Assembly: GCA_029242715.1 (NCBI GenBank)
Contig: JAQWTL010000033.1
Coordinates: 62,001 to 126,000, forward strand
DNA: 64,000 nt
Direction of reading: 5' to 3'
Origin: Phycisphaerales bacterium
GTDB taxonomy: Bacteria > Planctomycetota > Phycisphaerae > Phycisphaerales > SM1A02
A program made the translations under genes and the position numbers. The notes beneath the pieces were generated by a model. That model had not been told where the DNA came from and did not search any database. It was given only the letters and a program-made list of their open reading frames with translations. This document shows, one piece after another, positions 1 through 64,000 of the stretch; within the stretch, counting starts at the first letter, position 1, and every line of letters begins with the position of its first letter.

Positions 1-694
1 ATCCCCCTGGAACGGTGTAGCCCTCGACCGTCGGTTCCGGTCGCAACGTGTTGAGGTCGACCCCCATCACGCTCAGGATCGTGTTGATCGCTGCGATGCC
101 TTCGCAGCCACCATCCAAGGCGGCTCGAGCCGGGTCTTCGATGTGCGTGATATTCGGAGTCATCTTGGCCCACACCGGGATGGTCGCGGCTTCATTCACC
201 CAACCACATACCTCGCCGACGATGCCTGGCTCCTGCCCCATCGCGGCACCCATCTTGCGCTCCGGCAGACCATGCGGACATGAGAAGTTCAACTCGAAGG
301 CGTCAACGCCGACGTCCTGGCAGCGTTCCACAATCTCGACCCAGGCATCCTTGCGGTATTCCTCCATGATGGACGCGATAAGAATGCCATCGGGATGCGC
401 ATCCTTCACCTGCTTGAACTCGTCAAGCCAGGTCTCGAAAGGACGATCAGAGATCAATTCAATGTTTTCCCAACCAATGACCTCGCGAGTTTCCGTCGCT
501 CGCATTCGGGCATAGCGAGGCGCAACATTCTGAACCTTCTCCGCTTCCAGTGAAATGGTCTTGGCGACGACGCCTCCCCAGCCTTCCTGGAAGGCCTTGT
601 TGATCACGTTGGCGTTGGTACCTGGTGGCCCCGACCCGATCACAAATGGATTGGGAAACTGCAAACCATCAACTTGAACTCGAAGATCAGCCAT
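1..694 (-). CDS. preA: Dihydropyrimidine dehydrogenase subunit PreA, 5' part (runs off the left edge)
   Basis: Reading the minus strand from the ATG at 694 gives a protein starting MADLRVQVDGLQFPNPF that stays open to base 1. It holds the hallmarks of the dihydroorotate-dehydrogenase-like FMN barrel of PreA: an early FPNPFVIGSGPP segment, a WGGVVAKT segment, and further on FELNFSCPHG followed by VWAKMTPN. In the family this subunit reduces uracil or thymine with electrons passed from NADH through PreT; that role is family knowledge. About 231 codons are visible, so the C-terminal part, including any ferredoxin domain, lies outside the window. The first codons of this gene are duplicated at 1710-1748. 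Confidence 0.9.
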   Translation of the reverse strand, partial: MADLRVQVDGLQFPNPFVIGSGPPGTNANVINKAFQEGWGGVVAKTISLEAEKVQNVAPRYARMRATETREVIGWENIELISDRPFETWLDEFKQVKDAHPDGILIASIMEEYRKDAWVEIVERCQDVGVDAFELNFSCPHGLPERKMGAAMGQEPGIVGEVCGWVNEAATIPVWAKMTPNITHIEDPARAALDGGCEGIAAINTILSVMGVDLNTLRPEPTVEGYTVPGG

Positions 695-710
695 GTCAGC
701 ATGCTCCAAG
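670..710. repeat. 41-bp direct repeat, copy 1 (spans the preA start)
   Basis: The 41 bases here match 1724-1764 with two mismatches by eye. Weaker similarity continues to the right for roughly 40 bases in both copies. The copy covers the first eight codons of preA and its upstream region, so it looks like the original of the pair. Confidence 0.85.
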
Positions 711-781
711 GCCCACCACGGGCCACATGATTACCCACCAGCCTACCGCGCGAGCGAACGGATGGAACGCAGTCTATTGAG

Positions 782-1648
782 ATGACCATGAACAAACCCA
801 TCAAGCAACGCGATCCCATGCATCCCTGGTATCCACACGAGGACTTGTTTCCCCAACCAATCCGGTTTGCTTCAAATAAGGTGGCGATCATATGCCTGGT
901 GACGGCGGGGCTTCTGGGCACCATCAGTATCGTCTTGATGATGATCTACAAGGGCACCCGCCTCACATCGCACTTCCCCCAACTGCTCACCGCCATCCCA
1001 TTACTTCTGGCCTTTGGCGGTATCTCCCTTGTATTCTGGTCATGGAAAGTTCGAGCCAGGCGGAACATGTACGCATTGTGCCTCCAGTGCGGACAGTTCA
1101 TCGGAAATCTGGGCGAGAAAGGAACGTGCCCAAAATGCGATCGCGCATTCGTGCTGGAACAAACCCAGTGGAGTTGGAGACGCATCTGCGGGCTGCCTGA
1201 ATCAATGATCCCCCCCGGCTTTCCTGAAGGAACACCACCGGCAGGACCAGCGTTTGGCGGCATGCCACGGCCCGTACGCAACTTTCTGGTCGTCTGCTAT
1301 GGAATCCTGATTTTCGCTGCGATACTCATCCCCGAACTCATCACATCGGTCCTGCCCTATTTAGATCCTCCCGATACCGTCGATCGATCCTGGTCGATGT
1401 TGAGTACCTGGTTCAAATACTTGCTGCTTGGGCTGGTCCTCCTCGCCTTCTTTGTCCACTTGCGTCGCTGGAGAAAAAAAGCCCAACGCCTCGATTACCA
1501 CCTCTGTGTTCACTGCGCATATTCGCTGCATGGCCTGTCCGAATCCGGCAACTGCCCCGAGTGTGGATCAGAGTACACCTTCCAAGGATGTGAAATCGTC
1601 TGGAAAAAGTTCTGCAATCAACAGCTTCAACTTCCGAAAAACAGGTGA
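782..1648 (+). CDS. Membrane protein with two zinc ribbons (paralogue 1)
   Basis: A 288-residue protein of unknown function. Four hydrophobic segments are visible at about 33-55, 67-87, 166-192 and 207-226. Each pair is followed by a cytosolic-looking zinc ribbon: Cys100, 103, 116, 119 and Cys242, 245, 258, 261, the second ending in the CPECG pattern common in planctomycete proteins. The N-terminus carries a WYPHEDLFPQ motif also found in the neighbour at 1820 (WHPHEALYP), which supports the start chosen here. Only a weak ribosome site is seen. It is divergent from preA, and its upstream sequence is part of the duplicated block. Function is not recognised; the metal ribbons could bind zinc and mediate protein or nucleic-acid contacts (inference). 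Confidence 0.75.
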   Translation: MTMNKPIKQRDPMHPWYPHEDLFPQPIRFASNKVAIICLVTAGLLGTISIVLMMIYKGTRLTSHFPQLLTAIPLLLAFGGISLVFWSWKVRARRNMYALCLQCGQFIGNLGEKGTCPKCDRAFVLEQTQWSWRRICGLPESMIPPGFPEGTPPAGPAFGGMPRPVRNFLVVCYGILIFAAILIPELITSVLPYLDPPDTVDRSWSMLSTWFKYLLLGLVLLAFFVHLRRWRKKAQRLDYHLCVHCAYSLHGLSESGNCPECGSEYTFQGCEIVWKKFCNQQLQLPKNR

Positions 1649-1709
1649 TTCAGACACGATGCGCGGCCTTCACGCCAGATCTCCCCAGAGTTGATACCGG
1701 TTGGTCAAG

Positions 1710-1748
1710 TCATTTCAGTCCGTCAACTTGAACTCGAAGAGCAGCCAT
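1710..1748 (-). pseudogene. Remnant of the preA 5' end left by a local duplication
   Basis: On the minus strand an ATG at 1748 opens a 12-codon frame reading MAALRVQVDGLK and then a stop. The intact preA begins MADLRVQVDGLQ. The flanking DNA is also duplicated, so this is a truncated copy of the preA start rather than chance. It sits just upstream of the second zinc-ribbon gene in the same relation that preA has to the first one. It is far too short to be functional. Confidence 0.75.
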
Positions 1749-1764
1749 GTCAGCATGCTCTAAG
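1724..1764. repeat. 41-bp direct repeat, copy 2
   Basis: Second copy of the block at 670-710, with 39 of 41 bases identical. It contains the first codons of the preA remnant and lies upstream of the second zinc-ribbon paralogue, marking the edge of an old tandem duplication. Confidence 0.85.
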
Positions 1765-1819
1765 TTCCGGCATGGACCGCATGATGACTCACCAGTCTGC
1801 CGCAACGAGGACGCAAGTC

Positions 1820-2731
1820 ATGCCCTTCTTTCGAGAACAGCCTCCACTTCACACATGGCACCCTCATGAAGCCCTTTACCCCGCTTCCATGGTGAAGACT
1901 GCCAGGATCGTAGCCATCGTGCCATATCTTGCTGGCCTTCTCGGCCTCGTCCTGTTTTTCATATTGCTTAACTCGGGGTCGGGAAAGACACACACCCTTC
2001 AACCCGCGACCGTCTTCTATGTCCTGCCACTGTTCGTTACGGCAGTCGTTGGCTGGCTGCTTTACTTCCGGATACATCGACGCGCCAGGAAGCACACCTA
2101 TGCGTTGTGCCTGCGTTGTGGACGAACACTCGACAAGCAGAGGCCTCAGGGCCAGTGCTCCGGATGCAATACGCCCTACACCCTCTCACGCGTGCAATGG
2201 GCCTGGCAACGTGCCTGTGAGCAACCCACAACGACATGTCCGCCAATCAATCCTGATCCAGAAACCTTTCCTGAAACCAACCCGTCCAAAAGATCGGCCA
2301 GATTCATGCCCGATCGCTTCGGGCATGTCTACCTGCCTCGGGCATTTCGAAGATCGACGCTTGGATGGGGCCTTTCAATTATTGCAGTGCTGGCCACTTT
2401 GGATATCGGCCTCGCTGTGACCTCCCATGCCATGGACCTGCAGAATAATCTAGGGCTCGATTGGTTTGTCACCTGGAGTCTTGTGTACCTTGCACTGCTT
2501 GTTTGCTCCATCATCCTCATGGCCTTCTTGCTGATTCGCTGGAAGAAACGTGTTCGGGTTCTTGATGGCGATCTCTGCCTGGCATGTGGCCAGCAGTTGC
2601 TGGGCCTGCCCAATGTCGCGCAGTGCCCTGAATGCGGCCAGCCTTACAACCGAGAGGCCAACAAGTCGATCTGGAAGGCATTTGATCGATCCACAAAGCC
2701 CTGGTTTCTTCGCTTCGGAAAGAACGCGTGA
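1820..2731 (+). CDS. Membrane protein with two zinc ribbons (paralogue 2)
   Basis: A 303-residue paralogue of the gene at 782. It has the same order: a WHPHEALYP motif near the N-terminus, two hydrophobic segments (about 27-50 and 64-82), a zinc ribbon with Cys97, 100, 113, 116, two more hydrophobic segments, and a second ribbon ending in CPECG. The reading frame is open further upstream to 1691. I chose the ATG at 1820 because a GAGGA ribosome site lies about 9 bases before it and because it aligns with the start of paralogue 1; the ATGs at 1781 and 1784 are alternatives. The upstream codons would be duplicated non-coding DNA. Function unknown. Confidence 0.75.
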   Translation: MPFFREQPPLHTWHPHEALYPASMVKTARIVAIVPYLAGLLGLVLFFILLNSGSGKTHTLQPATVFYVLPLFVTAVVGWLLYFRIHRRARKHTYALCLRCGRTLDKQRPQGQCSGCNTPYTLSRVQWAWQRACEQPTTTCPPINPDPETFPETNPSKRSARFMPDRFGHVYLPRAFRRSTLGWGLSIIAVLATLDIGLAVTSHAMDLQNNLGLDWFVTWSLVYLALLVCSIILMAFLLIRWKKRVRVLDGDLCLACGQQLLGLPNVAQCPECGQPYNREANKSIWKAFDRSTKPWFLRFGKNA

Positions 2732-2832
2732 GACAGGGCAATGGGCCCTAACCAGTCAACGCTCCCACGGAACCGGGGAATCAGTGATAATGGCTCCGCA
2801 ACATGGGATTGCTCACAAGGAGCCACCAGAGC

Positions 2833-3183
2833 ATGGGTCAAACAGGCAAATCCAAGAAGCAGGCAGCGAACAAGGCCAACCCATTAAAAAGGGCTGCGCC
2901 AGTAACCGTCGCTTCCGGAAAAAGGCGCCAGCCTGAACCAGCGCCAGCCGTGAATAGTCCATTGACAACATCAGCAGGATCCAGCAATGGCCGTATCGTC
3001 ATCGCCATCACACTGGTGGCCCTGGCCGTACCGGTCATCATCTCGGTCATCATGATTTCAAGGACCATTCCAGCCCAGAGTTCACCTGATCTGTTCACCC
3101 CCTGGTGGGCCTACCTCATCTCGTTTGGCGTGATTGCCGCGACCTGGTGCTTCTATATCGTGTGGGCCAGAAAGACAACCTGA
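2833..3183 (+). CDS. Small basic membrane protein, unknown function
   Basis: A 116-residue protein with a Lys/Arg-rich N-terminus (GQTGKSKKQAANK), a Pro/Ala/Ser linker, and two hydrophobic segments at about 52-74 and 88-108. An AAGGAG ribosome site 10 bases upstream fixes the start at 2833 rather than an upstream in-frame codon at 2803. The topology suggests cytoplasmic N-terminal and C-terminal ends. No known family is recognised. Confidence 0.6.
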   Translation: MGQTGKSKKQAANKANPLKRAAPVTVASGKRRQPEPAPAVNSPLTTSAGSSNGRIVIAITLVALAVPVIISVIMISRTIPAQSSPDLFTPWWAYLISFGVIAATWCFYIVWARKTT

Positions 3184-3246
3184 CCGGCAGATCAATAGAC
3201 GCGACTCGTCTCCTCAGATCAAGAAGATGCCACGGAGCATGCCCAG

Positions 3247-4566
3247 GTGAATGACAACATCACTGCACCAGGACCCATCGCTGAAGTCGTTGAAACTGCG
3301 GCCGCTGAAGTCGTGCATGGAAATGCATGGATCACCAACCAGGCTGCAGTGCTGGGGATCCTGCTCATCATCCTGGCAGTCATCTTCCGCACGGCCTCCC
3401 GGGAAACAGGTGGATGGAAAAAGTTCTACAGCATTGTTCCCTCAATCCTGCTGTGTTACTTCATCCCCGGACTTCTGGGAACCTTCGGCATCATTGGAGA
3501 TCCCTCCGGTGATCTCTACTACGTTGCCAGCCGCTTCCTGCTTCCAACCTGCCTTGTCTTGCTGTGCCTTGCCATTGATCTGCCCGGCATTGGACGCCTG
3601 GGGCCCAAGCTCCTGATCATCTTCTTTACCGCGACCGCAGGCATCATCCTTGGTGGACCTTTCGCAGTCTGGATCGTCAGTCTCTTTGACCCAGTATCTG
3701 TTGGTGGCGAAGGCGCCAACGCAACCTGGCGTGGACTTTCAACCGTTGCCGGCTCATGGATTGGTGGTGGCGCGAACATGACCGCCATGAAGGAAGTCTT
3801 TGGGCCATCCAAAGAACTGTTCTCTGCAATGATCACGGTCGATGTCATCGTGGCCAACATCTGGATGGGCTTCATGCTCTGGATGGCCGGCCGCTCCGGG
3901 ATGTTTGATCGTTGGCTCAAAGCAGACATGACCGCCATAGATGATCTGGAGCGTCGCGTGGAGACCCTCTATGCCGGCAAGGCACGCATCCCTTCCACTG
4001 CGGATCTGATGACCATCTGCGCCGTCGGCTTCGCTGTCACGGGCGGAGCCTTCATCGCGGCAGAAGCGATCGCGCCCTGGTTTGAAGCCAATGTTCCGTG
4101 GGGCGCACGGTTCAGTCTTACCAGCATGTTCTTCTGGTTGATCGTGATTGCCACAACAGCAGGCCTGATCATCTCCGCCTTCCCAGCGGCTCGCAAATTG
4201 GAACACGTCGGAGCCAGCAAGGTCGCCAGCCTCTTCCTCTACATTCTTGTGGCTGTCATCGGCCTGGAAATGGATCTCAGGGCCATCGCGGATTACCCCA
4301 TGCTCTTTGTGGTCGGATTGATCTGGATGGGCTTCCAGGGGATCCTGCTGTTCACGGTTGCCAAGTTCATCAAGGCACCGAGTTTCTTCATTGCCGTGGG
4401 ATCACAAGCCAACATCGGTGGCGCCGCCTCGGCACCCATCGTGGCTGCCGCCTTCAATCCACGCCTGGCACCGGTGGGTGTCCTGCTTGCCGTACTGGGT
4501 TATGCGGTTGGGACGTATGGCGCCTGGCTCTGTGCCAACCTGATGCAGGGCGTCAGTCCGGGCTGA
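3247..4566 (+). CDS. DUF819 family multi-pass membrane protein
   Basis: A 439-residue protein with about ten hydrophobic segments across its whole length. Sequence stretches such as GSWIGGGANMTAMKEVFG near residue 170 and SQANIGGAASAPIVAAAF near residue 385 fit the DUF819 (YjcL-like) family, whose role is unproven but which resembles ion or solute carriers in fold and gating glycines. The start is a GTG with a GGAG ribosome site about 9 bases upstream; there is no nearby in-frame ATG. Its 3' end overlaps the convergent gene ending at 4553 by 14 bases. Confidence 0.8.
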   Translation: MNDNITAPGPIAEVVETAAAEVVHGNAWITNQAAVLGILLIILAVIFRTASRETGGWKKFYSIVPSILLCYFIPGLLGTFGIIGDPSGDLYYVASRFLLPTCLVLLCLAIDLPGIGRLGPKLLIIFFTATAGIILGGPFAVWIVSLFDPVSVGGEGANATWRGLSTVAGSWIGGGANMTAMKEVFGPSKELFSAMITVDVIVANIWMGFMLWMAGRSGMFDRWLKADMTAIDDLERRVETLYAGKARIPSTADLMTICAVGFAVTGGAFIAAEAIAPWFEANVPWGARFSLTSMFFWLIVIATTAGLIISAFPAARKLEHVGASKVASLFLYILVAVIGLEMDLRAIADYPMLFVVGLIWMGFQGILLFTVAKFIKAPSFFIAVGSQANIGGAASAPIVAAAFNPRLAPVGVLLAVLGYAVGTYGAWLCANLMQGVSPG

Positions 4567-5434
4567 CCGGCTTTGAATCAACCTTGTGCTGTTCCTCTGG
4601 GATCGCAGGTGCATAGGTTCCATCCGGCAGCCGAGTGGGAAATTTGTATTCCGGACGCTGCAGCAATTCAACGATCCAGGGATCGCGTTTCTTGATTGCC
4701 TCAGACGTACACGGTCGCCATTCGTCCTTGATCTCTGCACACCGACGAGGATGTTGCTGAGCGCCGAGGAGCGATGTCAGAGACCAGTACACGTACTCGG
4801 TCACCATGCACTGATATTCGCAGGTCTCATCGTCATAGCTGAACCAGGCTTCTGCCGGATACCGACGCGGGACCTCGACGAAATGACCACCCCGAGCCCT
4901 GTCCAGGCATTCGGCAACTTCCGTCCCCCGCCGCTCGCCCCAGGTCGCGGGATACACGTTGGCCCAGCCATGGGCCGTAATCAGATGCAGAACTTCCTCA
5001 AGCGTCGCATCGAACTCGCCATTTCCTGGCGCTGTCTCAAGCGCGAACTGGAATTGACCGGCATCAAAGCCTTCCCTGAACCATGAATCAGGATCGATAC
5101 GCTCAATACCCTGTTCATCGAAGCTCATCACCATGTACGCATCCCTGTCCGCCAGAGCCGCTGCCACCAGTGGATTATCCGGTGTGCCGTCCTCGTCATT
5201 ATCGAGGTACTCCGCCATGACCGCTGCGACATGACGGACCTTGTCATCAGGCACGCGATCCGTCGCGAAGATGTGGACGCCGAAGACGTTGGTGTACTTC
5301 TGAAAACCTTCCTGGAAGGGTTCAAGACGATCACCAGGCACTGGTCCCACTTCAAGATCGGGAACCACCCAGGCACGTTCCGTTTCAACTGCCAGCAGCA
5401 GGGGCAGGATCATGGACAGCATGTTGAACATCAC
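4553..5434 (-). CDS. Secreted protein with an EF-hand-like loop and a conserved HLITAHGW segment
   Basis: A 293-residue protein that begins with a short hydrophobic signal-like stretch. A calcium-type loop, DNDEDGTPDNP, lies near residue 80. A segment LEEVLHLITAHGWANVYP lies near residue 145, with His and Glu residues spaced as in a metal site, but it is not a standard HExxH. The pair of Cys residues near 205-210 could form a disulfide. The start overlaps the stop of the upstream epimerase gene (ATGA), so both are probably made from one transcript. I do not recognise an experimentally described family. Confidence 0.6.
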   Translation of the reverse strand: MMFNMLSMILPLLLAVETERAWVVPDLEVGPVPGDRLEPFQEGFQKYTNVFGVHIFATDRVPDDKVRHVAAVMAEYLDNDEDGTPDNPLVAAALADRDAYMVMSFDEQGIERIDPDSWFREGFDAGQFQFALETAPGNGEFDATLEEVLHLITAHGWANVYPATWGERRGTEVAECLDRARGGHFVEVPRRYPAEAWFSYDDETCEYQCMVTEYVYWSLTSLLGAQQHPRRCAEIKDEWRPCTSEAIKKRDPWIVELLQRPEYKFPTRLPDGTYAPAIPEEQHKVDSKPVSPD

Positions 5435-6573
5435 TCCGTGTCAAATTCATGAATCATCAGGTGACGGTAGGTTTCGCCAGGACTGAGTATGACCGGCGAC
5501 CAACCTTCCACATCCTGCTTGTTGATTGAATCAGGAAAGGCCTGAGTCTCCAGGCAGAAAGCAGTGTTCTTCTCGTACACCGCTCCATCCTTGCCGACAA
5601 CACCATCAAGATAGTTGCCCGTGTAGAACTGAAGGCCAGGTTGATCGGTCCAGATCGTCATGACCCGGCCACTGGCCGGATCACGGACAACACAAGCACG
5701 ATGCAATCTGGCATCGGTCTGCTCCAGGACATAATTCACGTCATAACCGCCTGGATCATTCTCATCACCGGGCAGTTGATCCATACGCTCACCAATCAGA
5801 TGAAACTCCGTGAAATCAAATGGCGTGCCCTTGACCGGTTCGATGCTTCCCGATGGAATCGGGCCGCCCTCACTGGGTGTGTACTGCATGGCATCAACCA
5901 TCAATTCATGATCCAGAATGCTGCCCCCATCATGCCCCGAGAGATTCCAGTAACTGTGATGAAGCATGTTGATCGGGGTTCGTTCCTGAGCCCTCGCTTC
6001 CATCACAACACGTAACTGGTTGTCCTCGGTAAGGACGTACTGGACCTCGGCATCAACCCGACCTGGATAGCCTTCTTCGCCATCTGAAGATGTCAGCCTG
6101 AACCGAACACCCGGACCAAGTCCGCTGGAGATCGGCGACCCCTTCCAGATGCGCTTGTCAAAACCTTGATTCCCGCCATGAAGATGATGATCGCCATTAT
6201 TCGCCGCCAAGTCATAGGGCTTGCCGTCGAGTTCAAAGCTGGCGTTGGCAATTCGATTTCCGACTCGACCAACGGTCGCACCGAAGTATGGACTTGATTC
6301 CACATACTCATCAACGGAATCAAATCCAAGGACGACATCACCACTGGTGCCCTCGGCATCAGGGACCTCAAGGGCCGTCACCGTTGCGCCATAGTCCATG
6401 ACCTTCACGGTCATGCCTCGATCGTTGTCAATGGTCCACAAGGTCACGGGCTGCCCATCAATCATCCCGAAATCCGAATGACTCACATGGCCCGGAGCAT
6501 GCTTGGCACAACCTGTAGCCAGCAAGAAGAGCAGGCCAGCAAACAAGCACCATGACGTCGACAGTTGTTTCAT
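5431..6573 (-). CDS. galM: Aldose 1-epimerase (galactose mutarotase), lipoprotein form
   Basis: A 380-residue enzyme that interconverts alpha and beta anomers of aldoses. Family landmarks are GRVGNRI near 102, NNGDHHLHGG near 125, the catalytic His in HHSYWNL near 206, and the catalytic Glu in CLETQAFP near 342. The N-terminus is a signal peptide with a lipobox (LLATGC, Cys22), so it should be membrane-anchored outside the cytoplasm, unlike the usual cytosolic GalM. The ATG at 6573 has a GGAG site 8 bases upstream; an upstream in-frame codon at 6594 is less likely. It is coupled to the EF-hand protein downstream. Confidence 0.88.
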   Translation of the reverse strand: MKQLSTSWCLFAGLLFLLATGCAKHAPGHVSHSDFGMIDGQPVTLWTIDNDRGMTVKVMDYGATVTALEVPDAEGTSGDVVLGFDSVDEYVESSPYFGATVGRVGNRIANASFELDGKPYDLAANNGDHHLHGGNQGFDKRIWKGSPISSGLGPGVRFRLTSSDGEEGYPGRVDAEVQYVLTEDNQLRVVMEARAQERTPINMLHHSYWNLSGHDGGSILDHELMVDAMQYTPSEGGPIPSGSIEPVKGTPFDFTEFHLIGERMDQLPGDENDPGGYDVNYVLEQTDARLHRACVVRDPASGRVMTIWTDQPGLQFYTGNYLDGVVGKDGAVYEKNTAFCLETQAFPDSINKQDVEGWSPVILSPGETYRHLMIHEFDTE

Positions 6574-6654
6574 CAAATCACTCCCTATCAACAATCCCTG
6601 TGGAATCGTGACGGAGAGGATAACGCTAGCTTGCCGAATCAGCCCGATGGCCTT

Positions 6655-6816
6655 TTACGAGGGCTTATTCACACAGATCTGGAAGTGCTCAAGTGCCTTG
6701 CACACGCGAACAACGGCCAAGCCCCGCTCTTGGGCAATGCTTTCGATGGTAAATCCCTGCCGGAGTTGCTTTACAAGATCACGGCGATTCAATCGTTTTG
6801 CTGCTCGAATCTTCAT
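6655..6816 (-). CDS. 53-residue helix-turn-helix-like protein
   Basis: A short minus-strand frame starts at an ATG at 6816 with a strong GAGGAG ribosome site about 9 bases upstream. The protein begins MKIRAAKRLNRRDLVKQLRQ; its centre (GFTIESIAQERGLAVVRV) has the spacing of a helix-turn-helix, with a basic first helix and a Gly turn. It lies between the epimerase gene and the DUF4145 gene, all on the same strand. The strong ribosome site and HTH-like pattern argue that it is real. Its DNA target is unknown; a small regulator or an antitoxin-like protein would both fit. Confidence 0.5.
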   Translation of the reverse strand: MKIRAAKRLNRRDLVKQLRQGFTIESIAQERGLAVVRVCKALEHFQICVNKPS

Positions 6817-6927
6817 TGAACAGGCTCTCCTCTCTCAATGGACTTCACTGCCTGCAGACAGTGGGTACTCCATAACAAAGAGGTCGCCCAAGAGGAGATT
6901 GGTATGAACTTCTGAAAAAAAGCCCGA

Positions 6928-7737
6928 TCAGTCCTCGCCCCGCGCCAATTCCTGACGTTGCATACGGAAGGATTTTTCCTTGGATTCAAGATCCTCTCGA
7001 ACGGCATTGAACTGAGCCTCTGCCCGTGCATGGGCTTCCTTGCTGGGTACACCGAAGCGAGGATGTTCAAGGAGCTTTTCAATGTCCATCGCCATGACCA
7101 GTGCAACGAATTCCGCATCGATCAACGGCTCACCGGCCTCAATGGCGATTTCATCCCATCCCTTGAGTTCATCAACCAGACTCTTGGCTATGGCATTCGT
7201 GTCCTCGGTCTCGGAGAAGAGCAGCAAGGCTTCCCGCGTTTGCTGCCGTTGTTTCTCAATCGTTGATTCCAGGGCCTCGCCCTTCTTCCATTCAGCAGCT
7301 TTCTTAGCGTCCAGGCTCTGACGTGGCGGCGGTTCAAATGCATGCAATTCCACCTTGGCCCCACGCTTGACTATTCGGCAATACCACCCTGAAAGCCGAT
7401 GCGCATCGTGCAGTCGACGCATGGCTGTTGGACCAGGCGTCGTTTCCCCATGCACAGCAGAATTTCCATCGCGTCGAATCGCATGCATCTGATCCGCATG
7501 GGCACGCGAGAGCATCTGTGAACGTTCCAATGATCGAAGCATCGTGCTGAGATCTGAATCCACCAGATGGGGCGCCTGCATTTCGATGAGTGTTCGAGCC
7601 ATGGTTTCGACCATGAGCCGCAGTTTGAAAAGGCACGACTCGGGATCGGTATAGACATAACGCTCCGCCTGGCCTGCCAGGCGGCCGACGCGCTGATCGT
7701 ATCGATCCATGAAACCGAAATTATTCGAATTCGGCAT
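6928..7737 (-). CDS. DUF4145-like domain protein
   Basis: A 269-residue soluble protein. The N-terminal half (SCLFKLRLMVETMARTL near 35, then LERSQMLSRAHADQMHAIRRDGNSAVHG near 70-97) matches the DUF4145 pattern often fused to the N-terminus of type I restriction or helicase proteins. Here the domain stands alone with a charged, partly coiled-coil C-terminal half and no helicase or nuclease motif. The start overlaps the stop of the upstream gene by one base (TGATG). The domain family is linked to nucleic-acid-acting systems, but a role here cannot be inferred. Confidence 0.65.
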   Translation of the reverse strand: MPNSNNFGFMDRYDQRVGRLAGQAERYVYTDPESCLFKLRLMVETMARTLIEMQAPHLVDSDLSTMLRSLERSQMLSRAHADQMHAIRRDGNSAVHGETTPGPTAMRRLHDAHRLSGWYCRIVKRGAKVELHAFEPPPRQSLDAKKAAEWKKGEALESTIEKQRQQTREALLLFSETEDTNAIAKSLVDELKGWDEIAIEAGEPLIDAEFVALVMAMDIEKLLEHPRFGVPSKEAHARAEAQFNAVREDLESKEKSFRMQRQELARGED

Positions 7738-8168
7738 CAGGCCCCCTCCTCATCGGAAGGATTCAACATGGTTGCGATAACCCGGGCCCCGACACAGCAT
7801 CTCTGAAAATCTTCTTCAGACAAGCCGATTGCAGAAGCAAGCATCGAAGCCCACCTCACCTCCAAGGGATGCATCGCCTTGTTGGAATACGCGATCATCA
7901 TGACGCCCGTCATGATCTTCTCACCCAGTTCACGTGGCAGGTTGCGAACAGCCAGCAGGCAATCCTCGATCTTCAACGCTCCAATGTTGCCTGGCTGCTT
8001 GGCCTCAATGCAGACACGTTCTGGCAACTCGAGAATGGCCCGGGCATAGAGACCTGCTGCGGCCTCCTTGACCTTCGGGACATTCCCATCGGCTACAGCC
8101 ATTGTCCGGGCAGCCAGGAACCACGTCGTGGCCAGCTGGATCTGAGTGTTCAGCATCGAATCGCTCAT
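7737..8168 (-). CDS. Small alpha-helical protein, possibly TerB-like
   Basis: A 143-residue protein that appears all-helical. An ADGNVPKVKEAA motif near residue 26 and a second helical repeat (NKAMHPLEVRWASMLASAIGLSEEDF) recall TerB-like tellurite-resistance folds, but key acidic residues are not clear, so this is a guess. I chose the ATG at 8168 (MSDSMLNTQ) over an upstream codon at 8198. It overlaps the DUF4145 gene as TGATG, so the two are co-translated. Confidence 0.55.
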   Translation of the reverse strand: MSDSMLNTQIQLATTWFLAARTMAVADGNVPKVKEAAAGLYARAILELPERVCIEAKQPGNIGALKIEDCLLAVRNLPRELGEKIMTGVMMIAYSNKAMHPLEVRWASMLASAIGLSEEDFQRCCVGARVIATMLNPSDEEGA

Positions 8169-8259
8169 GGACCGCTCATTGTAGATCATCCGAACCAATC
8201 AGCCTGTAGGATTTCAGCCCTGGTCCAAAAGGACTTGTGCCTTCAAGGAGTTTCGCCCC

Positions 8260-9849
8260 ATGAACCCCCTCACACGCCTCACTACCTGCTGGCTTCTGCT
8301 GGCCATGATCTCAACAGCCCTGGCCCAAGAGGCCTCCAGACCCTCTCCGGAACCAAGCCAATCTTCCGCTGCTGAGGCCGACACCGCCCCCGTTGATGAT
8401 GACACCAAGGCCGAGGAAACAGAAGATGACGATGTGGCTGTGACAGAGTCTGTCATCACCCTCGGTGGGAAGACCATTCGATACCGGGCAAGTGCCGGCA
8501 TGCAGCCACTCCTTGCTGAAAATGGCGAAGCCCGTGCCAACATCTTTCATGTGGCCTATGAACGACTGGATGAAGATGGCAACCTGATGGCCGGCGAGCC
8601 AGGCTCCAGGCCAGTTACGTTCTGCTTCAATGGCGGCCCGGGATCCTCTGCCGTGTGGCTGCACATGGGTGCCTGGGGGCCGGTTCGAGTTGATATGGGT
8701 GATGCCGGAAAGCTCAAGCCTGCACCATGGAAACTTGTTTCCAATGAAGCCTCCCTGCTCGACGTCTCCGACCTGGTCTTCATCGACCCTGTCACGACGG
8801 GATACAGCCGAAGTTCGGAAGATCATGACGATGGCGACTTCCATGGACTGGAAGCAGATGCCAATGCCGTTGCCGAGTTCATCCGCCTCTACCTGACGAG
8901 AAATGAACGCTGGCTCAGCCCGAAATACATCGCCGGAGAGAGCTATGGAACAACACGTGCCGCCGCTCTTGCCGATCGACTCCAAAGAAGGCATGGCGTC
9001 TTCCTCAATGGCGTGATTCTCGTATCCGCCATCCTGGACTTCCAGACCACTGATTTCGCACCAGGTAATGACGTGGCCAATCCGCTTTACCTGCCAACCC
9101 TGGCTGCCACGGCCTGGTATCACGGCAAGCTTGCAGATGATGTTTCACTTGAGCAGGCCATTCAGAGAGCAGAAGCCTACGCCTCCAACCAGTATCTGGT
9201 GGCGTTGTATCAGGGCTCTTCACTTCCAGAAAGTCAGCAACAAGCTGTTGCACGCTCCCTGGCAACGCTCACAGGTTTACCGGCGGACTACATCATGCGA
9301 TCCAACCTGCACCTCTATCCCTCGCGATTCCGCAAGGAACTCCTGAGGGATGAACGACGCACGGTTGGTCGGCTGGACAGCCGATTCACTGGTGTCGATG
9401 CTGATGCCGCAAGTGATCGGCCTGCCTATGACCCCTCATATGCCGTGATCCAGGGGCCGTATACGGCCGCCATGAATCACTATGTCCGTGTGGACCTCGG
9501 TTTCGAAAGTGATGTCCCCTACGAAATCCTCACCGGACGTGTTCATCCCTGGGACATGAACGCACGCAATGAGTACCTGGATGTTTCAAACAGACTGACC
9601 AATGCCATGCTCTTCAATCCAGATCTTCATGTCTTCCTTGCCGAGGGCCTCTACGATCTGGCAACACCATTTGCAGCTGCGGAATACACGCTGAGACACA
9701 TGCGACTGGAGCCTTCTTTTCTGGAGCATGTGATGATCAAACGTTATGAATCCGGCCACATGATGTACCTGCACGATGAATCACGATCCGCCATGAGACG
9801 GGACCTGCTGGATTTCTACACAACATCCAGTGCAGACGTAGCCGAGTAG
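8260..9849 (+). CDS. Secreted serine carboxypeptidase, peptidase family S10
   Basis: A 529-residue protein with a signal peptide (cleavage near ALA-QE, residue 22), then an acidic low-complexity linker to about residue 60. The S10 signature FNGGPGSS is at 123-130. The likely triad is Ser228 (GESYG), Asp466 (LYDLATP) and His500 (ESGHMMY). S10 enzymes remove C-terminal amino acids from peptides at low pH; here the protein is probably periplasmic or outside. A CAAGGAG ribosome site lies 9 bases before the ATG. It is divergent from the TerB-like/DUF4145 pair. Confidence 0.88.
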   Translation: MNPLTRLTTCWLLLAMISTALAQEASRPSPEPSQSSAAEADTAPVDDDTKAEETEDDDVAVTESVITLGGKTIRYRASAGMQPLLAENGEARANIFHVAYERLDEDGNLMAGEPGSRPVTFCFNGGPGSSAVWLHMGAWGPVRVDMGDAGKLKPAPWKLVSNEASLLDVSDLVFIDPVTTGYSRSSEDHDDGDFHGLEADANAVAEFIRLYLTRNERWLSPKYIAGESYGTTRAAALADRLQRRHGVFLNGVILVSAILDFQTTDFAPGNDVANPLYLPTLAATAWYHGKLADDVSLEQAIQRAEAYASNQYLVALYQGSSLPESQQQAVARSLATLTGLPADYIMRSNLHLYPSRFRKELLRDERRTVGRLDSRFTGVDADAASDRPAYDPSYAVIQGPYTAAMNHYVRVDLGFESDVPYEILTGRVHPWDMNARNEYLDVSNRLTNAMLFNPDLHVFLAEGLYDLATPFAAAEYTLRHMRLEPSFLEHVMIKRYESGHMMYLHDESRSAMRRDLLDFYTTSSADVAE

Positions 9850-9865
9850 ACAACAAAAAGATCAT

Positions 9866-10531
9866 TCAGGATCTGATGAGCGATTGCATTGATGCCGGAT
9901 CAAGTTCCGACAGTGATTCAATCACAAGATCGGCTGCAGACAATTCATCAGGCGTACGCCCCTTGGAACTGAATCCAATACTGGCCATTCCGGCCCTTTG
10001 AGCAGCCTCAACCCCTGCGGGCGCATCCTCAATCACGATGCAATCATCAGGCGAAACGTCCAGTCGCTGCGCCGCCAGGAGGAAGACCTCCGGATCAGGC
10101 TTTCCATGCGTCACATCATCGCCCGTCACGATGGTTTCAAACAGAATGCCACAACCAAGCTGCTCCCGAAACATCTCTGCATTCTGAGCAGGCGCCGAGG
10201 TACCCGCTGCCAGACGCCAGCCAGCTTTCTCAAGAGATCGAACCAGGTCTGTTGCCCCTGGCATTTCAGGAAACGCCTTCTCGATCATCGATCGGAAGTC
10301 CGCTTCCTTTCTTTCTGCGAGGACATTGATCTCCTCAACCCCAGGCTCGGGACGCCCTGAGAATTCAAAGAGTTCACGAATGATGGGGGCATTCACCCGG
10401 CCGAATTGCCGGGCAAATTGTTCTTCCGTGAGCTCATGCCCTATGAATGCCGCCACCTTGATCCAGGAGGCAAAATGGGCGTCATAGGTGTCCACCAAGG
10501 TCCCATCGATATCAAAAATTGCTGCAGGCAT
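9866..10531 (-). CDS. HAD-superfamily hydrolase, beta-phosphoglucomutase / phosphatase type
   Basis: A 221-residue protein of the HAD subfamily with a helical cap. Motif I is FDIDGTLVDT near residue 5, the motif II Thr/Ser lies in AAGTSAPAQN near 108, the motif III Lys is in GKPDPEVF near 144, and motif IV is IVIEDAPAG near 165. The organophosphate substrate cannot be told from sequence; sugar phosphates are typical. A GTG at 10570 would add 13 residues, but the HAD fold begins right after the ATG at 10531, so I prefer that. Divergent from the flavoenzyme at 10643. Confidence 0.8.
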   Translation of the reverse strand: MPAAIFDIDGTLVDTYDAHFASWIKVAAFIGHELTEEQFARQFGRVNAPIIRELFEFSGRPEPGVEEINVLAERKEADFRSMIEKAFPEMPGATDLVRSLEKAGWRLAAGTSAPAQNAEMFREQLGCGILFETIVTGDDVTHGKPDPEVFLLAAQRLDVSPDDCIVIEDAPAGVEAAQRAGMASIGFSSKGRTPDELSAADLVIESLSELDPASMQSLIRS

Positions 10532-10642
10532 GATCCACACGATATCAAGAGATTGGTTTTCAGCGTTCACCGCTCATTTGATCTCATTTCAGAGTTTGAT
10601 TCGCCAATGTTCCAGTACACTCGAAACTGAGGTGGTTAGCCA

Positions 10643-12187
10643 ATGTCCCGCTTGACTCGTAGACAATTCATCGGGCGAACGGCCATCATCGCCGGCAGCC
10701 TCCCCTTGTTTGCCTGGGATGATGCCTGCCAACGTGCCAACGTCACGACTTCCACACTGCAAACATTTCGATCCAGCCTTGATGGAACCGTGATCTATCC
10801 AGTTGACCAGGGATACGCCCAGGCAGCTCTGGCATACAACCGTCGCTACCATCACGCGCCCATGATGATCGTGGTGCCCAAGAATGCCCATGATGTCAAG
10901 AAGGCAGTCGAGTTCGCAAAAGCTCATTCCATCACCCTTTCTCCAAGGGGCGGTGGGCACAACTACTGTGGCTGGTCAACCTGCGACGGGATGGTGATCG
11001 ACTTCCAGGACATGGCTGGTGTGTCACTGACGAATAACGCAAGCCGTGCCCATATCGGCCCCGGTGCAATGCTTCTGGATGCCTACCAGACACTCTGGTG
11101 TGAGGGTAAATGCAGTCTCCCGGGTGGCACCTGCCCTTCGGTTGGACTCGCGGGATACACCCTTGGTGGTGGCTGGGGACTCTACTCCCGAGCCTGGGGC
11201 TTCATGTGTGATCGACTCCGAGAGGTTCAGGCAGTGACGGCTGACGGCAACATCATTGTTGCCAATGCCAATAACGAACATGCCGATCTCTTCCGCGCCT
11301 GCCGTGGTGGCGGAGGTGGCAGTCTGTGCATCGTGACCGAATTCGTCTATGAACCGATACCGCTGGCGGCCGCGACCCTGTCCAGATTCGGAATCACCTT
11401 CGAGGACGCCGCAGCGTTCATCAATGCCTACCAATCCTTCGTACCGACTGCTGCAGAGAACCTGACCTGTTCAATGAGTTTCTCCAACAGGCCAGGGCAT
11501 GACACACCCAGAATGGGAATGAGCAGCATCGTCATCGGAGAAAAAGCCGACTGGCATACCGTCATGGACCCGTTCATCCAACAGATTGAAGATGCCAACG
11601 TCGGGCACACGAATCCGAATCCAACCGAATCAAATCCCGCCGAGATCGCAGCGATGTTCGGCGTTCCCGACTGGCATGACTACACGATCTGCCAGGACCT
11701 CCCCACCGCCAGAAGTCTCGACAAGTCCGCCGCCTTCAAGTCGACCTCCGTATACATCGATGATCCCTTGACATCGGACGGCATCAATACGTTCCTTTCC
11801 GTGATCGAGGAACGCCAGAATGACGCAAGCTTCACGACTTCAGCAAGCATATCGATGGACTGTTACGGAGGCCAGATCACCAATGAACCCGAAGGTGGCT
11901 CGGTGATCTGTCATCGGAACGCAACAGCAGTATCACAGATCATCACAGCCTGGGATGAAACGGCTGAAGCCAGTTACATCAAGAAGAACATCGACTGGAT
12001 CAATGACACCCGGAAGACCCTGGCTGCCGTCGCCACTTCAGGGGCCTATGTCAACTATTGCGATGATGCGATCGAGGATTGGGAAACCGCTTACTGGGGA
12101 GACCAGTATCCGTTCCTCCAGCATGTCAAATACAAGTATGACTCGGAGAACGTCTTCAACTTCCCCCAGAGCATCCGCCTACCTTGA
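10643..12187 (+). CDS. Tat-exported FAD-linked oxidoreductase, berberine-bridge-enzyme type
   Basis: A 514-residue flavoprotein. It opens with a twin-arginine signal (SRLTRRQF, Arg6-Arg7). The FAD-binding PCMH fold follows from about residue 70, with RGGGHNYCG (His106) and GGTCPSVGLAGYTLGGGWG (Cys164). In the family His and Cys in these positions bind FAD with two covalent bonds, so a bicovalent flavin is expected. The C-terminus ends in a BBE element (VFNFPQSIRLP). Such enzymes oxidise sugars or secondary metabolites; the substrate here is not known. The 3' end overlaps the convergent lectin/dockerin gene by 9 bases. Confidence 0.88.
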   Translation: MSRLTRRQFIGRTAIIAGSLPLFAWDDACQRANVTTSTLQTFRSSLDGTVIYPVDQGYAQAALAYNRRYHHAPMMIVVPKNAHDVKKAVEFAKAHSITLSPRGGGHNYCGWSTCDGMVIDFQDMAGVSLTNNASRAHIGPGAMLLDAYQTLWCEGKCSLPGGTCPSVGLAGYTLGGGWGLYSRAWGFMCDRLREVQAVTADGNIIVANANNEHADLFRACRGGGGGSLCIVTEFVYEPIPLAAATLSRFGITFEDAAAFINAYQSFVPTAAENLTCSMSFSNRPGHDTPRMGMSSIVIGEKADWHTVMDPFIQQIEDANVGHTNPNPTESNPAEIAAMFGVPDWHDYTICQDLPTARSLDKSAAFKSTSVYIDDPLTSDGINTFLSVIEERQNDASFTTSASISMDCYGGQITNEPEGGSVICHRNATAVSQIITAWDETAEASYIKKNIDWINDTRKTLAAVATSGAYVNYCDDAIEDWETAYWGDQYPFLQHVKYKYDSENVFNFPQSIRLP

Positions 12188-12964
12188 GAGTGATGGCGTG
12201 CAACCGTAGTTGCCAAGAACGGCCAGCAGATCATCGACATCTGTCACGCCATTCCCATCCAGATCACCACCCTGCCCGTTGAACACAGAGAGCACGTGAA
12301 GGATGTCATCGACATTCACCACGGAATCTCCGGTGAGATCTCCAGGGCAACAGGAATCAATGAAGCCATCAAGATCACCATCAAGTTCTGGTGTCTCTGC
12401 GATATCCAGAGCATCCGGAACACCGTTGGCATCACAGTCAGGTGGCGTTGCAAATGATGCGAGTAGTGAATAGACCAGCTTGCCTGCATCAGGCGATGCC
12501 CATGTAGCCGCCCATGTCTCCAGAACATCGGGATTGGCATCGAGCCGAAGAGACCAGGTCAACCACTGGCTTCCGTTGGGCTGATCGTTCGTCCATGCGG
12601 AATAAACCATTGATGTTCCATCCACCCACTGCCAGTTATCCGTCAGCGGCGTGGTTGTGGCGGTTGCATTCCGTTGGGCACCCATCCATGGACCATCACA
12701 AGGTTGGAGATCAGCTCCTGATGCAACTCCAAAGAGAAAGGCATTCATGGAAGATGAATCCGATATGGACAACTTGCCACCAGCATTCACTGCCAGCGAA
12801 GAGGCGTCTGTCCACTTGATTGGATCGTCCGCCTTGTAAAGCATGACCCAACAGGAACCATCAGGAGCCTGTTCCGGGACTGTCCACGTACCTGATGAGA
12901 AGTCCGGGAATCCCACCATGAACGAGAGCGAAATCAATATGCCTGGGATGGCCATGACACCCAT
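12179..12964 (-). CDS. Secreted C-type-lectin-like protein with C-terminal dockerin-like repeats
   Basis: About 261 residues. A signal peptide or N-terminal hydrophobic segment leads to a C-type lectin-like domain with the WMGAQRN...NWQWVDG...YSAWTNDQPNG pattern at roughly 85-140, which in the family can bind sugars. A DCDANGVPD loop precedes two calcium-loop repeats at the C-terminus (GDLTGDSVVNVDDILHVL and GDLDGNGVTDVDDLLAVL), the dockerin type I pattern frequent in Phycisphaerae exported proteins. There is no obvious cellulosome, so the repeats may anchor the protein to the cell surface. The start is uncertain: ATG 12964 is used; a TTG at 12994 would also be in frame. Confidence 0.75.
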   Translation of the reverse strand: MGVMAIPGILISLSFMVGFPDFSSGTWTVPEQAPDGSCWVMLYKADDPIKWTDASSLAVNAGGKLSISDSSSMNAFLFGVASGADLQPCDGPWMGAQRNATATTTPLTDNWQWVDGTSMVYSAWTNDQPNGSQWLTWSLRLDANPDVLETWAATWASPDAGKLVYSLLASFATPPDCDANGVPDALDIAETPELDGDLDGFIDSCCPGDLTGDSVVNVDDILHVLSVFNGQGGDLDGNGVTDVDDLLAVLGNYGCTPSLSR

Positions 12965-13011
12965 GATGACTTGCCAGGAGAGGCATGGCAACAAAATTTA
13001 CACAGGAGGCT

Positions 13012-13074
13012 CACCACGCCCCTCCGTGGGGTGATTTGGCTGTCGAAAAGGCAGGCCGCCAACCGATACGGCGG
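13012..13074. other. Hairpin-rich intergenic segment between the lectin/dockerin gene and a small membrane protein gene
   Basis: Three hairpins follow one another on the plus strand. The first pairs CACCACG with CGTGGGGTG with a small bulge (13012-13033). The second pairs CTGTC with GGCAG around a GAAAA loop (13040-13054). The third pairs CCGCC with GGCGG around a nine-base loop (13056-13074). The segment lies about 150 bases before the small membrane protein gene and about 48 bases before the lectin/dockerin start on the other strand, so it could belong to either leader. No known riboswitch class is recognised. Confidence 0.35.
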
Positions 13075-13225
13075 GAGCGCTGGTGGATTTTCGCGTTTAA
13101 ACCACTCTATCCCTGCAGGGTCCGTGCCACTAACTGGCATGGAATCTGTGTACAGACTTTTCCTGGTCCTATCGGACCCTCAGCACTCTTGCTGCATGGA
13201 ATAGAAGATTAGAAGGAAACGTGTA

Positions 13226-13399
13226 ATGGCCACTGCAGGAACAACAATACGAAGACGCTTCTGGCGTTCTTCGATCGTGATGTGGATGGTCTGGACTCTC
13301 CTGGGAATACTGCTGCTGGTGGGCTTCAGCGTGCTCTCTTCCTACCCATCAGTGATCAACCTTGTCCAGGCTGGAACACTTGGCGCCTTGGGTAGTTGA
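13226..13399 (+). CDS. 57-residue single-pass membrane protein
   Basis: A short frame starting MATAGTTIRRRFWRSS, with a basic N-terminus and then a hydrophobic stretch from about residue 18 to 38. An AAGGA ribosome site lies about 9 bases before the ATG. The positive charges before the membrane segment suggest the N-terminus stays in the cytoplasm. It stands alone between two minus-strand genes. No family is recognised; it may be a real small protein given the ribosome site and topology. Confidence 0.5.
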   Translation: MATAGTTIRRRFWRSSIVMWMVWTLLGILLLVGFSVLSSYPSVINLVQAGTLGALGS

Positions 13400-13454
13400 T
13401 GATGACATCTGATTGATGAGGTCTCATCTCATGAGGTGTAGGTGCGCATACCCA

Positions 13455-13484
13455 CGAAGTCATGTTTGGGAGAACATGACTTCG
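13455..13484. other. 12-bp perfect inverted repeat with a 6-base loop
   Basis: The arms CGAAGTCATGTT (13455-13466) and AACATGACTTCG (13473-13484) pair fully around the loop TGGGAG. There is no T-run after it on either strand, so it is a weak candidate for a classic intrinsic terminator; a protein-binding site or a mRNA 3'-end hairpin of the 57-residue gene are alternatives. A second near-palindrome, GATGAG-GT-CTCATC, lies just before it at 13415-13428. Confidence 0.5.
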
Positions 13485-13506
13485 AAGGTAATTTCTTGGC
13501 TCGCGT

Positions 13507-13556
13507 AAAAAATTCTGCGGGCCCGGCACCCCAGCAGCGACGAAGAGGTGCCTCGC
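13507..13556 (-). terminator. Possible intrinsic terminator for the PD-(D/E)XK gene
   Basis: Reading the minus strand, GGCACC (13552-13547) pairs with GGTGCC (13530-13525), with an outer GCG/CGC extension, and a run of six T residues lies at 13512-13507. The loop is long and some 12 bases separate stem and T-run, so the call is tentative. It lies just past the end of the gene that stops at 13604. Confidence 0.3.
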
Positions 13557-13603
13557 ACATCAACCAAACTGAGGAAGCCTCAATTTAGCTTTCTTACGGT
13601 CTC

Positions 13604-14389
13604 CTATCCTGCCCTAGAGTTTTTGGTTGTCGAGAGAAAATTGGCGAAGTCATGCCTTGATTTTGCCTGAATACGCCTGCCGCCCACAAAACGACTATTC
13701 GCCACGGCAATATTTCTCAGCAGGCGATTCAATATCACCTCAGAAACTTCGTGAGCAGGAGCGGCCCGCCTGATTCTGACTACCTCCAGGGCCGGGATCC
13801 CCTCGGGAACCGAGCCGTTGAGGATCCTGCTTGGAACTTCAAGCAAGCCCCAGCCTACGGGCAACTCTGCAGGTGACACCATGCCCTCTGGAGCAGCCAA
13901 CCACATCTGATTAGCGCCACGCCAACGAACGAGGCGAGCAAACTTCACACCACGAAACAGACGCCTCTCGATGGAAGACAACTCGATACGCAACCGACGA
14001 ATATCCTGGCCAGGTCGCTGGGCGTCCCGGCTGATGCCCTCAAACAAAGTCCCCTTCCCTCCGGCCGTGGATGGAAAGAGCCTGGCAGGTGACAGGCCCC
14101 GGACAGCCAACGCATCAATCAATTCAGCTCGACGCGCCAAGAGGCCCGATGCCTTGACTCCATCGCGAAGAAAGTCGCCACGGCTACGCTTGCACTCCAC
14201 CAGGACGGCTCTGGGCTTGGCCCGAACCAACCCACTGTTGGCTGGTTCACGATCACTCCATCCCGCCACATCAACCCGGAATCGACCGGTTGAATCCGCC
14301 ACTTCCACCCCAACAGCAACATAGCCCTGCTCTCGCAGCCATCGACTCGACCATCGCTTCAATTCTCGGTGCTCTTTGCTCTCAGACAT
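13604..14389 (-). CDS. PD-(D/E)XK nuclease-like protein
   Basis: A 261-residue protein. The pattern FRVDVAGW (Asp40) followed by AVLVECKRSRGDFL (Glu65, Lys67) is the D...ExK core of the restriction-endonuclease-like fold, with an upstream helix carrying Glu20 and a conserved KRWSSRWLREQGY start. The C-terminal half has no recognised domain. A GGAGG ribosome site lies close before the ATG at 14389; upstream codons in frame to 14485 overlap the divergent nitrilase side and are unlikely. It could act in DNA repair or restriction (inference); no partner methylase or helicase lies nearby. Confidence 0.65.
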   Translation of the reverse strand: MSESKEHRELKRWSSRWLREQGYVAVGVEVADSTGRFRVDVAGWSDREPANSGLVRAKPRAVLVECKRSRGDFLRDGVKASGLLARRAELIDALAVRGLSPARLFPSTAGGKGTLFEGISRDAQRPGQDIRRLRIELSSIERRLFRGVKFARLVRWRGANQMWLAAPEGMVSPAELPVGWGLLEVPSRILNGSVPEGIPALEVVRIRRAAPAHEVSEVILNRLLRNIAVANSRFVGGRRIQAKSRHDFANFLSTTKNSRAG

Positions 14390-14493
14390 GGGACCTCCAC
14401 CGACACTTCGGATCCAATCGCAGAATCCCGATAGAAGTCCCCAGAAGCTGGATGAAGAGCCTTTCTTCCGGGTCCCCGGATACACTCTGGGTC

Positions 14494-15360
14494 ATGAGTG
14501 AGCAACTCTCCATTGCATTGATCAGCGACACCTTCCACACGGAGGATGGCTCGACCAGACTCGCTGACAGGCTCAAGGAGGCCCGAGCAGGTGGTGCCAC
14601 CGTTGCGGTCCTGCCGGAACTTGGTTGTAACCGTTGGTGTCCGGCGACTCAGGACCAATGCGAGTCCGATGAAGAACCCCCAGGGGGTTCTCTCGCGGCA
14701 ATGCAATCCAAGGCCGCTGCTGAGGCTGGCATCTGGCTGGTTGGCGGAAGTCTGATCCGTGATACAGATGGCATTCGCCGCAACTCGGTCCTGGTATTCG
14801 ATCCCCAGGGCTCGCTTTGCCATCGCTACAGCAAGATTCATATCCCCGATGAACCCGGCTTCTGGGAGGCAGACCATTACCAGGCGGATGACCAGATTCC
14901 CAGACCATTGGATATCGCCGGGGTCCCCATGGGTATCCAGATCTGCAGTGACATCAATCGTCCTGCAGGAACACATATCCTCGCTGCACAGGGCGCTGAA
15001 GTCATATTGGGCCCGCGTTCCACAGAACAGATCACCTATGAGAAGTGGCGCCCCGTGTTCCAGGCCAACGCCCTGACAGGAAGCTGCTATGTCCTGTCAG
15101 TCAACAGGCCCTCACCCGAGGACGGCGTCCTGATTGGCGGCCCATCCATTGCAGTAGCCCCGAATGGTGAAGTAATTCTCGAAACTACCGATCCAGTCGG
15201 CATTATCACCATTGACCGGAACGTTGTTCACAAGGCTCGCAAGGAGTATCCCGGTTACCTCGCCATTCCCAGCGATCTCTACGCAAAGGCCTGGGCCAGC
15301 ATCCCACCCCGCCTTGCGCATGGGTCGATTGAAAACAGCATCGATTCTTTGAAACAGTAA
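14494..15360 (+). CDS. Carbon-nitrogen hydrolase (nitrilase superfamily)
   Basis: A 288-residue enzyme with the Glu-Lys-Cys triad of the superfamily: Glu42 in VLPELGCN, Lys114 in RYSKIHIPDE and Cys151 in GIQICSDINRP. These enzymes hydrolyse C-N bonds in amides, nitriles or carbamoyl compounds; the substrate is not evident. The frame is open upstream to 14290, but that stretch lies opposite the nuclease-like gene; the ATG at 14494 begins the fold (MSEQLSIALISD). It is divergent from the nuclease-like gene and followed after 89 bases by the coiled-coil repeat protein. Confidence 0.85.
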   Translation: MSEQLSIALISDTFHTEDGSTRLADRLKEARAGGATVAVLPELGCNRWCPATQDQCESDEEPPGGSLAAMQSKAAAEAGIWLVGGSLIRDTDGIRRNSVLVFDPQGSLCHRYSKIHIPDEPGFWEADHYQADDQIPRPLDIAGVPMGIQICSDINRPAGTHILAAQGAEVILGPRSTEQITYEKWRPVFQANALTGSCYVLSVNRPSPEDGVLIGGPSIAVAPNGEVILETTDPVGIITIDRNVVHKARKEYPGYLAIPSDLYAKAWASIPPRLAHGSIENSIDSLKQ

Positions 15361-15449
15361 AACCACGGCTGCTTGAAGCCGAACTGCCTTGAGAAAACGA
15401 CATGAACCCAGGGCGACAAACGTCACCCCAGTACCCAGGAAGAGATCGC

Positions 15450-16721
15450 ATGACGACTCCCACCCCAAATCTCGACGTTGAAGTCAGGCTCCAGGAACTC
15501 GAATCCCGCCTGAGTGATACAAGACGCTCCCTGCGAAACACAAGGCGATGGTTGACCATGGCTGGCATTGCCGGCTTCGGCCTGTTGGCCGCTGCCGCTG
15601 CGGATCTTGCAACGATTGACGTCCTTCGTGCCAAGCGAATGGAAATCGTCGATGATTCAGGCCATGTTGTTCTGGCTGCCTCCAGTGACAAGAGTGGCGG
15701 CCGAGTTGACTTCTGGAATAACCAGGGATGCAACTTCATGCGAATGGCCTCCAATGAAAATGGAGGTGATGTCGCCATCTGGAATTGCGATGGAAAATCC
15801 GTCGCAGGTCTCTATGCCAGTGCGTCAGGCGGAGAGCTCTCGATCTGGGACAACCAGGGCCGTCGTGCTGCTCGAACGCTCGCGGGAGAAGATGGAGGCA
15901 TCTACGAGGTCATGAAGGGGGACAAACTGCTTGCCGCCCTCAAGGGCACGATGCTCGGGTCTGCCATGGAACTGCTCGACAATAATGGTGACGCGATTGT
16001 CAGTGCCTCTACCGCCGATGAATACGGCTACCTCGGAGTTGGCCAACATGTCCTGCTGGCCAGCAACGAAGAGTGGGGCGCTGTCACCATCAAGGGAGAT
16101 CATGGACATCAACTGCTCCAGTTGAAAGGTGACACACGAAAACAAGAAGCGATGCTCACACTCAAGACTTCCAATGGATCGGTTCACCTTGAGACCGGGA
16201 ACGAAACGTCGCTTCCGAAAGTCGCTGTTCACAACAGCAATGGAAAACTGGCCGCTCACATGACCGTACGGACAGAAGGCGGAGGCGTACTCACCGCTTC
16301 ATCTTCAGAAGGAACCGAAGTGGCATCCATACGCTCAGATGCCCAGGGCAATGGACGAGTCGATCTTTCAGACCAGGCCGGAACTCTTTTGGCCACCATG
16401 CAGACTCTGCCCGCACGCGGAGCCACGCTTGCACTCATGGCGCCTAACAAGACGACTGCATGTGCCATGGCGGCCTCAGAAGATGGAGGTGTTTTGAACC
16501 TGTCCAACGGACAAGGCACACCAGTGCTGGTTGGAGGCATCGCCTCTGGAAGACGGGATGGTGCGATCAGTGTCTACAACCATCGGGGGATCCCGGTAGT
16601 CAACGCGGGCAGCACCGTGGGAGGCATCGGGCAAGTGGTCATCAATGACGATAATGGTCACCGCGTACTGACACTCCCCCAGCGGTTCACCACATCCATG
16701 GAACCACCTGTTCAGGAGTGA
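15450..16721 (+). CDS. Membrane-anchored protein with a coiled coil and repeated short beta motifs
   Basis: A 423-residue protein. Residues about 8-35 form a charged coiled coil (VEVRLQELESRL), followed by a membrane segment at about 36-55 (LTMAGIAGFGLLAAAAAD). The rest is a long run of short repeats with the form GG-x-hydrophobic-x-hydrophobic-x-N-x-x-G, for example GGDVAIWNCDG, GGELSIWDNQG, GGVLNLSNGQG and DGAISVYNHRG, spaced about 25-35 residues. Such repeats often build beta-helices or stalks. The protein is probably outside the membrane. An AGGAAGAG site precedes the ATG. It ends directly beside the convergent rnc gene. Confidence 0.6.
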   Translation: MTTPTPNLDVEVRLQELESRLSDTRRSLRNTRRWLTMAGIAGFGLLAAAAADLATIDVLRAKRMEIVDDSGHVVLAASSDKSGGRVDFWNNQGCNFMRMASNENGGDVAIWNCDGKSVAGLYASASGGELSIWDNQGRRAARTLAGEDGGIYEVMKGDKLLAALKGTMLGSAMELLDNNGDAIVSASTADEYGYLGVGQHVLLASNEEWGAVTIKGDHGHQLLQLKGDTRKQEAMLTLKTSNGSVHLETGNETSLPKVAVHNSNGKLAAHMTVRTEGGGVLTASSSEGTEVASIRSDAQGNGRVDLSDQAGTLLATMQTLPARGATLALMAPNKTTACAMAASEDGGVLNLSNGQGTPVLVGGIASGRRDGAISVYNHRGIPVVNAGSTVGGIGQVVINDDNGHRVLTLPQRFTTSMEPPVQE

Positions 16722-17459
16722 TCAGGCTTCTGGAACCACTGAGAGATCGACGTGGACCTCTCCGGATTCATGTCGCTTGGCGTAGCCCAGCTCTTCAAGA
16801 GCACTCAGTGCTGCTTCCTGCTCTGCACGCTTCTTGCTGGGCCCCCAGCATGGAGCGAATCGGCGTGTGCCGATGGTCACAGCAATTTCGAAGCACTTGG
16901 CGTGATCCGGCCCCTGTTCGTCCAATAGTGCATAGGTCGGAGTCTGGCTGAATGCCTGTTGAGCAATCTGCTGCAGGACAGATTTGAAATTGGAGTGGTG
17001 GCCCGATGCTGCTGCCTGCCGGATGCGTTCCTCCAGGCCCGAGATGATCAAGCTTCGAGTCGTGTCAAGACCAGCGTCCAGATAGACCGCCCCAAGAACG
17101 GATTCATAGACAGCTGCAGCCACGGAGGTTGGCAGGGACTCCCGTGAAGCCATCCCCTTGCCAATCATCAGGATTCCATCAAGGCCCATTTCCGAAGCCA
17201 CCTCGGCACAGACTCGCCGACTGACAACTGTAGATTTGACCTTGGTCATCTCCCCTTCGAGGAGGTCCGGAAACGTGTCGTGCAAGTACTCACAAACAAC
17301 CATCCCGAGAACTGCATCGCCAAGAAACTCCAACCGCTCGTTGCTGTCCAGTCGGTCGTCCGTCAGCGAGGCATGCGTCAATGCACGCTTGAGAAGCAGA
17401 GGATCCTTGAACTGGTAGCCAATCCGGGTCTGGGCTTCATCCAGCATGTCTTCCAGCAT
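16722..17459 (-). CDS. rnc: Ribonuclease III
   Basis: A double-stranded RNA endonuclease of about 245 residues. The signature NERLEFLGDAVLG lies at 40-52 and the second acidic site is Glu119 in YESVLGAVYLD; a double-stranded RNA-binding domain follows from about 157 to 228. The frame is open far upstream, but the family starts near MLEDMLDEA. I chose ATG 17459, which has a GAGGG site about 9 bases upstream; the ATG at 17474 (MRAQAMLED) is an alternative. Family members process rRNA and other duplexes. It is divergent from rpmH. Confidence 0.92.
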   Translation of the reverse strand: MLEDMLDEAQTRIGYQFKDPLLLKRALTHASLTDDRLDSNERLEFLGDAVLGMVVCEYLHDTFPDLLEGEMTKVKSTVVSRRVCAEVASEMGLDGILMIGKGMASRESLPTSVAAAVYESVLGAVYLDAGLDTTRSLIISGLEERIRQAAASGHHSNFKSVLQQIAQQAFSQTPTYALLDEQGPDHAKCFEIAVTIGTRRFAPCWGPSKKRAEQEAALSALEELGYAKRHESGEVHVDLSVVPEA

Positions 17460-17610
17460 GGCTTGAGCCCTCATTCCGATTCGCAGTTCAGCACCCTGTC
17501 CAGGCTTCAAAGGGCTGTGTTTCGAGCCCTTCGGGGCAAGACAATAGCCTTTTACTATATATGGAGGGGCCATCCGCAGGGGCAGAAACCCCCCAGCATG
17601 AGCTCCAGCC

Positions 17611-17639
17611 TTGGCCTGAACCCCTCTACGTGCTACTAT
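17611..17639 (+). promoter_or_regulatory. Candidate sigma-70-type promoter for rpmH
   Basis: TTGGCC at 17611-17616 and TACTAT at 17634-17639 are separated by 17 bases and lie about 80 bases before the rpmH start. The match to the TTGACA/TATAAT consensus is moderate and the spacing ideal. Confidence 0.35.
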
Positions 17640-17719
17640 GGTCGATCCTCGATTCAGGGGAACAGCTACCAGGGAACTGCCATTATTGCTTTCCCCAACG
17701 GACACGGAGACTTCTCGCC

Positions 17720-17863
17720 ATGGCGATGCACTACCCAAGACGAACGAGCAAGATCAAGCGTGTCCGCCAGTTTGGATTCCGCGCCAGGATGAAGACCAAG
17801 AACGGTCGCAAGATGATCAATCGCAAGCGTCAAGCTGGCCGCCGTCTCACCCCGAGCGACTGA
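17720..17863 (+). CDS. rpmH: Large ribosomal subunit protein bL34
   Basis: A 47-residue, strongly basic protein, MAMHYPRRTSKIKR..., with the family core GFRARMKTKNGRKMINRKR near 17-35. A GGAG site lies 10 bases before the ATG at 17720; an in-frame ATG at 17726 would give 45 residues and is equally compatible with family length. In many bacteria rpmH is followed by rnpA; here the next gene is aroK on the opposite strand, ending 22 bases away, so that linkage is absent. It is divergent from rnc. Confidence 0.93.
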   Translation: MAMHYPRRTSKIKRVRQFGFRARMKTKNGRKMINRKRQAGRRLTPSD

Positions 17864-17884
17864 ACAAATTTGTTTGAAGCGCCA

Positions 17885-18454
17885 TCAAGCCTGGTCCTTG
17901 GACCCGGAATTGTCTTCGTGCGCCATCCTGGAGATCCGGCCAAGGATGGTCTCCAGATCCATCTCCCCGACATCCAATTGATGATCTGAGATAGCCCGAT
18001 AGGCCTCTTCTCGTGATGCACTGACTTCGGCGATCTCCTCTGCTGGTGATTGGCCTGTCAGGCTTGGCCGATCTCCACTTGCCCTGATGAGACGTGACTC
18101 CAGAACCGCAGGATCTGCTTTTAACCAGATCACGATGGCACTTCCTGAGGAGCGCGTCTCATTCAGACAATCCGCTGCTTCCTGGATGGTCGGAACGCCT
18201 CCACCCAGGGCGATCACTGATGGAGGTTCGGAGAGAACACTTGCCAGAACACGCTTTTCCGCTTCACGCCATGCCAATTCACCATGAACGTCCCACACGT
18301 CGCTGACTGTCTGATTCTCAAATGTCTGCAGAACACGATCATCCAGGTCCACGAAAGGACGTGACCAGGCAGCAGAAATCGCTTTACCTATGGTTGTCTT
18401 GCCAACAGCCCTCGGGCCGGCAAGAACCAGATGGAATGACTGTGTTTGATTCAC
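17885..18454 (-). CDS. aroK: Shikimate kinase
   Basis: A 189-residue enzyme that phosphorylates shikimate at the 3-hydroxyl with ATP in the chorismate pathway. The P-loop GPRAVGKT is at 13-20, the Asp pair in DLDD at 36-39 binds shikimate and Mg, GGGV is at 84-87, and the lid Arg lies in GDRPSLTG near 127-134. The start is a GTG 13 bases after the upstream fur-like stop, so the two genes form an operon. No other chorismate gene is near. Confidence 0.88.
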   Translation of the reverse strand: MNQTQSFHLVLAGPRAVGKTTIGKAISAAWSRPFVDLDDRVLQTFENQTVSDVWDVHGELAWREAEKRVLASVLSEPPSVIALGGGVPTIQEAADCLNETRSSGSAIVIWLKADPAVLESRLIRASGDRPSLTGQSPAEEIAEVSASREEAYRAISDHQLDVGEMDLETILGRISRMAHEDNSGSKDQA

Positions 18455-18467
18455 GGATCCAGAAGGC

Positions 18468-18974
18468 TCACGAGTCAGTAGACGGGGCGCTCTCTGCTCT
18501 GGCCCCCTTCAACTGGACATCAACAGAGTCGATCCGGACCCCCATCCGGTCCTCGATTTCCGAAAGTATGGATGCCGGGATGGACTCCATGATCTTCTCC
18601 CCGAGATCTGCCGGTACATCCATCATCTGATCACTTCCCTGGAACTGGAAATGCATGTGGGAACGCTGCCCTCCGCAATATCGGAAGCTGCCCGATTTCG
18701 ATGGGATTCGGAGGATGAGCCCTGCTGAACTGAAGAGGTCAAGAGTGTTGTAGACCGTCGCCAGACTCATCGCCATCTCCTTGGAGACCGCCGCATGCAG
18801 TTCCTCGGCTGTTGGATGACTGGACGCACACAATGTCTGGTAGACGGCTAATCGCTGCGGAGTGCACCGGAGACCTTCTGAGCGGAGCCTGGAACGGAGG
18901 CTCTCTGGAGAGAAGGGCTTCTCTCCAGGCTCATTCACAGTCCCCTGCGTCGTGTTGTACTCCCGGGATACCAT
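18468..18974 (-). CDS. Fur-family regulator lacking the usual CxxC zinc site
   Basis: A 168-residue DNA-binding protein. The winged-helix recognition region HPTAEELHAAVSKEMAMSLATVYNTLDLF at about 53-81 matches the Fur/PerR/Zur family. In the metal-binding region the usual HHHHxxCxxC is replaced by SHMHFQFQGSDQ (105-116), so the first structural Cys pair is missing, and no C-terminal CxxC follows. It may sense another metal or signal, as in Irr-like members (inference). The start is the ATG at 18974; a TATCAT at 18986-18981 sits very close, so the message may be nearly leaderless. It is divergent from uppP across 42 bases and co-transcribed with aroK. Confidence 0.82.
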   Translation of the reverse strand: MVSREYNTTQGTVNEPGEKPFSPESLRSRLRSEGLRCTPQRLAVYQTLCASSHPTAEELHAAVSKEMAMSLATVYNTLDLFSSAGLILRIPSKSGSFRYCGGQRSHMHFQFQGSDQMMDVPADLGEKIMESIPASILSEIEDRMGVRIDSVDVQLKGARAESAPSTDS

Positions 18975-19016
18975 CAGTCGTATGATACCCCCCCTGGAGG
19001 ACCCCCGACCCAAATC

Positions 19017-19883
19017 ATGACCATACTGGATGCCATCATCCTGGGAATCGTGGAAGGAATCACCGAATACCTGCCGGTGAGCTCCACTGGACACCTTGTA
19101 TTGGCCAGTTCACTGCTTGGGCTGGATACCGGGGAATCCTCAGATGCCGTGAAGGCATTGCTGATCGTCATACAGGGAGGGGCCATCCTTGCTGTGCTGG
19201 GCCTCTACTGGAACCGTGTGAAGTCCATGGCCATGGGCGGACTGGGCCGTGACCCCCAGGGCTTTCGGTTGCTCGTGAACATCTGCATTGCCTTCGCCCC
19301 TGCACCAATTGTCGGCGTCCTGTTGGATGACTGGATCGAACAGACATTGATGCGACCAGTACCGGTGCTTCTCGCCCTGGGAGGCGGCGGCATCCTCATG
19401 ATCTTCATTGGCAAGGGAAGAACCAACAAGGATCGCAACCTGGATCTCTGGGAGCTGGCGCCTTCTGCAGCGCTCATCATTGGATTGATGCAACTGCTTG
19501 CCATGTGGCCTGGTGTCAGTCGCTCGATGATCACGATTGTCGCCGGGATGGCCATGGGACTTCGGCCGGCTCGCGCCGCGGAATTCAGTTTCCTTCTGGG
19601 GCTGCCGACTCTTGGCGGGGCCTGCGTCTACAAGTTGATGCAGAACCTCTCAAGCGATGGCCCGAACCTCTTTGACCAGTTGGGCTGGATCAACGTTCTC
19701 ATCGGCATCATCGTCGCAACAATCTCGGCAGCTATTGCGGTCAGATGGCTTGTGGGCTACCTGAATAAACATGGACTGGCCGTATTCGGCTGGTACAGGA
19801 TCGGCCTGACTCTGTTGATCGGAGCCCTGCTGATGAGTGGAACCATCAGCCTGTCACCCGAAGCGCCCACTGAGTTGCCTTGA
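19017..19883 (+). CDS. uppP: Undecaprenyl-diphosphatase
   Basis: A 288-residue integral membrane enzyme that removes a phosphate from undecaprenyl diphosphate to recycle the lipid carrier for cell-wall synthesis. The two signature regions are EGITEYLPVSSTGH at 13-26 and PGVSRSMITI near 164-173, with the catalytic Glu, Ser and Arg in place. About eight membrane segments are visible. GGAGG lies before the ATG with a somewhat long gap. The gene shares a 42-base gap with the divergent fur-like gene. It ends next to a convergent gene. Confidence 0.93.
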   Translation: MTILDAIILGIVEGITEYLPVSSTGHLVLASSLLGLDTGESSDAVKALLIVIQGGAILAVLGLYWNRVKSMAMGGLGRDPQGFRLLVNICIAFAPAPIVGVLLDDWIEQTLMRPVPVLLALGGGGILMIFIGKGRTNKDRNLDLWELAPSAALIIGLMQLLAMWPGVSRSMITIVAGMAMGLRPARAAEFSFLLGLPTLGGACVYKLMQNLSSDGPNLFDQLGWINVLIGIIVATISAAIAVRWLVGYLNKHGLAVFGWYRIGLTLLIGALLMSGTISLSPEAPTELP

Positions 19884-19884
19884 T

Positions 19885-20349
19885 TCAGGTCCCGGACAAT
19901 GCTGACCAAGCCTTGACTGCTGATGATCGATCCGCATGTGTTTCCTGTTTGACGACCTTGCCGGTTGTGTCGATCATCAACATGTGCCAGGTCATCTCTT
20001 GACCTGCTTGAGCACCACCCACAGCCACAAGTTGATCGCTTGATATGGCAAGCGGCAGAATCTCGACGAGATCCTGCCCCTTGAATCCCTCAAACTCAAT
20101 CACTTGACCTGCCTGATCACGATGAATCAGGAAGTACTGAAGAGGCGACTTGCCTGATGGCCTTGGTGAAGGGTCCATGCAGGCGTTCCACATCCATTGA
20201 CCACTTCCGAAGTTCACTGGATCAAGCGATCTGCACAAGGGCGTTGGCCAGAGGGTTCCACCAAGTGCCCACGCAAGCAACGCCGCCATGATGAAGAACA
20301 CCAAGGCTCGAAAGAACAAACTGCGGAATCCTAACGCTACTTGGCCCAT
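19885..20349 (-). CDS. Unknown membrane-anchored protein downstream of ligA
   Basis: A 154-residue protein with an N-terminal hydrophobic segment (about 12-32) and a soluble remainder that likely lies outside the cytoplasm. Two Cys (in TPLCRSLDP and WNACMDP) could form a disulfide. A VVKQETHADRSSAVKAW segment near the C-terminus is not recognised. It follows ligA by 36 bases on the same strand and could be co-transcribed. No function can be offered. Confidence 0.55.
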   Translation of the reverse strand: MGQVALGFRSLFFRALVFFIMAALLAWALGGTLWPTPLCRSLDPVNFGSGQWMWNACMDPSPRPSGKSPLQYFLIHRDQAGQVIEFEGFKGQDLVEILPLAISSDQLVAVGGAQAGQEMTWHMLMIDTTGKVVKQETHADRSSAVKAWSALSGT

Positions 20350-20385
20350 GGACGGCTGCCATAGTAGCCGCGCACGGCAGCATGT

Positions 20386-22401
<2,016 letters not shown>

Positions 22402-22414
22402 CTAACGGAGTAGC

Positions 22415-23941
22415 ATGCAGTTGATGAATCCACGCCAATTCTCACCATCAATGCCGAGGAGACTCCCCCGGGGAAGGCTCCTGGGGCTGCTGTGCGGAGT
22501 ACTCCTGGCCGCTGTCGAGCCAGCCGGAACACTGGCCTCTCTGCCCTCTGACATCGAGCAGGTCATTACCCAGTCTGGGATCCCCAGATCCCGCATCAGC
22601 GTGTCCGTGAGAGATACCAGCTCTGGCCGTGAACTGGTGGATGTGGCCAGCAGTACACCACGGATCCCCGCCAGCAACATGAAACTGCTCAGCACCGGGG
22701 CCGCGATCTCCAGTTATCCGCTGGATCACCAGTTCCGCACCCGACTGCTTCTGGAAAACGGCCGCATCGTGATCATCGGAAATGGCGACCCCGCACTGGC
22801 AGACCCTGATCTCCTTTCTGACATGAGAGACGGAAATGGTCGCACACTGAACGTCGAAGGCCTGCTTGATCTCTGGGTCAAGGCGATTCGAAAGGCGGAT
22901 GTGACACAGATTGATGAGGTCATCGTGGATGACCGTATCTTCGACCGGGATCTGCTCCATGCCGACTGGCCACGAAATCAGATCCAGAGAAGCTACTGCC
23001 CAGAGGTTTCAGGACTGAATTTTCATCGAAACATACTGGAACTCCGGCCAGAACCTCGACCCGGTCATATTGCTCTTGGCGAATCCCCTTCTGCACCATT
23101 CATGTCCATTCACAACGAGATGACTCCAGGCAAGGGCAAGGCCAAGTCAAACACCGTTGATCCACACAGGCAACCACTCTCAGAAACCATCACCGTGCGT
23201 GGAACCGTCGTTGAACCGCAGATCTCACCTGTTGAAATCACGGTGCATGATCCAGCCATGTTCACTGGCCGACTGCTGGCCGATCGGCTTGCGCGTGAGG
23301 GCATCAAGACAGGCTCAGTCCGAAGAGCCTCCAAATCGGAAGTATTTGACCAGCAGCATGTCCTGTTTGATGTCGTGACCCCGATGCAGACGGTAGTCAA
23401 GGAATGCAATCACGAGTCAAAGAATCTGTATGCGGAAGCCATCCTGAAGCACCTGGGACACAGCAAGACAAACCAGCCCGGTTCGTGGTCCAACGGAAGC
23501 GAAGCCCTTGCTGAAATTGTCCGCGAGCGAACAGGACATCAGGCCAAGAATCTCGTCATTGCCGATGGCTCCGGGATGAGCCGGCGAAACCGCGTTTCAC
23601 CCGAACTGATGACACGCTGGCTGGCCACGTTCGCAGATGGCTCCACGACCAGCCGGGCATTCCAGGCTTCCCTGCCATCTCCGGGGAGCGGCACTCTTGA
23701 AAGACGTTTTGCAAACCGATCACTACATGGCTGTGATGTCGTAGCGAAAACCGGTTACATCAACGGAGTCAGCGCCCTGAGTGGACTCGTGATCGCACCG
23801 GGTGGCCAGAGCTATGCTTTCAGCGTCATTGGAAATGACCTGAAGAACATCCGGCGGTGCAAGCATCTGCAGGAATCCATCGTCGAAGTCATTGCCGAGG
23901 ACATTGGCAAGAAGACTCAACGGGTACAGGTCAGGCCTTGA
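22415..23941 (+). CDS. dacB: D-alanyl-D-alanine carboxypeptidase / endopeptidase (PBP4 type, family S13)
   Basis: A 508-residue periplasmic enzyme that trims or cuts peptidoglycan cross-links. A signal peptide spans about 18-42. The catalytic motifs are SxxK at Ser87-Lys90 (PASNMK), SxN in HESKNLYAEA near 337, and KTG in VVAKTGYING near 445. The insertion between SxxK and SxN is typical of this class. The ATG at 22415 is preceded by GGAG at a short distance; an ATG at 22424 is possible. Expression of dacB and ligA probably starts from overlapping divergent promoters. Confidence 0.9.
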   Translation: MQLMNPRQFSPSMPRRLPRGRLLGLLCGVLLAAVEPAGTLASLPSDIEQVITQSGIPRSRISVSVRDTSSGRELVDVASSTPRIPASNMKLLSTGAAISSYPLDHQFRTRLLLENGRIVIIGNGDPALADPDLLSDMRDGNGRTLNVEGLLDLWVKAIRKADVTQIDEVIVDDRIFDRDLLHADWPRNQIQRSYCPEVSGLNFHRNILELRPEPRPGHIALGESPSAPFMSIHNEMTPGKGKAKSNTVDPHRQPLSETITVRGTVVEPQISPVEITVHDPAMFTGRLLADRLAREGIKTGSVRRASKSEVFDQQHVLFDVVTPMQTVVKECNHESKNLYAEAILKHLGHSKTNQPGSWSNGSEALAEIVRERTGHQAKNLVIADGSGMSRRNRVSPELMTRWLATFADGSTTSRAFQASLPSPGSGTLERRFANRSLHGCDVVAKTGYINGVSALSGLVIAPGGQSYAFSVIGNDLKNIRRCKHLQESIVEVIAEDIGKKTQRVQVRP

Positions 23942-23944
23942 GGA

Positions 23945-25105
23945 TCAAGGCTGCAGAGCAGCCTCGATCTCCTCACGCAACTTGTCGAGATAATCAGCAC
24001 CCGCCCCCGTATGCGATGCCACGATCTGTCCATCTGGGCCGATCACGAACGTGGCGGGTATTCCCTGAACACCCCAGTTCCTGGCCGTTTCCCCTGTTTC
24101 ATCCAGCAGGATCGTAAAAGTCAGGGAGAGCGATTTCACACGAGCCTCCACCTTTTTACGAATCTCACCCGCTGACCCCTTCTCATAACAGTCCACACCA
24201 AGGATCGTGACAGGCAAGTGAGCCATCTCCTCGGACAACTGCTGGAGTTTGGGCAGGGCCTTGATGCAGGGATTACACCAGGTAGCCCAGAAATCCACGA
24301 CAACCACACGACCACGCAGGGACTCCAGATCAATCATCTTGCCGTCAAGCGATGCCAGGCGAAGTGTTGGAATTCGAACCACTTCATCACCTGAAACAGT
24401 CAGCGCTGTCAGCCGATCCACTCGGAAGCGGTTGCCACGCTGGAATGCCACCGCATCCTCTTGTGGAATCTCTTCGTAGGCCCATGACCAGCGGGAACGC
24501 AACCGGGAGCCTGTTGGAAGGCCTGCCACATCCTCTTCAACAAGCATGCCTGTGACCGGACGACCACTGACAGGATCAATCTTCAACACGAACTCCGAGT
24601 TCCGGCCGGTCCATTTCACCTCATTGAGATTTCCCTGATCATCACGCATTGCTTGCATGGAAAGCTTGCCTTGCAAGCCAGCATGCAGAAAGTGTTCGAT
24701 CTGTTGCCCACTACTCGTCGGGAATGCAAGTGCGAGCATTGGAAACGGGCAGGATTCAAAGGATGCCCGGATCGCTTCGACAGGAAGCATCGCGGGCGAA
24801 CATCGCACGTAGGCATCATCCACACCGTCTCGGGTGATGATCACCTCCGTGCCCTGAATGTAGGCGTCGTAATCACCGACTCGGAACACACCGTGGCCAG
24901 GCGATGTCCAGTCAATCGTGGCTTTGACAGGCTCGGAGACTTCTGGGCTGGCATCTTCACCTGCTGGCAGAAGTTCCAGAAACAATTCGGACGTGATGCG
25001 AACAGGCCCTTGTCGGTGAATGGCTCTGGAGATCTCCTCCAGAGCACTGGAGGGATCAGCATTTGCTCCACCCAGGACCGCCGCAAGAACCAACCAGGCA
25101 AACAT
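23945..25105 (-). CDS. Secreted TlpA-like thioredoxin-domain protein 1
   Basis: A 386-residue protein with a signal peptide, then an N-terminal region of about 230 residues that resembles an outer-membrane-lipoprotein-sorting (LolA/DUF2092-like) beta fold by its run of short strands, and a C-terminal thioredoxin domain. The active site is FWATWCNPC near residue 280 and the cis-Pro is in GIPATFVIG. Members reduce or isomerise periplasmic disulfides. The ATG directly follows the stop of the second TlpA-like gene upstream (TAGATG), so the pair is coupled. Confidence 0.8.
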   Translation of the reverse strand: MFAWLVLAAVLGGANADPSSALEEISRAIHRQGPVRITSELFLELLPAGEDASPEVSEPVKATIDWTSPGHGVFRVGDYDAYIQGTEVIITRDGVDDAYVRCSPAMLPVEAIRASFESCPFPMLALAFPTSSGQQIEHFLHAGLQGKLSMQAMRDDQGNLNEVKWTGRNSEFVLKIDPVSGRPVTGMLVEEDVAGLPTGSRLRSRWSWAYEEIPQEDAVAFQRGNRFRVDRLTALTVSGDEVVRIPTLRLASLDGKMIDLESLRGRVVVVDFWATWCNPCIKALPKLQQLSEEMAHLPVTILGVDCYEKGSAGEIRKKVEARVKSLSLTFTILLDETGETARNWGVQGIPATFVIGPDGQIVASHTGAGADYLDKLREEIEAALQP

Positions 25106-26386
25106 CTATTTGGCCCCTGCTCGTTCGATGGCCTTCTCGATCTTTTCCTTCATGTCCTCGTAATAACCATTGATCACTTCCACGATCTTGCCATCCGGTC
25201 CGACAACGACCAGCTTGGGTATGGAGGTGATTCCCCAGAGCCGCTGCGTTTCATCATCCAGTGAAATCAAGGTGGGAACTTCGTACTTCTGCTTCTCCCA
25301 GTATTCCTTGACTTTCTGGATGCGATCCTCGGGCCGCCTCATCCGCTCCATGACATCAACCGCATAGACGACGACGTCACCTTTATTCTTGCCGTTATCC
25401 AGATACAGAGTGTTGAGCTTGGGCAGGCCGCGCTTGCATGGAGAGCACCATGTCGCCCAGAAATCCAGAACCACCGTCTTGCCCTTGAGATTCGCAATAT
25501 CGACCATCATGCCATCCAACTGAGGCAGCTTCAGTGTCGGCACTGGCTGGCCAGCGGCCAATTTGTTTCGCTGAATTGGATCAAGTTCCGCACGGGTGGC
25601 CACGGGTGTTCGCTTGCCAGGATCAAAGGTGATCGGCTCCGGCAATGCCTCAAGGAACTTGGTATCCGTCTTCAAGTTCATTTTGAAGAAGAAACCGTCC
25701 GCCCCCTCGATTGGATACATGTCTGAATGCACCGCAATGATCATCTTCGTTTCCGGGTCGTAATCCAGCCACCCGGAACCCATGTTCCCGGCAACGCTGA
25801 TACGGGAGATCGTCTTGTCATCTTTGGTCTTGATCTCTTTCACTCCGGTGATGCGAGGACTGATCACGGATCGCATCGTCACCGCATCAAGCCATGTGTT
25901 GATCGGCTCACCGTCACGCATCATGATCTCGAAACCGGCGACGAATCGATCTCCCATCAGACTCTCGATCACATCCGTCACGGATCCGTTGTACGGAACA
26001 CTGAGATACCTGTCAGGAATCGAATACACAACAATGTTGAGTTTGCCATCCTTGCCCACGATCAATGAATCCGGAGTCTCGACCTTGAGTGAATGATCAG
26101 GACCGAACTCGGCCTTGACCGTGATCTCATTCTGATTCGGACCAGAGACCACCTTCACATGGGTATTGCAAGTTACAGCTGGCGCGGTCTTGAAGGCATC
26201 TATGGCCTGCTGCAACATGCCCTCTGCAAGAAGCTTCTCGGCGGGATCCGCTTCCTTGATCACCGGGGGCTTGGCCGGACGAAACTGAGACGGATCCTCC
26301 TGGGCGAATGCCGAAGATCCTGAAACCGATGAGACCAGTACTCCGAAGAGCACCGCAGCGATGGAACGACTCGTGAAAATACTCAT
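25106..26386 (-). CDS. Secreted TlpA-like thioredoxin-domain protein 2
   Basis: A 426-residue protein with the same order as its downstream neighbour: signal peptide (SIAAVLFGVLVSSVSGSSAFA), a beta-rich region to about residue 260 including VIVGKDGKLNIVV-type strands, and a thioredoxin domain with FWATWCSPC near 320 and cis-Pro in SIPKLVVVG. The ATG at 26386 has a GAAGG site; in-frame codons to 26431 are less likely. The two proteins look like ancient tandem duplicates. They end the long pyrF operon, 51 bases after folK. Confidence 0.8.
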   Translation of the reverse strand: MSIFTSRSIAAVLFGVLVSSVSGSSAFAQEDPSQFRPAKPPVIKEADPAEKLLAEGMLQQAIDAFKTAPAVTCNTHVKVVSGPNQNEITVKAEFGPDHSLKVETPDSLIVGKDGKLNIVVYSIPDRYLSVPYNGSVTDVIESLMGDRFVAGFEIMMRDGEPINTWLDAVTMRSVISPRITGVKEIKTKDDKTISRISVAGNMGSGWLDYDPETKMIIAVHSDMYPIEGADGFFFKMNLKTDTKFLEALPEPITFDPGKRTPVATRAELDPIQRNKLAAGQPVPTLKLPQLDGMMVDIANLKGKTVVLDFWATWCSPCKRGLPKLNTLYLDNGKNKGDVVVYAVDVMERMRRPEDRIQKVKEYWEKQKYEVPTLISLDDETQRLWGITSIPKLVVVGPDGKIVEVINGYYEDMKEKIEKAIERAGAK

Positions 26387-26437
26387 GCCTTCAGGATACC
26401 CGTGCCAGGGGCCCCAAGGCCACTTATCCAAGGCGAT

Positions 26438-26977
26438 TCAGTCAAGGTCTGGGGTTCGAAGAGGGCCTCGGCCCGCTGGACGACACCGATCCAGAAGCTC
26501 ACCGTTCCGCTTCATTTCCTCTGCCAGGAGAACCTGCATGCTCTTTGCCAGTGTTGGATGCACCAGATCCGGGGCCAGTTCCACCATGGGAACCAGAACG
26601 AAAGCCCGATCAGGCAGACGTGGATGTGGGAGTTGGAGGCCTGGTGATTCACTGGTGCATTCGCCCCAGAGAAGAAGATCAAGATCAATGATCCTGGGCC
26701 CGCCTTGATCACCCTCAGATCGAACCCGGCCAAGCGACTGCTCAATTGAAAGAAGCGATTCCATCGCTTCCAGAGGTGAGAGTGTCGAGCGGACCTCCGC
26801 TACAGCATTGAGAAAATCCGGCTGTTCAGCCAGTCCCACCGGGTTGGTTTCCAACAGAGTGCTCAGGCGACTCACAGAGATGCCTGGTGTCTCATCGATC
26901 ACATCAACTGCCTTGAGAATCACCGCAATTCGATCACCCAGATTACTTCCGAGTCCTATGAAACCTCTTGTACTCAT
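26438..26977 (-). CDS. folK: 6-hydroxymethyl-7,8-dihydropterin pyrophosphokinase
   Basis: A 179-residue enzyme of folate synthesis that transfers pyrophosphate from ATP to hydroxymethyl-dihydropterin. The start GFIGLGSNLGDR, the LLETNPVGLAEQPDFLNAV segment near 41-59 and the signature GGPRIIDLDLLLWG near 92-105 are typical, and HPRLPDRAFVLVPM follows. The start ATG overlaps the cinA stop (ATGA). No folP or folB is nearby. Confidence 0.92.
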   Translation of the reverse strand: MSTRGFIGLGSNLGDRIAVILKAVDVIDETPGISVSRLSTLLETNPVGLAEQPDFLNAVAEVRSTLSPLEAMESLLSIEQSLGRVRSEGDQGGPRIIDLDLLLWGECTSESPGLQLPHPRLPDRAFVLVPMVELAPDLVHPTLAKSMQVLLAEEMKRNGELLDRCRPAGRGPLRTPDLD

Positions 26978-28236
26978 GGCAGATCCCAGGAAGTCGGTGT
27001 CATGGGATCCTCGCCAACCAGACACCATCGAAGAATCTGAAGCGACATGCTGGCCGCCCTTCGGCGAATACGCATCCGATCGGTCCCGAGATTGAAACAA
27101 CGTGCAAACGTGCCTGAAGGACCATGGCAACCAATCCAGACCATCCCCACCGGTTTGTCTGGTGTCCCGCCATCAGGACCAGCAATTCCGGAAACGGACA
27201 AACCCCATTGTGCGCCTGACAGACTTGCTGCAGACTCGGCCAGAGAACGGACAACTGGTTCCGAAACGGCACCATGTTTTTCCAGCACGGCCTTGTCAAC
27301 GCCCAACTGACTGGCTTTCATCTCGTTGGAATACACGATCCATCCACCTGCATACCAGGCACTGGAACCCGAAACATCCACGATGTCCCTGCCGATCCAT
27401 CCTCCGGTACAGGACTCCGCCGTTGCCAGCATCTCGCCTCGATCACGTAACAGAGACCCGACAACGGACTGCAATGTGTCCGTGCCAGTGCCATAGTTCC
27501 ATGGATGCAATCGAGCACTGCAATCCTTCACGCAGGATTCCATCACATCCTGGGAGACTCCCGCAGGATCAATGTGCAGAAGAAACTCATCTCGGCTGAC
27601 ACGTGTACCCAGCAGAGGCCGGTGATCCCTACGGGTGGATTCCCCAAGACGCTCCTCGAAGGTGGCCTCGATGAGCCCGAAGGATCTGATGTCCACAGAC
27701 TTGCTGATGACAACACCACCAAGCGCCTCACGAAGCCAGGCATCGACATGTCGATCCCAGGCATCATGCATCTCTGCAGGTGGCCCGGGCAACAACCAGA
27801 GATCACCATGCGTCGCCCTGGCATGAATCGTTGGAGCCGTCCCAACATGATTGCGAAAACATGTTCCGCCCGATGGCCTGGTCGCCAGTCGACGTTGGGA
27901 TGCACCCATTTCAAGACTACGGTTACTGAAGAACGCCTCGAGCCATTCCATGGCCCCTGAATCCTCGACAAGTTCCTGCCCGAGAAGACTGGCAACTGAT
28001 TCCCTGGTCAGGTCATCACGCGTTGGCCCCAGACCGCCTGTCATGAAGACCAGATCTGCTTCTGCCAGCAATGACTGCAGCGCAGCAACGATCCTTTCCA
28101 GATCATCTCCGACAGACCGCGTCTCCAGAACCTGAACACCCATCAAGGCACACCGGCCAGAAAGCCATGTGGAATTGGTGTCCTGACAACGACCACCCAG
28201 CAGTTCATCACCGATCGCAAGAATCGCCGCCTTCAT
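26974..28236 (-). CDS. cinA: CinA-like protein: nucleotide pyrophosphatase and nicotinamide-nucleotide amidase domains
   Basis: A 420-residue two-domain protein. The N-terminal half begins AAILAIGDELLGGRCQDTNS and contains TGGLGPTRDDLTRE near 66-79, the MoaB/MogA-like fold linked to ADP-ribose pyrophosphatase activity. The C-terminal half contains TAESCTGGWIG near 275, YSNEMKASQLGV near 308 and SGIAGPDGG near 350, the nicotinamide-mononucleotide deamidase (PncC) domain. In the family it acts in NAD salvage or repair. It is coupled by ATGA overlaps to pyk before it and folK after it. Confidence 0.92.
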   Translation of the reverse strand: MKAAILAIGDELLGGRCQDTNSTWLSGRCALMGVQVLETRSVGDDLERIVAALQSLLAEADLVFMTGGLGPTRDDLTRESVASLLGQELVEDSGAMEWLEAFFSNRSLEMGASQRRLATRPSGGTCFRNHVGTAPTIHARATHGDLWLLPGPPAEMHDAWDRHVDAWLREALGGVVISKSVDIRSFGLIEATFEERLGESTRRDHRPLLGTRVSRDEFLLHIDPAGVSQDVMESCVKDCSARLHPWNYGTGTDTLQSVVGSLLRDRGEMLATAESCTGGWIGRDIVDVSGSSAWYAGGWIVYSNEMKASQLGVDKAVLEKHGAVSEPVVRSLAESAASLSGAQWGLSVSGIAGPDGGTPDKPVGMVWIGCHGPSGTFARCFNLGTDRMRIRRRAASMSLQILRWCLVGEDPMTPTSWDLP

Positions 28237-29750
28237 GCCTGGTGAATCCCATCCCCAAATCTATGCACGGTGATTCTCGCAGAATGGCATTCCTCTTCCA
28301 AGGGCCTGCCCAGAACGACGATGATCGCGTCTCCGTCCTTGAGCCAACCGACATCTGCGAGTCGGTGCTGCGCATCACGACTCAGGATGGCATCATCAGG
28401 AACAATTTCCATGCGTTCTGGTATCACTCCACGACAAAGCAGCATCTGCCTGACGACCGACTGGCGTGGCGTGTAGGCAACGATGGGAACCGAATCGATT
28501 CCACGGCTGATGAGCCGTGACCAGGTCCCCCACTCGGAGAATACGACAATGCATTTGGCATGAACTGCCTTGACCGTCGAATGGATGCCGGCAACCAATG
28601 CATGCGTGTCATCAACAGCATGGCCACTGACTGATCCGTCCAGATCATTGCAGACTCCACAAGAGGAATCCATCCATTCCTCTGATTCGTGTGCAATTCT
28701 CTGCATGGTTTCAACAGCCAGAACCGGATAGTCACCGATCGCAGTCTCTCCTGAAAGCATGACAGCATCTGCGCCATCAAAGATGGCGTTGGCAACATCA
28801 CTTGCCTCCGCTCGCGTTGGCACGGGCGATTCAACCATTGATTGCAGCATCTGCGTAGCAACGATGCATGGCCGATCCAGACTCCGGGCGATAGAAAGAA
28901 GTCTTTTCTGGATGACGGGGACCTGAGCCAGATCCATCTCGACTCCGAGATCGCCTCGAGCCACCATCACGCCATCGGCAGCAGCAATGATTTCTTCTGC
29001 AGCAGCAACTGCCGGTGGCACTTCGATCTTCGCAATGATGGGCAGAGGACGTTCATGACCACTTTGGGCCAGTCCCTGCTTCATGATTGTTCTGATGCTC
29101 TCGATTTCCACAGGAGACCGAACGAAACTCATGGCCACGAGATCAACATCATTCTGCATGGCCCAACTGACCAGTTCGCAGTCTCGTGGCGTCGGAACCT
29201 CGATATCAAGAGTGCTGTCAGGCAGATTCACACCTTTGTGAGATGTAATCAGACCACCGGATGTCACTCGGCAGTGCAGACGACCATCTGTAGATTCCGT
29301 CGCCAGCAATCTGACCGCCCCATCATTGATGAGAACACGATCACCGGGCTTTACGCAATCAACCAGACCTTGCCATGTGCAACCCAGTACGGGGGATACA
29401 CCGATCTCATCAGGAACTTCACAGGGCCCCTTTTCTTCTCGATTGAAGATGACTTCCTCGCCAGCCTCTACCTGAATGCCATCTCCGGCCACCTCAACTA
29501 CCCGGATCTTGGGGCCTGGCAGATCGCACATGATGGCAAGTGGAATGCCAAGTTGTTTTTCCAGGCTTCGAACATCCTTGATGTTCTGACGGTGATCGTC
29601 CAGCTCTCCATGACTGAAGTTCAAACGGAAGATCCTGCAACCAGCCTCAATGACCTGTTGCAGAACACCCTGCCGAATCGTTGCAGGCCCCAGGGTCGCA
29701 ATGATTGCTGTCCTGCTTGGAATACGATCATCAAGGGGCTGGGCAGCCAT
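28233..29750 (-). CDS. pyk: Pyruvate kinase
   Basis: A 505-residue glycolytic enzyme that turns phosphoenolpyruvate and ADP into pyruvate and ATP. It begins with RTAIIATLGPAT, then FRLNFSHGELDDH, DLPGPKIR near 76-83, IIAKIEVPPAV near 220 with the catalytic Lys, and MVARGDLGVEMD near 244. The C-terminal domain (DDTHALVAGIHSTVK onward) is present; its effector cannot be read. The gene overlaps the solute-binding-protein stop (TGATG) and the cinA start (ATGA). Confidence 0.94.
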   Translation of the reverse strand: MAAQPLDDRIPSRTAIIATLGPATIRQGVLQQVIEAGCRIFRLNFSHGELDDHRQNIKDVRSLEKQLGIPLAIMCDLPGPKIRVVEVAGDGIQVEAGEEVIFNREEKGPCEVPDEIGVSPVLGCTWQGLVDCVKPGDRVLINDGAVRLLATESTDGRLHCRVTSGGLITSHKGVNLPDSTLDIEVPTPRDCELVSWAMQNDVDLVAMSFVRSPVEIESIRTIMKQGLAQSGHERPLPIIAKIEVPPAVAAAEEIIAAADGVMVARGDLGVEMDLAQVPVIQKRLLSIARSLDRPCIVATQMLQSMVESPVPTRAEASDVANAIFDGADAVMLSGETAIGDYPVLAVETMQRIAHESEEWMDSSCGVCNDLDGSVSGHAVDDTHALVAGIHSTVKAVHAKCIVVFSEWGTWSRLISRGIDSVPIVAYTPRQSVVRQMLLCRGVIPERMEIVPDDAILSRDAQHRLADVGWLKDGDAIIVVLGRPLEEECHSARITVHRFGDGIHQA

Positions 29751-31501
29751 CAGTTCGCCTGCTTTCCGGAAGACTCCGTGGAGAGTTTGAGTATCTGACG
29801 ATAGTTCTCGGCAATCTGATCCCCCAACCTACGTCGGAGAACATGACGAGAATCTGCTTCCGCAGGCCAAAGCCCTTCTCCCTTCCAGCCTGCCTTCAAC
29901 CAGCCTTTCTTGATGGCCGAACGACCCTCTGGTGTCGCCAGCGAAAATGATTTGTCGTCCGGGCCACTGACGTCTGGAATCTTGTCGAACAATCGAAGCA
30001 TCTCTGACAACTGGGAATCCTCGACATCTGCTGCTGTCACGATGTCCCCTGCTTTGACAGGCGGATAGGCCGGATGGGTAACGATCGTGTGCCAGGCTGC
30101 TTCAAGGTCGTGCGCGTTATCCATGGCAGCCGCCTGGAAGAGAACCGGGATGAACGATCGCATGTTGCGATCGTTAAATGGCGGCGGCTCTGCATTGATG
30201 AAAGGGTCGACTTTGTCGGTAAAACTGTCAAAGTGATCTTTGTAGAGTTCGGCGCAGATGGGCATTCGACGTAGTGAGAATTCCTGCGGCCCCAGGCCTT
30301 CATCATGCTTTTTCGGTTCAAATTGCCAGAGAGACTGGCCCGCCGGTGACAAGGTGAACTCGATGAAACGACGGGCCATGACGGGGTCAGGCGGATTCAG
30401 GAGCAATGAAATCGGATCCGGGTCCAGCATGGTCTCGCCCGGAGGATCGATGTAGCCAATACGGTCCCCCTGGCCATGATCGCGAAGTGACTGGGATTCA
30501 AACCGCCCGAAGAAATCGATGCAGACACCCATTGCCGCATCGCCCTGTGCCACATCAGTCGGTGCACGAAGCGAGCTTGCCGAGAAGTAACGGGCATTTG
30601 CTGCGGCTCGTCTCAGAATCCTCCAGCCAGGCGTCCAGTCACGTCGCTTGAGAATCGTCTCGAACGCGGTTGTCACCGAACCGGACTGGGCCGGGTTCAC
30701 CAACGCCACTTCCTGCTGCAATCGAGGATCCGCCAGGTCAGACCATGTCGTTGGCTTCGGGACGTCAAGCGTCTTCAACAGATCGTTGTTGTAGATGATT
30801 CCGAAAGCTGAAAGCGCCGTACCAAGCCAGTACTGATCAGAATCCCAGAGAGGTGTTCCGGCAACCTCTGATCTTCCATAAAGATCCTTGAACATTGACG
30901 ATGGATAACCAGCTGGCATGCTGATAGTGGCCGTCGCCTTGATCGTGTACAGATCGCTCTGTTCATCACGCGTGATATCGGCTGTGATGCCCTCTGCTTT
31001 CAATGCCCCAAGTGGGACGGCCCCGGATGGCTGGTCTTCTGAACCAATGAGATTCGTGACCCAGTTGTTTGCAGCAGTCGCATCAAGATCCTCAAGGGTC
31101 ACGCTCACTCCGCGTTTCAACTGCCCGTGTTCCCAGGATCCTCCACCGAAAACGAGATCGGCATTGCCACCCGGCAGTTCCCCACGCTTGAGACTCGAGA
31201 TCCACTCGGATTGCAGCATCTTGCGGATTTCGGAGGTCCCCCCGGGAATGCTCCAGTCAACACGTGCCGGTTCGCCGAAACGAGCCTGGTGCCACAGATC
31301 GAAACCGCGGCCGAACTCGTAACGAATCTGCTCATTGTGCGGGCTGATGATGATGACACGCCTGGCATCCTCAAGAGATTCCTCTGCAGTAGCCCGGAAG
31401 ATGAAGGGCAAGGCCAGCACGATCCCGAAGCAGCCGAAGACCACGAATATTCGCCATCCCGGAAGAGAGATTCCACTGCGTGCGTGCCCTTGCTCACTCA
31501 T
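29750..31501 (-). CDS. Membrane-anchored extracellular solute-binding protein (iron/ABC type), no transporter partner
   Basis: A 583-residue protein with one N-terminal membrane segment (about 17-36) and a periplasmic-binding-protein fold, recognisable by [21 protein letters not shown] near 47, then [31 protein letters not shown] near 232-262 and [19 protein letters not shown] near 390. The order fits the AfuA/FbpA-like group that binds ferric iron or small anions. It is longer than usual and has extra C-terminal helices. No ABC permease or ATPase lies in the window, so it is an orphan; it sits in an operon between pyrF and pyk. Confidence 0.75.
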
Positions 31502-32397
31502 GAACGTAGCCCCGAAACGGTTCCAATGGCTTCAGCGAACTCAGATGCCGCCGATTGAACATGTGCAGACCAGTCGCCGTCCCGATCCTTGAATGCATAG
31601 ATGACACTGCGACTGGCTGTCACGATTGCACCGAGTCCATTTGCATCAAAGGCAGGTGACAGAGATTCAGCCGTGCCGCCCTGTGCCCCATAGCCCGGAA
31701 GCAGCATGAAGACCCCTGGCATCCGTTCACGGAAACCCGCCAGCTCTGCGGGATGTGTTGCGCCAACAACCGCCCCGAGAGTGCTGTACCCACAGGCACC
31801 GCAATGATCTGAAGCAAGTTCCGTGACCAGATCGGCCATGCCCTCTGCCACGGTTCTTCCATCTTCGAGCTGAAGACACTGCATCTGCTGGCTGGATGCA
31901 TTGGATGTGCGAACCAGAACGAATGCGCCGCTTCCTTCTTTCAGGAAAGGGGAAATGCCGTCTTCACCGAGCCATCCATTGATGGTCATCCAGTCTGCGC
32001 CCATGCGACTGCCAGTTGCCGCGTAGTGAGATGCCGAGATTCCGATGTCTCCACGCTTGGCATCCAGGATGGTTGCCAGGTCTCTTTCCGCAGCAGCTCT
32101 GATCAATCGTTCCAGTGCTGCAACACCTTCGAACCCATATCGCTCGAAGCAAGCGGATTGAAACTTGACGATCCCGACCCGCCCCGAGATGGCATCCAGA
32201 ACCTGGAGGCTGAAGGACTCGATGGCCCGAGCGACCGAGGCATCGGCCCCATCACGCGGCTTCAGGCTCGCAGGAAGCTTTTCGAGAACAGGATCCAGTC
32301 CCACACAGGTTGGCGAGGCAACCCGCGAGATCGCCGCACAAAGCCGATCAGCGGCATGGCCTACCATCCCTGAAGGTGCCTGTAGAGAAGGCTGCAT
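31498..32397 (-). CDS. pyrF: Orotidine 5'-phosphate decarboxylase
   Basis: A 299-residue enzyme that makes UMP from OMP, longer than the E. coli type and closer to the group-2 PyrF found in actinobacteria and planctomycetes. The signature [13 protein letters not shown] (Lys114) is near 110-122, and [10 protein letters not shown] near 33-42 and [11 protein letters not shown] near 78-88 fit. MQPSL at 32397 is taken as the start; GTG 32445 and ATG 32367 are in frame too. It heads the long minus-strand operon and is divergent from the DUF971 gene. Confidence 0.88.
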
Positions 32398-32504
32398 CAC
32401 TGTTCCTGGCTCCTTGCCCGTGACTTTCTCAGCAGCGCGATCCACCGCTGCCCGAAGGTAGGATACAGCTCATTGTTGGACCTCGATGCAATTCCAGCTT
32501 GCCC

Positions 32505-32834
32505 ATGGAACCTCCACCCAGACATCTTGACCTGCAACGGGCCAAGGGCCTGAATGTGACCTGGCACGACGGTTCAACGTCCTTCTTGCCGGTGGACCAC
32601 CTTCGGCGGATGTCCCCTTCTGCTGAAGCTCGGGCCCTGCGGACCGAAATCGAGCAGAATCCCCTCACAGTCCTGCCTTCCGGTGACGGGCAGGCCCTTC
32701 GGGCAGAGGACCTTGAACTTGTCGGTTCATATGCCGTGAGGATCACTTTTTCCGATGGACATCACACCGGCCTGTACACATGGGCATACCTGAGATCACT
32801 GGACACCAGCCAGGGGGACAAGACGACACCATGA
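32505..32834 (+). CDS. DUF971 / gamma-butyrobetaine-hydroxylase N-terminal-like protein
   Basis: A 109-residue protein. LNVTWHDGSTSFLPVDHLR near 14-32, then an acidic middle and ITFSDGHHTGLYTWAYLRSL near 79-98, match the DUF971 domain, also found at the N-terminus of gamma-butyrobetaine hydroxylases and in iron-sulfur-related proteins. The three usual Cys/His ligands are not complete, so zinc binding is uncertain. It overlaps the thioesterase gene by four bases (ATGA). Its biochemical role is not known. Confidence 0.78.
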   Translation: MEPPPRHLDLQRAKGLNVTWHDGSTSFLPVDHLRRMSPSAEARALRTEIEQNPLTVLPSGDGQALRAEDLELVGSYAVRITFSDGHHTGLYTWAYLRSLDTSQGDKTTP

Positions 32835-33364
32835 CACCTCCCCTTGCCCCCAGACAATCACCGGAAATGACAATACTCCCTGAGGCTCCTCCCACGATTC
32901 CAGAGTGGGTCGTACACCCGAACCCCGTGTGGCTCAGCGTCCGCCCCTCTCAGGATGAAGCCAGTGCTGTGATTGCACATGTCTCCAACGTCTCGTATCT
33001 GCACTGGATCGATCATGCCGCAGAACGGGCTCTTTCTACAGCAGGTTGGACGTACAAGGATCTTCTCGAGCAGCAAGCCATGTTCTTTGTTGCAAGACAT
33101 GAAATCGATTACCGGCTTGAAGCCGATCAGAATGAACTGCTGTACATGGCAACCTGGGTTCGTGATGTTCGTCGCGTGAAGTCCTGGAGAGACACCATCA
33201 TCTGGAGAATCACCGAAGGACAGCCCGCCGTAGTCTGCACTGCATCAACCCTCTGGGTCCATGTTGATCTTGACACGAGACGACCAACACGCGTCCCGGC
33301 CGACATGACTGCAGCACTCGCACCATTGCAGCACACTGATCCGCCATGGAGAACCCGAGCCTGA
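32831..33364 (+). CDS. Hotdog-fold acyl-CoA thioesterase (4HBT type)
   Basis: A 177-residue protein. WLSVRPSQDEASAVIAHVSNVSYLHWIDHAAERAL at about 34-68 corresponds to the 4-hydroxybenzoyl-CoA thioesterase pattern (catalytic Asp near WIDHAAE). FVARHEIDYRLEADQNELLYMATWV near 86-110 is the central hotdog helix and sheet. The substrate acyl-CoA is unknown. It overlaps DUF971 by ATGA at its start and the glycosyltransferase-like gene at its end, so the three form one unit. Confidence 0.78.
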   Translation: MTPPLAPRQSPEMTILPEAPPTIPEWVVHPNPVWLSVRPSQDEASAVIAHVSNVSYLHWIDHAAERALSTAGWTYKDLLEQQAMFFVARHEIDYRLEADQNELLYMATWVRDVRRVKSWRDTIIWRITEGQPAVVCTASTLWVHVDLDTRRPTRVPADMTAALAPLQHTDPPWRTRA

Positions 33365-34443
33365 TGCACCTCCTAGCGATCATTGACAAATCACGACGAC
33401 AGCAGGAAAACAACGCCATTTCGGATGTTCTTGGTGGCATTCAAGAAGCTGGGATCCAGTTGACCGAAGTGGTTGCGCCACCTGGCATCCCGGGAGAAGA
33501 ACCCCGTGGAATGGCCACTTCTGAGCCACTCATCGCACCCATGCCGGCGCCCTGGTTTCAGAGATCACGCGTGCTTGCCGGCCTGCTGCGCGACATCGGA
33601 AGACCGTTGCCGGATGTGGTCCTCTGCATGGGCGATTCTGCCGGAAATCTCGCTGTTGATATCGCTGATGCACTGGATTGCCCCCTGCTCGCAGAGTGCT
33701 GGTTGAGCAGCCATCTCAAGCGACCTCCTGTTCGACCACACCTTGTTGCTGGTTATGTAACGGCGTCTGCTGGACTGGCTTCAGCACTTCGAGAACGTAA
33801 GCAACATGAGCTCATCGTCACCGTTCCCTTTCCCGTTCATCAGCCCAGCCAGATGGAAGATCTTCCCGAGGCGGCCCCTTCAATCGCCATCCTTGATTCA
33901 GCCATGGATCACAAGTCGGCAAAGTGTCTTCTTGATGGACTGCGAGGTGTAGTCCAGGAGATACCCGACCTGCAGATCTGCCTTGAACTCACCAAGGCCA
34001 GCGGAGATCCAATCTGGAAGTACGCCGAGTCAATCGGGCTCCTTGATCGAATCTCATCAATCAGCAATGCATCCAACCTTGGACCGCTGGTCAGCGACTG
34101 CACCCTGACAATCCTCGCCTCATCCGAGTTCGCATCCAGATCCGTGGTGGATATGGCCATGGCCCGTGGCCGGGTGGTCGTCCAGGCAGACCACCCCCTG
34201 CTCTCAGAAGCCCAGCGGTCACATCAGTGCATCCTGTTGGAACCCACCCCCGACAACTGGGCCCGAACGATTCTTGATCTGCTCCATGATCCAGATCGCC
34301 GAGCCAAACTGGGCCAAGCTGCTCAGCAACACGTTTTGACTCGAAATGACCCCGATGTCGTTTACAGCACATGGACCCAACTTCTTCATGAAGTCAGCAA
34401 AGACATCACCTATCCCTTTGCTACCACTGGAACAAGCCGCTAA
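33364..34443 (+). CDS. Putative GT-B glycosyltransferase-like protein
   Basis: A 359-residue protein. DVVLCMGDSAGNLAVDIADALDCPLLAE near 84-111 fits the N-terminal Rossmann domain, and LDRISSISNASNLGPLVSDCTLTILAS with VVDMAMARGRVVVQAD near 228-282 resembles the C-terminal nucleotide-sugar domain of GT4-like enzymes, but the typical catalytic E-x7-E is weak (SSEFASRSVVDMA). I chose the ATG at 33364, a TGATG overlap with the thioesterase; an upstream ATG at 33346 is in frame. Donor and acceptor are not known. The transcript may run into the terminator at 34658. Confidence 0.55.
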   Translation: MHLLAIIDKSRRQQENNAISDVLGGIQEAGIQLTEVVAPPGIPGEEPRGMATSEPLIAPMPAPWFQRSRVLAGLLRDIGRPLPDVVLCMGDSAGNLAVDIADALDCPLLAECWLSSHLKRPPVRPHLVAGYVTASAGLASALRERKQHELIVTVPFPVHQPSQMEDLPEAAPSIAILDSAMDHKSAKCLLDGLRGVVQEIPDLQICLELTKASGDPIWKYAESIGLLDRISSISNASNLGPLVSDCTLTILASSEFASRSVVDMAMARGRVVVQADHPLLSEAQRSHQCILLEPTPDNWARTILDLLHDPDRRAKLGQAAQQHVLTRNDPDVVYSTWTQLLHEVSKDITYPFATTGTSR

Positions 34444-34534
34444 ATCGGTGGCTGAACCGGCTTCCTTTCTGCTGCGAAATGGCAAAGATTCTGAAGTTTT
34501 TTGGACTAGATGGGACCATGCAGTCGATCAGCGT

Positions 34535-34631
34535 GCGGTACAGGGGCCTATAAAGCACCCACAGACCTGCCCAGCAGGCCCCATGGCATCCAGAAGGATG
34601 CCGTACTAACCGCGACCAGATGATTGGTCGC
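34535..34631 (+). ncRNA. Candidate structured RNA (multi-helix junction) upstream of an intrinsic terminator
   Basis: Four complementary arm pairs are visible. GCGGTAC (34535-34541) pairs with GTA and CCGC (34603-34605 and 34610-34613) with a small bulge, closing a junction. Inside, GGGGCCT (34543-34549) pairs with AGGCCCC (34576-34582), and GGCATCC (34585-34591) with GGATGCC (34596-34602) around an AGAA loop. GCGACCA (34612-34618) pairs with TGGTCGC (34625-34631). CCTGC/GCAGG at 34566-34578 can form an alternative hairpin competing with the first inner helix. No protein frame with a ribosome site is seen. The element could be a free sRNA or part of the 3' UTR of the preceding gene. It matches no known RNA class I recognise. 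Confidence 0.5.
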
Positions 34632-34657
34632 CGACAACTTGCTCTTTCTCCCCTCCT

Positions 34658-34695
34658 CCCCGTCGAGGCCTCGTGCTTCGACGGGGATTTTCTTT
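34658..34695 (+). terminator. Intrinsic terminator after the DUF971-thioesterase-glycosyltransferase unit or the RNA candidate
   Basis: CCCCGTCGA (34658-34666) pairs with TCGACGGGG (34678-34686) around an 11-base loop, followed by ATTTTCTTT. The T-run lies only on the plus strand, so it ends plus-strand transcription, not the minus-strand aminotransferase transcript. Confidence 0.85.
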
Positions 34696-34711
34696 GGAAC
34701 GATCCGCCCAG

Positions 34712-35863
34712 CTAGGCCATCGCCTTGGCAATGGCCTGAAGCCCTTCTTCCAGAGCCTCATCATCAGTGGCATAGCTGATACGCATGTGCGTATCACGAT
34801 TGCTGAAGACGCCGCCTGGAATGGCAATCACATTATGAGCGAGGAGGGATTCAGTGAATTCCGTACCGGTCATGCCAAGGCTGGAAGGTATCGCGGGGAA
34901 GGCGTAGAAGGCTCCCTCTGGTATCGCCAGGTCCGTCACAGGAGAGAGCAACTCCACGACGCGATCACGCTTGCCTTCGTAGGCCTTGACCCACGGAGAC
35001 ATGTCCACGTCGTGTGCGCTCATCACAGCATGCTGGGCCATGCTTGGTGCACAGACAAATGAGTACTGCTGGAACTTGGCCATTTCATGAATGAGCCAGG
35101 TTGGCCCAGCTGCAAATCCGAGTCGCCAGCCGGTACACCCGTAGTTCTTTCCAAATCCACGGACAATGAGCATGTCACTGCCATGATGTGCAGGCGTCGG
35201 CGATCGACCACGTGAATCCCGTGCAGCCGAGTAGGTAAAGAGGTCATAGATTTCATCCGACAGGAGAACGACGCCACGTTCACGGCACAAGGTCGCCAGA
35301 TCACGCATCTCATCATCAGTGAGCACGATGCCAGTTGGATTGCCCGGCGAATTGATGATGACAAACTTGGTTCTGGGCGTCAGGAGTGGTTCAACACGTT
35401 CGGCGGTCATCCTGAAGTCTGGATAGGTATCGCAGCAGACCGGCTTGGCACCAGTCATGGCCCCCAACGCGGGATAAACCACGAAGTGCGGATCTGGAAT
35501 GATGAATTCATCGCCTGGATCCAGCAGCGCCCAGGCCGCCAGCACCAATGCGCCGCTGGTACCTGAAGTCACCATGAAATCAATGTTTTCATCCTCGAAG
35601 TCCCATTCAATGTCCTCCGTCAGGAAGGATTGAATGGAAGACAGCAAGGTCGAATGGCCACGGGTCAGGGTGTAACCATTGGCATCCGATTTGATGGCCT
35701 CGATGGCGGCTGCCTTGATTTCTTCTGGAACAGGAAAATGAGGCTGTCCGATCGACAGGTTGATCGGGTTCTCCAACTGCGCACCAAGTTGAAAGGCGCG
35801 TCGGATTCCAGAGGCATCGATCTGCCCTGTTCGCTGGCTGAGCAGTTGTCCCTCATCAAACAT
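34712..35863 (-). CDS. PLP-dependent aminotransferase, class I/II (aspartate type)
   Basis: A 383-residue enzyme. NLSIGQPHFPVPEEI near 35-49, NSPGNPTG at 171-178, SDEIYD at 202-207, and the PLP Lys239 in GFGKNYGCTGWRLGF are the landmarks; Arg247 fits the phosphate contact. Likely activity is an alpha-amino-acid transaminase of the aspartate or aromatic group; the substrate cannot be named. The ATG at 35863 has an AGGA site; a TTG at 35869 is in frame. It is the last gene of the acpS set. Confidence 0.88.
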   Translation of the reverse strand: MFDEGQLLSQRTGQIDASGIRRAFQLGAQLENPINLSIGQPHFPVPEEIKAAAIEAIKSDANGYTLTRGHSTLLSSIQSFLTEDIEWDFEDENIDFMVTSGTSGALVLAAWALLDPGDEFIIPDPHFVVYPALGAMTGAKPVCCDTYPDFRMTAERVEPLLTPRTKFVIINSPGNPTGIVLTDDEMRDLATLCRERGVVLLSDEIYDLFTYSAARDSRGRSPTPAHHGSDMLIVRGFGKNYGCTGWRLGFAAGPTWLIHEMAKFQQYSFVCAPSMAQHAVMSAHDVDMSPWVKAYEGKRDRVVELLSPVTDLAIPEGAFYAFPAIPSSLGMTGTEFTESLLAHNVIAIPGGVFSNRDTHMRISYATDDEALEEGLQAIAKAMA

Positions 35864-35923
35864 GGGCAATCATCCTGGCACTGAGGCCAGTGAATTCATA
35901 TCAGCAACTGGAAATGAATCGAA

Positions 35924-36154
35924 TCAGGAATCGCTGGTGGCTTCTGTGGCTTCTTCGCCGCCTTCAGTCTCAACCTTCTTCTTCTTCTTGGCCACCATGC
36001 GACGCTGGGCAACCTTTACGAGACCAAGAGGAGAGTCGCCATCACTGAAGTCGCCTTGATCGCTCAGTTTGGCAATCCGCTCACTGCGCTTCAGCACGGT
36101 TCGGAACTGGTTCAAGCCTGAGGGCTTTGTACGAAGGCTTGGGTGAATACTCAT
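35924..36154 (-). CDS. Small basic protein of the PVC superphylum
   Basis: A 76-residue protein that begins MSIHPSLRTKPSGLNQFRTV, continues VLKRSERIAKL and GDSPLGLVKVAQRRMVAKKKK, and ends in an acidic tail. The first 60 residues match the short basic protein shared by Planctomycetes, Verrucomicrobia and Chlamydiae (TIGR04137-like, as I recall), thought to act with the ribosome or RNA but not settled. AGGAG lies 7 bases before the ATG. This gene is the best taxon marker in the window. Confidence 0.8.
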   Translation of the reverse strand: MSIHPSLRTKPSGLNQFRTVLKRSERIAKLSDQGDFSDGDSPLGLVKVAQRRMVAKKKKKVETEGGEEATEATSDS

Positions 36155-36187
36155 CGCGTTACTCCTCGTGGACCATTGGCTCGAGTA

Positions 36188-36859
36188 TTACTCGATGACG
36201 GCCACGATCCGGTCAACGTAGCGGTCGGAGAAATCTGTACGACCACCATTTCGCTTCCACTGTCTACCCAGTTCGGCAATCCGTGCCTCCTGAGCCCGCA
36301 CTTTCTCCGTCTTTCGAGACGAGGTCGCCATCCCTGGCAGGGCGATGACACGTGCAAGTCCCGTATTGTGACGGGGAACGACCAGCACTTCAAGGCCCTG
36401 CCCCCTGCAGAAACCCGCCAATCGCTCTGCTCCGGCCAGATTGGTCTCTGCGAGCACGAAATGCCATGGATTCTGGCTGTCCAGAATCGTCCCGGAGCCC
36501 CAAAGGGGCTCCTGAGGCTCCTGGGCCTCCTGGTTCTGCTCTGGGGGAACCATCTGCGATTGGACCAGCAGTGGATCGACAAGCACCCCTCCAGGGCTGG
36601 CTGCCATGAGTGATTCTGTTCTGGAGGCACCCTGCCTGTATCCAATCCACCAGGCCAGACACACGAAGGCGACCAGAAGAACCGCCCCCAGAAACAGGAA
36701 ACCACCGGGAACACGAATCCCTGCACCAGGCGTGAGCCATGTCGTGGCAGGAACCGCTTCTTCGCCTCGTTCGACACCTGACTCCTGTACGGGCCCTGAT
36801 CGATCCGCCTGTGTCTGCGTCAGTTCGTAGAGCGCTGGTCTGTTGCTTCGTCTGGCCAT
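36188..36859 (-). CDS. Single-pass membrane protein with a SPOR-like C-terminal domain
   Basis: A 223-residue protein: basic N-terminal region, a membrane segment at about 54-71 (GFLFLGAVLLVAFVCLAWW), a Pro/Glu/Gln-rich linker, and a C-terminal domain from about 130 (WHFVLAETNLAGAERLAGFCRGQGLEVLVVP...LARVIALPG) with the strand-helix spacing of SPOR domains, which bind denuded peptidoglycan at division sites. The match is by pattern only. The ATG at 36859 has GGAAGGA 8 bases upstream. It lies between acpS and the small basic protein gene on one strand. Confidence 0.6.
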   Translation of the reverse strand: MARRSNRPALYELTQTQADRSGPVQESGVERGEEAVPATTWLTPGAGIRVPGGFLFLGAVLLVAFVCLAWWIGYRQGASRTESLMAASPGGVLVDPLLVQSQMVPPEQNQEAQEPQEPLWGSGTILDSQNPWHFVLAETNLAGAERLAGFCRGQGLEVLVVPRHNTGLARVIALPGMATSSRKTEKVRAQEARIAELGRQWKRNGGRTDFSDRYVDRIVAVIE

Positions 36860-36896
36860 GTATCCATCCTTCCCTATCCCCTGCAGGATCGCTGCC

Positions 36897-37277
36897 TCAA
36901 CTCGCAACCACACTTGCAATGGCCAGACCCCCTGCGTGGCTGAGGCTCAATCGCCATTGACTCAGCCCAAGTTCGCCTGCCCGCTTGGCCGCAACTCCTG
37001 AGACATTGACCAAGGGGCCACCCGCCTGACTCCGACCGACATCAATATCCTGCCAGGTGATTCCGCCACTCAAACCGGTACCCAAAGCCTTGAGCACCGC
37101 TTCCTTGGCAGCGAAGCGTGCGGCATAACGCTCCGCACGACCGCGAACCGTTCGTTCTGCATATGCCCGCTCACCCTCGGTAAAGACTCTGGAGAGGAAC
37201 CGATCCCCATGAGCTGCAAGCATTTGCTCAATGCGTGCAACAGGAACAAGATCAACGCCGTGTGCCAGGTCTGTCAT
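36897..37277 (-). CDS. acpS: Holo-[acyl-carrier-protein] synthase
   Basis: A 126-residue enzyme that moves the 4'-phosphopantetheine arm from CoA to acyl carrier protein. HGVDLVPVARIEQ (Asp9) and ERYAARFAAKEAVLKALGTG (Glu59) are the two conserved metal and CoA sites, and LSLSHAGGLAIASVV ends the fold. In the set the order is TIM barrel, acpS, SPOR-like, small basic protein, aminotransferase, with 30-60-base gaps. Confidence 0.93.
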   Translation of the reverse strand: MTDLAHGVDLVPVARIEQMLAAHGDRFLSRVFTEGERAYAERTVRGRAERYAARFAAKEAVLKALGTGLSGGITWQDIDVGRSQAGGPLVNVSGVAAKRAGELGLSQWRLSLSHAGGLAIASVVAS

Positions 37278-37310
37278 GCATGCAGTTTAGGTCACCAAGA
37301 GTAGTGAGGC

Positions 37311-38045
37311 TCATGCATCAGCAATACCCGCTGATCGCCAGGCCTGCCGACCCGCCTCAAGGGCTTCCCAGGGCGATGCAAGTTGCCGAAGGTCCAAGGC
37401 AATTGATTTCTCCGGCACTACCGTGACAACTGCAGCACGATAATCCGCCACGTTCAATCGACCATCCGAAGAGCCCACTGGCCCCCTGAGGCCTGTTGAC
37501 ATCAGATCGGATAACCGGGGAGCAACCAGCCTCGTACCCAAACTGATGACTTCCTCGACAGGGTCACGATCCATTGCAAAGCAGGCCGCCGGATCGAGAC
37601 CCGCACCGAATGACGCCTGGCTTTCGGCCCCTAGTCGATGGTCTGCAAGCAGCACTCCACGACGAACAGCAGAAGAATGAATGGCTTCCAGGACATCTGG
37701 ATCAATGCCATCCTGTGCAGGCAACTGCACACTGAGCGAATCAATCCCGAGATCTGATGCCAGAGTGCAAGCGGCATCTATGGTCGAGACCACACGATCA
37801 ACGGTTGTTGGATCAATGTAGTGCTCACCGGGTATCCAGAGATCCATTCCTGCCGGCTGAAGTTCACAACGCCTCAAAGTCGCCAGAATGTCACGGCGCG
37901 CAGATGATCCAAGGTCACGAGGGCGTGTGCCCGGCATGGCCGCAGACAACTGGACCGCCTGCCAGCCTTCACGGTGTAATCGATCAAGAATCGACCGCAG
38001 GTCCGTACCAAGAGATGCAACAGTAGGCGCGAGGTGCGCTTGCAT
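37311..38045 (-). CDS. Sugar-isomerase-like TIM-barrel protein
   Basis: A 244-residue protein with the alternating pattern of an AP-endonuclease-2 / xylose-isomerase-like barrel: VASLGTDLRSILDRLHREGWQAVQLSA near the start, GMDLWIPGEHYID near 66, DSLSVQLPAQ near 101 and SLGTRLVAPRLSD near 167. The full set of His/Glu/Asp metal ligands is incomplete. It may be a sugar-phosphate isomerase or epimerase; no substrate is suggested by context. Divergent from moaE. Confidence 0.6.
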   Translation of the reverse strand: MQAHLAPTVASLGTDLRSILDRLHREGWQAVQLSAAMPGTRPRDLGSSARRDILATLRRCELQPAGMDLWIPGEHYIDPTTVDRVVSTIDAACTLASDLGIDSLSVQLPAQDGIDPDVLEAIHSSAVRRGVLLADHRLGAESQASFGAGLDPAACFAMDRDPVEEVISLGTRLVAPRLSDLMSTGLRGPVGSSDGRLNVADYRAAVVTVVPEKSIALDLRQLASPWEALEAGRQAWRSAGIADA

Positions 38046-38109
38046 GGCGAAAGCTTAGCACGCCACCAGCCATGACCGGTGGTGATGGGCGATCCAGTAG
38101 CATGTCGAC

Positions 38110-38571
38110 GTGGATCATTCACCTCCCATCCTGGATCTGGACCTCATCCAAGAGCCTGTACATCCGTCTGCATGGACGTCATTTCCACCCGGCGGAGCAG
38201 AATGCACCTTCCTTGGAGTCACGAGACCAGAGTGGCACGAGTCGCATGGTCAACTGACTGCCCTGAAATATGAAGCCCATGAATCCATGGCAAGAGCCGA
38301 ACTGCAAAAACTTGCAGAGGAAGCTGCCAGCCGATGGGCCCCGCTTGCCATTCGCATCCACCATGCGATTGGGACTGTTCGAATCGGCGAAGCCAGTGTC
38401 GTGATCCAGGTCGTGTGCGGCCATCGCGCGGAGGCCTTTGAGGCCTGCCGCTGGCTCATCGATGAACTCAAGACCCATGTGCCGATCTGGAAGCAGGAGC
38501 TCTGGGAAAATGGCGCAAGCTGGTCACAAGGCACGCGGCTGATGACAGACACGGCGGTGACAGAATCATGA
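38110..38571 (+). CDS. moaE: Molybdopterin synthase catalytic subunit MoaE
   Basis: A 153-residue enzyme subunit that inserts sulfur into precursor Z to form molybdopterin with MoaD. GAECTFLGVTRP at 29-40, ALKYEAHESMA at 51-61, GHRAEAFEACRWLIDELKTHVPIWKQE at 104-130 carry the conserved Arg and Lys (Lys121, Lys128). The start is a GTG at 38110; no in-frame ATG precedes it. No MoaD, MoaA or MoaC gene is in the window. ATGA overlap with the next membrane gene. Confidence 0.9.
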   Translation: MDHSPPILDLDLIQEPVHPSAWTSFPPGGAECTFLGVTRPEWHESHGQLTALKYEAHESMARAELQKLAEEAASRWAPLAIRIHHAIGTVRIGEASVVIQVVCGHRAEAFEACRWLIDELKTHVPIWKQELWENGASWSQGTRLMTDTAVTES

Positions 38572-39137
38572 ATGCCACCAGAACACTTTCCAGCATCGGA
38601 CTTCTCTGCCTGTCACTGTGGCTCTGTGCTGTTGTCGCCGCAGGACTTTCTGCCAGTGTTGTCTTTACGACACTTCCCCCACTCGAGCCCGAAATCAAGG
38701 GTTACGACATCCCTGATATTGAGATGCGAGGCAGATTGGTGTCAGGCCTGGTCACAGAACCAGTGTTTCAAATTGCCGATTGGTCACAACTGGTGCTTTG
38801 CCCTTTGCTGCTGATCGTGATCATGCTCCAGGCCTTCAACAGAAGTATTCGCCAAGGAACCCTCGCCCAGTGGATTCGTTTGATTGCAATCGGACTTGCT
38901 TCGCTGCTCTTCCTGGGTCGATTCCTGCTGGTCAACCCGCCCATGGCCGAATACCTGGATTCCTATCGAGCAGCTGCACAAGCAGGTGATATCGACTCTG
39001 CCAAAGCACAACAGATCGCCTTTGACGGCTGGCATCACACCGCAGAGAGACTCTGGGGACTCACTGGTGTCTGCCTTGTCATCGCGATCGGAGCTACCGG
39101 CGCCACCCTCATGCCCGGAGTGAGGCAGAAAGCATGA
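38568..39137 (+). CDS. Four-segment membrane protein between moaE and nth
   Basis: A 189-residue protein with hydrophobic stretches at about 8-34, 71-88, 101-123 and 160-181, perhaps DUF4149-like, which is a guess by layout. The first loop (about 35-70) is polar and likely outside. Both ends overlap their neighbours by ATGA, so expression is tied to moaE and nth. Function unknown. Confidence 0.55.
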   Translation: MNATRTLSSIGLLCLSLWLCAVVAAGLSASVVFTTLPPLEPEIKGYDIPDIEMRGRLVSGLVTEPVFQIADWSQLVLCPLLLIVIMLQAFNRSIRQGTLAQWIRLIAIGLASLLFLGRFLLVNPPMAEYLDSYRAAAQAGDIDSAKAQQIAFDGWHHTAERLWGLTGVCLVIAIGATGATLMPGVRQKA

Positions 39138-39832
39138 GCGTTTCAAGCAAGGCGGGTTTCAAGCTTCCAGAAACCACAGAAGCCCATCGTCGCCGTGCCT
39201 CCCGGCTCTATGCCGCCATGGAAAAGGCCTACCCGGATGCAACATGCGCCTTGAATTACCGCACACCACATGAACTGCTGATCGCCACGATTCTCTCTGC
39301 GCAATCAACCGATGTCGGTGTCAACAAGGCCACGCCTGCCTTGTTCAAACAGTTTCCCAATCCGAGTGATTATGCCGCCAGCTCTCCAGAAGATCTTCAA
39401 CCATGGATCAATTCCATCGGGCTGTATCGAAACAAGTCCAAGGCGATACATGAAGCCATGACTCGAATTGTCACGGAGTATGACGGCGAAGTACCTGCCA
39501 CGATGGAAGATCTGCTCTCGCTTCGCGGAGTAGCAAGAAAAACAGCCAATGTGGTTCTTGGCAATGCCTTTGGAATCAACGTTGGCGTTGTCGTCGACAC
39601 CCATGTCATGCGATTAGCCCGTCGCTTTTCACTTACAGAACAAAAAGCGGTGGCCAAGATCGAGCGTGACCTGATGGCGTTGTTCCCCAGGCCCAAATGG
39701 ACCCAACTCAGCCACCTTCTCATCGCTCATGGACGTGCCGTGTGCAAGGCAAGGCACGCACGATGCAGCGATGACCCGATTTGTCAACGATACTGCCAGT
39801 GCGAATGGTGCGAAGAAACCCAGAAGTCCTGA
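39134..39832 (+). CDS. nth: Endonuclease III with an unusual iron-sulfur cysteine spacing
   Basis: A 232-residue DNA glycosylase/AP lyase. LLIATILSAQSTDVGVNKATP near 48-68 and the helix-hairpin-helix segment LLSLRGVARKTANVVLG near 127-143 with catalytic Lys136, plus Asp155 in VVVDTHVMRLARR, are intact. The C-terminal Cys are 204, 211, 217, 221, 223, 226. The usual C-x6-C-x2-C-x5-C cluster is not present; an x6-x5-x5 spacing (204, 211, 217, 223) is the closest fit. The 4Fe-4S cluster may be altered or absent. Overlaps the membrane gene by ATGA. Confidence 0.9.
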   Translation: MSVSSKAGFKLPETTEAHRRRASRLYAAMEKAYPDATCALNYRTPHELLIATILSAQSTDVGVNKATPALFKQFPNPSDYAASSPEDLQPWINSIGLYRNKSKAIHEAMTRIVTEYDGEVPATMEDLLSLRGVARKTANVVLGNAFGINVGVVVDTHVMRLARRFSLTEQKAVAKIERDLMALFPRPKWTQLSHLLIAHGRAVCKARHARCSDDPICQRYCQCEWCEETQKS

Positions 39833-39841
39833 AGCTTCGAC

Positions 39842-41425
39842 TCACCAACTCTCGCGGACAACCCCGAAACCTCCATTGCCGGCGGCATAGGCAATCCCTC
39901 CGCCAAGATCCAATGGCTCAATGAAGATCACCGGTCCATCGATTTGGAGAGTCAACTTCTGAACGCCCTGCAACGGGGAATAGCCCGATGCGACCCGCTC
40001 TTCCTCAGTCATCTCTTCCCATCCCATTGGGACTGTTGGCATGTTCGCAGGAGGCCTGAGCATCATCACTCCCTCCTGATGACCCAGCCAGAATGAACCA
40101 TCCCCGGCCGCAACCGTGGTGAAATGCGAGCCAACGGGCGCAGGCACGATGGCTTCACCAAAGTCGTTGCTCACGACGGCATGGTTGCCATCTGGTGAAA
40201 TTCTGATCTCCCAACCAAGCAGCGCGACACCGCGTGCCGGTGGCGGGTAGACACTGAACCTGGAACTCATCAGATTCGCAGCATCACCGATTCTGTACTC
40301 CCAGGTGCCATCAACACCCGTTGCCATGATGGTTCTGCCATCGGATATGGCCTGAACAAGACCACCAGGCGCATCACGGCGGAATACCTGAGGATCGGTC
40401 TGTCGATCTGTACGGAAGCAGGCTTGACCGAACTCGCCGACAACGACGATGCGATCTTCCCCCATGAAGTCGACGTCGCGTATTCCCATCAGATTCATGG
40501 ACCAGTTTTCCTGCAAGGCTCCACTCGCCTCGATTGTGTACTGATGCACGCTCCTTGGGCCGGCGATCAACACCTGGTCACCCTGTACCCGAATGCGATT
40601 GACGCCGCCGGGCAAAGCTTCAGTGGAATGATGCGAATCCACTTCCCTGAGCAAACCGTTTTCCATCACGGCAAATCCACCAAGCCCACCACTGGTCTCA
40701 TTACGTATGAAGAGAAGGGTGTTCTCAGGAAGAACCGAACCCAGGGCTGTGGGCGTACTCGACATCGCAGCCTTTGGAAAAGTAGCCAAGCTGCTTGCAG
40801 AACCGACATACTCATCATCAGAAACTCGATAGGCCCTGCGACTGGTGGTGTACAACGCACCTGATTCAAGCTCGACTACTGAAGTAACCTCGCCATCATG
40901 ATCAACCAACCTGTGCAACGAGGGAATCTGAATGGATCCGCCAATGCCGCTGACGATCGGGCCTGAACTGCCAGGGCTGAGATGACGAGGCTCGATGCCG
41001 AGCGACTCGGTGTCCCAGGTGGTTTCAATCCACGGCCTTCTGGCATCGGTCCGGTCAAGTGAGACAACACCACTGTCTCTGAGTACGACATAAATAACAG
41101 TGGGCTCAACAATCATTCCCACGGCCGGGCCGGAATGGCCCGCTGGCATCAGATCCAATTCGCTGATCTTCCGCCCCGTATCATGATCGAGTACCAGCAA
41201 CTGGTTGCCCTGGGCGACATACCAGAGGTCGCCATCCACAAACGTGGCATGGGAGGTGCCATGAGCCTCGTGTCGAAGTTCCAGATGAACGGTTTCTGGC
41301 CTGGGCTTCTTCTTGATCTGGTATCCCAAGCAACCTGATACGCCCAACAAGGCAATCAGAAGCAGGCCAGGCAGGAGCCGGGGTAAAATACGATTGATCC
41401 AGTGATCTGCAGGTGGCGTGAACAT
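39842..41425 (-). CDS. Lipoprotein with a beta-propeller-like domain
   Basis: A 527-residue protein with a lipobox (LLGVSGC) near residue 32, followed by repeating blade-like segments such as HATFVDGDLWYVAQGNQLLVLDHDTGRKI, GDQVLIAGPRSVHQYTIEASG and DGRTIMATGVDGTWEYRIGD, typical of WD/PQQ-like propellers. It is probably on the outer side of a membrane. Function unknown. The ATG at 41425 is chosen because the lipobox follows; the frame is open to 41530 and the ribosome site is weak. Divergent from the TPR/recX pair. Confidence 0.65.
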   Translation of the reverse strand: MFTPPADHWINRILPRLLPGLLLIALLGVSGCLGYQIKKKPRPETVHLELRHEAHGTSHATFVDGDLWYVAQGNQLLVLDHDTGRKISELDLMPAGHSGPAVGMIVEPTVIYVVLRDSGVVSLDRTDARRPWIETTWDTESLGIEPRHLSPGSSGPIVSGIGGSIQIPSLHRLVDHDGEVTSVVELESGALYTTSRRAYRVSDDEYVGSASSLATFPKAAMSSTPTALGSVLPENTLLFIRNETSGGLGGFAVMENGLLREVDSHHSTEALPGGVNRIRVQGDQVLIAGPRSVHQYTIEASGALQENWSMNLMGIRDVDFMGEDRIVVVGEFGQACFRTDRQTDPQVFRRDAPGGLVQAISDGRTIMATGVDGTWEYRIGDAANLMSSRFSVYPPPARGVALLGWEIRISPDGNHAVVSNDFGEAIVPAPVGSHFTTVAAGDGSFWLGHQEGVMMLRPPANMPTVPMGWEEMTEEERVASGYSPLQGVQKLTLQIDGPVIFIEPLDLGGGIAYAAGNGGFGVVRESW

Positions 41426-41474
41426 CCCGACAGCATACCCGTCACCAATTGCCCGTGGCCCAAAGAGACTCCCA

Positions 41475-41789
41475 ATGACTGACCGCATCAACCAGCTCAG
41501 AAACATGCTTGAATCGGAACCAGATGACACTTTCTGCCTCTATGGGATCGCCATGGAGTATGCCAAGGCCGGTCAGCAGGAACGGGCTGTTGCTCATTTT
41601 GATCGAACGATAGAAATTGACCCCGAGTATTGCTACGCCTACTACCACAAGGCACGCTGCCTGGTTGACATGCAACGGACTGAAGAGGCCCGGGCGACCC
41701 TGGAAGCTGGCCTGTCACAGGCTCGATCAAGCGGTGATATTCATGCGGAAGGTGAGATCGAAGCCCTGCTGGCTTCCGTGAACGAATGA
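41475..41789 (+). CDS. Small TPR protein
   Basis: A 104-residue protein with three TPR-like helical pairs: FCLYGIAMEYAKAGQQERAVAHFDRTIEIDPEY, then CYAYYHKARCLVDMQRTEEARATLEAGL, then the C-terminal GEIEALLASV. It may serve as a protein-protein adaptor. It overlaps recX by ATGA. Confidence 0.75.
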   Translation: MTDRINQLRNMLESEPDDTFCLYGIAMEYAKAGQQERAVAHFDRTIEIDPEYCYAYYHKARCLVDMQRTEEARATLEAGLSQARSSGDIHAEGEIEALLASVNE

Positions 41790-42481
41790 CAGAACCAGGC
41801 GAAAGATCTTCAGGCAGAACAGGCAACAAGAGACCGACCGTGCCTGCGCATGGGGCCATTACATCCCTGGACGTGGCCCCTCGTGACGGGGACTCCCGTG
41901 AGATCAAGGTCAACAGCCGCAAGGTCGCGACTCTGCTGGAATCCGATGTTGCCCGTCTGGGACTCCACCTCGACATGCCCATGACCGAGTCAATGGCGCA
42001 ACGCATTGCCTACCACCACGAATGCCGATTGGCCTGGCGAGCTGCGATTCAGAGATTGGAGAAATCAGCACGTTCCGAACGCGACATTCGTGAAGGACTT
42101 CAGAAACGTGGACATGAGGACGACGTAGTCGAACAGGTCATCTCAATCCTGGCCGGAAGTGGCCTTCTTGATGATGTTCGATTAGCGGCTTCAGCTGCTG
42201 AATCAATGGCCAGGCGATCACCCGCTTCTGCCGCTTTCATCGAGGCCAGACTTGTCCGTCACGGCATTTCTTCTGAAGAAGCAGAGAAAGCAGCCGTTGA
42301 AGCTGCTGGTGATCCCGTGGATGCGGCCACTGAGCTGGCGGCCAAGTCCTTGAAGTCTCTTGGCTCCTGCGCTCCGGAGGCTCGTGTTCGACGCATCTAT
42401 GGACGGCTTGCCAGACGAGGTTTTGATGCAGATGTGATTACAGAAGCAATGCGCCGAATCAATCTGGAGATCCCGGAATAG
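41786..42481 (+). CDS. recX: RecX-family regulatory protein
   Basis: A 231-residue protein. AAIQRLEKSARSERDIREGLQKRGHEDDVVEQVISILAGSGLLDD near 84-128 and RRSPASAAFIEARLVRHGISSEEAEKAA near 142-169 match the tandem three-helix RecX modules; the C-terminal region (YGRLARRGFDADVITEAM) is the third. RecX inhibits RecA filament growth. No recA is present here. It overlaps the TPR gene by ATGA. Confidence 0.85.
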   Translation: MTEPGERSSGRTGNKRPTVPAHGAITSLDVAPRDGDSREIKVNSRKVATLLESDVARLGLHLDMPMTESMAQRIAYHHECRLAWRAAIQRLEKSARSERDIREGLQKRGHEDDVVEQVISILAGSGLLDDVRLAASAAESMARRSPASAAFIEARLVRHGISSEEAEKAAVEAAGDPVDAATELAAKSLKSLGSCAPEARVRRIYGRLARRGFDADVITEAMRRINLEIPE

Positions 42482-42516
42482 GTTTCAGAAGTGGAATCCG
42501 CTAAGATGGAACAAGC

Positions 42517-42894
42517 ATGAGCTTCCAGCAGAAGATCCCGGTGCCACATGCAAACTCACGCGTGAACAATACGCACTGGGAAGTGACAATCGACGCTGTA
42601 GCCCACCTTCTGAAAACGAGTGAAGACTTCCTTCTTCTGGATTGTCGCTCCCGGGAGGAATGGGAAGAAAACAGAATTCCAGACGCGATGAACCTGCCGC
42701 TGCAGCAATTCAGCACACGGTGTCATGAGCTTGAAAACCACCGCGACCGACCCATCGTGGTCTATTGTCGAACAGGACGCCGTTCTGCCATCCTGGCAAA
42801 ATTCTTGCACCTCTCGGGCTACCCCCATGTCCGTTCGATGGCCGGTGGCATCGAAGCCTGGCAGGAACAGCCCGGACTTTCGAGCAGGGACTGA
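42517..42894 (+). CDS. Rhodanese-like sulfurtransferase
   Basis: A 125-residue protein. FLLLDCRSREEWEENRIPDAMNLP at 38-61 and the active-site loop VVYCRTGRRSAILA (Cys84) are the rhodanese motifs, and GYPHVRSMAGGIEAW closes the domain. The six-residue CRTGRR loop fits sulfur-transfer types. It precedes cdsA by one base. Confidence 0.88.
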   Translation: MSFQQKIPVPHANSRVNNTHWEVTIDAVAHLLKTSEDFLLLDCRSREEWEENRIPDAMNLPLQQFSTRCHELENHRDRPIVVYCRTGRRSAILAKFLHLSGYPHVRSMAGGIEAWQEQPGLSSRD

Positions 42895-42895
42895 A

Positions 42896-43783
42896 GTGCT
42901 AGCCAAACGCCTCGTTACAGGAGTCTGCTTCATCATCGCACTGGTGGGGCTGCTTTGGCTGGATGCCTGGATGGGGCCCGTTCGTGTCGGCACCTGGACT
43001 TTTCCACCAGGCCTGGTTCTCGCGGGAGTCGGCGCATTGCTGGTGGGCCTTGGCAGTCATGAACTGACACGAGTTGCTGCCAAGGCAGACATTCGAGTCG
43101 ATGCACTGTTCACAGCCGTTGTCACGATTGCGGTGATGTTGGCAACCTGGCTGTCTTCTTCACTGTCAGACGACTTTGGCTCCACCATCCCTCTGACCAT
43201 CATCGTCCTGGCACTCGTGGCATCCATCATCCGCTTCAGTCATGGCAGATGCGTCGAGCACGCCTTTGCGTCCTCTGCGGTAGTCATGCTCTCGGTGGTG
43301 TATCTCGGCGTGCTGAGCGGATTCCTGCTGTTGATTGGTGCCGACATCTCCGTATGGATGATCGGAGGAGTCGCACTGATCGTGAAATGCTGCGATATCG
43401 GCGCCTACTTCACTGGTAGAGCCATTGGCCGACACAAGCTGATTCCATGGTTGAGCCCAGGAAAAACCGTTGAAGGGCTCATTGGAGGAATCCTGGCGTC
43501 CATGATTGCGGCCATCATCCTGAATGCAGCCCTTGGAAGCCCTCTTGACTGGTGGTGGGTTCTGATCATGGGTGGCATTCTGGCTGTGGTGGGACAAGCA
43601 GGCGACCTGACCATGAGCCTTTTCAAACGTGGTGCCGGCCTGAAGGATTCTTCAACCTTGCTACCTGGGCTTGGTGGGGTCATGGATGTCATTGACTCCC
43701 TTTTGCTGGCCGCTCCAGTAGCTTGGTGGATGCTTCGGCTTTCGTTGGGAGCATCCGATTGGCAGGCTTCCCTTGGGAGCTGA
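42896..43783 (+). CDS. cdsA: Phosphatidate cytidylyltransferase
   Basis: A 295-residue multi-pass membrane enzyme that makes CDP-diacylglycerol from phosphatidate and CTP. About seven hydrophobic stretches are visible, and the signature SLFKRGAGLKDSSTLLPGLGGVMDVIDSL lies near 243-271. The start is a GTG at 42896 with AGGGA before it, one base after the rhodanese stop; the frame is open upstream only within the rhodanese gene, so longer starts are unlikely. Confidence 0.92.
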   Translation: MLAKRLVTGVCFIIALVGLLWLDAWMGPVRVGTWTFPPGLVLAGVGALLVGLGSHELTRVAAKADIRVDALFTAVVTIAVMLATWLSSSLSDDFGSTIPLTIIVLALVASIIRFSHGRCVEHAFASSAVVMLSVVYLGVLSGFLLLIGADISVWMIGGVALIVKCCDIGAYFTGRAIGRHKLIPWLSPGKTVEGLIGGILASMIAAIILNAALGSPLDWWWVLIMGGILAVVGQAGDLTMSLFKRGAGLKDSSTLLPGLGGVMDVIDSLLLAAPVAWWMLRLSLGASDWQASLGS

Positions 43784-43895
43784 TTGCTACGCATTACCCA
43801 AGTCGCTGCCCACTTGAAGCCTTGGCGCGTGTAGACTGAAGGATCATCAACAGTCGGAATGCTCCGGCCCTGCACGATAAGGAAGATGACCTCTT

Positions 43896-44648
43896 ATGAG
43901 CCTCATTGACGACCTCCTGGAACTGAACCTCGTTGAGCGACAACTCCGCGGGCTGCAATCCAGAGTCAACTCCGCAGAAGTCTATTTCCGTGCCCAGACC
44001 CGACAGATGGAATCATTGGAACAGCGCCTGGAAGAACTGCAGACCCGCCGCAAGCAGCGACAGGTTGCCACCCATGGCCATGAAACCGATGCCAAGACGA
44101 TTGATGAACGACTTGAAAAACTCCGCAACGATCTGAACACCGCCAGCACTACTCGTCAGTACTCCACCGTCCTTGAAGAGATGAATACTCTCAAGTCGAC
44201 ACGATCAGGCACTGACGAACTGATCCTCACGGAAATGACCGAGATCGAGACGATTGACCAGGATCTCAATGAGCTTCAGGAAGGCATCAATGAGCGGAAA
44301 ACGGTTCTGGATTCCGCTTCTACTGAACTTGAAGAACGCAAGGCAGAGATCGCCGATCGAGTTGCCACTCTGAAAACCGAGAGAGAGGTCAAAGCCGCCG
44401 TCATTCCTGAATCATCCATTGAAATCTTCAACCGTTGTGCTGAAGACTTTGAAGGTGATGCGATGGCTGCCATCGAGGAAATCGACAAGCGCCGTCGCGA
44501 GTACTGCTGTGGCTCCTGTAATCTCAACCTGCCATTCAATGTCGTCGTTCAACTGCTTGGTGCAAGCGACACGATCATGCAGTGCGAGAACTGCCTCAGG
44601 ATCCTGTATGTCACGCCTGAGTTGAAGGCGGAGACAGTCAGCAAGTAG
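43896..44648 (+). CDS. C4 zinc-ribbon coiled-coil protein (DUF164/COG1579-like)
   Basis: A 250-residue protein of mostly coiled coil (about 5-190), with a zinc ribbon at the C-terminus: CCGSC at 204-208 and CENC at 230-233. The family may bind nucleic acid; its role is not settled. The segment STASTTRQYSTVLEEMNTLK near 85 matches the family. It follows cdsA by 112 bases and is convergent with nrdR. Confidence 0.82.
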   Translation: MSLIDDLLELNLVERQLRGLQSRVNSAEVYFRAQTRQMESLEQRLEELQTRRKQRQVATHGHETDAKTIDERLEKLRNDLNTASTTRQYSTVLEEMNTLKSTRSGTDELILTEMTEIETIDQDLNELQEGINERKTVLDSASTELEERKAEIADRVATLKTEREVKAAVIPESSIEIFNRCAEDFEGDAMAAIEEIDKRRREYCCGSCNLNLPFNVVVQLLGASDTIMQCENCLRILYVTPELKAETVSK

Positions 44649-44659
44649 CCCTGAAAAAC

Positions 44660-45148
44660 CTAGAAGAGCTTGTCCTGACCTTCGGCATCACGGGGGCGTG
44701 TCTTGAGGTCCGTGACCTCCTCCACGAATTCGTCAATGGTGCCAAAGCTGTGGTACTCACTGGCATATCTGATGTAGGCGATATCGTCGATTTCCCTGAG
44801 CTGAGCAGCCACACGTTCGCCGATTTCACGACTGGGCACTTCCCTGTCAAATTCCCTGTGGACCTGGGCCTCAATAGCGTCCACGATCTGATCCTTGACC
44901 TCCTCAGGAATGGGCCGTTTACCACAGGCCGCCTGGATCCCTCGAAGGATGTTGCCACGGTCATAGGGCACTCTGGCCCCATCTTTTTTGACCACAACCA
45001 GTCTCTGACGGCGTTCTACCCGCTCATAGGTGGTGTAGCGGTGCTCACAGCCCACGCATTCCCGCCGGCGTCGAACGACATAACCATCCTCGGCAGCTCG
45101 GCTGTCGATGACTCGGTCGTCGTCAGTTCCACAGCGTGGACAGATCAT
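44660..45148 (-). CDS. nrdR: Transcriptional repressor NrdR
   Basis: A 162-residue regulator of ribonucleotide reductase genes. Cys3, Cys6, Cys31 and Cys34 form the zinc ribbon, and an ATP-cone domain follows at about 46-136 (LVVVKKDGARVPYDRGNILRGIQAACGKRP). NrdR binds NTPs and dNTPs and represses nrd genes. No nrd gene or NrdR box is seen in the window. Divergent from thrS. Confidence 0.94.
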   Translation of the reverse strand: MICPRCGTDDDRVIDSRAAEDGYVVRRRRECVGCEHRYTTYERVERRQRLVVVKKDGARVPYDRGNILRGIQAACGKRPIPEEVKDQIVDAIEAQVHREFDREVPSREIGERVAAQLREIDDIAYIRYASEYHSFGTIDEFVEEVTDLKTRPRDAEGQDKLF

Positions 45149-45277
45149 GGGTTGCCTCCAAGTCCCCAGTTCAAGTTGTGATGTCGGCCTGCTGAGGCTC
45201 CTGACCCCAAAAGAAACCTGGCGAGGTGGTTACTCTCCCTGCCAACGAACCGGCCATCGGCCCTCATGATCCGCTCA

Positions 45278-45303
45278 TGGCGGGGTATCCTGTTGCCCCG
45301 CCA
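45278..45303 (+). promoter_or_regulatory. Stable hairpin in the thrS leader
   Basis: TGGCGGGG (45278-45285) pairs with CCCCGCCA (45296-45303) around a ten-base loop, ending 18 bases before the thrS ATG. It lies so near the start that it could affect ribosome access. No T-box sequence (GGTGGNACCGCG) is seen, so this is not a standard T-box. Confidence 0.5.
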
Positions 45304-45321
45304 GAAACGAGAATTATCGAC

Positions 45322-47421
45322 ATGCCCACCATCCAACTCCCTGACGGTTCAACTCGAGAATTTGACCAGGCTGTTACCCCGGCACAGGTGGCCGAGGACA
45401 TCGGCCCCGGACTTGCCCAGTCGGCCATCGGCGCCAAGCTCAATGGCGACCTTGTTGACCTGCAGACCCCCATTGATGAAGACGCTTCCCTGGCCATCGT
45501 GACCGCACGCAAGGGGGAAAGTGATTCCAGTGATGACGCCCTCTGGCTGATACGCCACAGTGCGGCCCATGTCATGGCGGAAGCCATTCAGCGAATCTGG
45601 CCGGATGTCCAGCTGGTCTACGGACCACCAGTAGAAGGCGGCTTCTACTACGACATGTGGTTGCCAGAAGATTCGAGGATCAGCAGCGATGACTTCGAAC
45701 GCATCGAAGCCGAGATGAAATCGATTGTTGATGAAAAACGACCCTTCACCCGTTATGAGATGAACGCCAAGGAAGGCCTTGCCAAGCTCCAATCAGAAGG
45801 CAGCAAGTACAAGATCGATAATGCCCAACGGGCCGTCGAGGCCGGTTCGGATGAGTTGTCCTGGTATGCAACTGGTGATCCGGGCAACAACTGGGAAGAT
45901 CTCTGCCGTGGCCCCCATGTGCCAAACACGGGTCGAATTGGTGCCTTCAAAGTCATGAGCATCGCCTCCAGCTACTGGCATGGCGACTCCAACTCTGACC
46001 GCCTCACCAGAATCTACGGGACCGCGTTCACCGACAAAAAACAACTCAAGCGTCACCTCAAGAGACTGGAAGAAGCACGGAAGCGTGATCACAGGGTGAT
46101 CGGCAAGCAGCTTGGGCTGTTCACAATCGATGATGCAGTCGGGCCTGGACTCATCCTCTGGAAACCTGCCGGCAGCGTCATCCGCCAGGCCCTTCAGGAC
46201 TTCATTTCAAAGCACACCTACAGACAAGGCTACGACCAGGTCTTCACCCCACACATTGGTCGCCTGGAGCTGTACCGCACATCCGGACACTTCCCCTACT
46301 ACCAGGAAAGCCAATATCCGCCCATCATCGAACGCGACCAGTTGTCGATGCTGGCTGCCGAGGGATGTACCTGTGGCGACCTTTCCAACCGCCTGCAGAC
46401 CGGCGAGGTCGAAGGCTATCTGCTGAAACCCATGAACTGCCCTCATCACATCAGGATCTATGCCAGTGAGCAAAGGTCCTACCGTGATCTCCCTGTCAGG
46501 CTGGCTGAGTTTGGGACGGTCTATCGTCACGAGCAGTCCGGGGAACTCAGCGGCATGCTCCGAGTACGTGGCTTTACTCAGGATGACGGGCATCTGTTCT
46601 GCATGCCTGAACAAATTGGTGACGAGGTCCAGGGCTGTCTGGAACTCGTCAAGATCATCTTCAAGACACTGGGGATGGACGACTACCGAATCCGCGTTGG
46701 CCTCCGAGATCCTGGCAGTGACAAGTATGTGGGTGATCCAGCCAACTGGGAACTGGCGGAAGCCGCCTGCATCCAGGCCGCAGAAGCCCTCGGCATGCCC
46801 TTCGAATCAGAAGAGGGCGAAGCCGCCTTCTACGGCCCGAAGATCGACTTCGTTGTTCGAGATGCCATCGGCCGGGACTGGCAACTCGGAACGGTTCAGG
46901 TCGACTACAACCTTCCTGAGCGATTCGAACTCACCTACATCGGCGCGGACAACACCGCCCACAGGCCCGTGATGATCCATCGAGCGCCCTTCGGTTCGAT
47001 GGAACGGTTCATTGGCTTCCTCATCGAGCATTTCGCCGGAGCCTTCCCCGCCTGGCTATCCCCTGAACAGGTCCGGGTTCTCCCCGTGAGCGAGAAAAGC
47101 CTGGACTATGCCCGCGAGGTCAGGAGCCACCTCCTGGAGCAGGATCTCCGGGTGGGGCTGGATGCCACTGATGAGCGACTGAATGCCAAAGTCCGCTCCG
47201 CTGCTGAACTCAAGATTCCCTACGTCCTGGTGGTTGGGCCAAGAGATGCCGAGAACCGCACCGTCAGCGTTCGTGTCCATGGCATTGAACGGGATTTAGG
47301 TGCGGTCGGACTGGATGCTTTCGTGGACGCCCTCGGCACGGAGGTCCGCGATCGTGGGCATGGAACCGCCATGAAGACGCTTTTTCCCGATTTGGAACCT
47401 GCCAAGGAGTCCAGTGACTGA
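45322..47421 (+). CDS. thrS: Threonine-tRNA ligase
   Basis: A 699-residue enzyme that charges tRNA-Thr. The N-terminal TGS domain (1-61), the second editing-type domain containing HSAAHVMAEAIQRIWPD near 78-94, the catalytic core with KPMNCPHH (zinc-binding Cys and His) and RVRGFTQDDGHLFC, and the C-terminal anticodon domain from about 590 are all present. ATG 45322 is used; the frame is open upstream to 45226 but the family begins with MPTIQLPDGS. The hairpin at 45278-45303 lies directly before it. Divergent from nrdR, followed by infC. Confidence 0.95.
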   Translation: MPTIQLPDGSTREFDQAVTPAQVAEDIGPGLAQSAIGAKLNGDLVDLQTPIDEDASLAIVTARKGESDSSDDALWLIRHSAAHVMAEAIQRIWPDVQLVYGPPVEGGFYYDMWLPEDSRISSDDFERIEAEMKSIVDEKRPFTRYEMNAKEGLAKLQSEGSKYKIDNAQRAVEAGSDELSWYATGDPGNNWEDLCRGPHVPNTGRIGAFKVMSIASSYWHGDSNSDRLTRIYGTAFTDKKQLKRHLKRLEEARKRDHRVIGKQLGLFTIDDAVGPGLILWKPAGSVIRQALQDFISKHTYRQGYDQVFTPHIGRLELYRTSGHFPYYQESQYPPIIERDQLSMLAAEGCTCGDLSNRLQTGEVEGYLLKPMNCPHHIRIYASEQRSYRDLPVRLAEFGTVYRHEQSGELSGMLRVRGFTQDDGHLFCMPEQIGDEVQGCLELVKIIFKTLGMDDYRIRVGLRDPGSDKYVGDPANWELAEAACIQAAEALGMPFESEEGEAAFYGPKIDFVVRDAIGRDWQLGTVQVDYNLPERFELTYIGADNTAHRPVMIHRAPFGSMERFIGFLIEHFAGAFPAWLSPEQVRVLPVSEKSLDYAREVRSHLLEQDLRVGLDATDERLNAKVRSAAELKIPYVLVVGPRDAENRTVSVRVHGIERDLGAVGLDAFVDALGTEVRDRGHGTAMKTLFPDLEPAKESSD

Positions 47422-47454
47422 GCCAGCCCAGGCCGGTCTTCCACGGGAATCGTG

Positions 47455-47483
47455 TTGCTGTAAACACACCTCCCCGGTAATCT
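47455..47483 (+). promoter_or_regulatory. Candidate promoter for infC
   Basis: TTGCTG at 47455-47460 and TAATCT at 47478-47483 are separated by 17 bases. They lie about 200 bases before the infC start and downstream of the thrS stop, so infC can have its own long leader. Match is moderate. Confidence 0.4.
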
Positions 47484-47629
47484 TTAGGCTTGGAGATGGA
47501 CATGGAGTCCTCCCCTCGAAGCAGCCAACCAGGAGCCATTGCATCCGTGCAAGCCCTCGAATACAGCCTGGCCCGAATGCACTCAGCATGAGGTGCTGCT
47601 TCCCTTCAAATTGGTTCGCATACAACGCG

Positions 47630-47649
47630 TCATCGCAGAGTCGCGATGA
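47630..47649 (+). promoter_or_regulatory. Hairpin in the infC leader just before its ribosome site
   Basis: TCATCGC (47630-47636) pairs with GCGATGA (47643-47649) around AGAGTC. The stem ends 21 bases before the GGAG at 47671-47674. It could modulate ribosome binding at infC, whose start codon already depends on IF3 in other bacteria. Confidence 0.4.
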
Positions 47650-47683
47650 TCGTCAATCACTATTCCTTCTGGAGAACTGAGTC

Positions 47684-48355
47684 ATCGCACGTCGCCGCTA
47701 CTTCCGCCCGCAGGAGAACATTCGAAACCTGCCCCGGATCAACGACCAGATCCGCAAATCGCCCATTCGCCTGATCGACGAGAACGAAGACATGATTGGT
47801 GTCGTCGATGTACGTGACGCCATTGATCGTGCCAAGGAAGCTGGACTCGACCTCGTCGAGGTCTCACCAGAATCCGATCCACCAGTCTGTCGCATCCTTG
47901 ACTTCGGCAAGTATCGCTATGAACAGTCGAAGAAAGAGAAGGCCAACAGGGCACGCTCCAAATCAGTGGAAATGAAGGAAGTTCGGCTTGGACGATCAAT
48001 GAAGATCGATCCGCATGACATTTCCATTCGACTCCAGCAAGCCAGAAAGTTCCTGATGGATGGACACAAGGTCCAGATCGTTCAGAACTTCCGTGGCCGT
48101 GAAATGCTGCATCGTGAACGTGGTCGTGACCGAATGGCAGACGTGATTGCAACTCTCGAGGACATCGCAAAGGTCGAGATGGAACCACGCATGGCTGGCA
48201 GGCGGATGAGCATCATCCTCTCACCGGACAAGAACAAGATCAGTCACATCCAGCGGCAGGAAGCATCCAAGGCGCCAGCAAAGGCACCAGCAGAGGCGCC
48301 ACCTGAGCAACCCGCTGCTTCTGATGACAGCACGACTGAACCTGCCGGCGAATGA
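47684..48355 (+). CDS. infC: Translation initiation factor IF-3, probable ATC start
   Basis: A 223-residue factor that keeps ribosomal subunits apart and checks the start codon. NLPRINDQIRKSPIRLIDEN near 16-35 and DLVEVSPESDPPVCRILDFGKYRYE near 55-80 are the N-terminal domain; KEVRLGRSMKIDPHDISIRLQQARKFL near 101-127 begins the C-terminal domain; an Ala/Pro/Glu tail follows. No ATG, GTG or TTG exists between the in-frame stop at 47678 and the conserved region. The second sense codon, ATC at 47684, lies 9 bases after GGAG, as in species where infC starts with AUU or AUC and IF-3 represses its own translation. An ATG at 47792 would delete the N-terminal part. rpmI and rplT do not follow. Confidence 0.92.
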   Translation: MARRRYFRPQENIRNLPRINDQIRKSPIRLIDENEDMIGVVDVRDAIDRAKEAGLDLVEVSPESDPPVCRILDFGKYRYEQSKKEKANRARSKSVEMKEVRLGRSMKIDPHDISIRLQQARKFLMDGHKVQIVQNFRGREMLHRERGRDRMADVIATLEDIAKVEMEPRMAGRRMSIILSPDKNKISHIQRQEASKAPAKAPAEAPPEQPAASDDSTTEPAGE

Positions 48356-48390
48356 AGCCGGTGGGTTGATCGGTACGCCCAAGAGCCCGG

Positions 48391-49929
48391 TCAGATCTCT
48401 CGTTTCGCCCAGCCACCATTGACGAACCTCGCCAGGAACATGATGGCGCGGATACCCAGTTCTCCGCAGAGGCCGAGCCAGATCCCCGGAAGCCCCCACT
48501 CGAAGTAGACACCGAGCAGCCAGGCAGCCGGCAAGCGGATCCCGTAGCTTGAGACGACTGTGATGATGAAGACCCATACAGTGTCACCCGTGCCTCTCAA
48601 GGCCTGACGGATGACCATCGACACGGCAAAGAACACCTGCGTCGCACCACATATGAGCAGCAGCTTCGGAACCACGGCCAGATGCAGTTCCTGAGTCGAA
48701 ATGATCCTGGTGAGTTCCTCACCCCAGATCATGAAGACGACTCCGATGAGACCCATCAGTACGACACCGATGCAAACGCAGAACCAGACCGCTCTTCGCG
48801 CCATGGCGATGTTGCCGGCACCCAGATACTGACCGGCAAGCGCCCCGGCAGCAATGCCGATGGCAAAGCCCGGCAGGAAGCTGAAGGCCTCCCATTGCAC
48901 AGCAATGATGTGTGCACCCTGCAATCCTTCACCTGACATCATCAGGCCAGTTGAATCCTGGCCGGTTTCCCCCATCATCGCCGTGCGGATCTCCTTGCCA
49001 GCAATCGAACCGATGAACCCCAGGACGATGATGTTGGCAATCCACATCGCAAGGCCTTCAAAGAAATTGGGGATGCCGATTCGGACAACCCTCCATGCGA
49101 TGGAAGGATGAAGTGTCATCAACTTCGGCTGAAGCCGAAGGTCTCTGATGCCTTTGAAGAGTATGAACAGGGTCAGAAAAGCTCCCACGCAGATACTGAT
49201 GAGACTTCCAAGCACGATCCCCAGCACTTCAAGATCAAAGCTGAAGGGATTTGCCAGCACCTGATCACCAAACTGAATGTCCGCCCCGGAGAGCATCCAG
49301 GAAGCGAAGACATTCACGATGTTGATGACCACGCTGATCAGGAAGGGCTTGAGCGTGTCACCGGCACCTTGCATGCACATGGCACCAACAATGATCACCC
49401 CGAAGAAAGGCATGGAGACCGCAAAGGTCTTGACATACTGATTGCAGAAAACGGTCGCCTGCTCGCCCAGGCCACCGATGCTTGCCAGATAGTCACTGCA
49501 AACCCACATGACCACACCACACAGGACGCCCCAGGCGACGCTCAATGACAACGCCTGGCCCAGGGCACGCTCCCCAAGGCCAACGTCACCAGCCCCCATG
49601 GATCGAGCAATGATGGCCTGTCCGCCAATGCCCAGTCCGGACATGGCGATGCCGATCAGCCAACCGACATAGGAACCCACACCAACACCATCAAGTGCTG
49701 CAATGACGATGTCTTTTGGCAAGTGACCGGCCAGGATCTTGTCCACGAGACCGACGAAGGCCGCCATGACCTGCTGCAGCAGGACGGGAAAGGCCACGAT
49801 GGCGATGGCAGCGCCCAGCGACTTGCCCGCCAGGCGGCCGGATTTGATCTCGCCAGAGGCTGTAGCGGGCGCCTCAATCAACTCGGTGGGGTCCGAGGCT
49901 GGGATGTCCTCGCGATGGGGATCTTCCAC
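48391..49929 (-). CDS. MATE-family multidrug/toxin exporter
   Basis: A 512-residue protein with an N-terminal polar stretch of about 35 residues and about twelve membrane segments. FPVLLQQVMAAFVGLVDKILAGHL near 48-71, GQAIIARSMGAGDVGLGERALGQ near 103-125 and GQYLGAGNIAMARRAV near 367-382 are MATE features, the repeats of the two halves. Substrate unknown; Na+ or H+ coupling is expected for the family. The start is a GTG at 49929. It ends the EF-G-like operon. Confidence 0.88.
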   Translation of the reverse strand: MEDPHREDIPASDPTELIEAPATASGEIKSGRLAGKSLGAAIAIVAFPVLLQQVMAAFVGLVDKILAGHLPKDIVIAALDGVGVGSYVGWLIGIAMSGLGIGGQAIIARSMGAGDVGLGERALGQALSLSVAWGVLCGVVMWVCSDYLASIGGLGEQATVFCNQYVKTFAVSMPFFGVIIVGAMCMQGAGDTLKPFLISVVINIVNVFASWMLSGADIQFGDQVLANPFSFDLEVLGIVLGSLISICVGAFLTLFILFKGIRDLRLQPKLMTLHPSIAWRVVRIGIPNFFEGLAMWIANIIVLGFIGSIAGKEIRTAMMGETGQDSTGLMMSGEGLQGAHIIAVQWEAFSFLPGFAIGIAAGALAGQYLGAGNIAMARRAVWFCVCIGVVLMGLIGVVFMIWGEELTRIISTQELHLAVVPKLLLICGATQVFFAVSMVIRQALRGTGDTVWVFIITVVSSYGIRLPAAWLLGVYFEWGLPGIWLGLCGELGIRAIMFLARFVNGGWAKREI

Positions 49930-49947
49930 GGGACTGATAGCCTAACG

Positions 49948-50931
49948 TCAGGGGCTTACAAGCACCTTGCGACCAGTCGCCAATTGCGGATCAACCAGTA
50001 CCGAGGGGACATCCTCCAGCCGTCGCCTCACGCCTACCAGGCTCACGACATCGACCTGATCGGTTGCGATGTGATTCAAGCCTTCCCGGACAGGGCCGAA
50101 GGAAGATCCCAGCAAGCGGACTTCAGAGTCCACCAGCCTCTGCAGATCAAGAGATGTGCCACCAGCCCCCATCACCTGTGGGGCAATCATCTGGATGATC
50201 GTCCCCCTGGGACGCACGAAGCCGAGTGTTGCTGCCACGGAAGCAGGATCACCAGTGCATTCCACGACGATGTCCTGGTCACCTCGAAGGCCTGCCTCCT
50301 CACGATGGCGATGTCGAATCCCCCATCGTTCGCATCGTTCCAGCAATTCAACATGCTCTCCAAGCACACGAACCGAAGCATTCAGGCGAACAAGGACCTG
50401 AGCGGTCAGCATCGCCAGGGCGTTATCACCAACGATCGTGACATAGGTCTGCCCTTCGATCCTGGCTTGCCTTGCAGCCTGAATCGCACGGGCTACTGGA
50501 ACGGCAAAGACTGCAGAATCATTGTCGACATGGTCGGGAATCTTCACCAGAGACTCGATCGGGACCACCAGTCGTTGCGACAGCCCTCCATCAGCACCAT
50601 CACGACCCATGATTCGACGTTCACGACAATGTGACCGCAAACCGGCTCCACACCACTGGCATGAACCGCAACTCAGCAGCGGATCAACCACCACCCTGGA
50701 ATCCAGCCACTCTTCAGAAGCCGCTTCAACTTGTCGCACCCTGCCGACGATCTCCTGGCCGGGAACTCCATTGAACGGCACGCGGCCCTGCCCGATGGCC
50801 GCATCAAGGTGGGACAAGCCGACGCGGTTGATGTCAACAAGAGCCTCCCCGGAAGCAGGCATCGGGTCGGGCCTGTTTTCAAGCTCGATCGTCCCATCTC
50901 GGACAACAACGCAACGATTGACCTCGGTCAC
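49948..50931 (-). CDS. Medium-chain dehydrogenase-like protein lacking catalytic zinc ligands
   Basis: A 327-residue protein of the alcohol-dehydrogenase fold. The structural zinc Cys are in place (CGSCQWCGAGLRSHC, 88-102), but the catalytic site differs from the family: GLSHLD has Ser40 where Cys is usual and PGQEIVG has Gln59 where His is usual. The nucleotide-binding loop reads TIVGDNALAML, also unlike GxGxxG. Activity as an alcohol dehydrogenase is doubtful; reductase or another redox role is possible. Overlaps the HEAT lipoprotein gene by ATGA. Confidence 0.8.
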   Translation of the reverse strand: MTEVNRCVVVRDGTIELENRPDPMPASGEALVDINRVGLSHLDAAIGQGRVPFNGVPGQEIVGRVRQVEAASEEWLDSRVVVDPLLSCGSCQWCGAGLRSHCRERRIMGRDGADGGLSQRLVVPIESLVKIPDHVDNDSAVFAVPVARAIQAARQARIEGQTYVTIVGDNALAMLTAQVLVRLNASVRVLGEHVELLERCERWGIRHRHREEAGLRGDQDIVVECTGDPASVAATLGFVRPRGTIIQMIAPQVMGAGGTSLDLQRLVDSEVRLLGSSFGPVREGLNHIATDQVDVVSLVGVRRRLEDVPSVLVDPQLATGRKVLVSP

Positions 50932-51842
50932 GGGGTGTTGTCCACCTTCTCAAGCTCCACGGTCGCCTCTTCACGCTCGAGCGCTTCTGGTGAAGGCGTC
51001 TCCTCCCACGTGCGACGTTCGTCGCGGGATCGCTTGCCAGTTGGCGTACCTGGCTTCTCCCAACTCATGTCGAGCCAGAAGGCCGCGTACTCCCACCAGG
51101 ACGAGTCTCGTGAGTAGGTCGGGAAGAAGTATTCACGCTGATCCTTGAATGCGGTTCCATTGGCAATCGCTGAGGAATACCAGGTCTGCCAGGTCACACG
51201 GTCCAGCCCGAATTTCTGACCCGTCAACATCCACAAGGACTCTGCAGCTTCGGTATTCACACTGAGTTCATTGGCATCCAGTGCAAAGAACAACATCTGA
51301 ACAACCCGATCCTCGGGATATTGCCCCAGGGCAACACAGACCGAGGCCCTCACTTCTCCATTCTCCTCCGAGTCCCGAATCGATTTTTCGAGAACGCTGA
51401 TCACTTCCGAGTTATGAAGTCTCTGAAGCGCCAAAGCGGCATACCACCGCACGGTCTCGTTCTTCTCGACCTGTTGACTGAGATAGGGCGCGATGAGCAT
51501 GGCATCCTTGGAATCTCCATGACGAGCCAAAGCCGTGATGGCTGCCGCCCGTACAAGGGGATCAGGATCGTTCTCGACATAATCGCGATACATCTTGAGA
51601 TAGGCCTCGACACCACCGAAGGGGGCATTGGCCAGCAGAACGACGCCCTCACGACGCAGGTCGGGGTTGTAAGGATCCAGAGCATCACGAGCCGCTTCAA
51701 TCGGCGACTTGGCAAAGAGGGTTTCACCGATGTCGTTGAAATCTTCCATGACACAGCCAGCAGTACATGCAAGGACAGCTGCTCCCAACAGCCCGAGCGC
51801 TGTCGAAAAACCGTGCCTGGATCTGTTCCTGATTGGCTTCAT
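50928..51842 (-). CDS. HEAT-repeat lipoprotein
   Basis: A 304-residue protein. Signal peptide with lipobox (LACTAGC, Cys30), then HEAT-like helical repeats, e.g. DPDPLVRAAAITALARHGDSKDAML near 92 and NETVRWYAALALQRLHNSEVISVLE near 127, then a Trp-rich region and a charged tail. Likely a scaffold on the cytoplasmic-membrane outer face. Coupled by ATGA overlaps to genes on both sides. Confidence 0.72.
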   Translation of the reverse strand: MKPIRNRSRHGFSTALGLLGAAVLACTAGCVMEDFNDIGETLFAKSPIEAARDALDPYNPDLRREGVVLLANAPFGGVEAYLKMYRDYVENDPDPLVRAAAITALARHGDSKDAMLIAPYLSQQVEKNETVRWYAALALQRLHNSEVISVLEKSIRDSEENGEVRASVCVALGQYPEDRVVQMLFFALDANELSVNTEAAESLWMLTGQKFGLDRVTWQTWYSSAIANGTAFKDQREYFFPTYSRDSSWWEYAAFWLDMSWEKPGTPTGKRSRDERRTWEETPSPEALEREEATVELEKVDNTP

Positions 51843-53038
51843 CTGTTCAATCCTCCAGGAGAGCCCTTGCCCCCGTCAGTGCTGCGGGGATCCTCTGCAA
51901 TCTCATTGGCTCGTTCTCGCAACCGTTCCATCATCTCACCAACTTCATCTGCCATCGTATCCATCGGATACTCCATCGTGATTCGTTCACCACATCGCAC
52001 GGCTTCCTGCCAATCATGCCCGGAAACGGCATCACGAAACTGCTTTTTCAAGAGCCTGCGATGTTCTGCGATGACCTCCTGGGCAGAAGACCGCAAGGCC
52101 TCGGCTTCCTCCCGTTCAAGATACCGATCGAGCTCTCGGAGCAGGTTCATGGATCGCTCTGTATCACCTGCGGCGACAGCCCCATCAAACTCCACTTGAA
52201 GTGACTGTTTTCGCTCTTTGATGACCACTTCGATGTTGTGCTCCAGTTCCTCAAGCTGCGGCGAATCCGGGTAGAGCCGATGCAGACGGATTGCGAGTTG
52301 GCGAGCTCTTCGCCAACGCCCTGCACTCAGGAGGCGATGGACCTCCGTGACCTGCTGCTGGATGTCCTCGGACAACGCTGCATTTCTCAGTTCAAGCACT
52401 CGAGAGCGGGCCGTATCAGCCTCCTCGTTGTACCCAAAGAGTTTTTCCATGTCCTGGCACAGGACCAGGGCAGCGTTGAAATCCCCACGATTGACATCGT
52501 TCTCGATGGTGCGGCGAAGCAGTTCCAGTTCTCGCTCACGGTAAAGCACACGACGAGCTGTATCACTGAGCATGGACTGCTTGTGGATTTCAGCAAGCAT
52601 GCTGAGCACTGCAGCATTGCCGTTCTCTGGTGCCCCACCTGAAACCACCCGGGACCAGATCGCAGTCGAACAGAAGGCGATGATGAGGAAGAGGCCACCC
52701 ATTCCATACAACACAACGGCAACTATCTGCTCAGGGGACTGCGTCATGACGTACCCCATGCCAAGAAACATGAGACCGATGACTCCCGCGAACCACAACA
52801 ATGGCGCCTCATACTGCTCGAACAAGACACCGACGATCACGCCGGCTATTGCAAGAATCGCAGCCCCCAGCAGAAAGGCGCCAATCCAGTTCTCAGGCGA
52901 AAGTTTCGCCTGGCCCGGGAACCGCTCACTGATGTAGTCGAATCCAATCCAGATCATGAACAGGCAGATCAGCAAGACGCTGATCACCGGCAAAGTCCGG
53001 AACTGCAACCGCAGGGAAGAGGAAGGCTGTCCATTCAC
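51839..53038 (-). CDS. Membrane protein with C-terminal TPR-like region
   Basis: A 399-residue protein. Four hydrophobic segments lie at about 16-35, 49-71, 78-97 and 104-127. The rest is helical with TPR-like pairs (NVNRGDFNAALVLCQDMEKLFG, LSAGRWRRARQLAIRLHRLYPDSPQ, DAVSGHDWQEAVRCGERITMEYP). The start is a GTG at 53038. The gap to the EF-G-like stop is 26 bases. Function unknown. Confidence 0.65.
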   Translation of the reverse strand: MNGQPSSSLRLQFRTLPVISVLLICLFMIWIGFDYISERFPGQAKLSPENWIGAFLLGAAILAIAGVIVGVLFEQYEAPLLWFAGVIGLMFLGMGYVMTQSPEQIVAVVLYGMGGLFLIIAFCSTAIWSRVVSGGAPENGNAAVLSMLAEIHKQSMLSDTARRVLYRERELELLRRTIENDVNRGDFNAALVLCQDMEKLFGYNEEADTARSRVLELRNAALSEDIQQQVTEVHRLLSAGRWRRARQLAIRLHRLYPDSPQLEELEHNIEVVIKERKQSLQVEFDGAVAAGDTERSMNLLRELDRYLEREEAEALRSSAQEVIAEHRRLLKKQFRDAVSGHDWQEAVRCGERITMEYPMDTMADEVGEMMERLRERANEIAEDPRSTDGGKGSPGGLNR

Positions 53039-53064
53039 GAAATCAGTGTAACCGGCCCGCCAGA

Positions 53065-55119
53065 TCAGTCATCATCAGCATCGGGGCTGAAGGCGGCTAC
53101 GACATCAGCCTGGATATTCGGAGGCGTATTCTCGTCATGTGAATACTCCATTGAATAACTACCCGCCCCGGCCGTAATCGACTTCAACTGGGCCGCATAG
53201 GTCATGACCTCTGCCAAGGGGGCCTCGGCGTGCATGACGACCTGGTTGCCTGGAAGCACATCCGTTCCCTGAATTCGACCACGACGACCCGAGAGATCCG
53301 AGGAGATATCTCCGATCGCATCCTGGGGGACCGTGATCTCGAGCTTGACGAAGGGTTCGAGAAGAACCGGATGGGCCTTCTGTACGGCATCGACGAATGC
53401 TCGCTTGCCCGCCGTGACGAATGCGATTTCCTTGGAATCCACGGGGTGATGCTTGCCGTCATATACCGAAACTCGGACATTCTGCATCGGGTAACCAGCG
53501 ACTGCGCCACCCACCATCACCTGCCGGACACCCTTCTCAATGGCTGGAAGGAACTGCTTGGGGACTGACCCACCGAAAGTGGCGTCCTCGAAAAGCAGAC
53601 CACCGGTCATTCCTTCCTGATCCGATTCAACCGGTTCAACGCGAAGGAAGACCTCGCCGAACTGACCCGATCCACCAGATTGTTTCTTGTGACGATGATG
53701 ACCTTCAGCCTTGCCCGTGATGGTCTCCTTGTAGGCAACCTTGGGTGGGCGAGAATCAACTTCGACACCGTAACGGTCCTTGAGCATGCGCAACTTGGCG
53801 CGGATATGGTTTTCACCAAGTCCGCGTACAACCAGTTCACTGGTCGCAGCCACGCGTTCGATCTCGAAGGTGGGATCCTCCGCTGACATCTTGGACAGCG
53901 CGTCGCCGATCTTTGATTCAGCACCTTTACTGGTACCCTCGATTGCCAGGCCGAACATCGGCTTGGGAGTCGGGATTGGCTTCAACGCAACCTGGCCCTT
54001 GTCATCCGTGTGCAACACGCTGTTGTAGTCAATCTCGTCGACCTTGGATACCGCAACGATATCGCCAGGAATCGCCATATCGACTTCCTTGCTGTCCTTG
54101 CCCTGAAGTTCAAAGAGGTGGGCGACTCGAACGGGCTTGCGTTCATCATCAACCTTCGGAGTCGCACCGGCTTTCAATGTGCCCTGATGAACACGCATGT
54201 AGCTCATCTTGCCGACATACGGGTCAGAAGCGACCTTGAAGACGTGTGCAACCAGTGGCTTCCCACCATCGGCCTCGGCCACCATGTCCTCATTGCCATC
54301 GGATTTGATGGCATGGAAAGGACGAGGATTGCCTTCGGCAGGATTCGGGAAGAACTCGGCGATCTGGTCAAGCAGTTCACAGACACCGGTTCCCTCACGT
54401 GCAGACGTGAACAGAATCGGAACAAGATGGCCTTCTCGCATGGCACGCTTGAAGGGTTCCTCGAGTTGCTCAGGTGTTACCTCACCTTGCTCGAGGTATT
54501 GCTCCATGAGCGCCTCATCGACTTCGACAACCTGGTCAACCAGGCCCGTGTGGAATTCAGAAACAGAGCCCAGATCGGATTCGCCTTCTCCAGACTTGAA
54601 ACAACGAATAACGCTCTTGCCACCATCAGCTGGAAGATTGATCGGGCGACAAACCGAACCGAATGTCTCCTGGATGGTGGAGATCAGATCTTCAAGATCA
54701 CCTCCGGAATCCAGTTTGTTGATGATGATCGCCCTCGGGAGGTTCCGATCGGCGGTGACTTTCATGAGTCGACGTGCCACGGGATCAAGCCCGATGGCAG
54801 GATCAAGTACGAGCACCATGGTCTCGACTGCAGGAAGGCTGGCAATCGCCTTGCCAAGAAAATCATTTCGTCCAGGGGTATCGATGAGGTTGAGACGGCA
54901 TCCACCATGAGTCAGGTGAAGAACACTGGAATCCATGCTGAATCCCATCTCCTTCTCGAGATCATCCCAATCAGAAACGGTATTGCCATCTTCGACGCGT
55001 CCAGCACGCCCAATAACGCCAGAGGTTGCCAACATCGCCTCGGCCAGAGTCGTCTTTCCGGCTCCGGATGTTCCGGTCAATGCGACGTTCCTGATCTTCT
55101 CAATCGTATGGCTAGGCAT
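53065..55119 (-). CDS. EF-G-like GTPase (paralogue of elongation factor G)
   Basis: A 684-residue translation-factor GTPase. G1 is GTSGAGKTT at 15-23 (canonical EF-G has AHIDAGKTT), G3 is DTPGRNDF near 78, G4 is INKLD near 133 and G5 is TSAREG near 240; domains II-V follow, including the RGLGENHIRAKLRMLKDRYGVEV segment and GAVAGYPMQNVRVSVYDGKHHPVDS. It is not the main fusA: the P-loop and switch differ and it is not near ribosomal protein genes. Such paralogues can act in ribosome recycling or back-translocation; which is not clear. It heads the TPR, HEAT, dehydrogenase, MATE operon. Confidence 0.85.
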   Translation of the reverse strand: MPSHTIEKIRNVALTGTSGAGKTTLAEAMLATSGVIGRAGRVEDGNTVSDWDDLEKEMGFSMDSSVLHLTHGGCRLNLIDTPGRNDFLGKAIASLPAVETMVLVLDPAIGLDPVARRLMKVTADRNLPRAIIINKLDSGGDLEDLISTIQETFGSVCRPINLPADGGKSVIRCFKSGEGESDLGSVSEFHTGLVDQVVEVDEALMEQYLEQGEVTPEQLEEPFKRAMREGHLVPILFTSAREGTGVCELLDQIAEFFPNPAEGNPRPFHAIKSDGNEDMVAEADGGKPLVAHVFKVASDPYVGKMSYMRVHQGTLKAGATPKVDDERKPVRVAHLFELQGKDSKEVDMAIPGDIVAVSKVDEIDYNSVLHTDDKGQVALKPIPTPKPMFGLAIEGTSKGAESKIGDALSKMSAEDPTFEIERVAATSELVVRGLGENHIRAKLRMLKDRYGVEVDSRPPKVAYKETITGKAEGHHRHKKQSGGSGQFGEVFLRVEPVESDQEGMTGGLLFEDATFGGSVPKQFLPAIEKGVRQVMVGGAVAGYPMQNVRVSVYDGKHHPVDSKEIAFVTAGKRAFVDAVQKAHPVLLEPFVKLEITVPQDAIGDISSDLSGRRGRIQGTDVLPGNQVVMHAEAPLAEVMTYAAQLKSITAGAGSYSMEYSHDENTPPNIQADVVAAFSPDADDD

Positions 55120-55218
55120 GACGTAAATACTCCTTCTGACCCCCCTGACGCAGTACCGCAGGCGAGTCCCGCAACTATAGCGACATCCAGGCCCTGGGCG
55201 GACGCTAGACTCCCCCCC

Positions 55219-55692
55219 GTGCCCTCAGCCCCACTCAACATCGTTTTGATCCAACCTGAGATCCCCAACAACACCGGCAACATAGGCCGGACCGCCGCTG
55301 CCACTGGTTGCAGGCTTCATGTGGTTCATCCCCTGGGATTTGACATGTCTGAGAAGGCCCGTCGGCGGGCCGGGCTGGATTACTGGCATCTCGTTGACTG
55401 TCATGAACACGATGACTGGTCTGACTTCCTGGCCAAGGAACGACCGCCGCGTGGATGGCTCCTGACCACGAAGGCCAGTCGAACCATCTGGGATGCCCAA
55501 TTCCAACCAGACGACTACCTGCTCTTTGGAGGAGAAACCAAGGGAGCGCCTGCCTCTGTTCACGACTGGGTGACAGACAACTGGGGTGAGGACCACCGGG
55601 TCACTCTTCCCATGGTTCAAGGAATCCGCAGCCTCAACCTGGCGACCGCCGTGTGTGCCGCCGTCTACGAAGCCCGACGGCAATTGCAGTAA
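55219..55692 (+). CDS. trmL: tRNA (cytidine/uridine-2'-O-)-methyltransferase TrmL
   Basis: A 157-residue SPOUT methyltransferase. NIVLIQPEIPNNTGNIGRTAAATG near 7-30, LLFGGETKGAPA near 101-112 and LPMVQGIRSLNLATAVCAAVYEA near 129-151 are its three motifs, forming the trefoil knot. It methylates the wobble base of tRNA-Leu in known members. The start is a GTG at 55219; the longer open frame upstream is antisense to the EF-G-like gene. It ends flush with the convergent glyA stop. Confidence 0.92.
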   Translation: MPSAPLNIVLIQPEIPNNTGNIGRTAAATGCRLHVVHPLGFDMSEKARRRAGLDYWHLVDCHEHDDWSDFLAKERPPRGWLLTTKASRTIWDAQFQPDDYLLFGGETKGAPASVHDWVTDNWGEDHRVTLPMVQGIRSLNLATAVCAAVYEARRQLQ

Positions 55693-56985
55693 TCAGTGAG
55701 GCAAAGGAAAACGTTCACACATCGTGACAACATCCTCGTGAACCGCTTTACAAGTTGCCTCATCTCCGCCCGAACCCATGACACGATCGAGGAGGGACGC
55801 CACCTCAACCATGTCCTTCGTTCCCAGCCCTCGCGTCGTAATCGCAGGTGTTCCCAAACGCAGACCACTGGTAACTCTGGGAGAACGCGGATCATTTGGA
55901 ATGCCATTCTTGTTGGTGACGATACCTGCTGACTCCAGCCATCGCTCAGCATCGGCCCCGGTCAAGTCGGCGTCTCGTGCCCGAAGATCCACGAGCATCA
56001 GGTGATTGTCTGTTCCACCAGTACACAGGCGATACCCATGCGAGATCAATGCCTCGGCCAATGCTGCTGCGTTGTCTACCACGTTGCGAGCGTAATCACG
56101 GAAGGATGGCTGCAGGGCTTCCTGAAAAGCAATGGCCTTGGCCGCAATCATGTGCATCAGCGGACCACCTTGTGATCCAGGGAACACCTTGCGATCAATC
56201 TTGACGGCAATGTCCTCGTCATTACTGAGAACAAGACCTCCTCGTGGGCCACGAAGCGTCTTGTGCGTAGTCGTTGTGACGACGTGGGCATGAGGGAATG
56301 GCGAAGGATGAACACCGGCCGCAACGAGCCCCGCAATATGAGCGATATCCGCCATCAGAAAAGCGCCGACCGAATCCGCAATGGCACGGAATCGTTCAAA
56401 ATCGATCGTACGTGGGTAGGCGGAATACCCGCAGATGATCATTCGCGGCTTGACCTCTTCAGCAATCCTGGCAATCTCGTCGTAATCCAGCTGTTCGGTT
56501 TCCGCATCAAGGTCATAGCCATGGATCTCGTAGAACGTCCCGGAGAAGTTCGGCTTGAGACCATGACTGAGGTGGCCACCAGACTTGATGGGCAATGACA
56601 GGACACGGTCACCTGGTGACAGCATCGCCATGAAAGCGGCAATGTTGGCATTGGCCCCACAATGCGGCTGAACATTGGCGTGACTGCAGCCGAAGAGTTC
56701 CTTGGCACGATCACGGGCCAGATCCTCAACAAGGTCGTAGTGCTCACAGCCACCGTAGTAGCGAGCGGACGGATACCCCTCGGCATACTTGTTGGTCATC
56801 CATGAACCCATCGAGTGCATGACCGCAGAACTGACATGATTCTCTGAGGCAATGAGCTCGAGAGTGTTCGCCTGACGGGCAGCTTCGTCTGCCAGGATCG
56901 AAGCCACGGCAGGATCATTCGACTCCAGTAGATCGAGCAAGCCACGAGAGAGTCCATCCAGTGATGTATTCGCAGTCATTGACAT
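55693..56985 (-). CDS. glyA: Serine hydroxymethyltransferase
   Basis: A 430-residue PLP enzyme that converts serine and tetrahydrofolate to glycine and 5,10-methylene-tetrahydrofolate. ANTLELIASENHVSSAVMHSMGSWMTNKYAEGYPSARYYGG near 40-80 and THKTLRGPRGG near 235-245 with the PLP Lys are diagnostic. The ATG at 56985 is 10 bases from AGGAG. It is divergent from ogt. Confidence 0.96.
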   Translation of the reverse strand: MSMTANTSLDGLSRGLLDLLESNDPAVASILADEAARQANTLELIASENHVSSAVMHSMGSWMTNKYAEGYPSARYYGGCEHYDLVEDLARDRAKELFGCSHANVQPHCGANANIAAFMAMLSPGDRVLSLPIKSGGHLSHGLKPNFSGTFYEIHGYDLDAETEQLDYDEIARIAEEVKPRMIICGYSAYPRTIDFERFRAIADSVGAFLMADIAHIAGLVAAGVHPSPFPHAHVVTTTTHKTLRGPRGGLVLSNDEDIAVKIDRKVFPGSQGGPLMHMIAAKAIAFQEALQPSFRDYARNVVDNAAALAEALISHGYRLCTGGTDNHLMLVDLRARDADLTGADAERWLESAGIVTNKNGIPNDPRSPRVTSGLRLGTPAITTRGLGTKDMVEVASLLDRVMGSGGDEATCKAVHEDVVTMCERFPLPH

Positions 56986-57040
56986 TCCAACCAATCTCCT
57001 CATCGGGGGTTCAACTGAAGATACAGGGTACGATCAACGG

Positions 57041-57595
57041 ATGAGCAGGATCGAATCCTGGAGAGATATTCACACCCGGATTGGAGTCTTCCGGGTGGCC
57101 ATGGACTCCTCAGGGGCGGTGCACTCCGGCTGGCACCATGTCGGGCAGTATCCCACCGGAGGACTCGAGGATGCTGATCTGCTGACGGACTTGGTGGAAT
57201 GGATACGGGCTTTTACAGCAGGCAACCCACAACCGGCACCAACATTCACATTGCCTGACGGCCCTCCTTTTTATCGCCGTTGCTGGGAGATCTGCCGAGA
57301 GATCCCTCCAGGCCAGTTGCTCACCTATCGCCAACTGGCATCGCGTGCTGGCAGGGATGGAGCCGCCAGGGCTGCCGGCGCGGCAATGCGGCACAATCCA
57401 ACCCCAATGTTCGTTCCTTGCCACCGGGTGGTGAGGCAAGGTGGTGCCCTGGGTGGTTTCGCTGGCCATTCAACCCCCGGCGAACCGGCCCTTCTCTTGA
57501 AGCAGGAGCTGCTGGAACTGGAGGGATGTTGTCCTAACAACGCAGCTCGTCGGGGTATACTTTCGCATTCGCAGGTTGATCCTGCATCGCATTGA
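57041..57595 (+). CDS. ogt: Methylated-DNA-protein-cysteine methyltransferase
   Basis: A 184-residue suicide enzyme that takes methyl from O6-methylguanine. The active Cys127 is in VPCHRVV, RAAGAAMRHNP near 110 carries the Arg finger, and GFAGHSTPGEPALLLKQELLELEG ends the domain. A non-conserved N-terminal domain of about 70 residues is present. Its end is 26 bases before the UDP-sugar dehydrogenase gene. Confidence 0.9.
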   Translation: MSRIESWRDIHTRIGVFRVAMDSSGAVHSGWHHVGQYPTGGLEDADLLTDLVEWIRAFTAGNPQPAPTFTLPDGPPFYRRCWEICREIPPGQLLTYRQLASRAGRDGAARAAGAAMRHNPTPMFVPCHRVVRQGGALGGFAGHSTPGEPALLLKQELLELEGCCPNNAARRGILSHSQVDPASH

Positions 57596-57621
57596 AGGCC
57601 TACCAGCAGGGAGCGTGAACC

Positions 57622-58965
57622 GTGTTGAATGTCACGATCGTTGGATCTGGATACGTCGGACTTGTCACTGGCGTCTGTCTGTCAAATACCGGCAACGAGG
57701 TCACATGTCTGGATATCGATGAATCCAGAGTTACTTCAATGAAGTCCGGGGCTTGCCCGATCTACGAGCCAGGTCTTGAAGAACTCATGCATCTCAACAC
57801 CCGGTCTGGCCGACTGACCTTCACCTCTGATCGAATGAAAGCCTACTCCGGAGCGGATCTGATCTTCATCTGTGTCGGCACCCCGACCGGGGCCGACGGC
57901 CGTGCAGACCTCTCGGCAGTCATGGCGGTTGCCCGTGATATTGCGGCGGCACTCAATGATCCGTCCTGTGACACCAACCATCCACTGGTCATCGTGAAGT
58001 CAACCGTACCGGTCGGAACCACCCTGAAGGTGCGTGACCAGATTGCCTCACTCAGCGAAGCCCCCTTCTCCGTTGCTGACAACCCGGAGTTTCTGAAGGA
58101 AGGCGATGCCATCGGTGACTTCCAGAAGCCCGATCGAATCGTCTGTGGCATCCACGATGACATTGGGCGAGAGCGACTGGAACGCCTCTATGAGCCATTC
58201 GTCCGACAGGACCGTCCGCTCATGTTCATGGACATTCCTTCTGCGGAAATGGTCAAGTACTCCTCCAATGCAATGCTCGCAGCCAAGATTTCATTCATCA
58301 ACGAGATGGCTCGACTCTGCGAACACTATGGCGCTGACATACGCCAGGTCCGTGATGGCATGTGCGCCGATCATCGGATTGGGCGGGAGTTCCTCTACCC
58401 AGGCCTTGGATATGGAGGCTCGTGTTTCCCCAAGGACACCCTTGCCGTCATCGAGATGGGCGAGGATTCAGGCATCCCATGTCTTCTCAATCAGGCTGTT
58501 CATGAAGTGAACCAGGCACAACGGTCATGGTTCATCAACAGGATCCTGAAGCACTTCAAGAACGATCTTTCAGGTGTTCATCTGGCAATCTGGGGACTGG
58601 CCTTCAAACCCAATACTGATGATGTCCGGGAAGCCCCGGCCCATACCATCATCACCCAGTTGCTGGCCGCCGGTGCCACCATCACGGCATTCGATCCAAT
58701 CGCACGTGAGACCTTTGCCGCTTATGAATTGGACATCAACATCGTCGAAGACATGTATGAAGCCTTGCCCGGCGCTGACGCCCTGATCGTCTGCACCGAG
58801 TGGCCTGAATTCCGAACACCGGATTTCAACAGGATCCAATCAACCCTCAAGGCCCCACTCGTGTTTGATGGACGAAACATCTGGGATCATGACACGATGA
58901 CCAACAATGGCTGGATCTATTACAGCGTGGGCCGATCTGCGGAACACGAAACGGTCACAACCTGA
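57622..58965 (+). CDS. UDP-glucose/GDP-mannose dehydrogenase family protein
   Basis: A 447-residue enzyme that oxidises a nucleotide sugar to its uronic acid with two NAD. NVTIVGSGYVGLVTGVCLSNTG begins the NAD domain, FICVGTPTGADG is near 85-96, the catalytic Cys is in GYGGSCFPKDT near 260-270, and LAIWGLAFKPNTDDVREAPA near 328-347 starts the third domain. UDP-glucose is the likeliest substrate. The start is a GTG at 57622 with AGGGA before it. Convergent with hrpA, 16 bases apart. Confidence 0.92.
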   Translation: MLNVTIVGSGYVGLVTGVCLSNTGNEVTCLDIDESRVTSMKSGACPIYEPGLEELMHLNTRSGRLTFTSDRMKAYSGADLIFICVGTPTGADGRADLSAVMAVARDIAAALNDPSCDTNHPLVIVKSTVPVGTTLKVRDQIASLSEAPFSVADNPEFLKEGDAIGDFQKPDRIVCGIHDDIGRERLERLYEPFVRQDRPLMFMDIPSAEMVKYSSNAMLAAKISFINEMARLCEHYGADIRQVRDGMCADHRIGREFLYPGLGYGGSCFPKDTLAVIEMGEDSGIPCLLNQAVHEVNQAQRSWFINRILKHFKNDLSGVHLAIWGLAFKPNTDDVREAPAHTIITQLLAAGATITAFDPIARETFAAYELDINIVEDMYEALPGADALIVCTEWPEFRTPDFNRIQSTLKAPLVFDGRNIWDHDTMTNNGWIYYSVGRSAEHETVTT

Positions 58966-58981
58966 TCGGTACCGTTCCCGT

Positions 58982-61900
58982 TCATATCGCCATGGCCCGT
59001 CGAACCTCAGACCATTGACTGCGCAGGGTTTCCTCCGTCACGGCAACAGCCTGAGCCCGCGCGCTGGAATACATCCGAACACGCCACTCCTCCAGGAGCC
59101 ATGCCATCTGGCGAACTGCTGGAACGGTCTGCTCGTCCTGCCACGCTTCGGCCAGGGGCCCTTCCCAGCAAGTCACCGACTCGAGATCATGCTGCGACTG
59201 GGGATCCCGTCTTGCCCGAACAAGACGGCCTGAGATCAACTCAAGCCATCGTGGATACTGCATCAGCCATCCACGAGGTGTCTCGTGCAGGACATCCGAG
59301 GGAAAAAGCCTTCGCAGGTGATCCGCCTCGGATTGCCAGATCGCTTCTGCACCAGGCGGGCAACCCGATTCCAACATGATGGCTATCTGCTGCCGCTGTT
59401 CAAAGAGAGACTGGCAGAGCTCGCCGGCTTCAAGTACTCCGGCCACAATGCCATCCATGCCTGCATCAAGACGGGATTGGAATGCCTCCACATCCCTGAT
59501 ACCTCGGACACCCGTTTCACCCAGAAAAATAGACTCGCAGGCCAGCATGCCCATCCCATCACGAAGCCGATCACCCGGCATGCAGACAGAAGCAGGCAGC
59601 GTAATACGATTCAGGTCCGGCAGATGCTCGATCTGGAACCGAAGACTTCCACTGGTATTCAACAGGAACAGTCGACACAGACCTCTTCGAGTTCTGGAAA
59701 CGGCCTCTGCTTCTGAGGAAACCAGCCGGGTGCCAACCGTGTCCTGTTCATCAACCAATGCGATCCAGGCCTGCACCGGAACATCACCCACCGTGATCTT
59801 GACCGGCTCAAGGAGTCCCTGAAAATCCCAGGTTCGCAGACCGGTTGACCGGGCGGCATGTTCGTTGGCAACCTGCGAAAATTCTTCCACACCACTCTTC
59901 GCGTGCGCCATGCGAAGTTGCTGGACATCACGACCCCTGCCAATCACACGATCTCCATCGACAATTTCAATCACGGCAACCAGATGCGATGGCAATTCAA
60001 TGGCTTCAATCATGCCCGCCGTGACTTCAAGCCCGGTATGCCTGCACAAGGCCCTGGACATCGCCACCACAAAGGCCCCTTCCATCTCCGACATGAAGGC
60101 GCGACAGGAAGCAACCGTCTCATTGACAGGCTGACAAGCCCGCCGGACCTCCTTGTTCATGCCTCGAATGATGGATTCGATCTTGTCATCGATGAGACCG
60201 GGAACCAGCCACTCCAAACGACTGAAATCAAGTCCAGGAAGAATCGCCAGTGGAACCGTGACACACAGACCATCATCCTCTGCCCCTGGCTCGAAGCCAT
60301 ATCGAACCGAGCACGTGGTCCCGGCAAGATCGATGTGTTCGGGAAACGCATGGTCTGCGACCTTCACCGTATTCCGCAGCAGGTCAGCTTCGGTCATCTG
60401 CAGACGATCTGTTTCCTTCGATGATGCAGAAGCAAGCCAACTCTTGAGTGATGCCAGGTCCGCAATGTGGCCAGGTAATCGGGACTCATAGAACGCCGCC
60501 CGATCCTGTTCGCTGGCAAGAAGATCCCGGCGACGAAGTCTGGCTTCTCTTCGCTCGATGTCTTCCTGAAGTTTCCTGTTCCCTGACAAGAACTCGGCAT
60601 CCAGAGTCATCTCGCCTCGGACCAGACCCTCGTCTATGAACATGCGTCGGGCTACCCAGGGATCAATGGCCGCGTAGGGCACTCTCCGGGAACCCGGAAT
60701 TCTTAATCCACGCAACGTGCGATGTTCGGTTGCCATCGCGGCTCCACGCGATGCCTCCCATTCCGGATCGCCATGCACTGGCTCAAGCAGGTGAGCTGCG
60801 GTTGTGCCAATCCATGCCGGATCAATGCCCCCCACCGTACGAGCCCAGAGTCGATTGGTCTCGACGATCTCGGCCGCCATGATCCATGCCGGGCGTTCCT
60901 TTGTCTGCCCCGATGAAGGGTGGATCCGGAATCGTCTTCGATCCGGTCCTTCATAAACCCCCTTCTCAACCTTGCCGCTCCCCTCTTGCTCCACTCGATT
61001 CCTTGAGAGGTTTCCGATATTGGTCACGAGCCCCGTCAGCAGTGCGCGGTGAATCGAATCGTCATCTCCCTTTCCACGACGCATGTGTATCCCTGACTCA
61101 CGCAGCATTCGATGCAACTGGTCGTGAATTTCACGCCATTCACGCATCCTGATCCACGAGAGGTAATGGGTTGAACACCATCGGCGTTGACCGCCTTCGC
61201 CTCGGATCATGTCGACCCACGACTGCCAGAGCAGTCGGAAGGAAAGAAAGTCCGAACCTTCGACTCTGAAAGCAGCATGCCTTTGATCTGCAATCTGCTC
61301 TTCTCCTGGTGGCCGTATCCTCGGATCTGGAACCGCCAGAGCACTCGCAATGATCAGGACGTCCTGAAGGCACTCTTCTTCCAGACCCGCAAGCAACATG
61401 CGTGCAACACGCGGATCTACCGGCAACTTGGCCATCGAACGACCAAGGGGCGTCAGAACGCCACGAGAATCCAGAGCCCCCAACTCAAACAGCGTGTCCA
61501 TTCCAGCCCGAATCGCTGCAGGCCGCGGACGATCAATGAGTGGAAATGCTTCAATGTTTCCCAGGCCGAGATCGGCCAGCCGAAGAATGAGTGAAGCCAG
61601 ATTCGTCCGCATGATCTCTGGAGCGGTGAACTCGTCCCGGCGATCAAGAGCAGATTTCGAGTAAAGACGGATGCATGTCCCGGGCGCCACCCGACCAGCA
61701 CGACCTGCACGCTGGCTGGCAGACGCAATCGAGACACCTTCAACAGGCAGACGCTCCACACCTCGCCGTGCGCTGTATCGATTGATTCTCGCAAGACCTG
61801 AATCGATTACGACACGTATTCGAGGAACCGTCAATGAGGTCTCCGCGACATTGGTGGCCAGCACGATGCGGCGGTGTGAACCAGGGCGCAACGCCTTCTG

Positions 61901-62887
61901 CTGTGCAGCCAGTGACAATCTTGCATAGAGGGGGACAACATCGAATGTGTTTCCATGCGACCCCTCGAGTGTGCGTGCAACTTCACGGATTTCCCTCTCA
62001 CCAGGGAGAAACACAAGAACATCTCCCTCACGAGGGTGAAGTCCCAATGCCTGGTCCATGGCTGTGCGCACCCGCGTTGACACCGACTCGGGATCCTCTG
62101 GGGAATCGCCTGTTTCTGCATGAATGATGTCAACTGGATATTGACGACCTGAAACTTCAATGACTGGAGCGCCGTCGAAAAACTCAGAGAACCGCTCTGA
62201 ATCAATCGTGGCAGACGTGACAATTACACGCAGTTCAGGCCTCTTGGCAATGATCTGCTTGAGACATCCAAGAAGCAGATCGATATTCAGGCTTCGCTCA
62301 TGAGCCTCATCGATGATGATTGTGTCGTACTGCTCAAGGCGTGGATCATGGGCCAACTCTGCCAAGAGGATTCCATCTGTCATCACCTTGATGACCGCCT
62401 CTTCAGAGACGTCCCGGCGAAAGCGAACTTGGCAGCCAACAGCTGAACCCGATCCCATTTCTTCTGAAATTCTCTGGGCGACCGCCCGTGCAGCCAAACG
62501 CCTCGGCTGGGTGTGCCCAATCAGGCCAAACAAACCCCGCCCAAGATCCGCACAGATCCTGGGAAGCTGAGTGGTCTTGCCAGATCCCGTCTCCCCACAC
62601 ACGATCACAACGGGATTGTCCTGAATTGCAGATCCTAAATGAGACCGAATCTCAAGTATGGGAAGATCGGCTGTAAATGTCTGAGCTGTAACAGCTTGGC
62701 GCTTATTGTTTACGGCTTCAATCGAGGCCTCAATACCTGTTTGCAGCTTCAACAAGCCGCGTTCACGCGCCTTGGCATCATGTCGACCTTTCAAACGACG
62801 TAACCGACGTCGAAAACGACGGCGATCTTGCAATAGACATGCATCAATTGATCTGGCCAGATCATCGATGCGATTTGATCCGTTCAT
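58982..62887 (-). CDS. hrpA: ATP-dependent RNA helicase HrpA
   Basis: A 1301-residue DEAH-box helicase. The P-loop CGETGSGKTTQ is at 97-107, DEAH at 193-196, VIVTSATIDSERF near 215-227, and LATNVAETSLTVP plus QRAGRAGRVAPG close the helicase core at about 345-405. HA2 and OB domains follow and a large C-terminal DUF3418 region runs from about 700, as in HrpA of proteobacteria. It acts on mRNA and stalled ribosomes in E. coli. The start is an ATG at 62887. Confidence 0.93.
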   Translation of the reverse strand: MNGSNRIDDLARSIDACLLQDRRRFRRRLRRLKGRHDAKARERGLLKLQTGIEASIEAVNNKRQAVTAQTFTADLPILEIRSHLGSAIQDNPVVIVCGETGSGKTTQLPRICADLGRGLFGLIGHTQPRRLAARAVAQRISEEMGSGSAVGCQVRFRRDVSEEAVIKVMTDGILLAELAHDPRLEQYDTIIIDEAHERSLNIDLLLGCLKQIIAKRPELRVIVTSATIDSERFSEFFDGAPVIEVSGRQYPVDIIHAETGDSPEDPESVSTRVRTAMDQALGLHPREGDVLVFLPGEREIREVARTLEGSHGNTFDVVPLYARLSLAAQQKALRPGSHRRIVLATNVAETSLTVPRIRVVIDSGLARINRYSARRGVERLPVEGVSIASASQRAGRAGRVAPGTCIRLYSKSALDRRDEFTAPEIMRTNLASLILRLADLGLGNIEAFPLIDRPRPAAIRAGMDTLFELGALDSRGVLTPLGRSMAKLPVDPRVARMLLAGLEEECLQDVLIIASALAVPDPRIRPPGEEQIADQRHAAFRVEGSDFLSFRLLWQSWVDMIRGEGGQRRWCSTHYLSWIRMREWREIHDQLHRMLRESGIHMRRGKGDDDSIHRALLTGLVTNIGNLSRNRVEQEGSGKVEKGVYEGPDRRRFRIHPSSGQTKERPAWIMAAEIVETNRLWARTVGGIDPAWIGTTAAHLLEPVHGDPEWEASRGAAMATEHRTLRGLRIPGSRRVPYAAIDPWVARRMFIDEGLVRGEMTLDAEFLSGNRKLQEDIERREARLRRRDLLASEQDRAAFYESRLPGHIADLASLKSWLASASSKETDRLQMTEADLLRNTVKVADHAFPEHIDLAGTTCSVRYGFEPGAEDDGLCVTVPLAILPGLDFSRLEWLVPGLIDDKIESIIRGMNKEVRRACQPVNETVASCRAFMSEMEGAFVVAMSRALCRHTGLEVTAGMIEAIELPSHLVAVIEIVDGDRVIGRGRDVQQLRMAHAKSGVEEFSQVANEHAARSTGLRTWDFQGLLEPVKITVGDVPVQAWIALVDEQDTVGTRLVSSEAEAVSRTRRGLCRLFLLNTSGSLRFQIEHLPDLNRITLPASVCMPGDRLRDGMGMLACESIFLGETGVRGIRDVEAFQSRLDAGMDGIVAGVLEAGELCQSLFEQRQQIAIMLESGCPPGAEAIWQSEADHLRRLFPSDVLHETPRGWLMQYPRWLELISGRLVRARRDPQSQHDLESVTCWEGPLAEAWQDEQTVPAVRQMAWLLEEWRVRMYSSARAQAVAVTEETLRSQWSEVRRAMAI

Positions 62888-63065
62888 AACTCAACTCCAT
62901 GCGTCGGATGAGCATCCCAAATGCTCTGAAATCCCTGTTGCAGGCCCTTCATACCCGGTGGTGGCGTTTGCCACTACCTACAACAAACTGTTAGCTTGCT
63001 CCTAAGTGGCAACTTAACGCCATGACAGACGTCGCCAACGTGTCACGGCTGAGGGAGCAGATCGG

Positions 63066-64000
63066 ATGACGCCAGATCACAAGACGAAGCTGGCCCGGGC
63101 CGCGTCTGGTCTCATGTCAAAGCCGATCCATGCCATTCTCCTAGCCTCGATTGCCTTGCTTTTAACGCCATCTCTGAACTCCTTCGTGATGGCTGATGAA
63201 GTTGCCACAGTGCCAAGCAATGCACCTGTATGCGATGGCGCAGCCCCTTGGCCAACAATGTTCGCGCCACGGAGCGCACCGGCTCAAGAAATCCTGAACA
63301 TCACATGGCTGGTCATCGGCATTGTTGGTGCCCTGGGAATCATTGTGATGACGATGATCATCTTCAGCATCATCCGCTATCGCTACAAGGAAGGCGATGA
63401 TGAAACCGAGCCAGCACAAATTTATGGCAGCAATCCAATCGAATTGGCCTGGACCATCCTGCCAACCCTGATTGTCTTCGTGTTGTTCATGGTTTCGGCC
63501 CGTGGCATCTTCGAAATCGAAAAGGAAACCCCACCAGAAGGTTCCCTGGAAGTCACCGTTGTCGGACACCGATGGTGGTGGGAATTCGAATACCCCGAGT
63601 ATGGGTTCGTGACTGCCAATGAACTCCATATACCCATTGGCGATGATGGCACACCGATCCCGACTTTCCTCAGCCTTCAGTCGGCAGATGTCATCCATTC
63701 GTTCTGGGTTCCCCAACTTGCTGGCAAGACAGACGTCGTTCCCAATCGTGACAAGAATCACCTGTGGCTCCAACCAAACATGGCTGGCAAGTACCTGGGC
63801 CAATGCGCTGAATACTGCGGCGGCGCCCATGCGAACATGCTGATCACGGTGATCGTGGAACCCGAATCAGAATTCAAGAAGTGGGTCGCCAACCAGCAGA
63901 AATCTGCTGCTGTTGTTCCGGCCGCGACCAAGGGTCGCCATATCTTTGAACGCACCGCTTGTATCAACTGTCATACCGTCCGAGGCACCGTGGCGAACGG
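63066..64000 (+). CDS. coxB: Cytochrome c oxidase subunit II with fused cytochrome c domain, 5' part (runs off the right edge)
   Basis: The frame is open to the last base; about 311 codons are visible. A signal segment (about 22-42), then two membrane segments (about 67-97 and 114-136). The CuA site shows His211, Cys247, Cys251, His255 and Met258 (QCAEYCGGAHANM). A CINCH motif at 299-303 begins a cytochrome c domain, so this is a caa3-type oxidase. GAGGGAG lies 9 bases before the ATG at 63066. The rest of the operon is outside the window. Confidence 0.94.
   Translation, partial: MTPDHKTKLARAASGLMSKPIHAILLASIALLLTPSLNSFVMADEVATVPSNAPVCDGAAPWPTMFAPRSAPAQEILNITWLVIGIVGALGIIVMTMIIFSIIRYRYKEGDDETEPAQIYGSNPIELAWTILPTLIVFVLFMVSARGIFEIEKETPPEGSLEVTVVGHRWWWEFEYPEYGFVTANELHIPIGDDGTPIPTFLSLQSADVIHSFWVPQLAGKTDVVPNRDKNHLWLQPNMAGKYLGQCAEYCGGAHANMLITVIVEPESEFKKWVANQQKSAAVVPAATKGRHIFERTACINCHTVRGTVAN

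Follow-up and report, generated by a model that had tools for sequence, protein, structure and literature searches.

A candidate small RNA family of the Phycisphaerales with a near-invariant C/U-rich seed beside a covarying intrinsic terminator

What is the function of a gene-free stretch of 161 bases that ends in an intrinsic terminator and lies between two convergent genes of a planctomycete? We analyzed such a locus at positions 34535–34695 of the window, a 64,000-nucleotide piece of a Phycisphaerales contig. A first-pass annotation had described it as a structured RNA with switch-like alternative pairing, either a free small RNA or a regulated 3′ UTR. The helices that it named are all found in the plus-strand sequence: a closing helix of GCGG (34535–34538) with CCGC (34610–34613), extended by GTAC (34538–34541 with 34603–34606); inner hairpins GGGGCCT/AGGCCCC (34543–34549 and 34576–34582) and GGCATCC/GGATGCC (34585–34591 and 34596–34602); a hairpin GCGACCA/TGGTCGC (34612–34618 and 34625–34631); and a competing pair CCTGC/GCAGG (34566 and 34574). 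The location is also as described, after the end of a plus-strand gene at 34443 and before a minus-strand aminotransferase gene with its stop codon at 34712. The terminator (34657–34695, plus strand) is present as a hairpin with a T-run, although its stem is longer than the nine base pairs given: 11 pairs were counted by hand and 13 in the predicted fold (34657–34687), followed by ATTTTCTTT. The region 34535–34710 folds at −75.9 kcal/mol with a z-score of −5.56, and none of 200 shuffled sequences folded as well; the body and the 3′ end taken alone gave z-scores of −4.83 and −5.66, respectively.

The body (34535–34636, plus strand) is thus stable in this genome, and its proposed exclusivity is real in the sense that the closing helix and the GCGACCA hairpin overlap at 34612–34613, where the minimum-energy and centroid folds of the body differ. 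When projected on five genomes of the same genus, however, pairing is mostly disrupted in the closing helix, in the two inner hairpins, and in the hairpin formed by GCGACCA. The bodies of these genomes take differing folds, which often include a hairpin immediately 5′ of the conserved stretch described below, and in several of them an unrelated hairpin takes the place of GCGACCA/TGGTCGC. As the bodies are hard to align, our verdict on the switch rests also on these separate folds. Neither an aptamer nor alternative helices, as expected of a riboswitch or a cis-acting leader, are conserved, and such a leader would precede a same-strand gene, while the downstream gene of the window is on the minus strand and those at other loci are mixed and mostly unrelated. 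A metabolite or temperature switch controlling termination through two exclusive folds would account for the alternative pairings and the significant folding of the body, but it is largely refuted by the loss of its helices even within the genus; we saw no conserved partner for antiterminator pairing, and the orientation of the downstream gene also speaks against it. We consider this explanation hardly credible.

Conservation lies instead at the 3′ end. A DNA search of 60 relatives recovered the block 34634–34696 from several genera, with 90–96% identity; the body gave a match in the closest relative only, at 77% identity. We defined a conserved module of 53 nucleotides (34640–34692, plus strand), consisting of the unpaired UCUUUCUCCCCUCC and the adjoining terminator hairpin, and ten copies of it served to construct a covariance model, R1. 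Within the family, R1 matched 133 of 181 genomes and 40 of 45 genera; within the order Phycisphaerales, it matched 189 of 301 genomes and 99 of 147 genera. Eighty loci were fetched and the 76 strong matches among them aligned, with two doubtful low-scoring extra loci (L064 and L129) excluded. The model was then rebuilt as R2.

The stem conservation that the first-pass annotation had named as a check was found for the terminator, with compensatory changes, and not for the closing helix, the two inner hairpins, or the GCGACCA hairpin. All 11 terminator pairs hold in the five same-genus genomes, and among the 76 aligned loci both sides have changed in 9 of the 11 pairs. The number of compensatory cells was 114 vs. 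34 in shuffled alignments, and none of 500 shuffles reached the observed value; the alignment was fitted to the covariance model, and the count leans toward structure for that reason, although a ten-sequence alignment made without the model agrees in direction.

The best conserved part of the element is not the hairpin but the stretch before it. The seed UCUUUCUCCCCUCC (34643–34656, plus strand) is 14 nucleotides long, C/U-rich, and predicted to be unpaired, and it contains CCUCC, an anti-Shine–Dalgarno motif. With 77 loci lined up at the motif, some 16 positions were near-invariant, including all 14 of the seed, while the upstream region carried about 0.04 bits per position. The 14-mer TCTTTCTCCCCTCC occurred 103 times in 201 genomes of the order, compared with 2 occurrences of the reversed control, and is present as a single copy in the genome under study. 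Outside the main group, about 18 of 27 seed occurrences inspected by eye directly adjoin a terminator, mostly with an unrelated stem; a script count was also made over the fetched seed loci, but these were picked by the motif and the resulting terminator rate is biased. The paralogous copies have terminator stems of the GGAAAACGUCGGCC type in the own family and of the GCGCGUAGCC type in another family. Since the paralogues keep the seed but carry unrelated terminator stems, the 14 bases are selected for themselves. We also considered coding on the opposite strand, where GGAGGGGAGAAAG followed by ATG resembles a ribosome-binding site and start codon, and rejected it: the ATG is absent in 33 of the 76 loci, and the rest give short frames of mixed length.

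The same data bear on the idea that the element is just a strong terminator or a dispersed repeat and lacks a function of its own. It does end in an ideal intrinsic terminator. Nevertheless, a terminator could dispense with the seed, which is the best conserved part, and the seed stays constant beside freely varying terminator stems; genomes usually hold one to three copies of the element. We regard this explanation as very unlikely.

The strong matches of R2 were confined to the order, with weak ones elsewhere in the class; across 294 genomes from the phylum, an E-value of 1e-4 was reached outside the order in just two, both with partial matches. Among the weak matches, several genomes of one other family of the class share a related sequence, GUGUUUCUUCCCUCC, with ACCCCG-type stems after it. 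Seven loci from another family of the class (L286–L288, L290, L291, L294, and L295) have GCGAAGTGTTTCTTCCCTCCTTACCCCGTAGG and a terminator in common and apparently represent a separate, related RNA family. The form CCCTTTTCCCTCCCTCCGCCCCCGAGCCTTGTGCTCGGGGG, a second and more distant one, was seen in two genera of the family (L073:2998–3044 and L055:2484–2530), with weak matches in many more genomes. An exact-pattern scan of GTDB genomes returned at least 120 stretches, and among the matches listed, most were in records titled Phycisphaerales, Phycisphaeraceae, or Planctomycetota, while those in clearly unrelated bacteria (Clostridia, Azospirillum, Betaproteobacteria, and others) had no terminator and look like chance. 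Module copies were also seen in records titled Vicinamibacteraceae and Candidatus Kuenenia (L154 and L171), possibly mislabeled planctomycete contigs. No match was found in a search of phage DNA. A search of Rfam 15 found no family above its gathering threshold; the sole line at E-values up to 10 was anti-hemB (RF02837), which scored 12.7 bits at an E-value of 1.8 while its gathering score is 49.5, and its likeness is the terminator-like 3′ end alone, which we judge to be chance. We conclude that the module represents an unrecorded small RNA family of the Phycisphaerales, of a general kind that is already known.

Does the element have a transcript of its own? The upstream neighbor in the window (33346–34443, plus strand) is a glycosyltransferase-like protein, with a Pfam Glycos_transf_1 match at an E-value of 5e-5, below the cutoff of that family. 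A weak terminator-like hairpin directly after its stop codon (34445–34460) could end the transcript of that gene. We compared the neighbors of the other loci using simple open reading frame calling, by which gene limits are approximate. An upstream gene on the same strand was found at 64 of the 76 loci, often 85–200 nucleotides away, and 34 of 72 upstream neighbors, spread over four families, cluster with the glycosyltransferase of the window. Both patterns would also fit an element that serves the upstream gene as its 3′ UTR and terminator and perhaps yields a processed 3′-UTR-derived small RNA, although many of the cases reflect one inherited arrangement. In other families, however, the upstream genes are unrelated (an amidase, a ROK kinase, and others) and the downstream genes mostly so; this variation of the upstream gene among families weakens the regulated 3′ UTR option of the first-pass annotation. 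Further evidence against it comes from one genome (L086) in which tandem copies of the module lie 184 nucleotides apart (3089–3141 and 3273–3325), as would separate genes, and from sigma70-like promoters that we recognized by eye close upstream of some paralogous copies. A promoter-like block between the upstream gene and the element likewise disfavors the 3′ UTR, which we hold to be improbable. Instead, as in a stand-alone trans-acting small RNA, the element has a conserved unpaired seed and an intrinsic terminator of its own and shows no tie to one neighboring gene.

The promoter-like block, TTTTTTGGAC-N18-CGAT at 34497–34528 on the plus strand, is a two-box element and a candidate promoter of the small RNA; it lies after the upstream gene and ahead of the body. 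In the genus alignment, it takes the form TTTT-N-TGGAC-N18-CGAT and 16 of about 30 columns are invariant, against almost no invariant columns in the body. The exact two-box pattern was found at the small RNA locus only, in five of six genus genomes, the sixth (G003) carrying a variant. An expectation-maximization motif search of 37 family loci outside the genus recovered AAAA-n-TGnnG...CCGA upstream with the same geometry; its log-likelihood was 244 vs. 108–123 for mononucleotide shuffles, a figure inflated by the relatedness of the sequences. A search for a sigma70 promoter at the window locus gave no match, and no sigma70 promoter common to all loci was found (mean z-score 0.24), although some members of other families match well. 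The spacing of the two boxes (6 + 17 to CGA) resembles what we take to be that of ECF-sigma promoters, for example those of Bacillus subtilis sigma-X. The position of the block would place the 5′ end near 34535, the very start given by the first-pass annotation, and transcription would proceed from the block to the terminator, giving a putative plus-strand transcript of about 160 nucleotides (34535–34695). The structured RNA with a terminator proposed in the annotation is accordingly supported, and a free small RNA is its best reading: the terminator covaries over 76 loci, and the start given lies where a conserved promoter-like block ends. Judged from the sequence, it is well supported that the locus is a small RNA gene, most likely a free-standing one.

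The sequence of the seed suggests how such an RNA may act. The 16S rRNA of the same genome ends in ..CACCUCCUUUCU, and the CCUCC of the seed is a perfect match to its anti-Shine–Dalgarno; given these two sequences, pairing with Shine–Dalgarno regions is the simplest function. We thus favor, with a probability of roughly 0.6, a stand-alone small RNA gene with its own promoter and an exposed seed that pairs with the Shine–Dalgarno regions of mRNAs. The RNA would consist of a fast-evolving 5′ body, the exposed 14-nucleotide UCUUUCUCCCCUCC, and directly after it the intrinsic terminator, with a total length of about 160 nucleotides here and probably less in other families. The exposed stretch would serve as a base-pairing seed whose CCUCC mimics the end of the 16S rRNA. 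Pairing with the GGAGG-like Shine–Dalgarno region of mRNAs would then lower their translation. The terminator hairpin would set the 3′ end and hold the seed single-stranded, and the body may act as a spacer or stabilizer. We infer both the anti-Shine–Dalgarno mechanism and the action in trans on mRNAs from the sequence.

The search for individual targets, made over the window and the genus, yielded no conserved one. Over 41 genes of the window, the seed pairing had a mean z-score of −0.38, slightly better than shuffles. The best pairing at a start codon was with an EF-G-like gene (−24.7 kcal/mol, z-score about −4), located at window position 55119 on the minus strand, the start region of which, AGGGGGGUCAGAAGGAGU, pairs unusually well with the seed. 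The pairing is strong in the window but is not kept beyond the closest relative, and we rejected this mRNA as a target. Elsewhere in the genus, we found no 13-nucleotide complement of the seed apart from purine-run look-alikes. No Hfq was found in the genomes of 21 relatives, in a search whose control was positive in 5 of 14 known genomes, and the small RNA probably acts independently of it.

A different role of the seed would be that of a binding site for a protein such as a CU-binding RNA chaperone or a cold-shock protein, with the small RNA being a sponge of that protein or stabilized by it and mRNA pairing being secondary. The near-invariance of all 14 positions over the order and in paralogues would be consistent with this, as would the lack of a conserved mRNA complement in the genus and among the EF-G-like orthologues and the lack of a detected Hfq to serve as chaperone. 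Against it, the seed holds a perfect CCUCC, the anti-Shine–Dalgarno of the organism's own 16S tail, and known C-rich seeds of this type work by pairing. We see protein binding as possible but unlikely. Invariance of the whole seed would nevertheless seem to exceed the need of short pairing alone. It is conceivable, if rather doubtful, that the element is an order-wide regulator working without Hfq, its invariant 14 nucleotides being carried on sibling RNAs with interchangeable terminators and acting through an RNA-binding protein or directly on the ribosome, not on a few chosen mRNAs.

The favored reading, a trans-acting small RNA with a pairing seed, has parallels in other phyla. In RsaE/RoxS and LhrC of Firmicutes, unpaired C-rich stretches pair with ribosome-binding sites, and multicopy siblings of the LhrC type share their seeds. 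The Phycisphaerales element similarly has a C-rich unpaired stretch and siblings with a common seed, but no sequence relation to these RNAs was found (no Rfam match), and its siblings share the seed only, their terminators being unrelated. The 6C RNA of Actinobacteria is likewise a small RNA with C-rich pairing segments and a terminator; its C-runs are placed in two hairpin loops, however, and no Rfam match to 6C was found here. In RFMSmelA075 and RFMSmelA099 of Rhizobiales, the anti-Shine–Dalgarno motif CCUCCUCCC is perfectly conserved in RNAs that otherwise diverge (PMC3927594). A fixed anti-Shine–Dalgarno motif amid diverging RNA is what we observe as well, though in a different phylum and in a different setting: in the Rhizobiales RNAs, three or four hairpins carry the motif in their loops, and here it occurs once, in a single unpaired stretch against the terminator.

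In a literature search, we found no report of small-RNA regulation in Phycisphaerae. The covariance model can annotate hundreds of genomes at once, and an order-wide small RNA with a seed that stays fixed amid turnover of the rest would provide a handle on possible mRNA regulation without Hfq in these bacteria.
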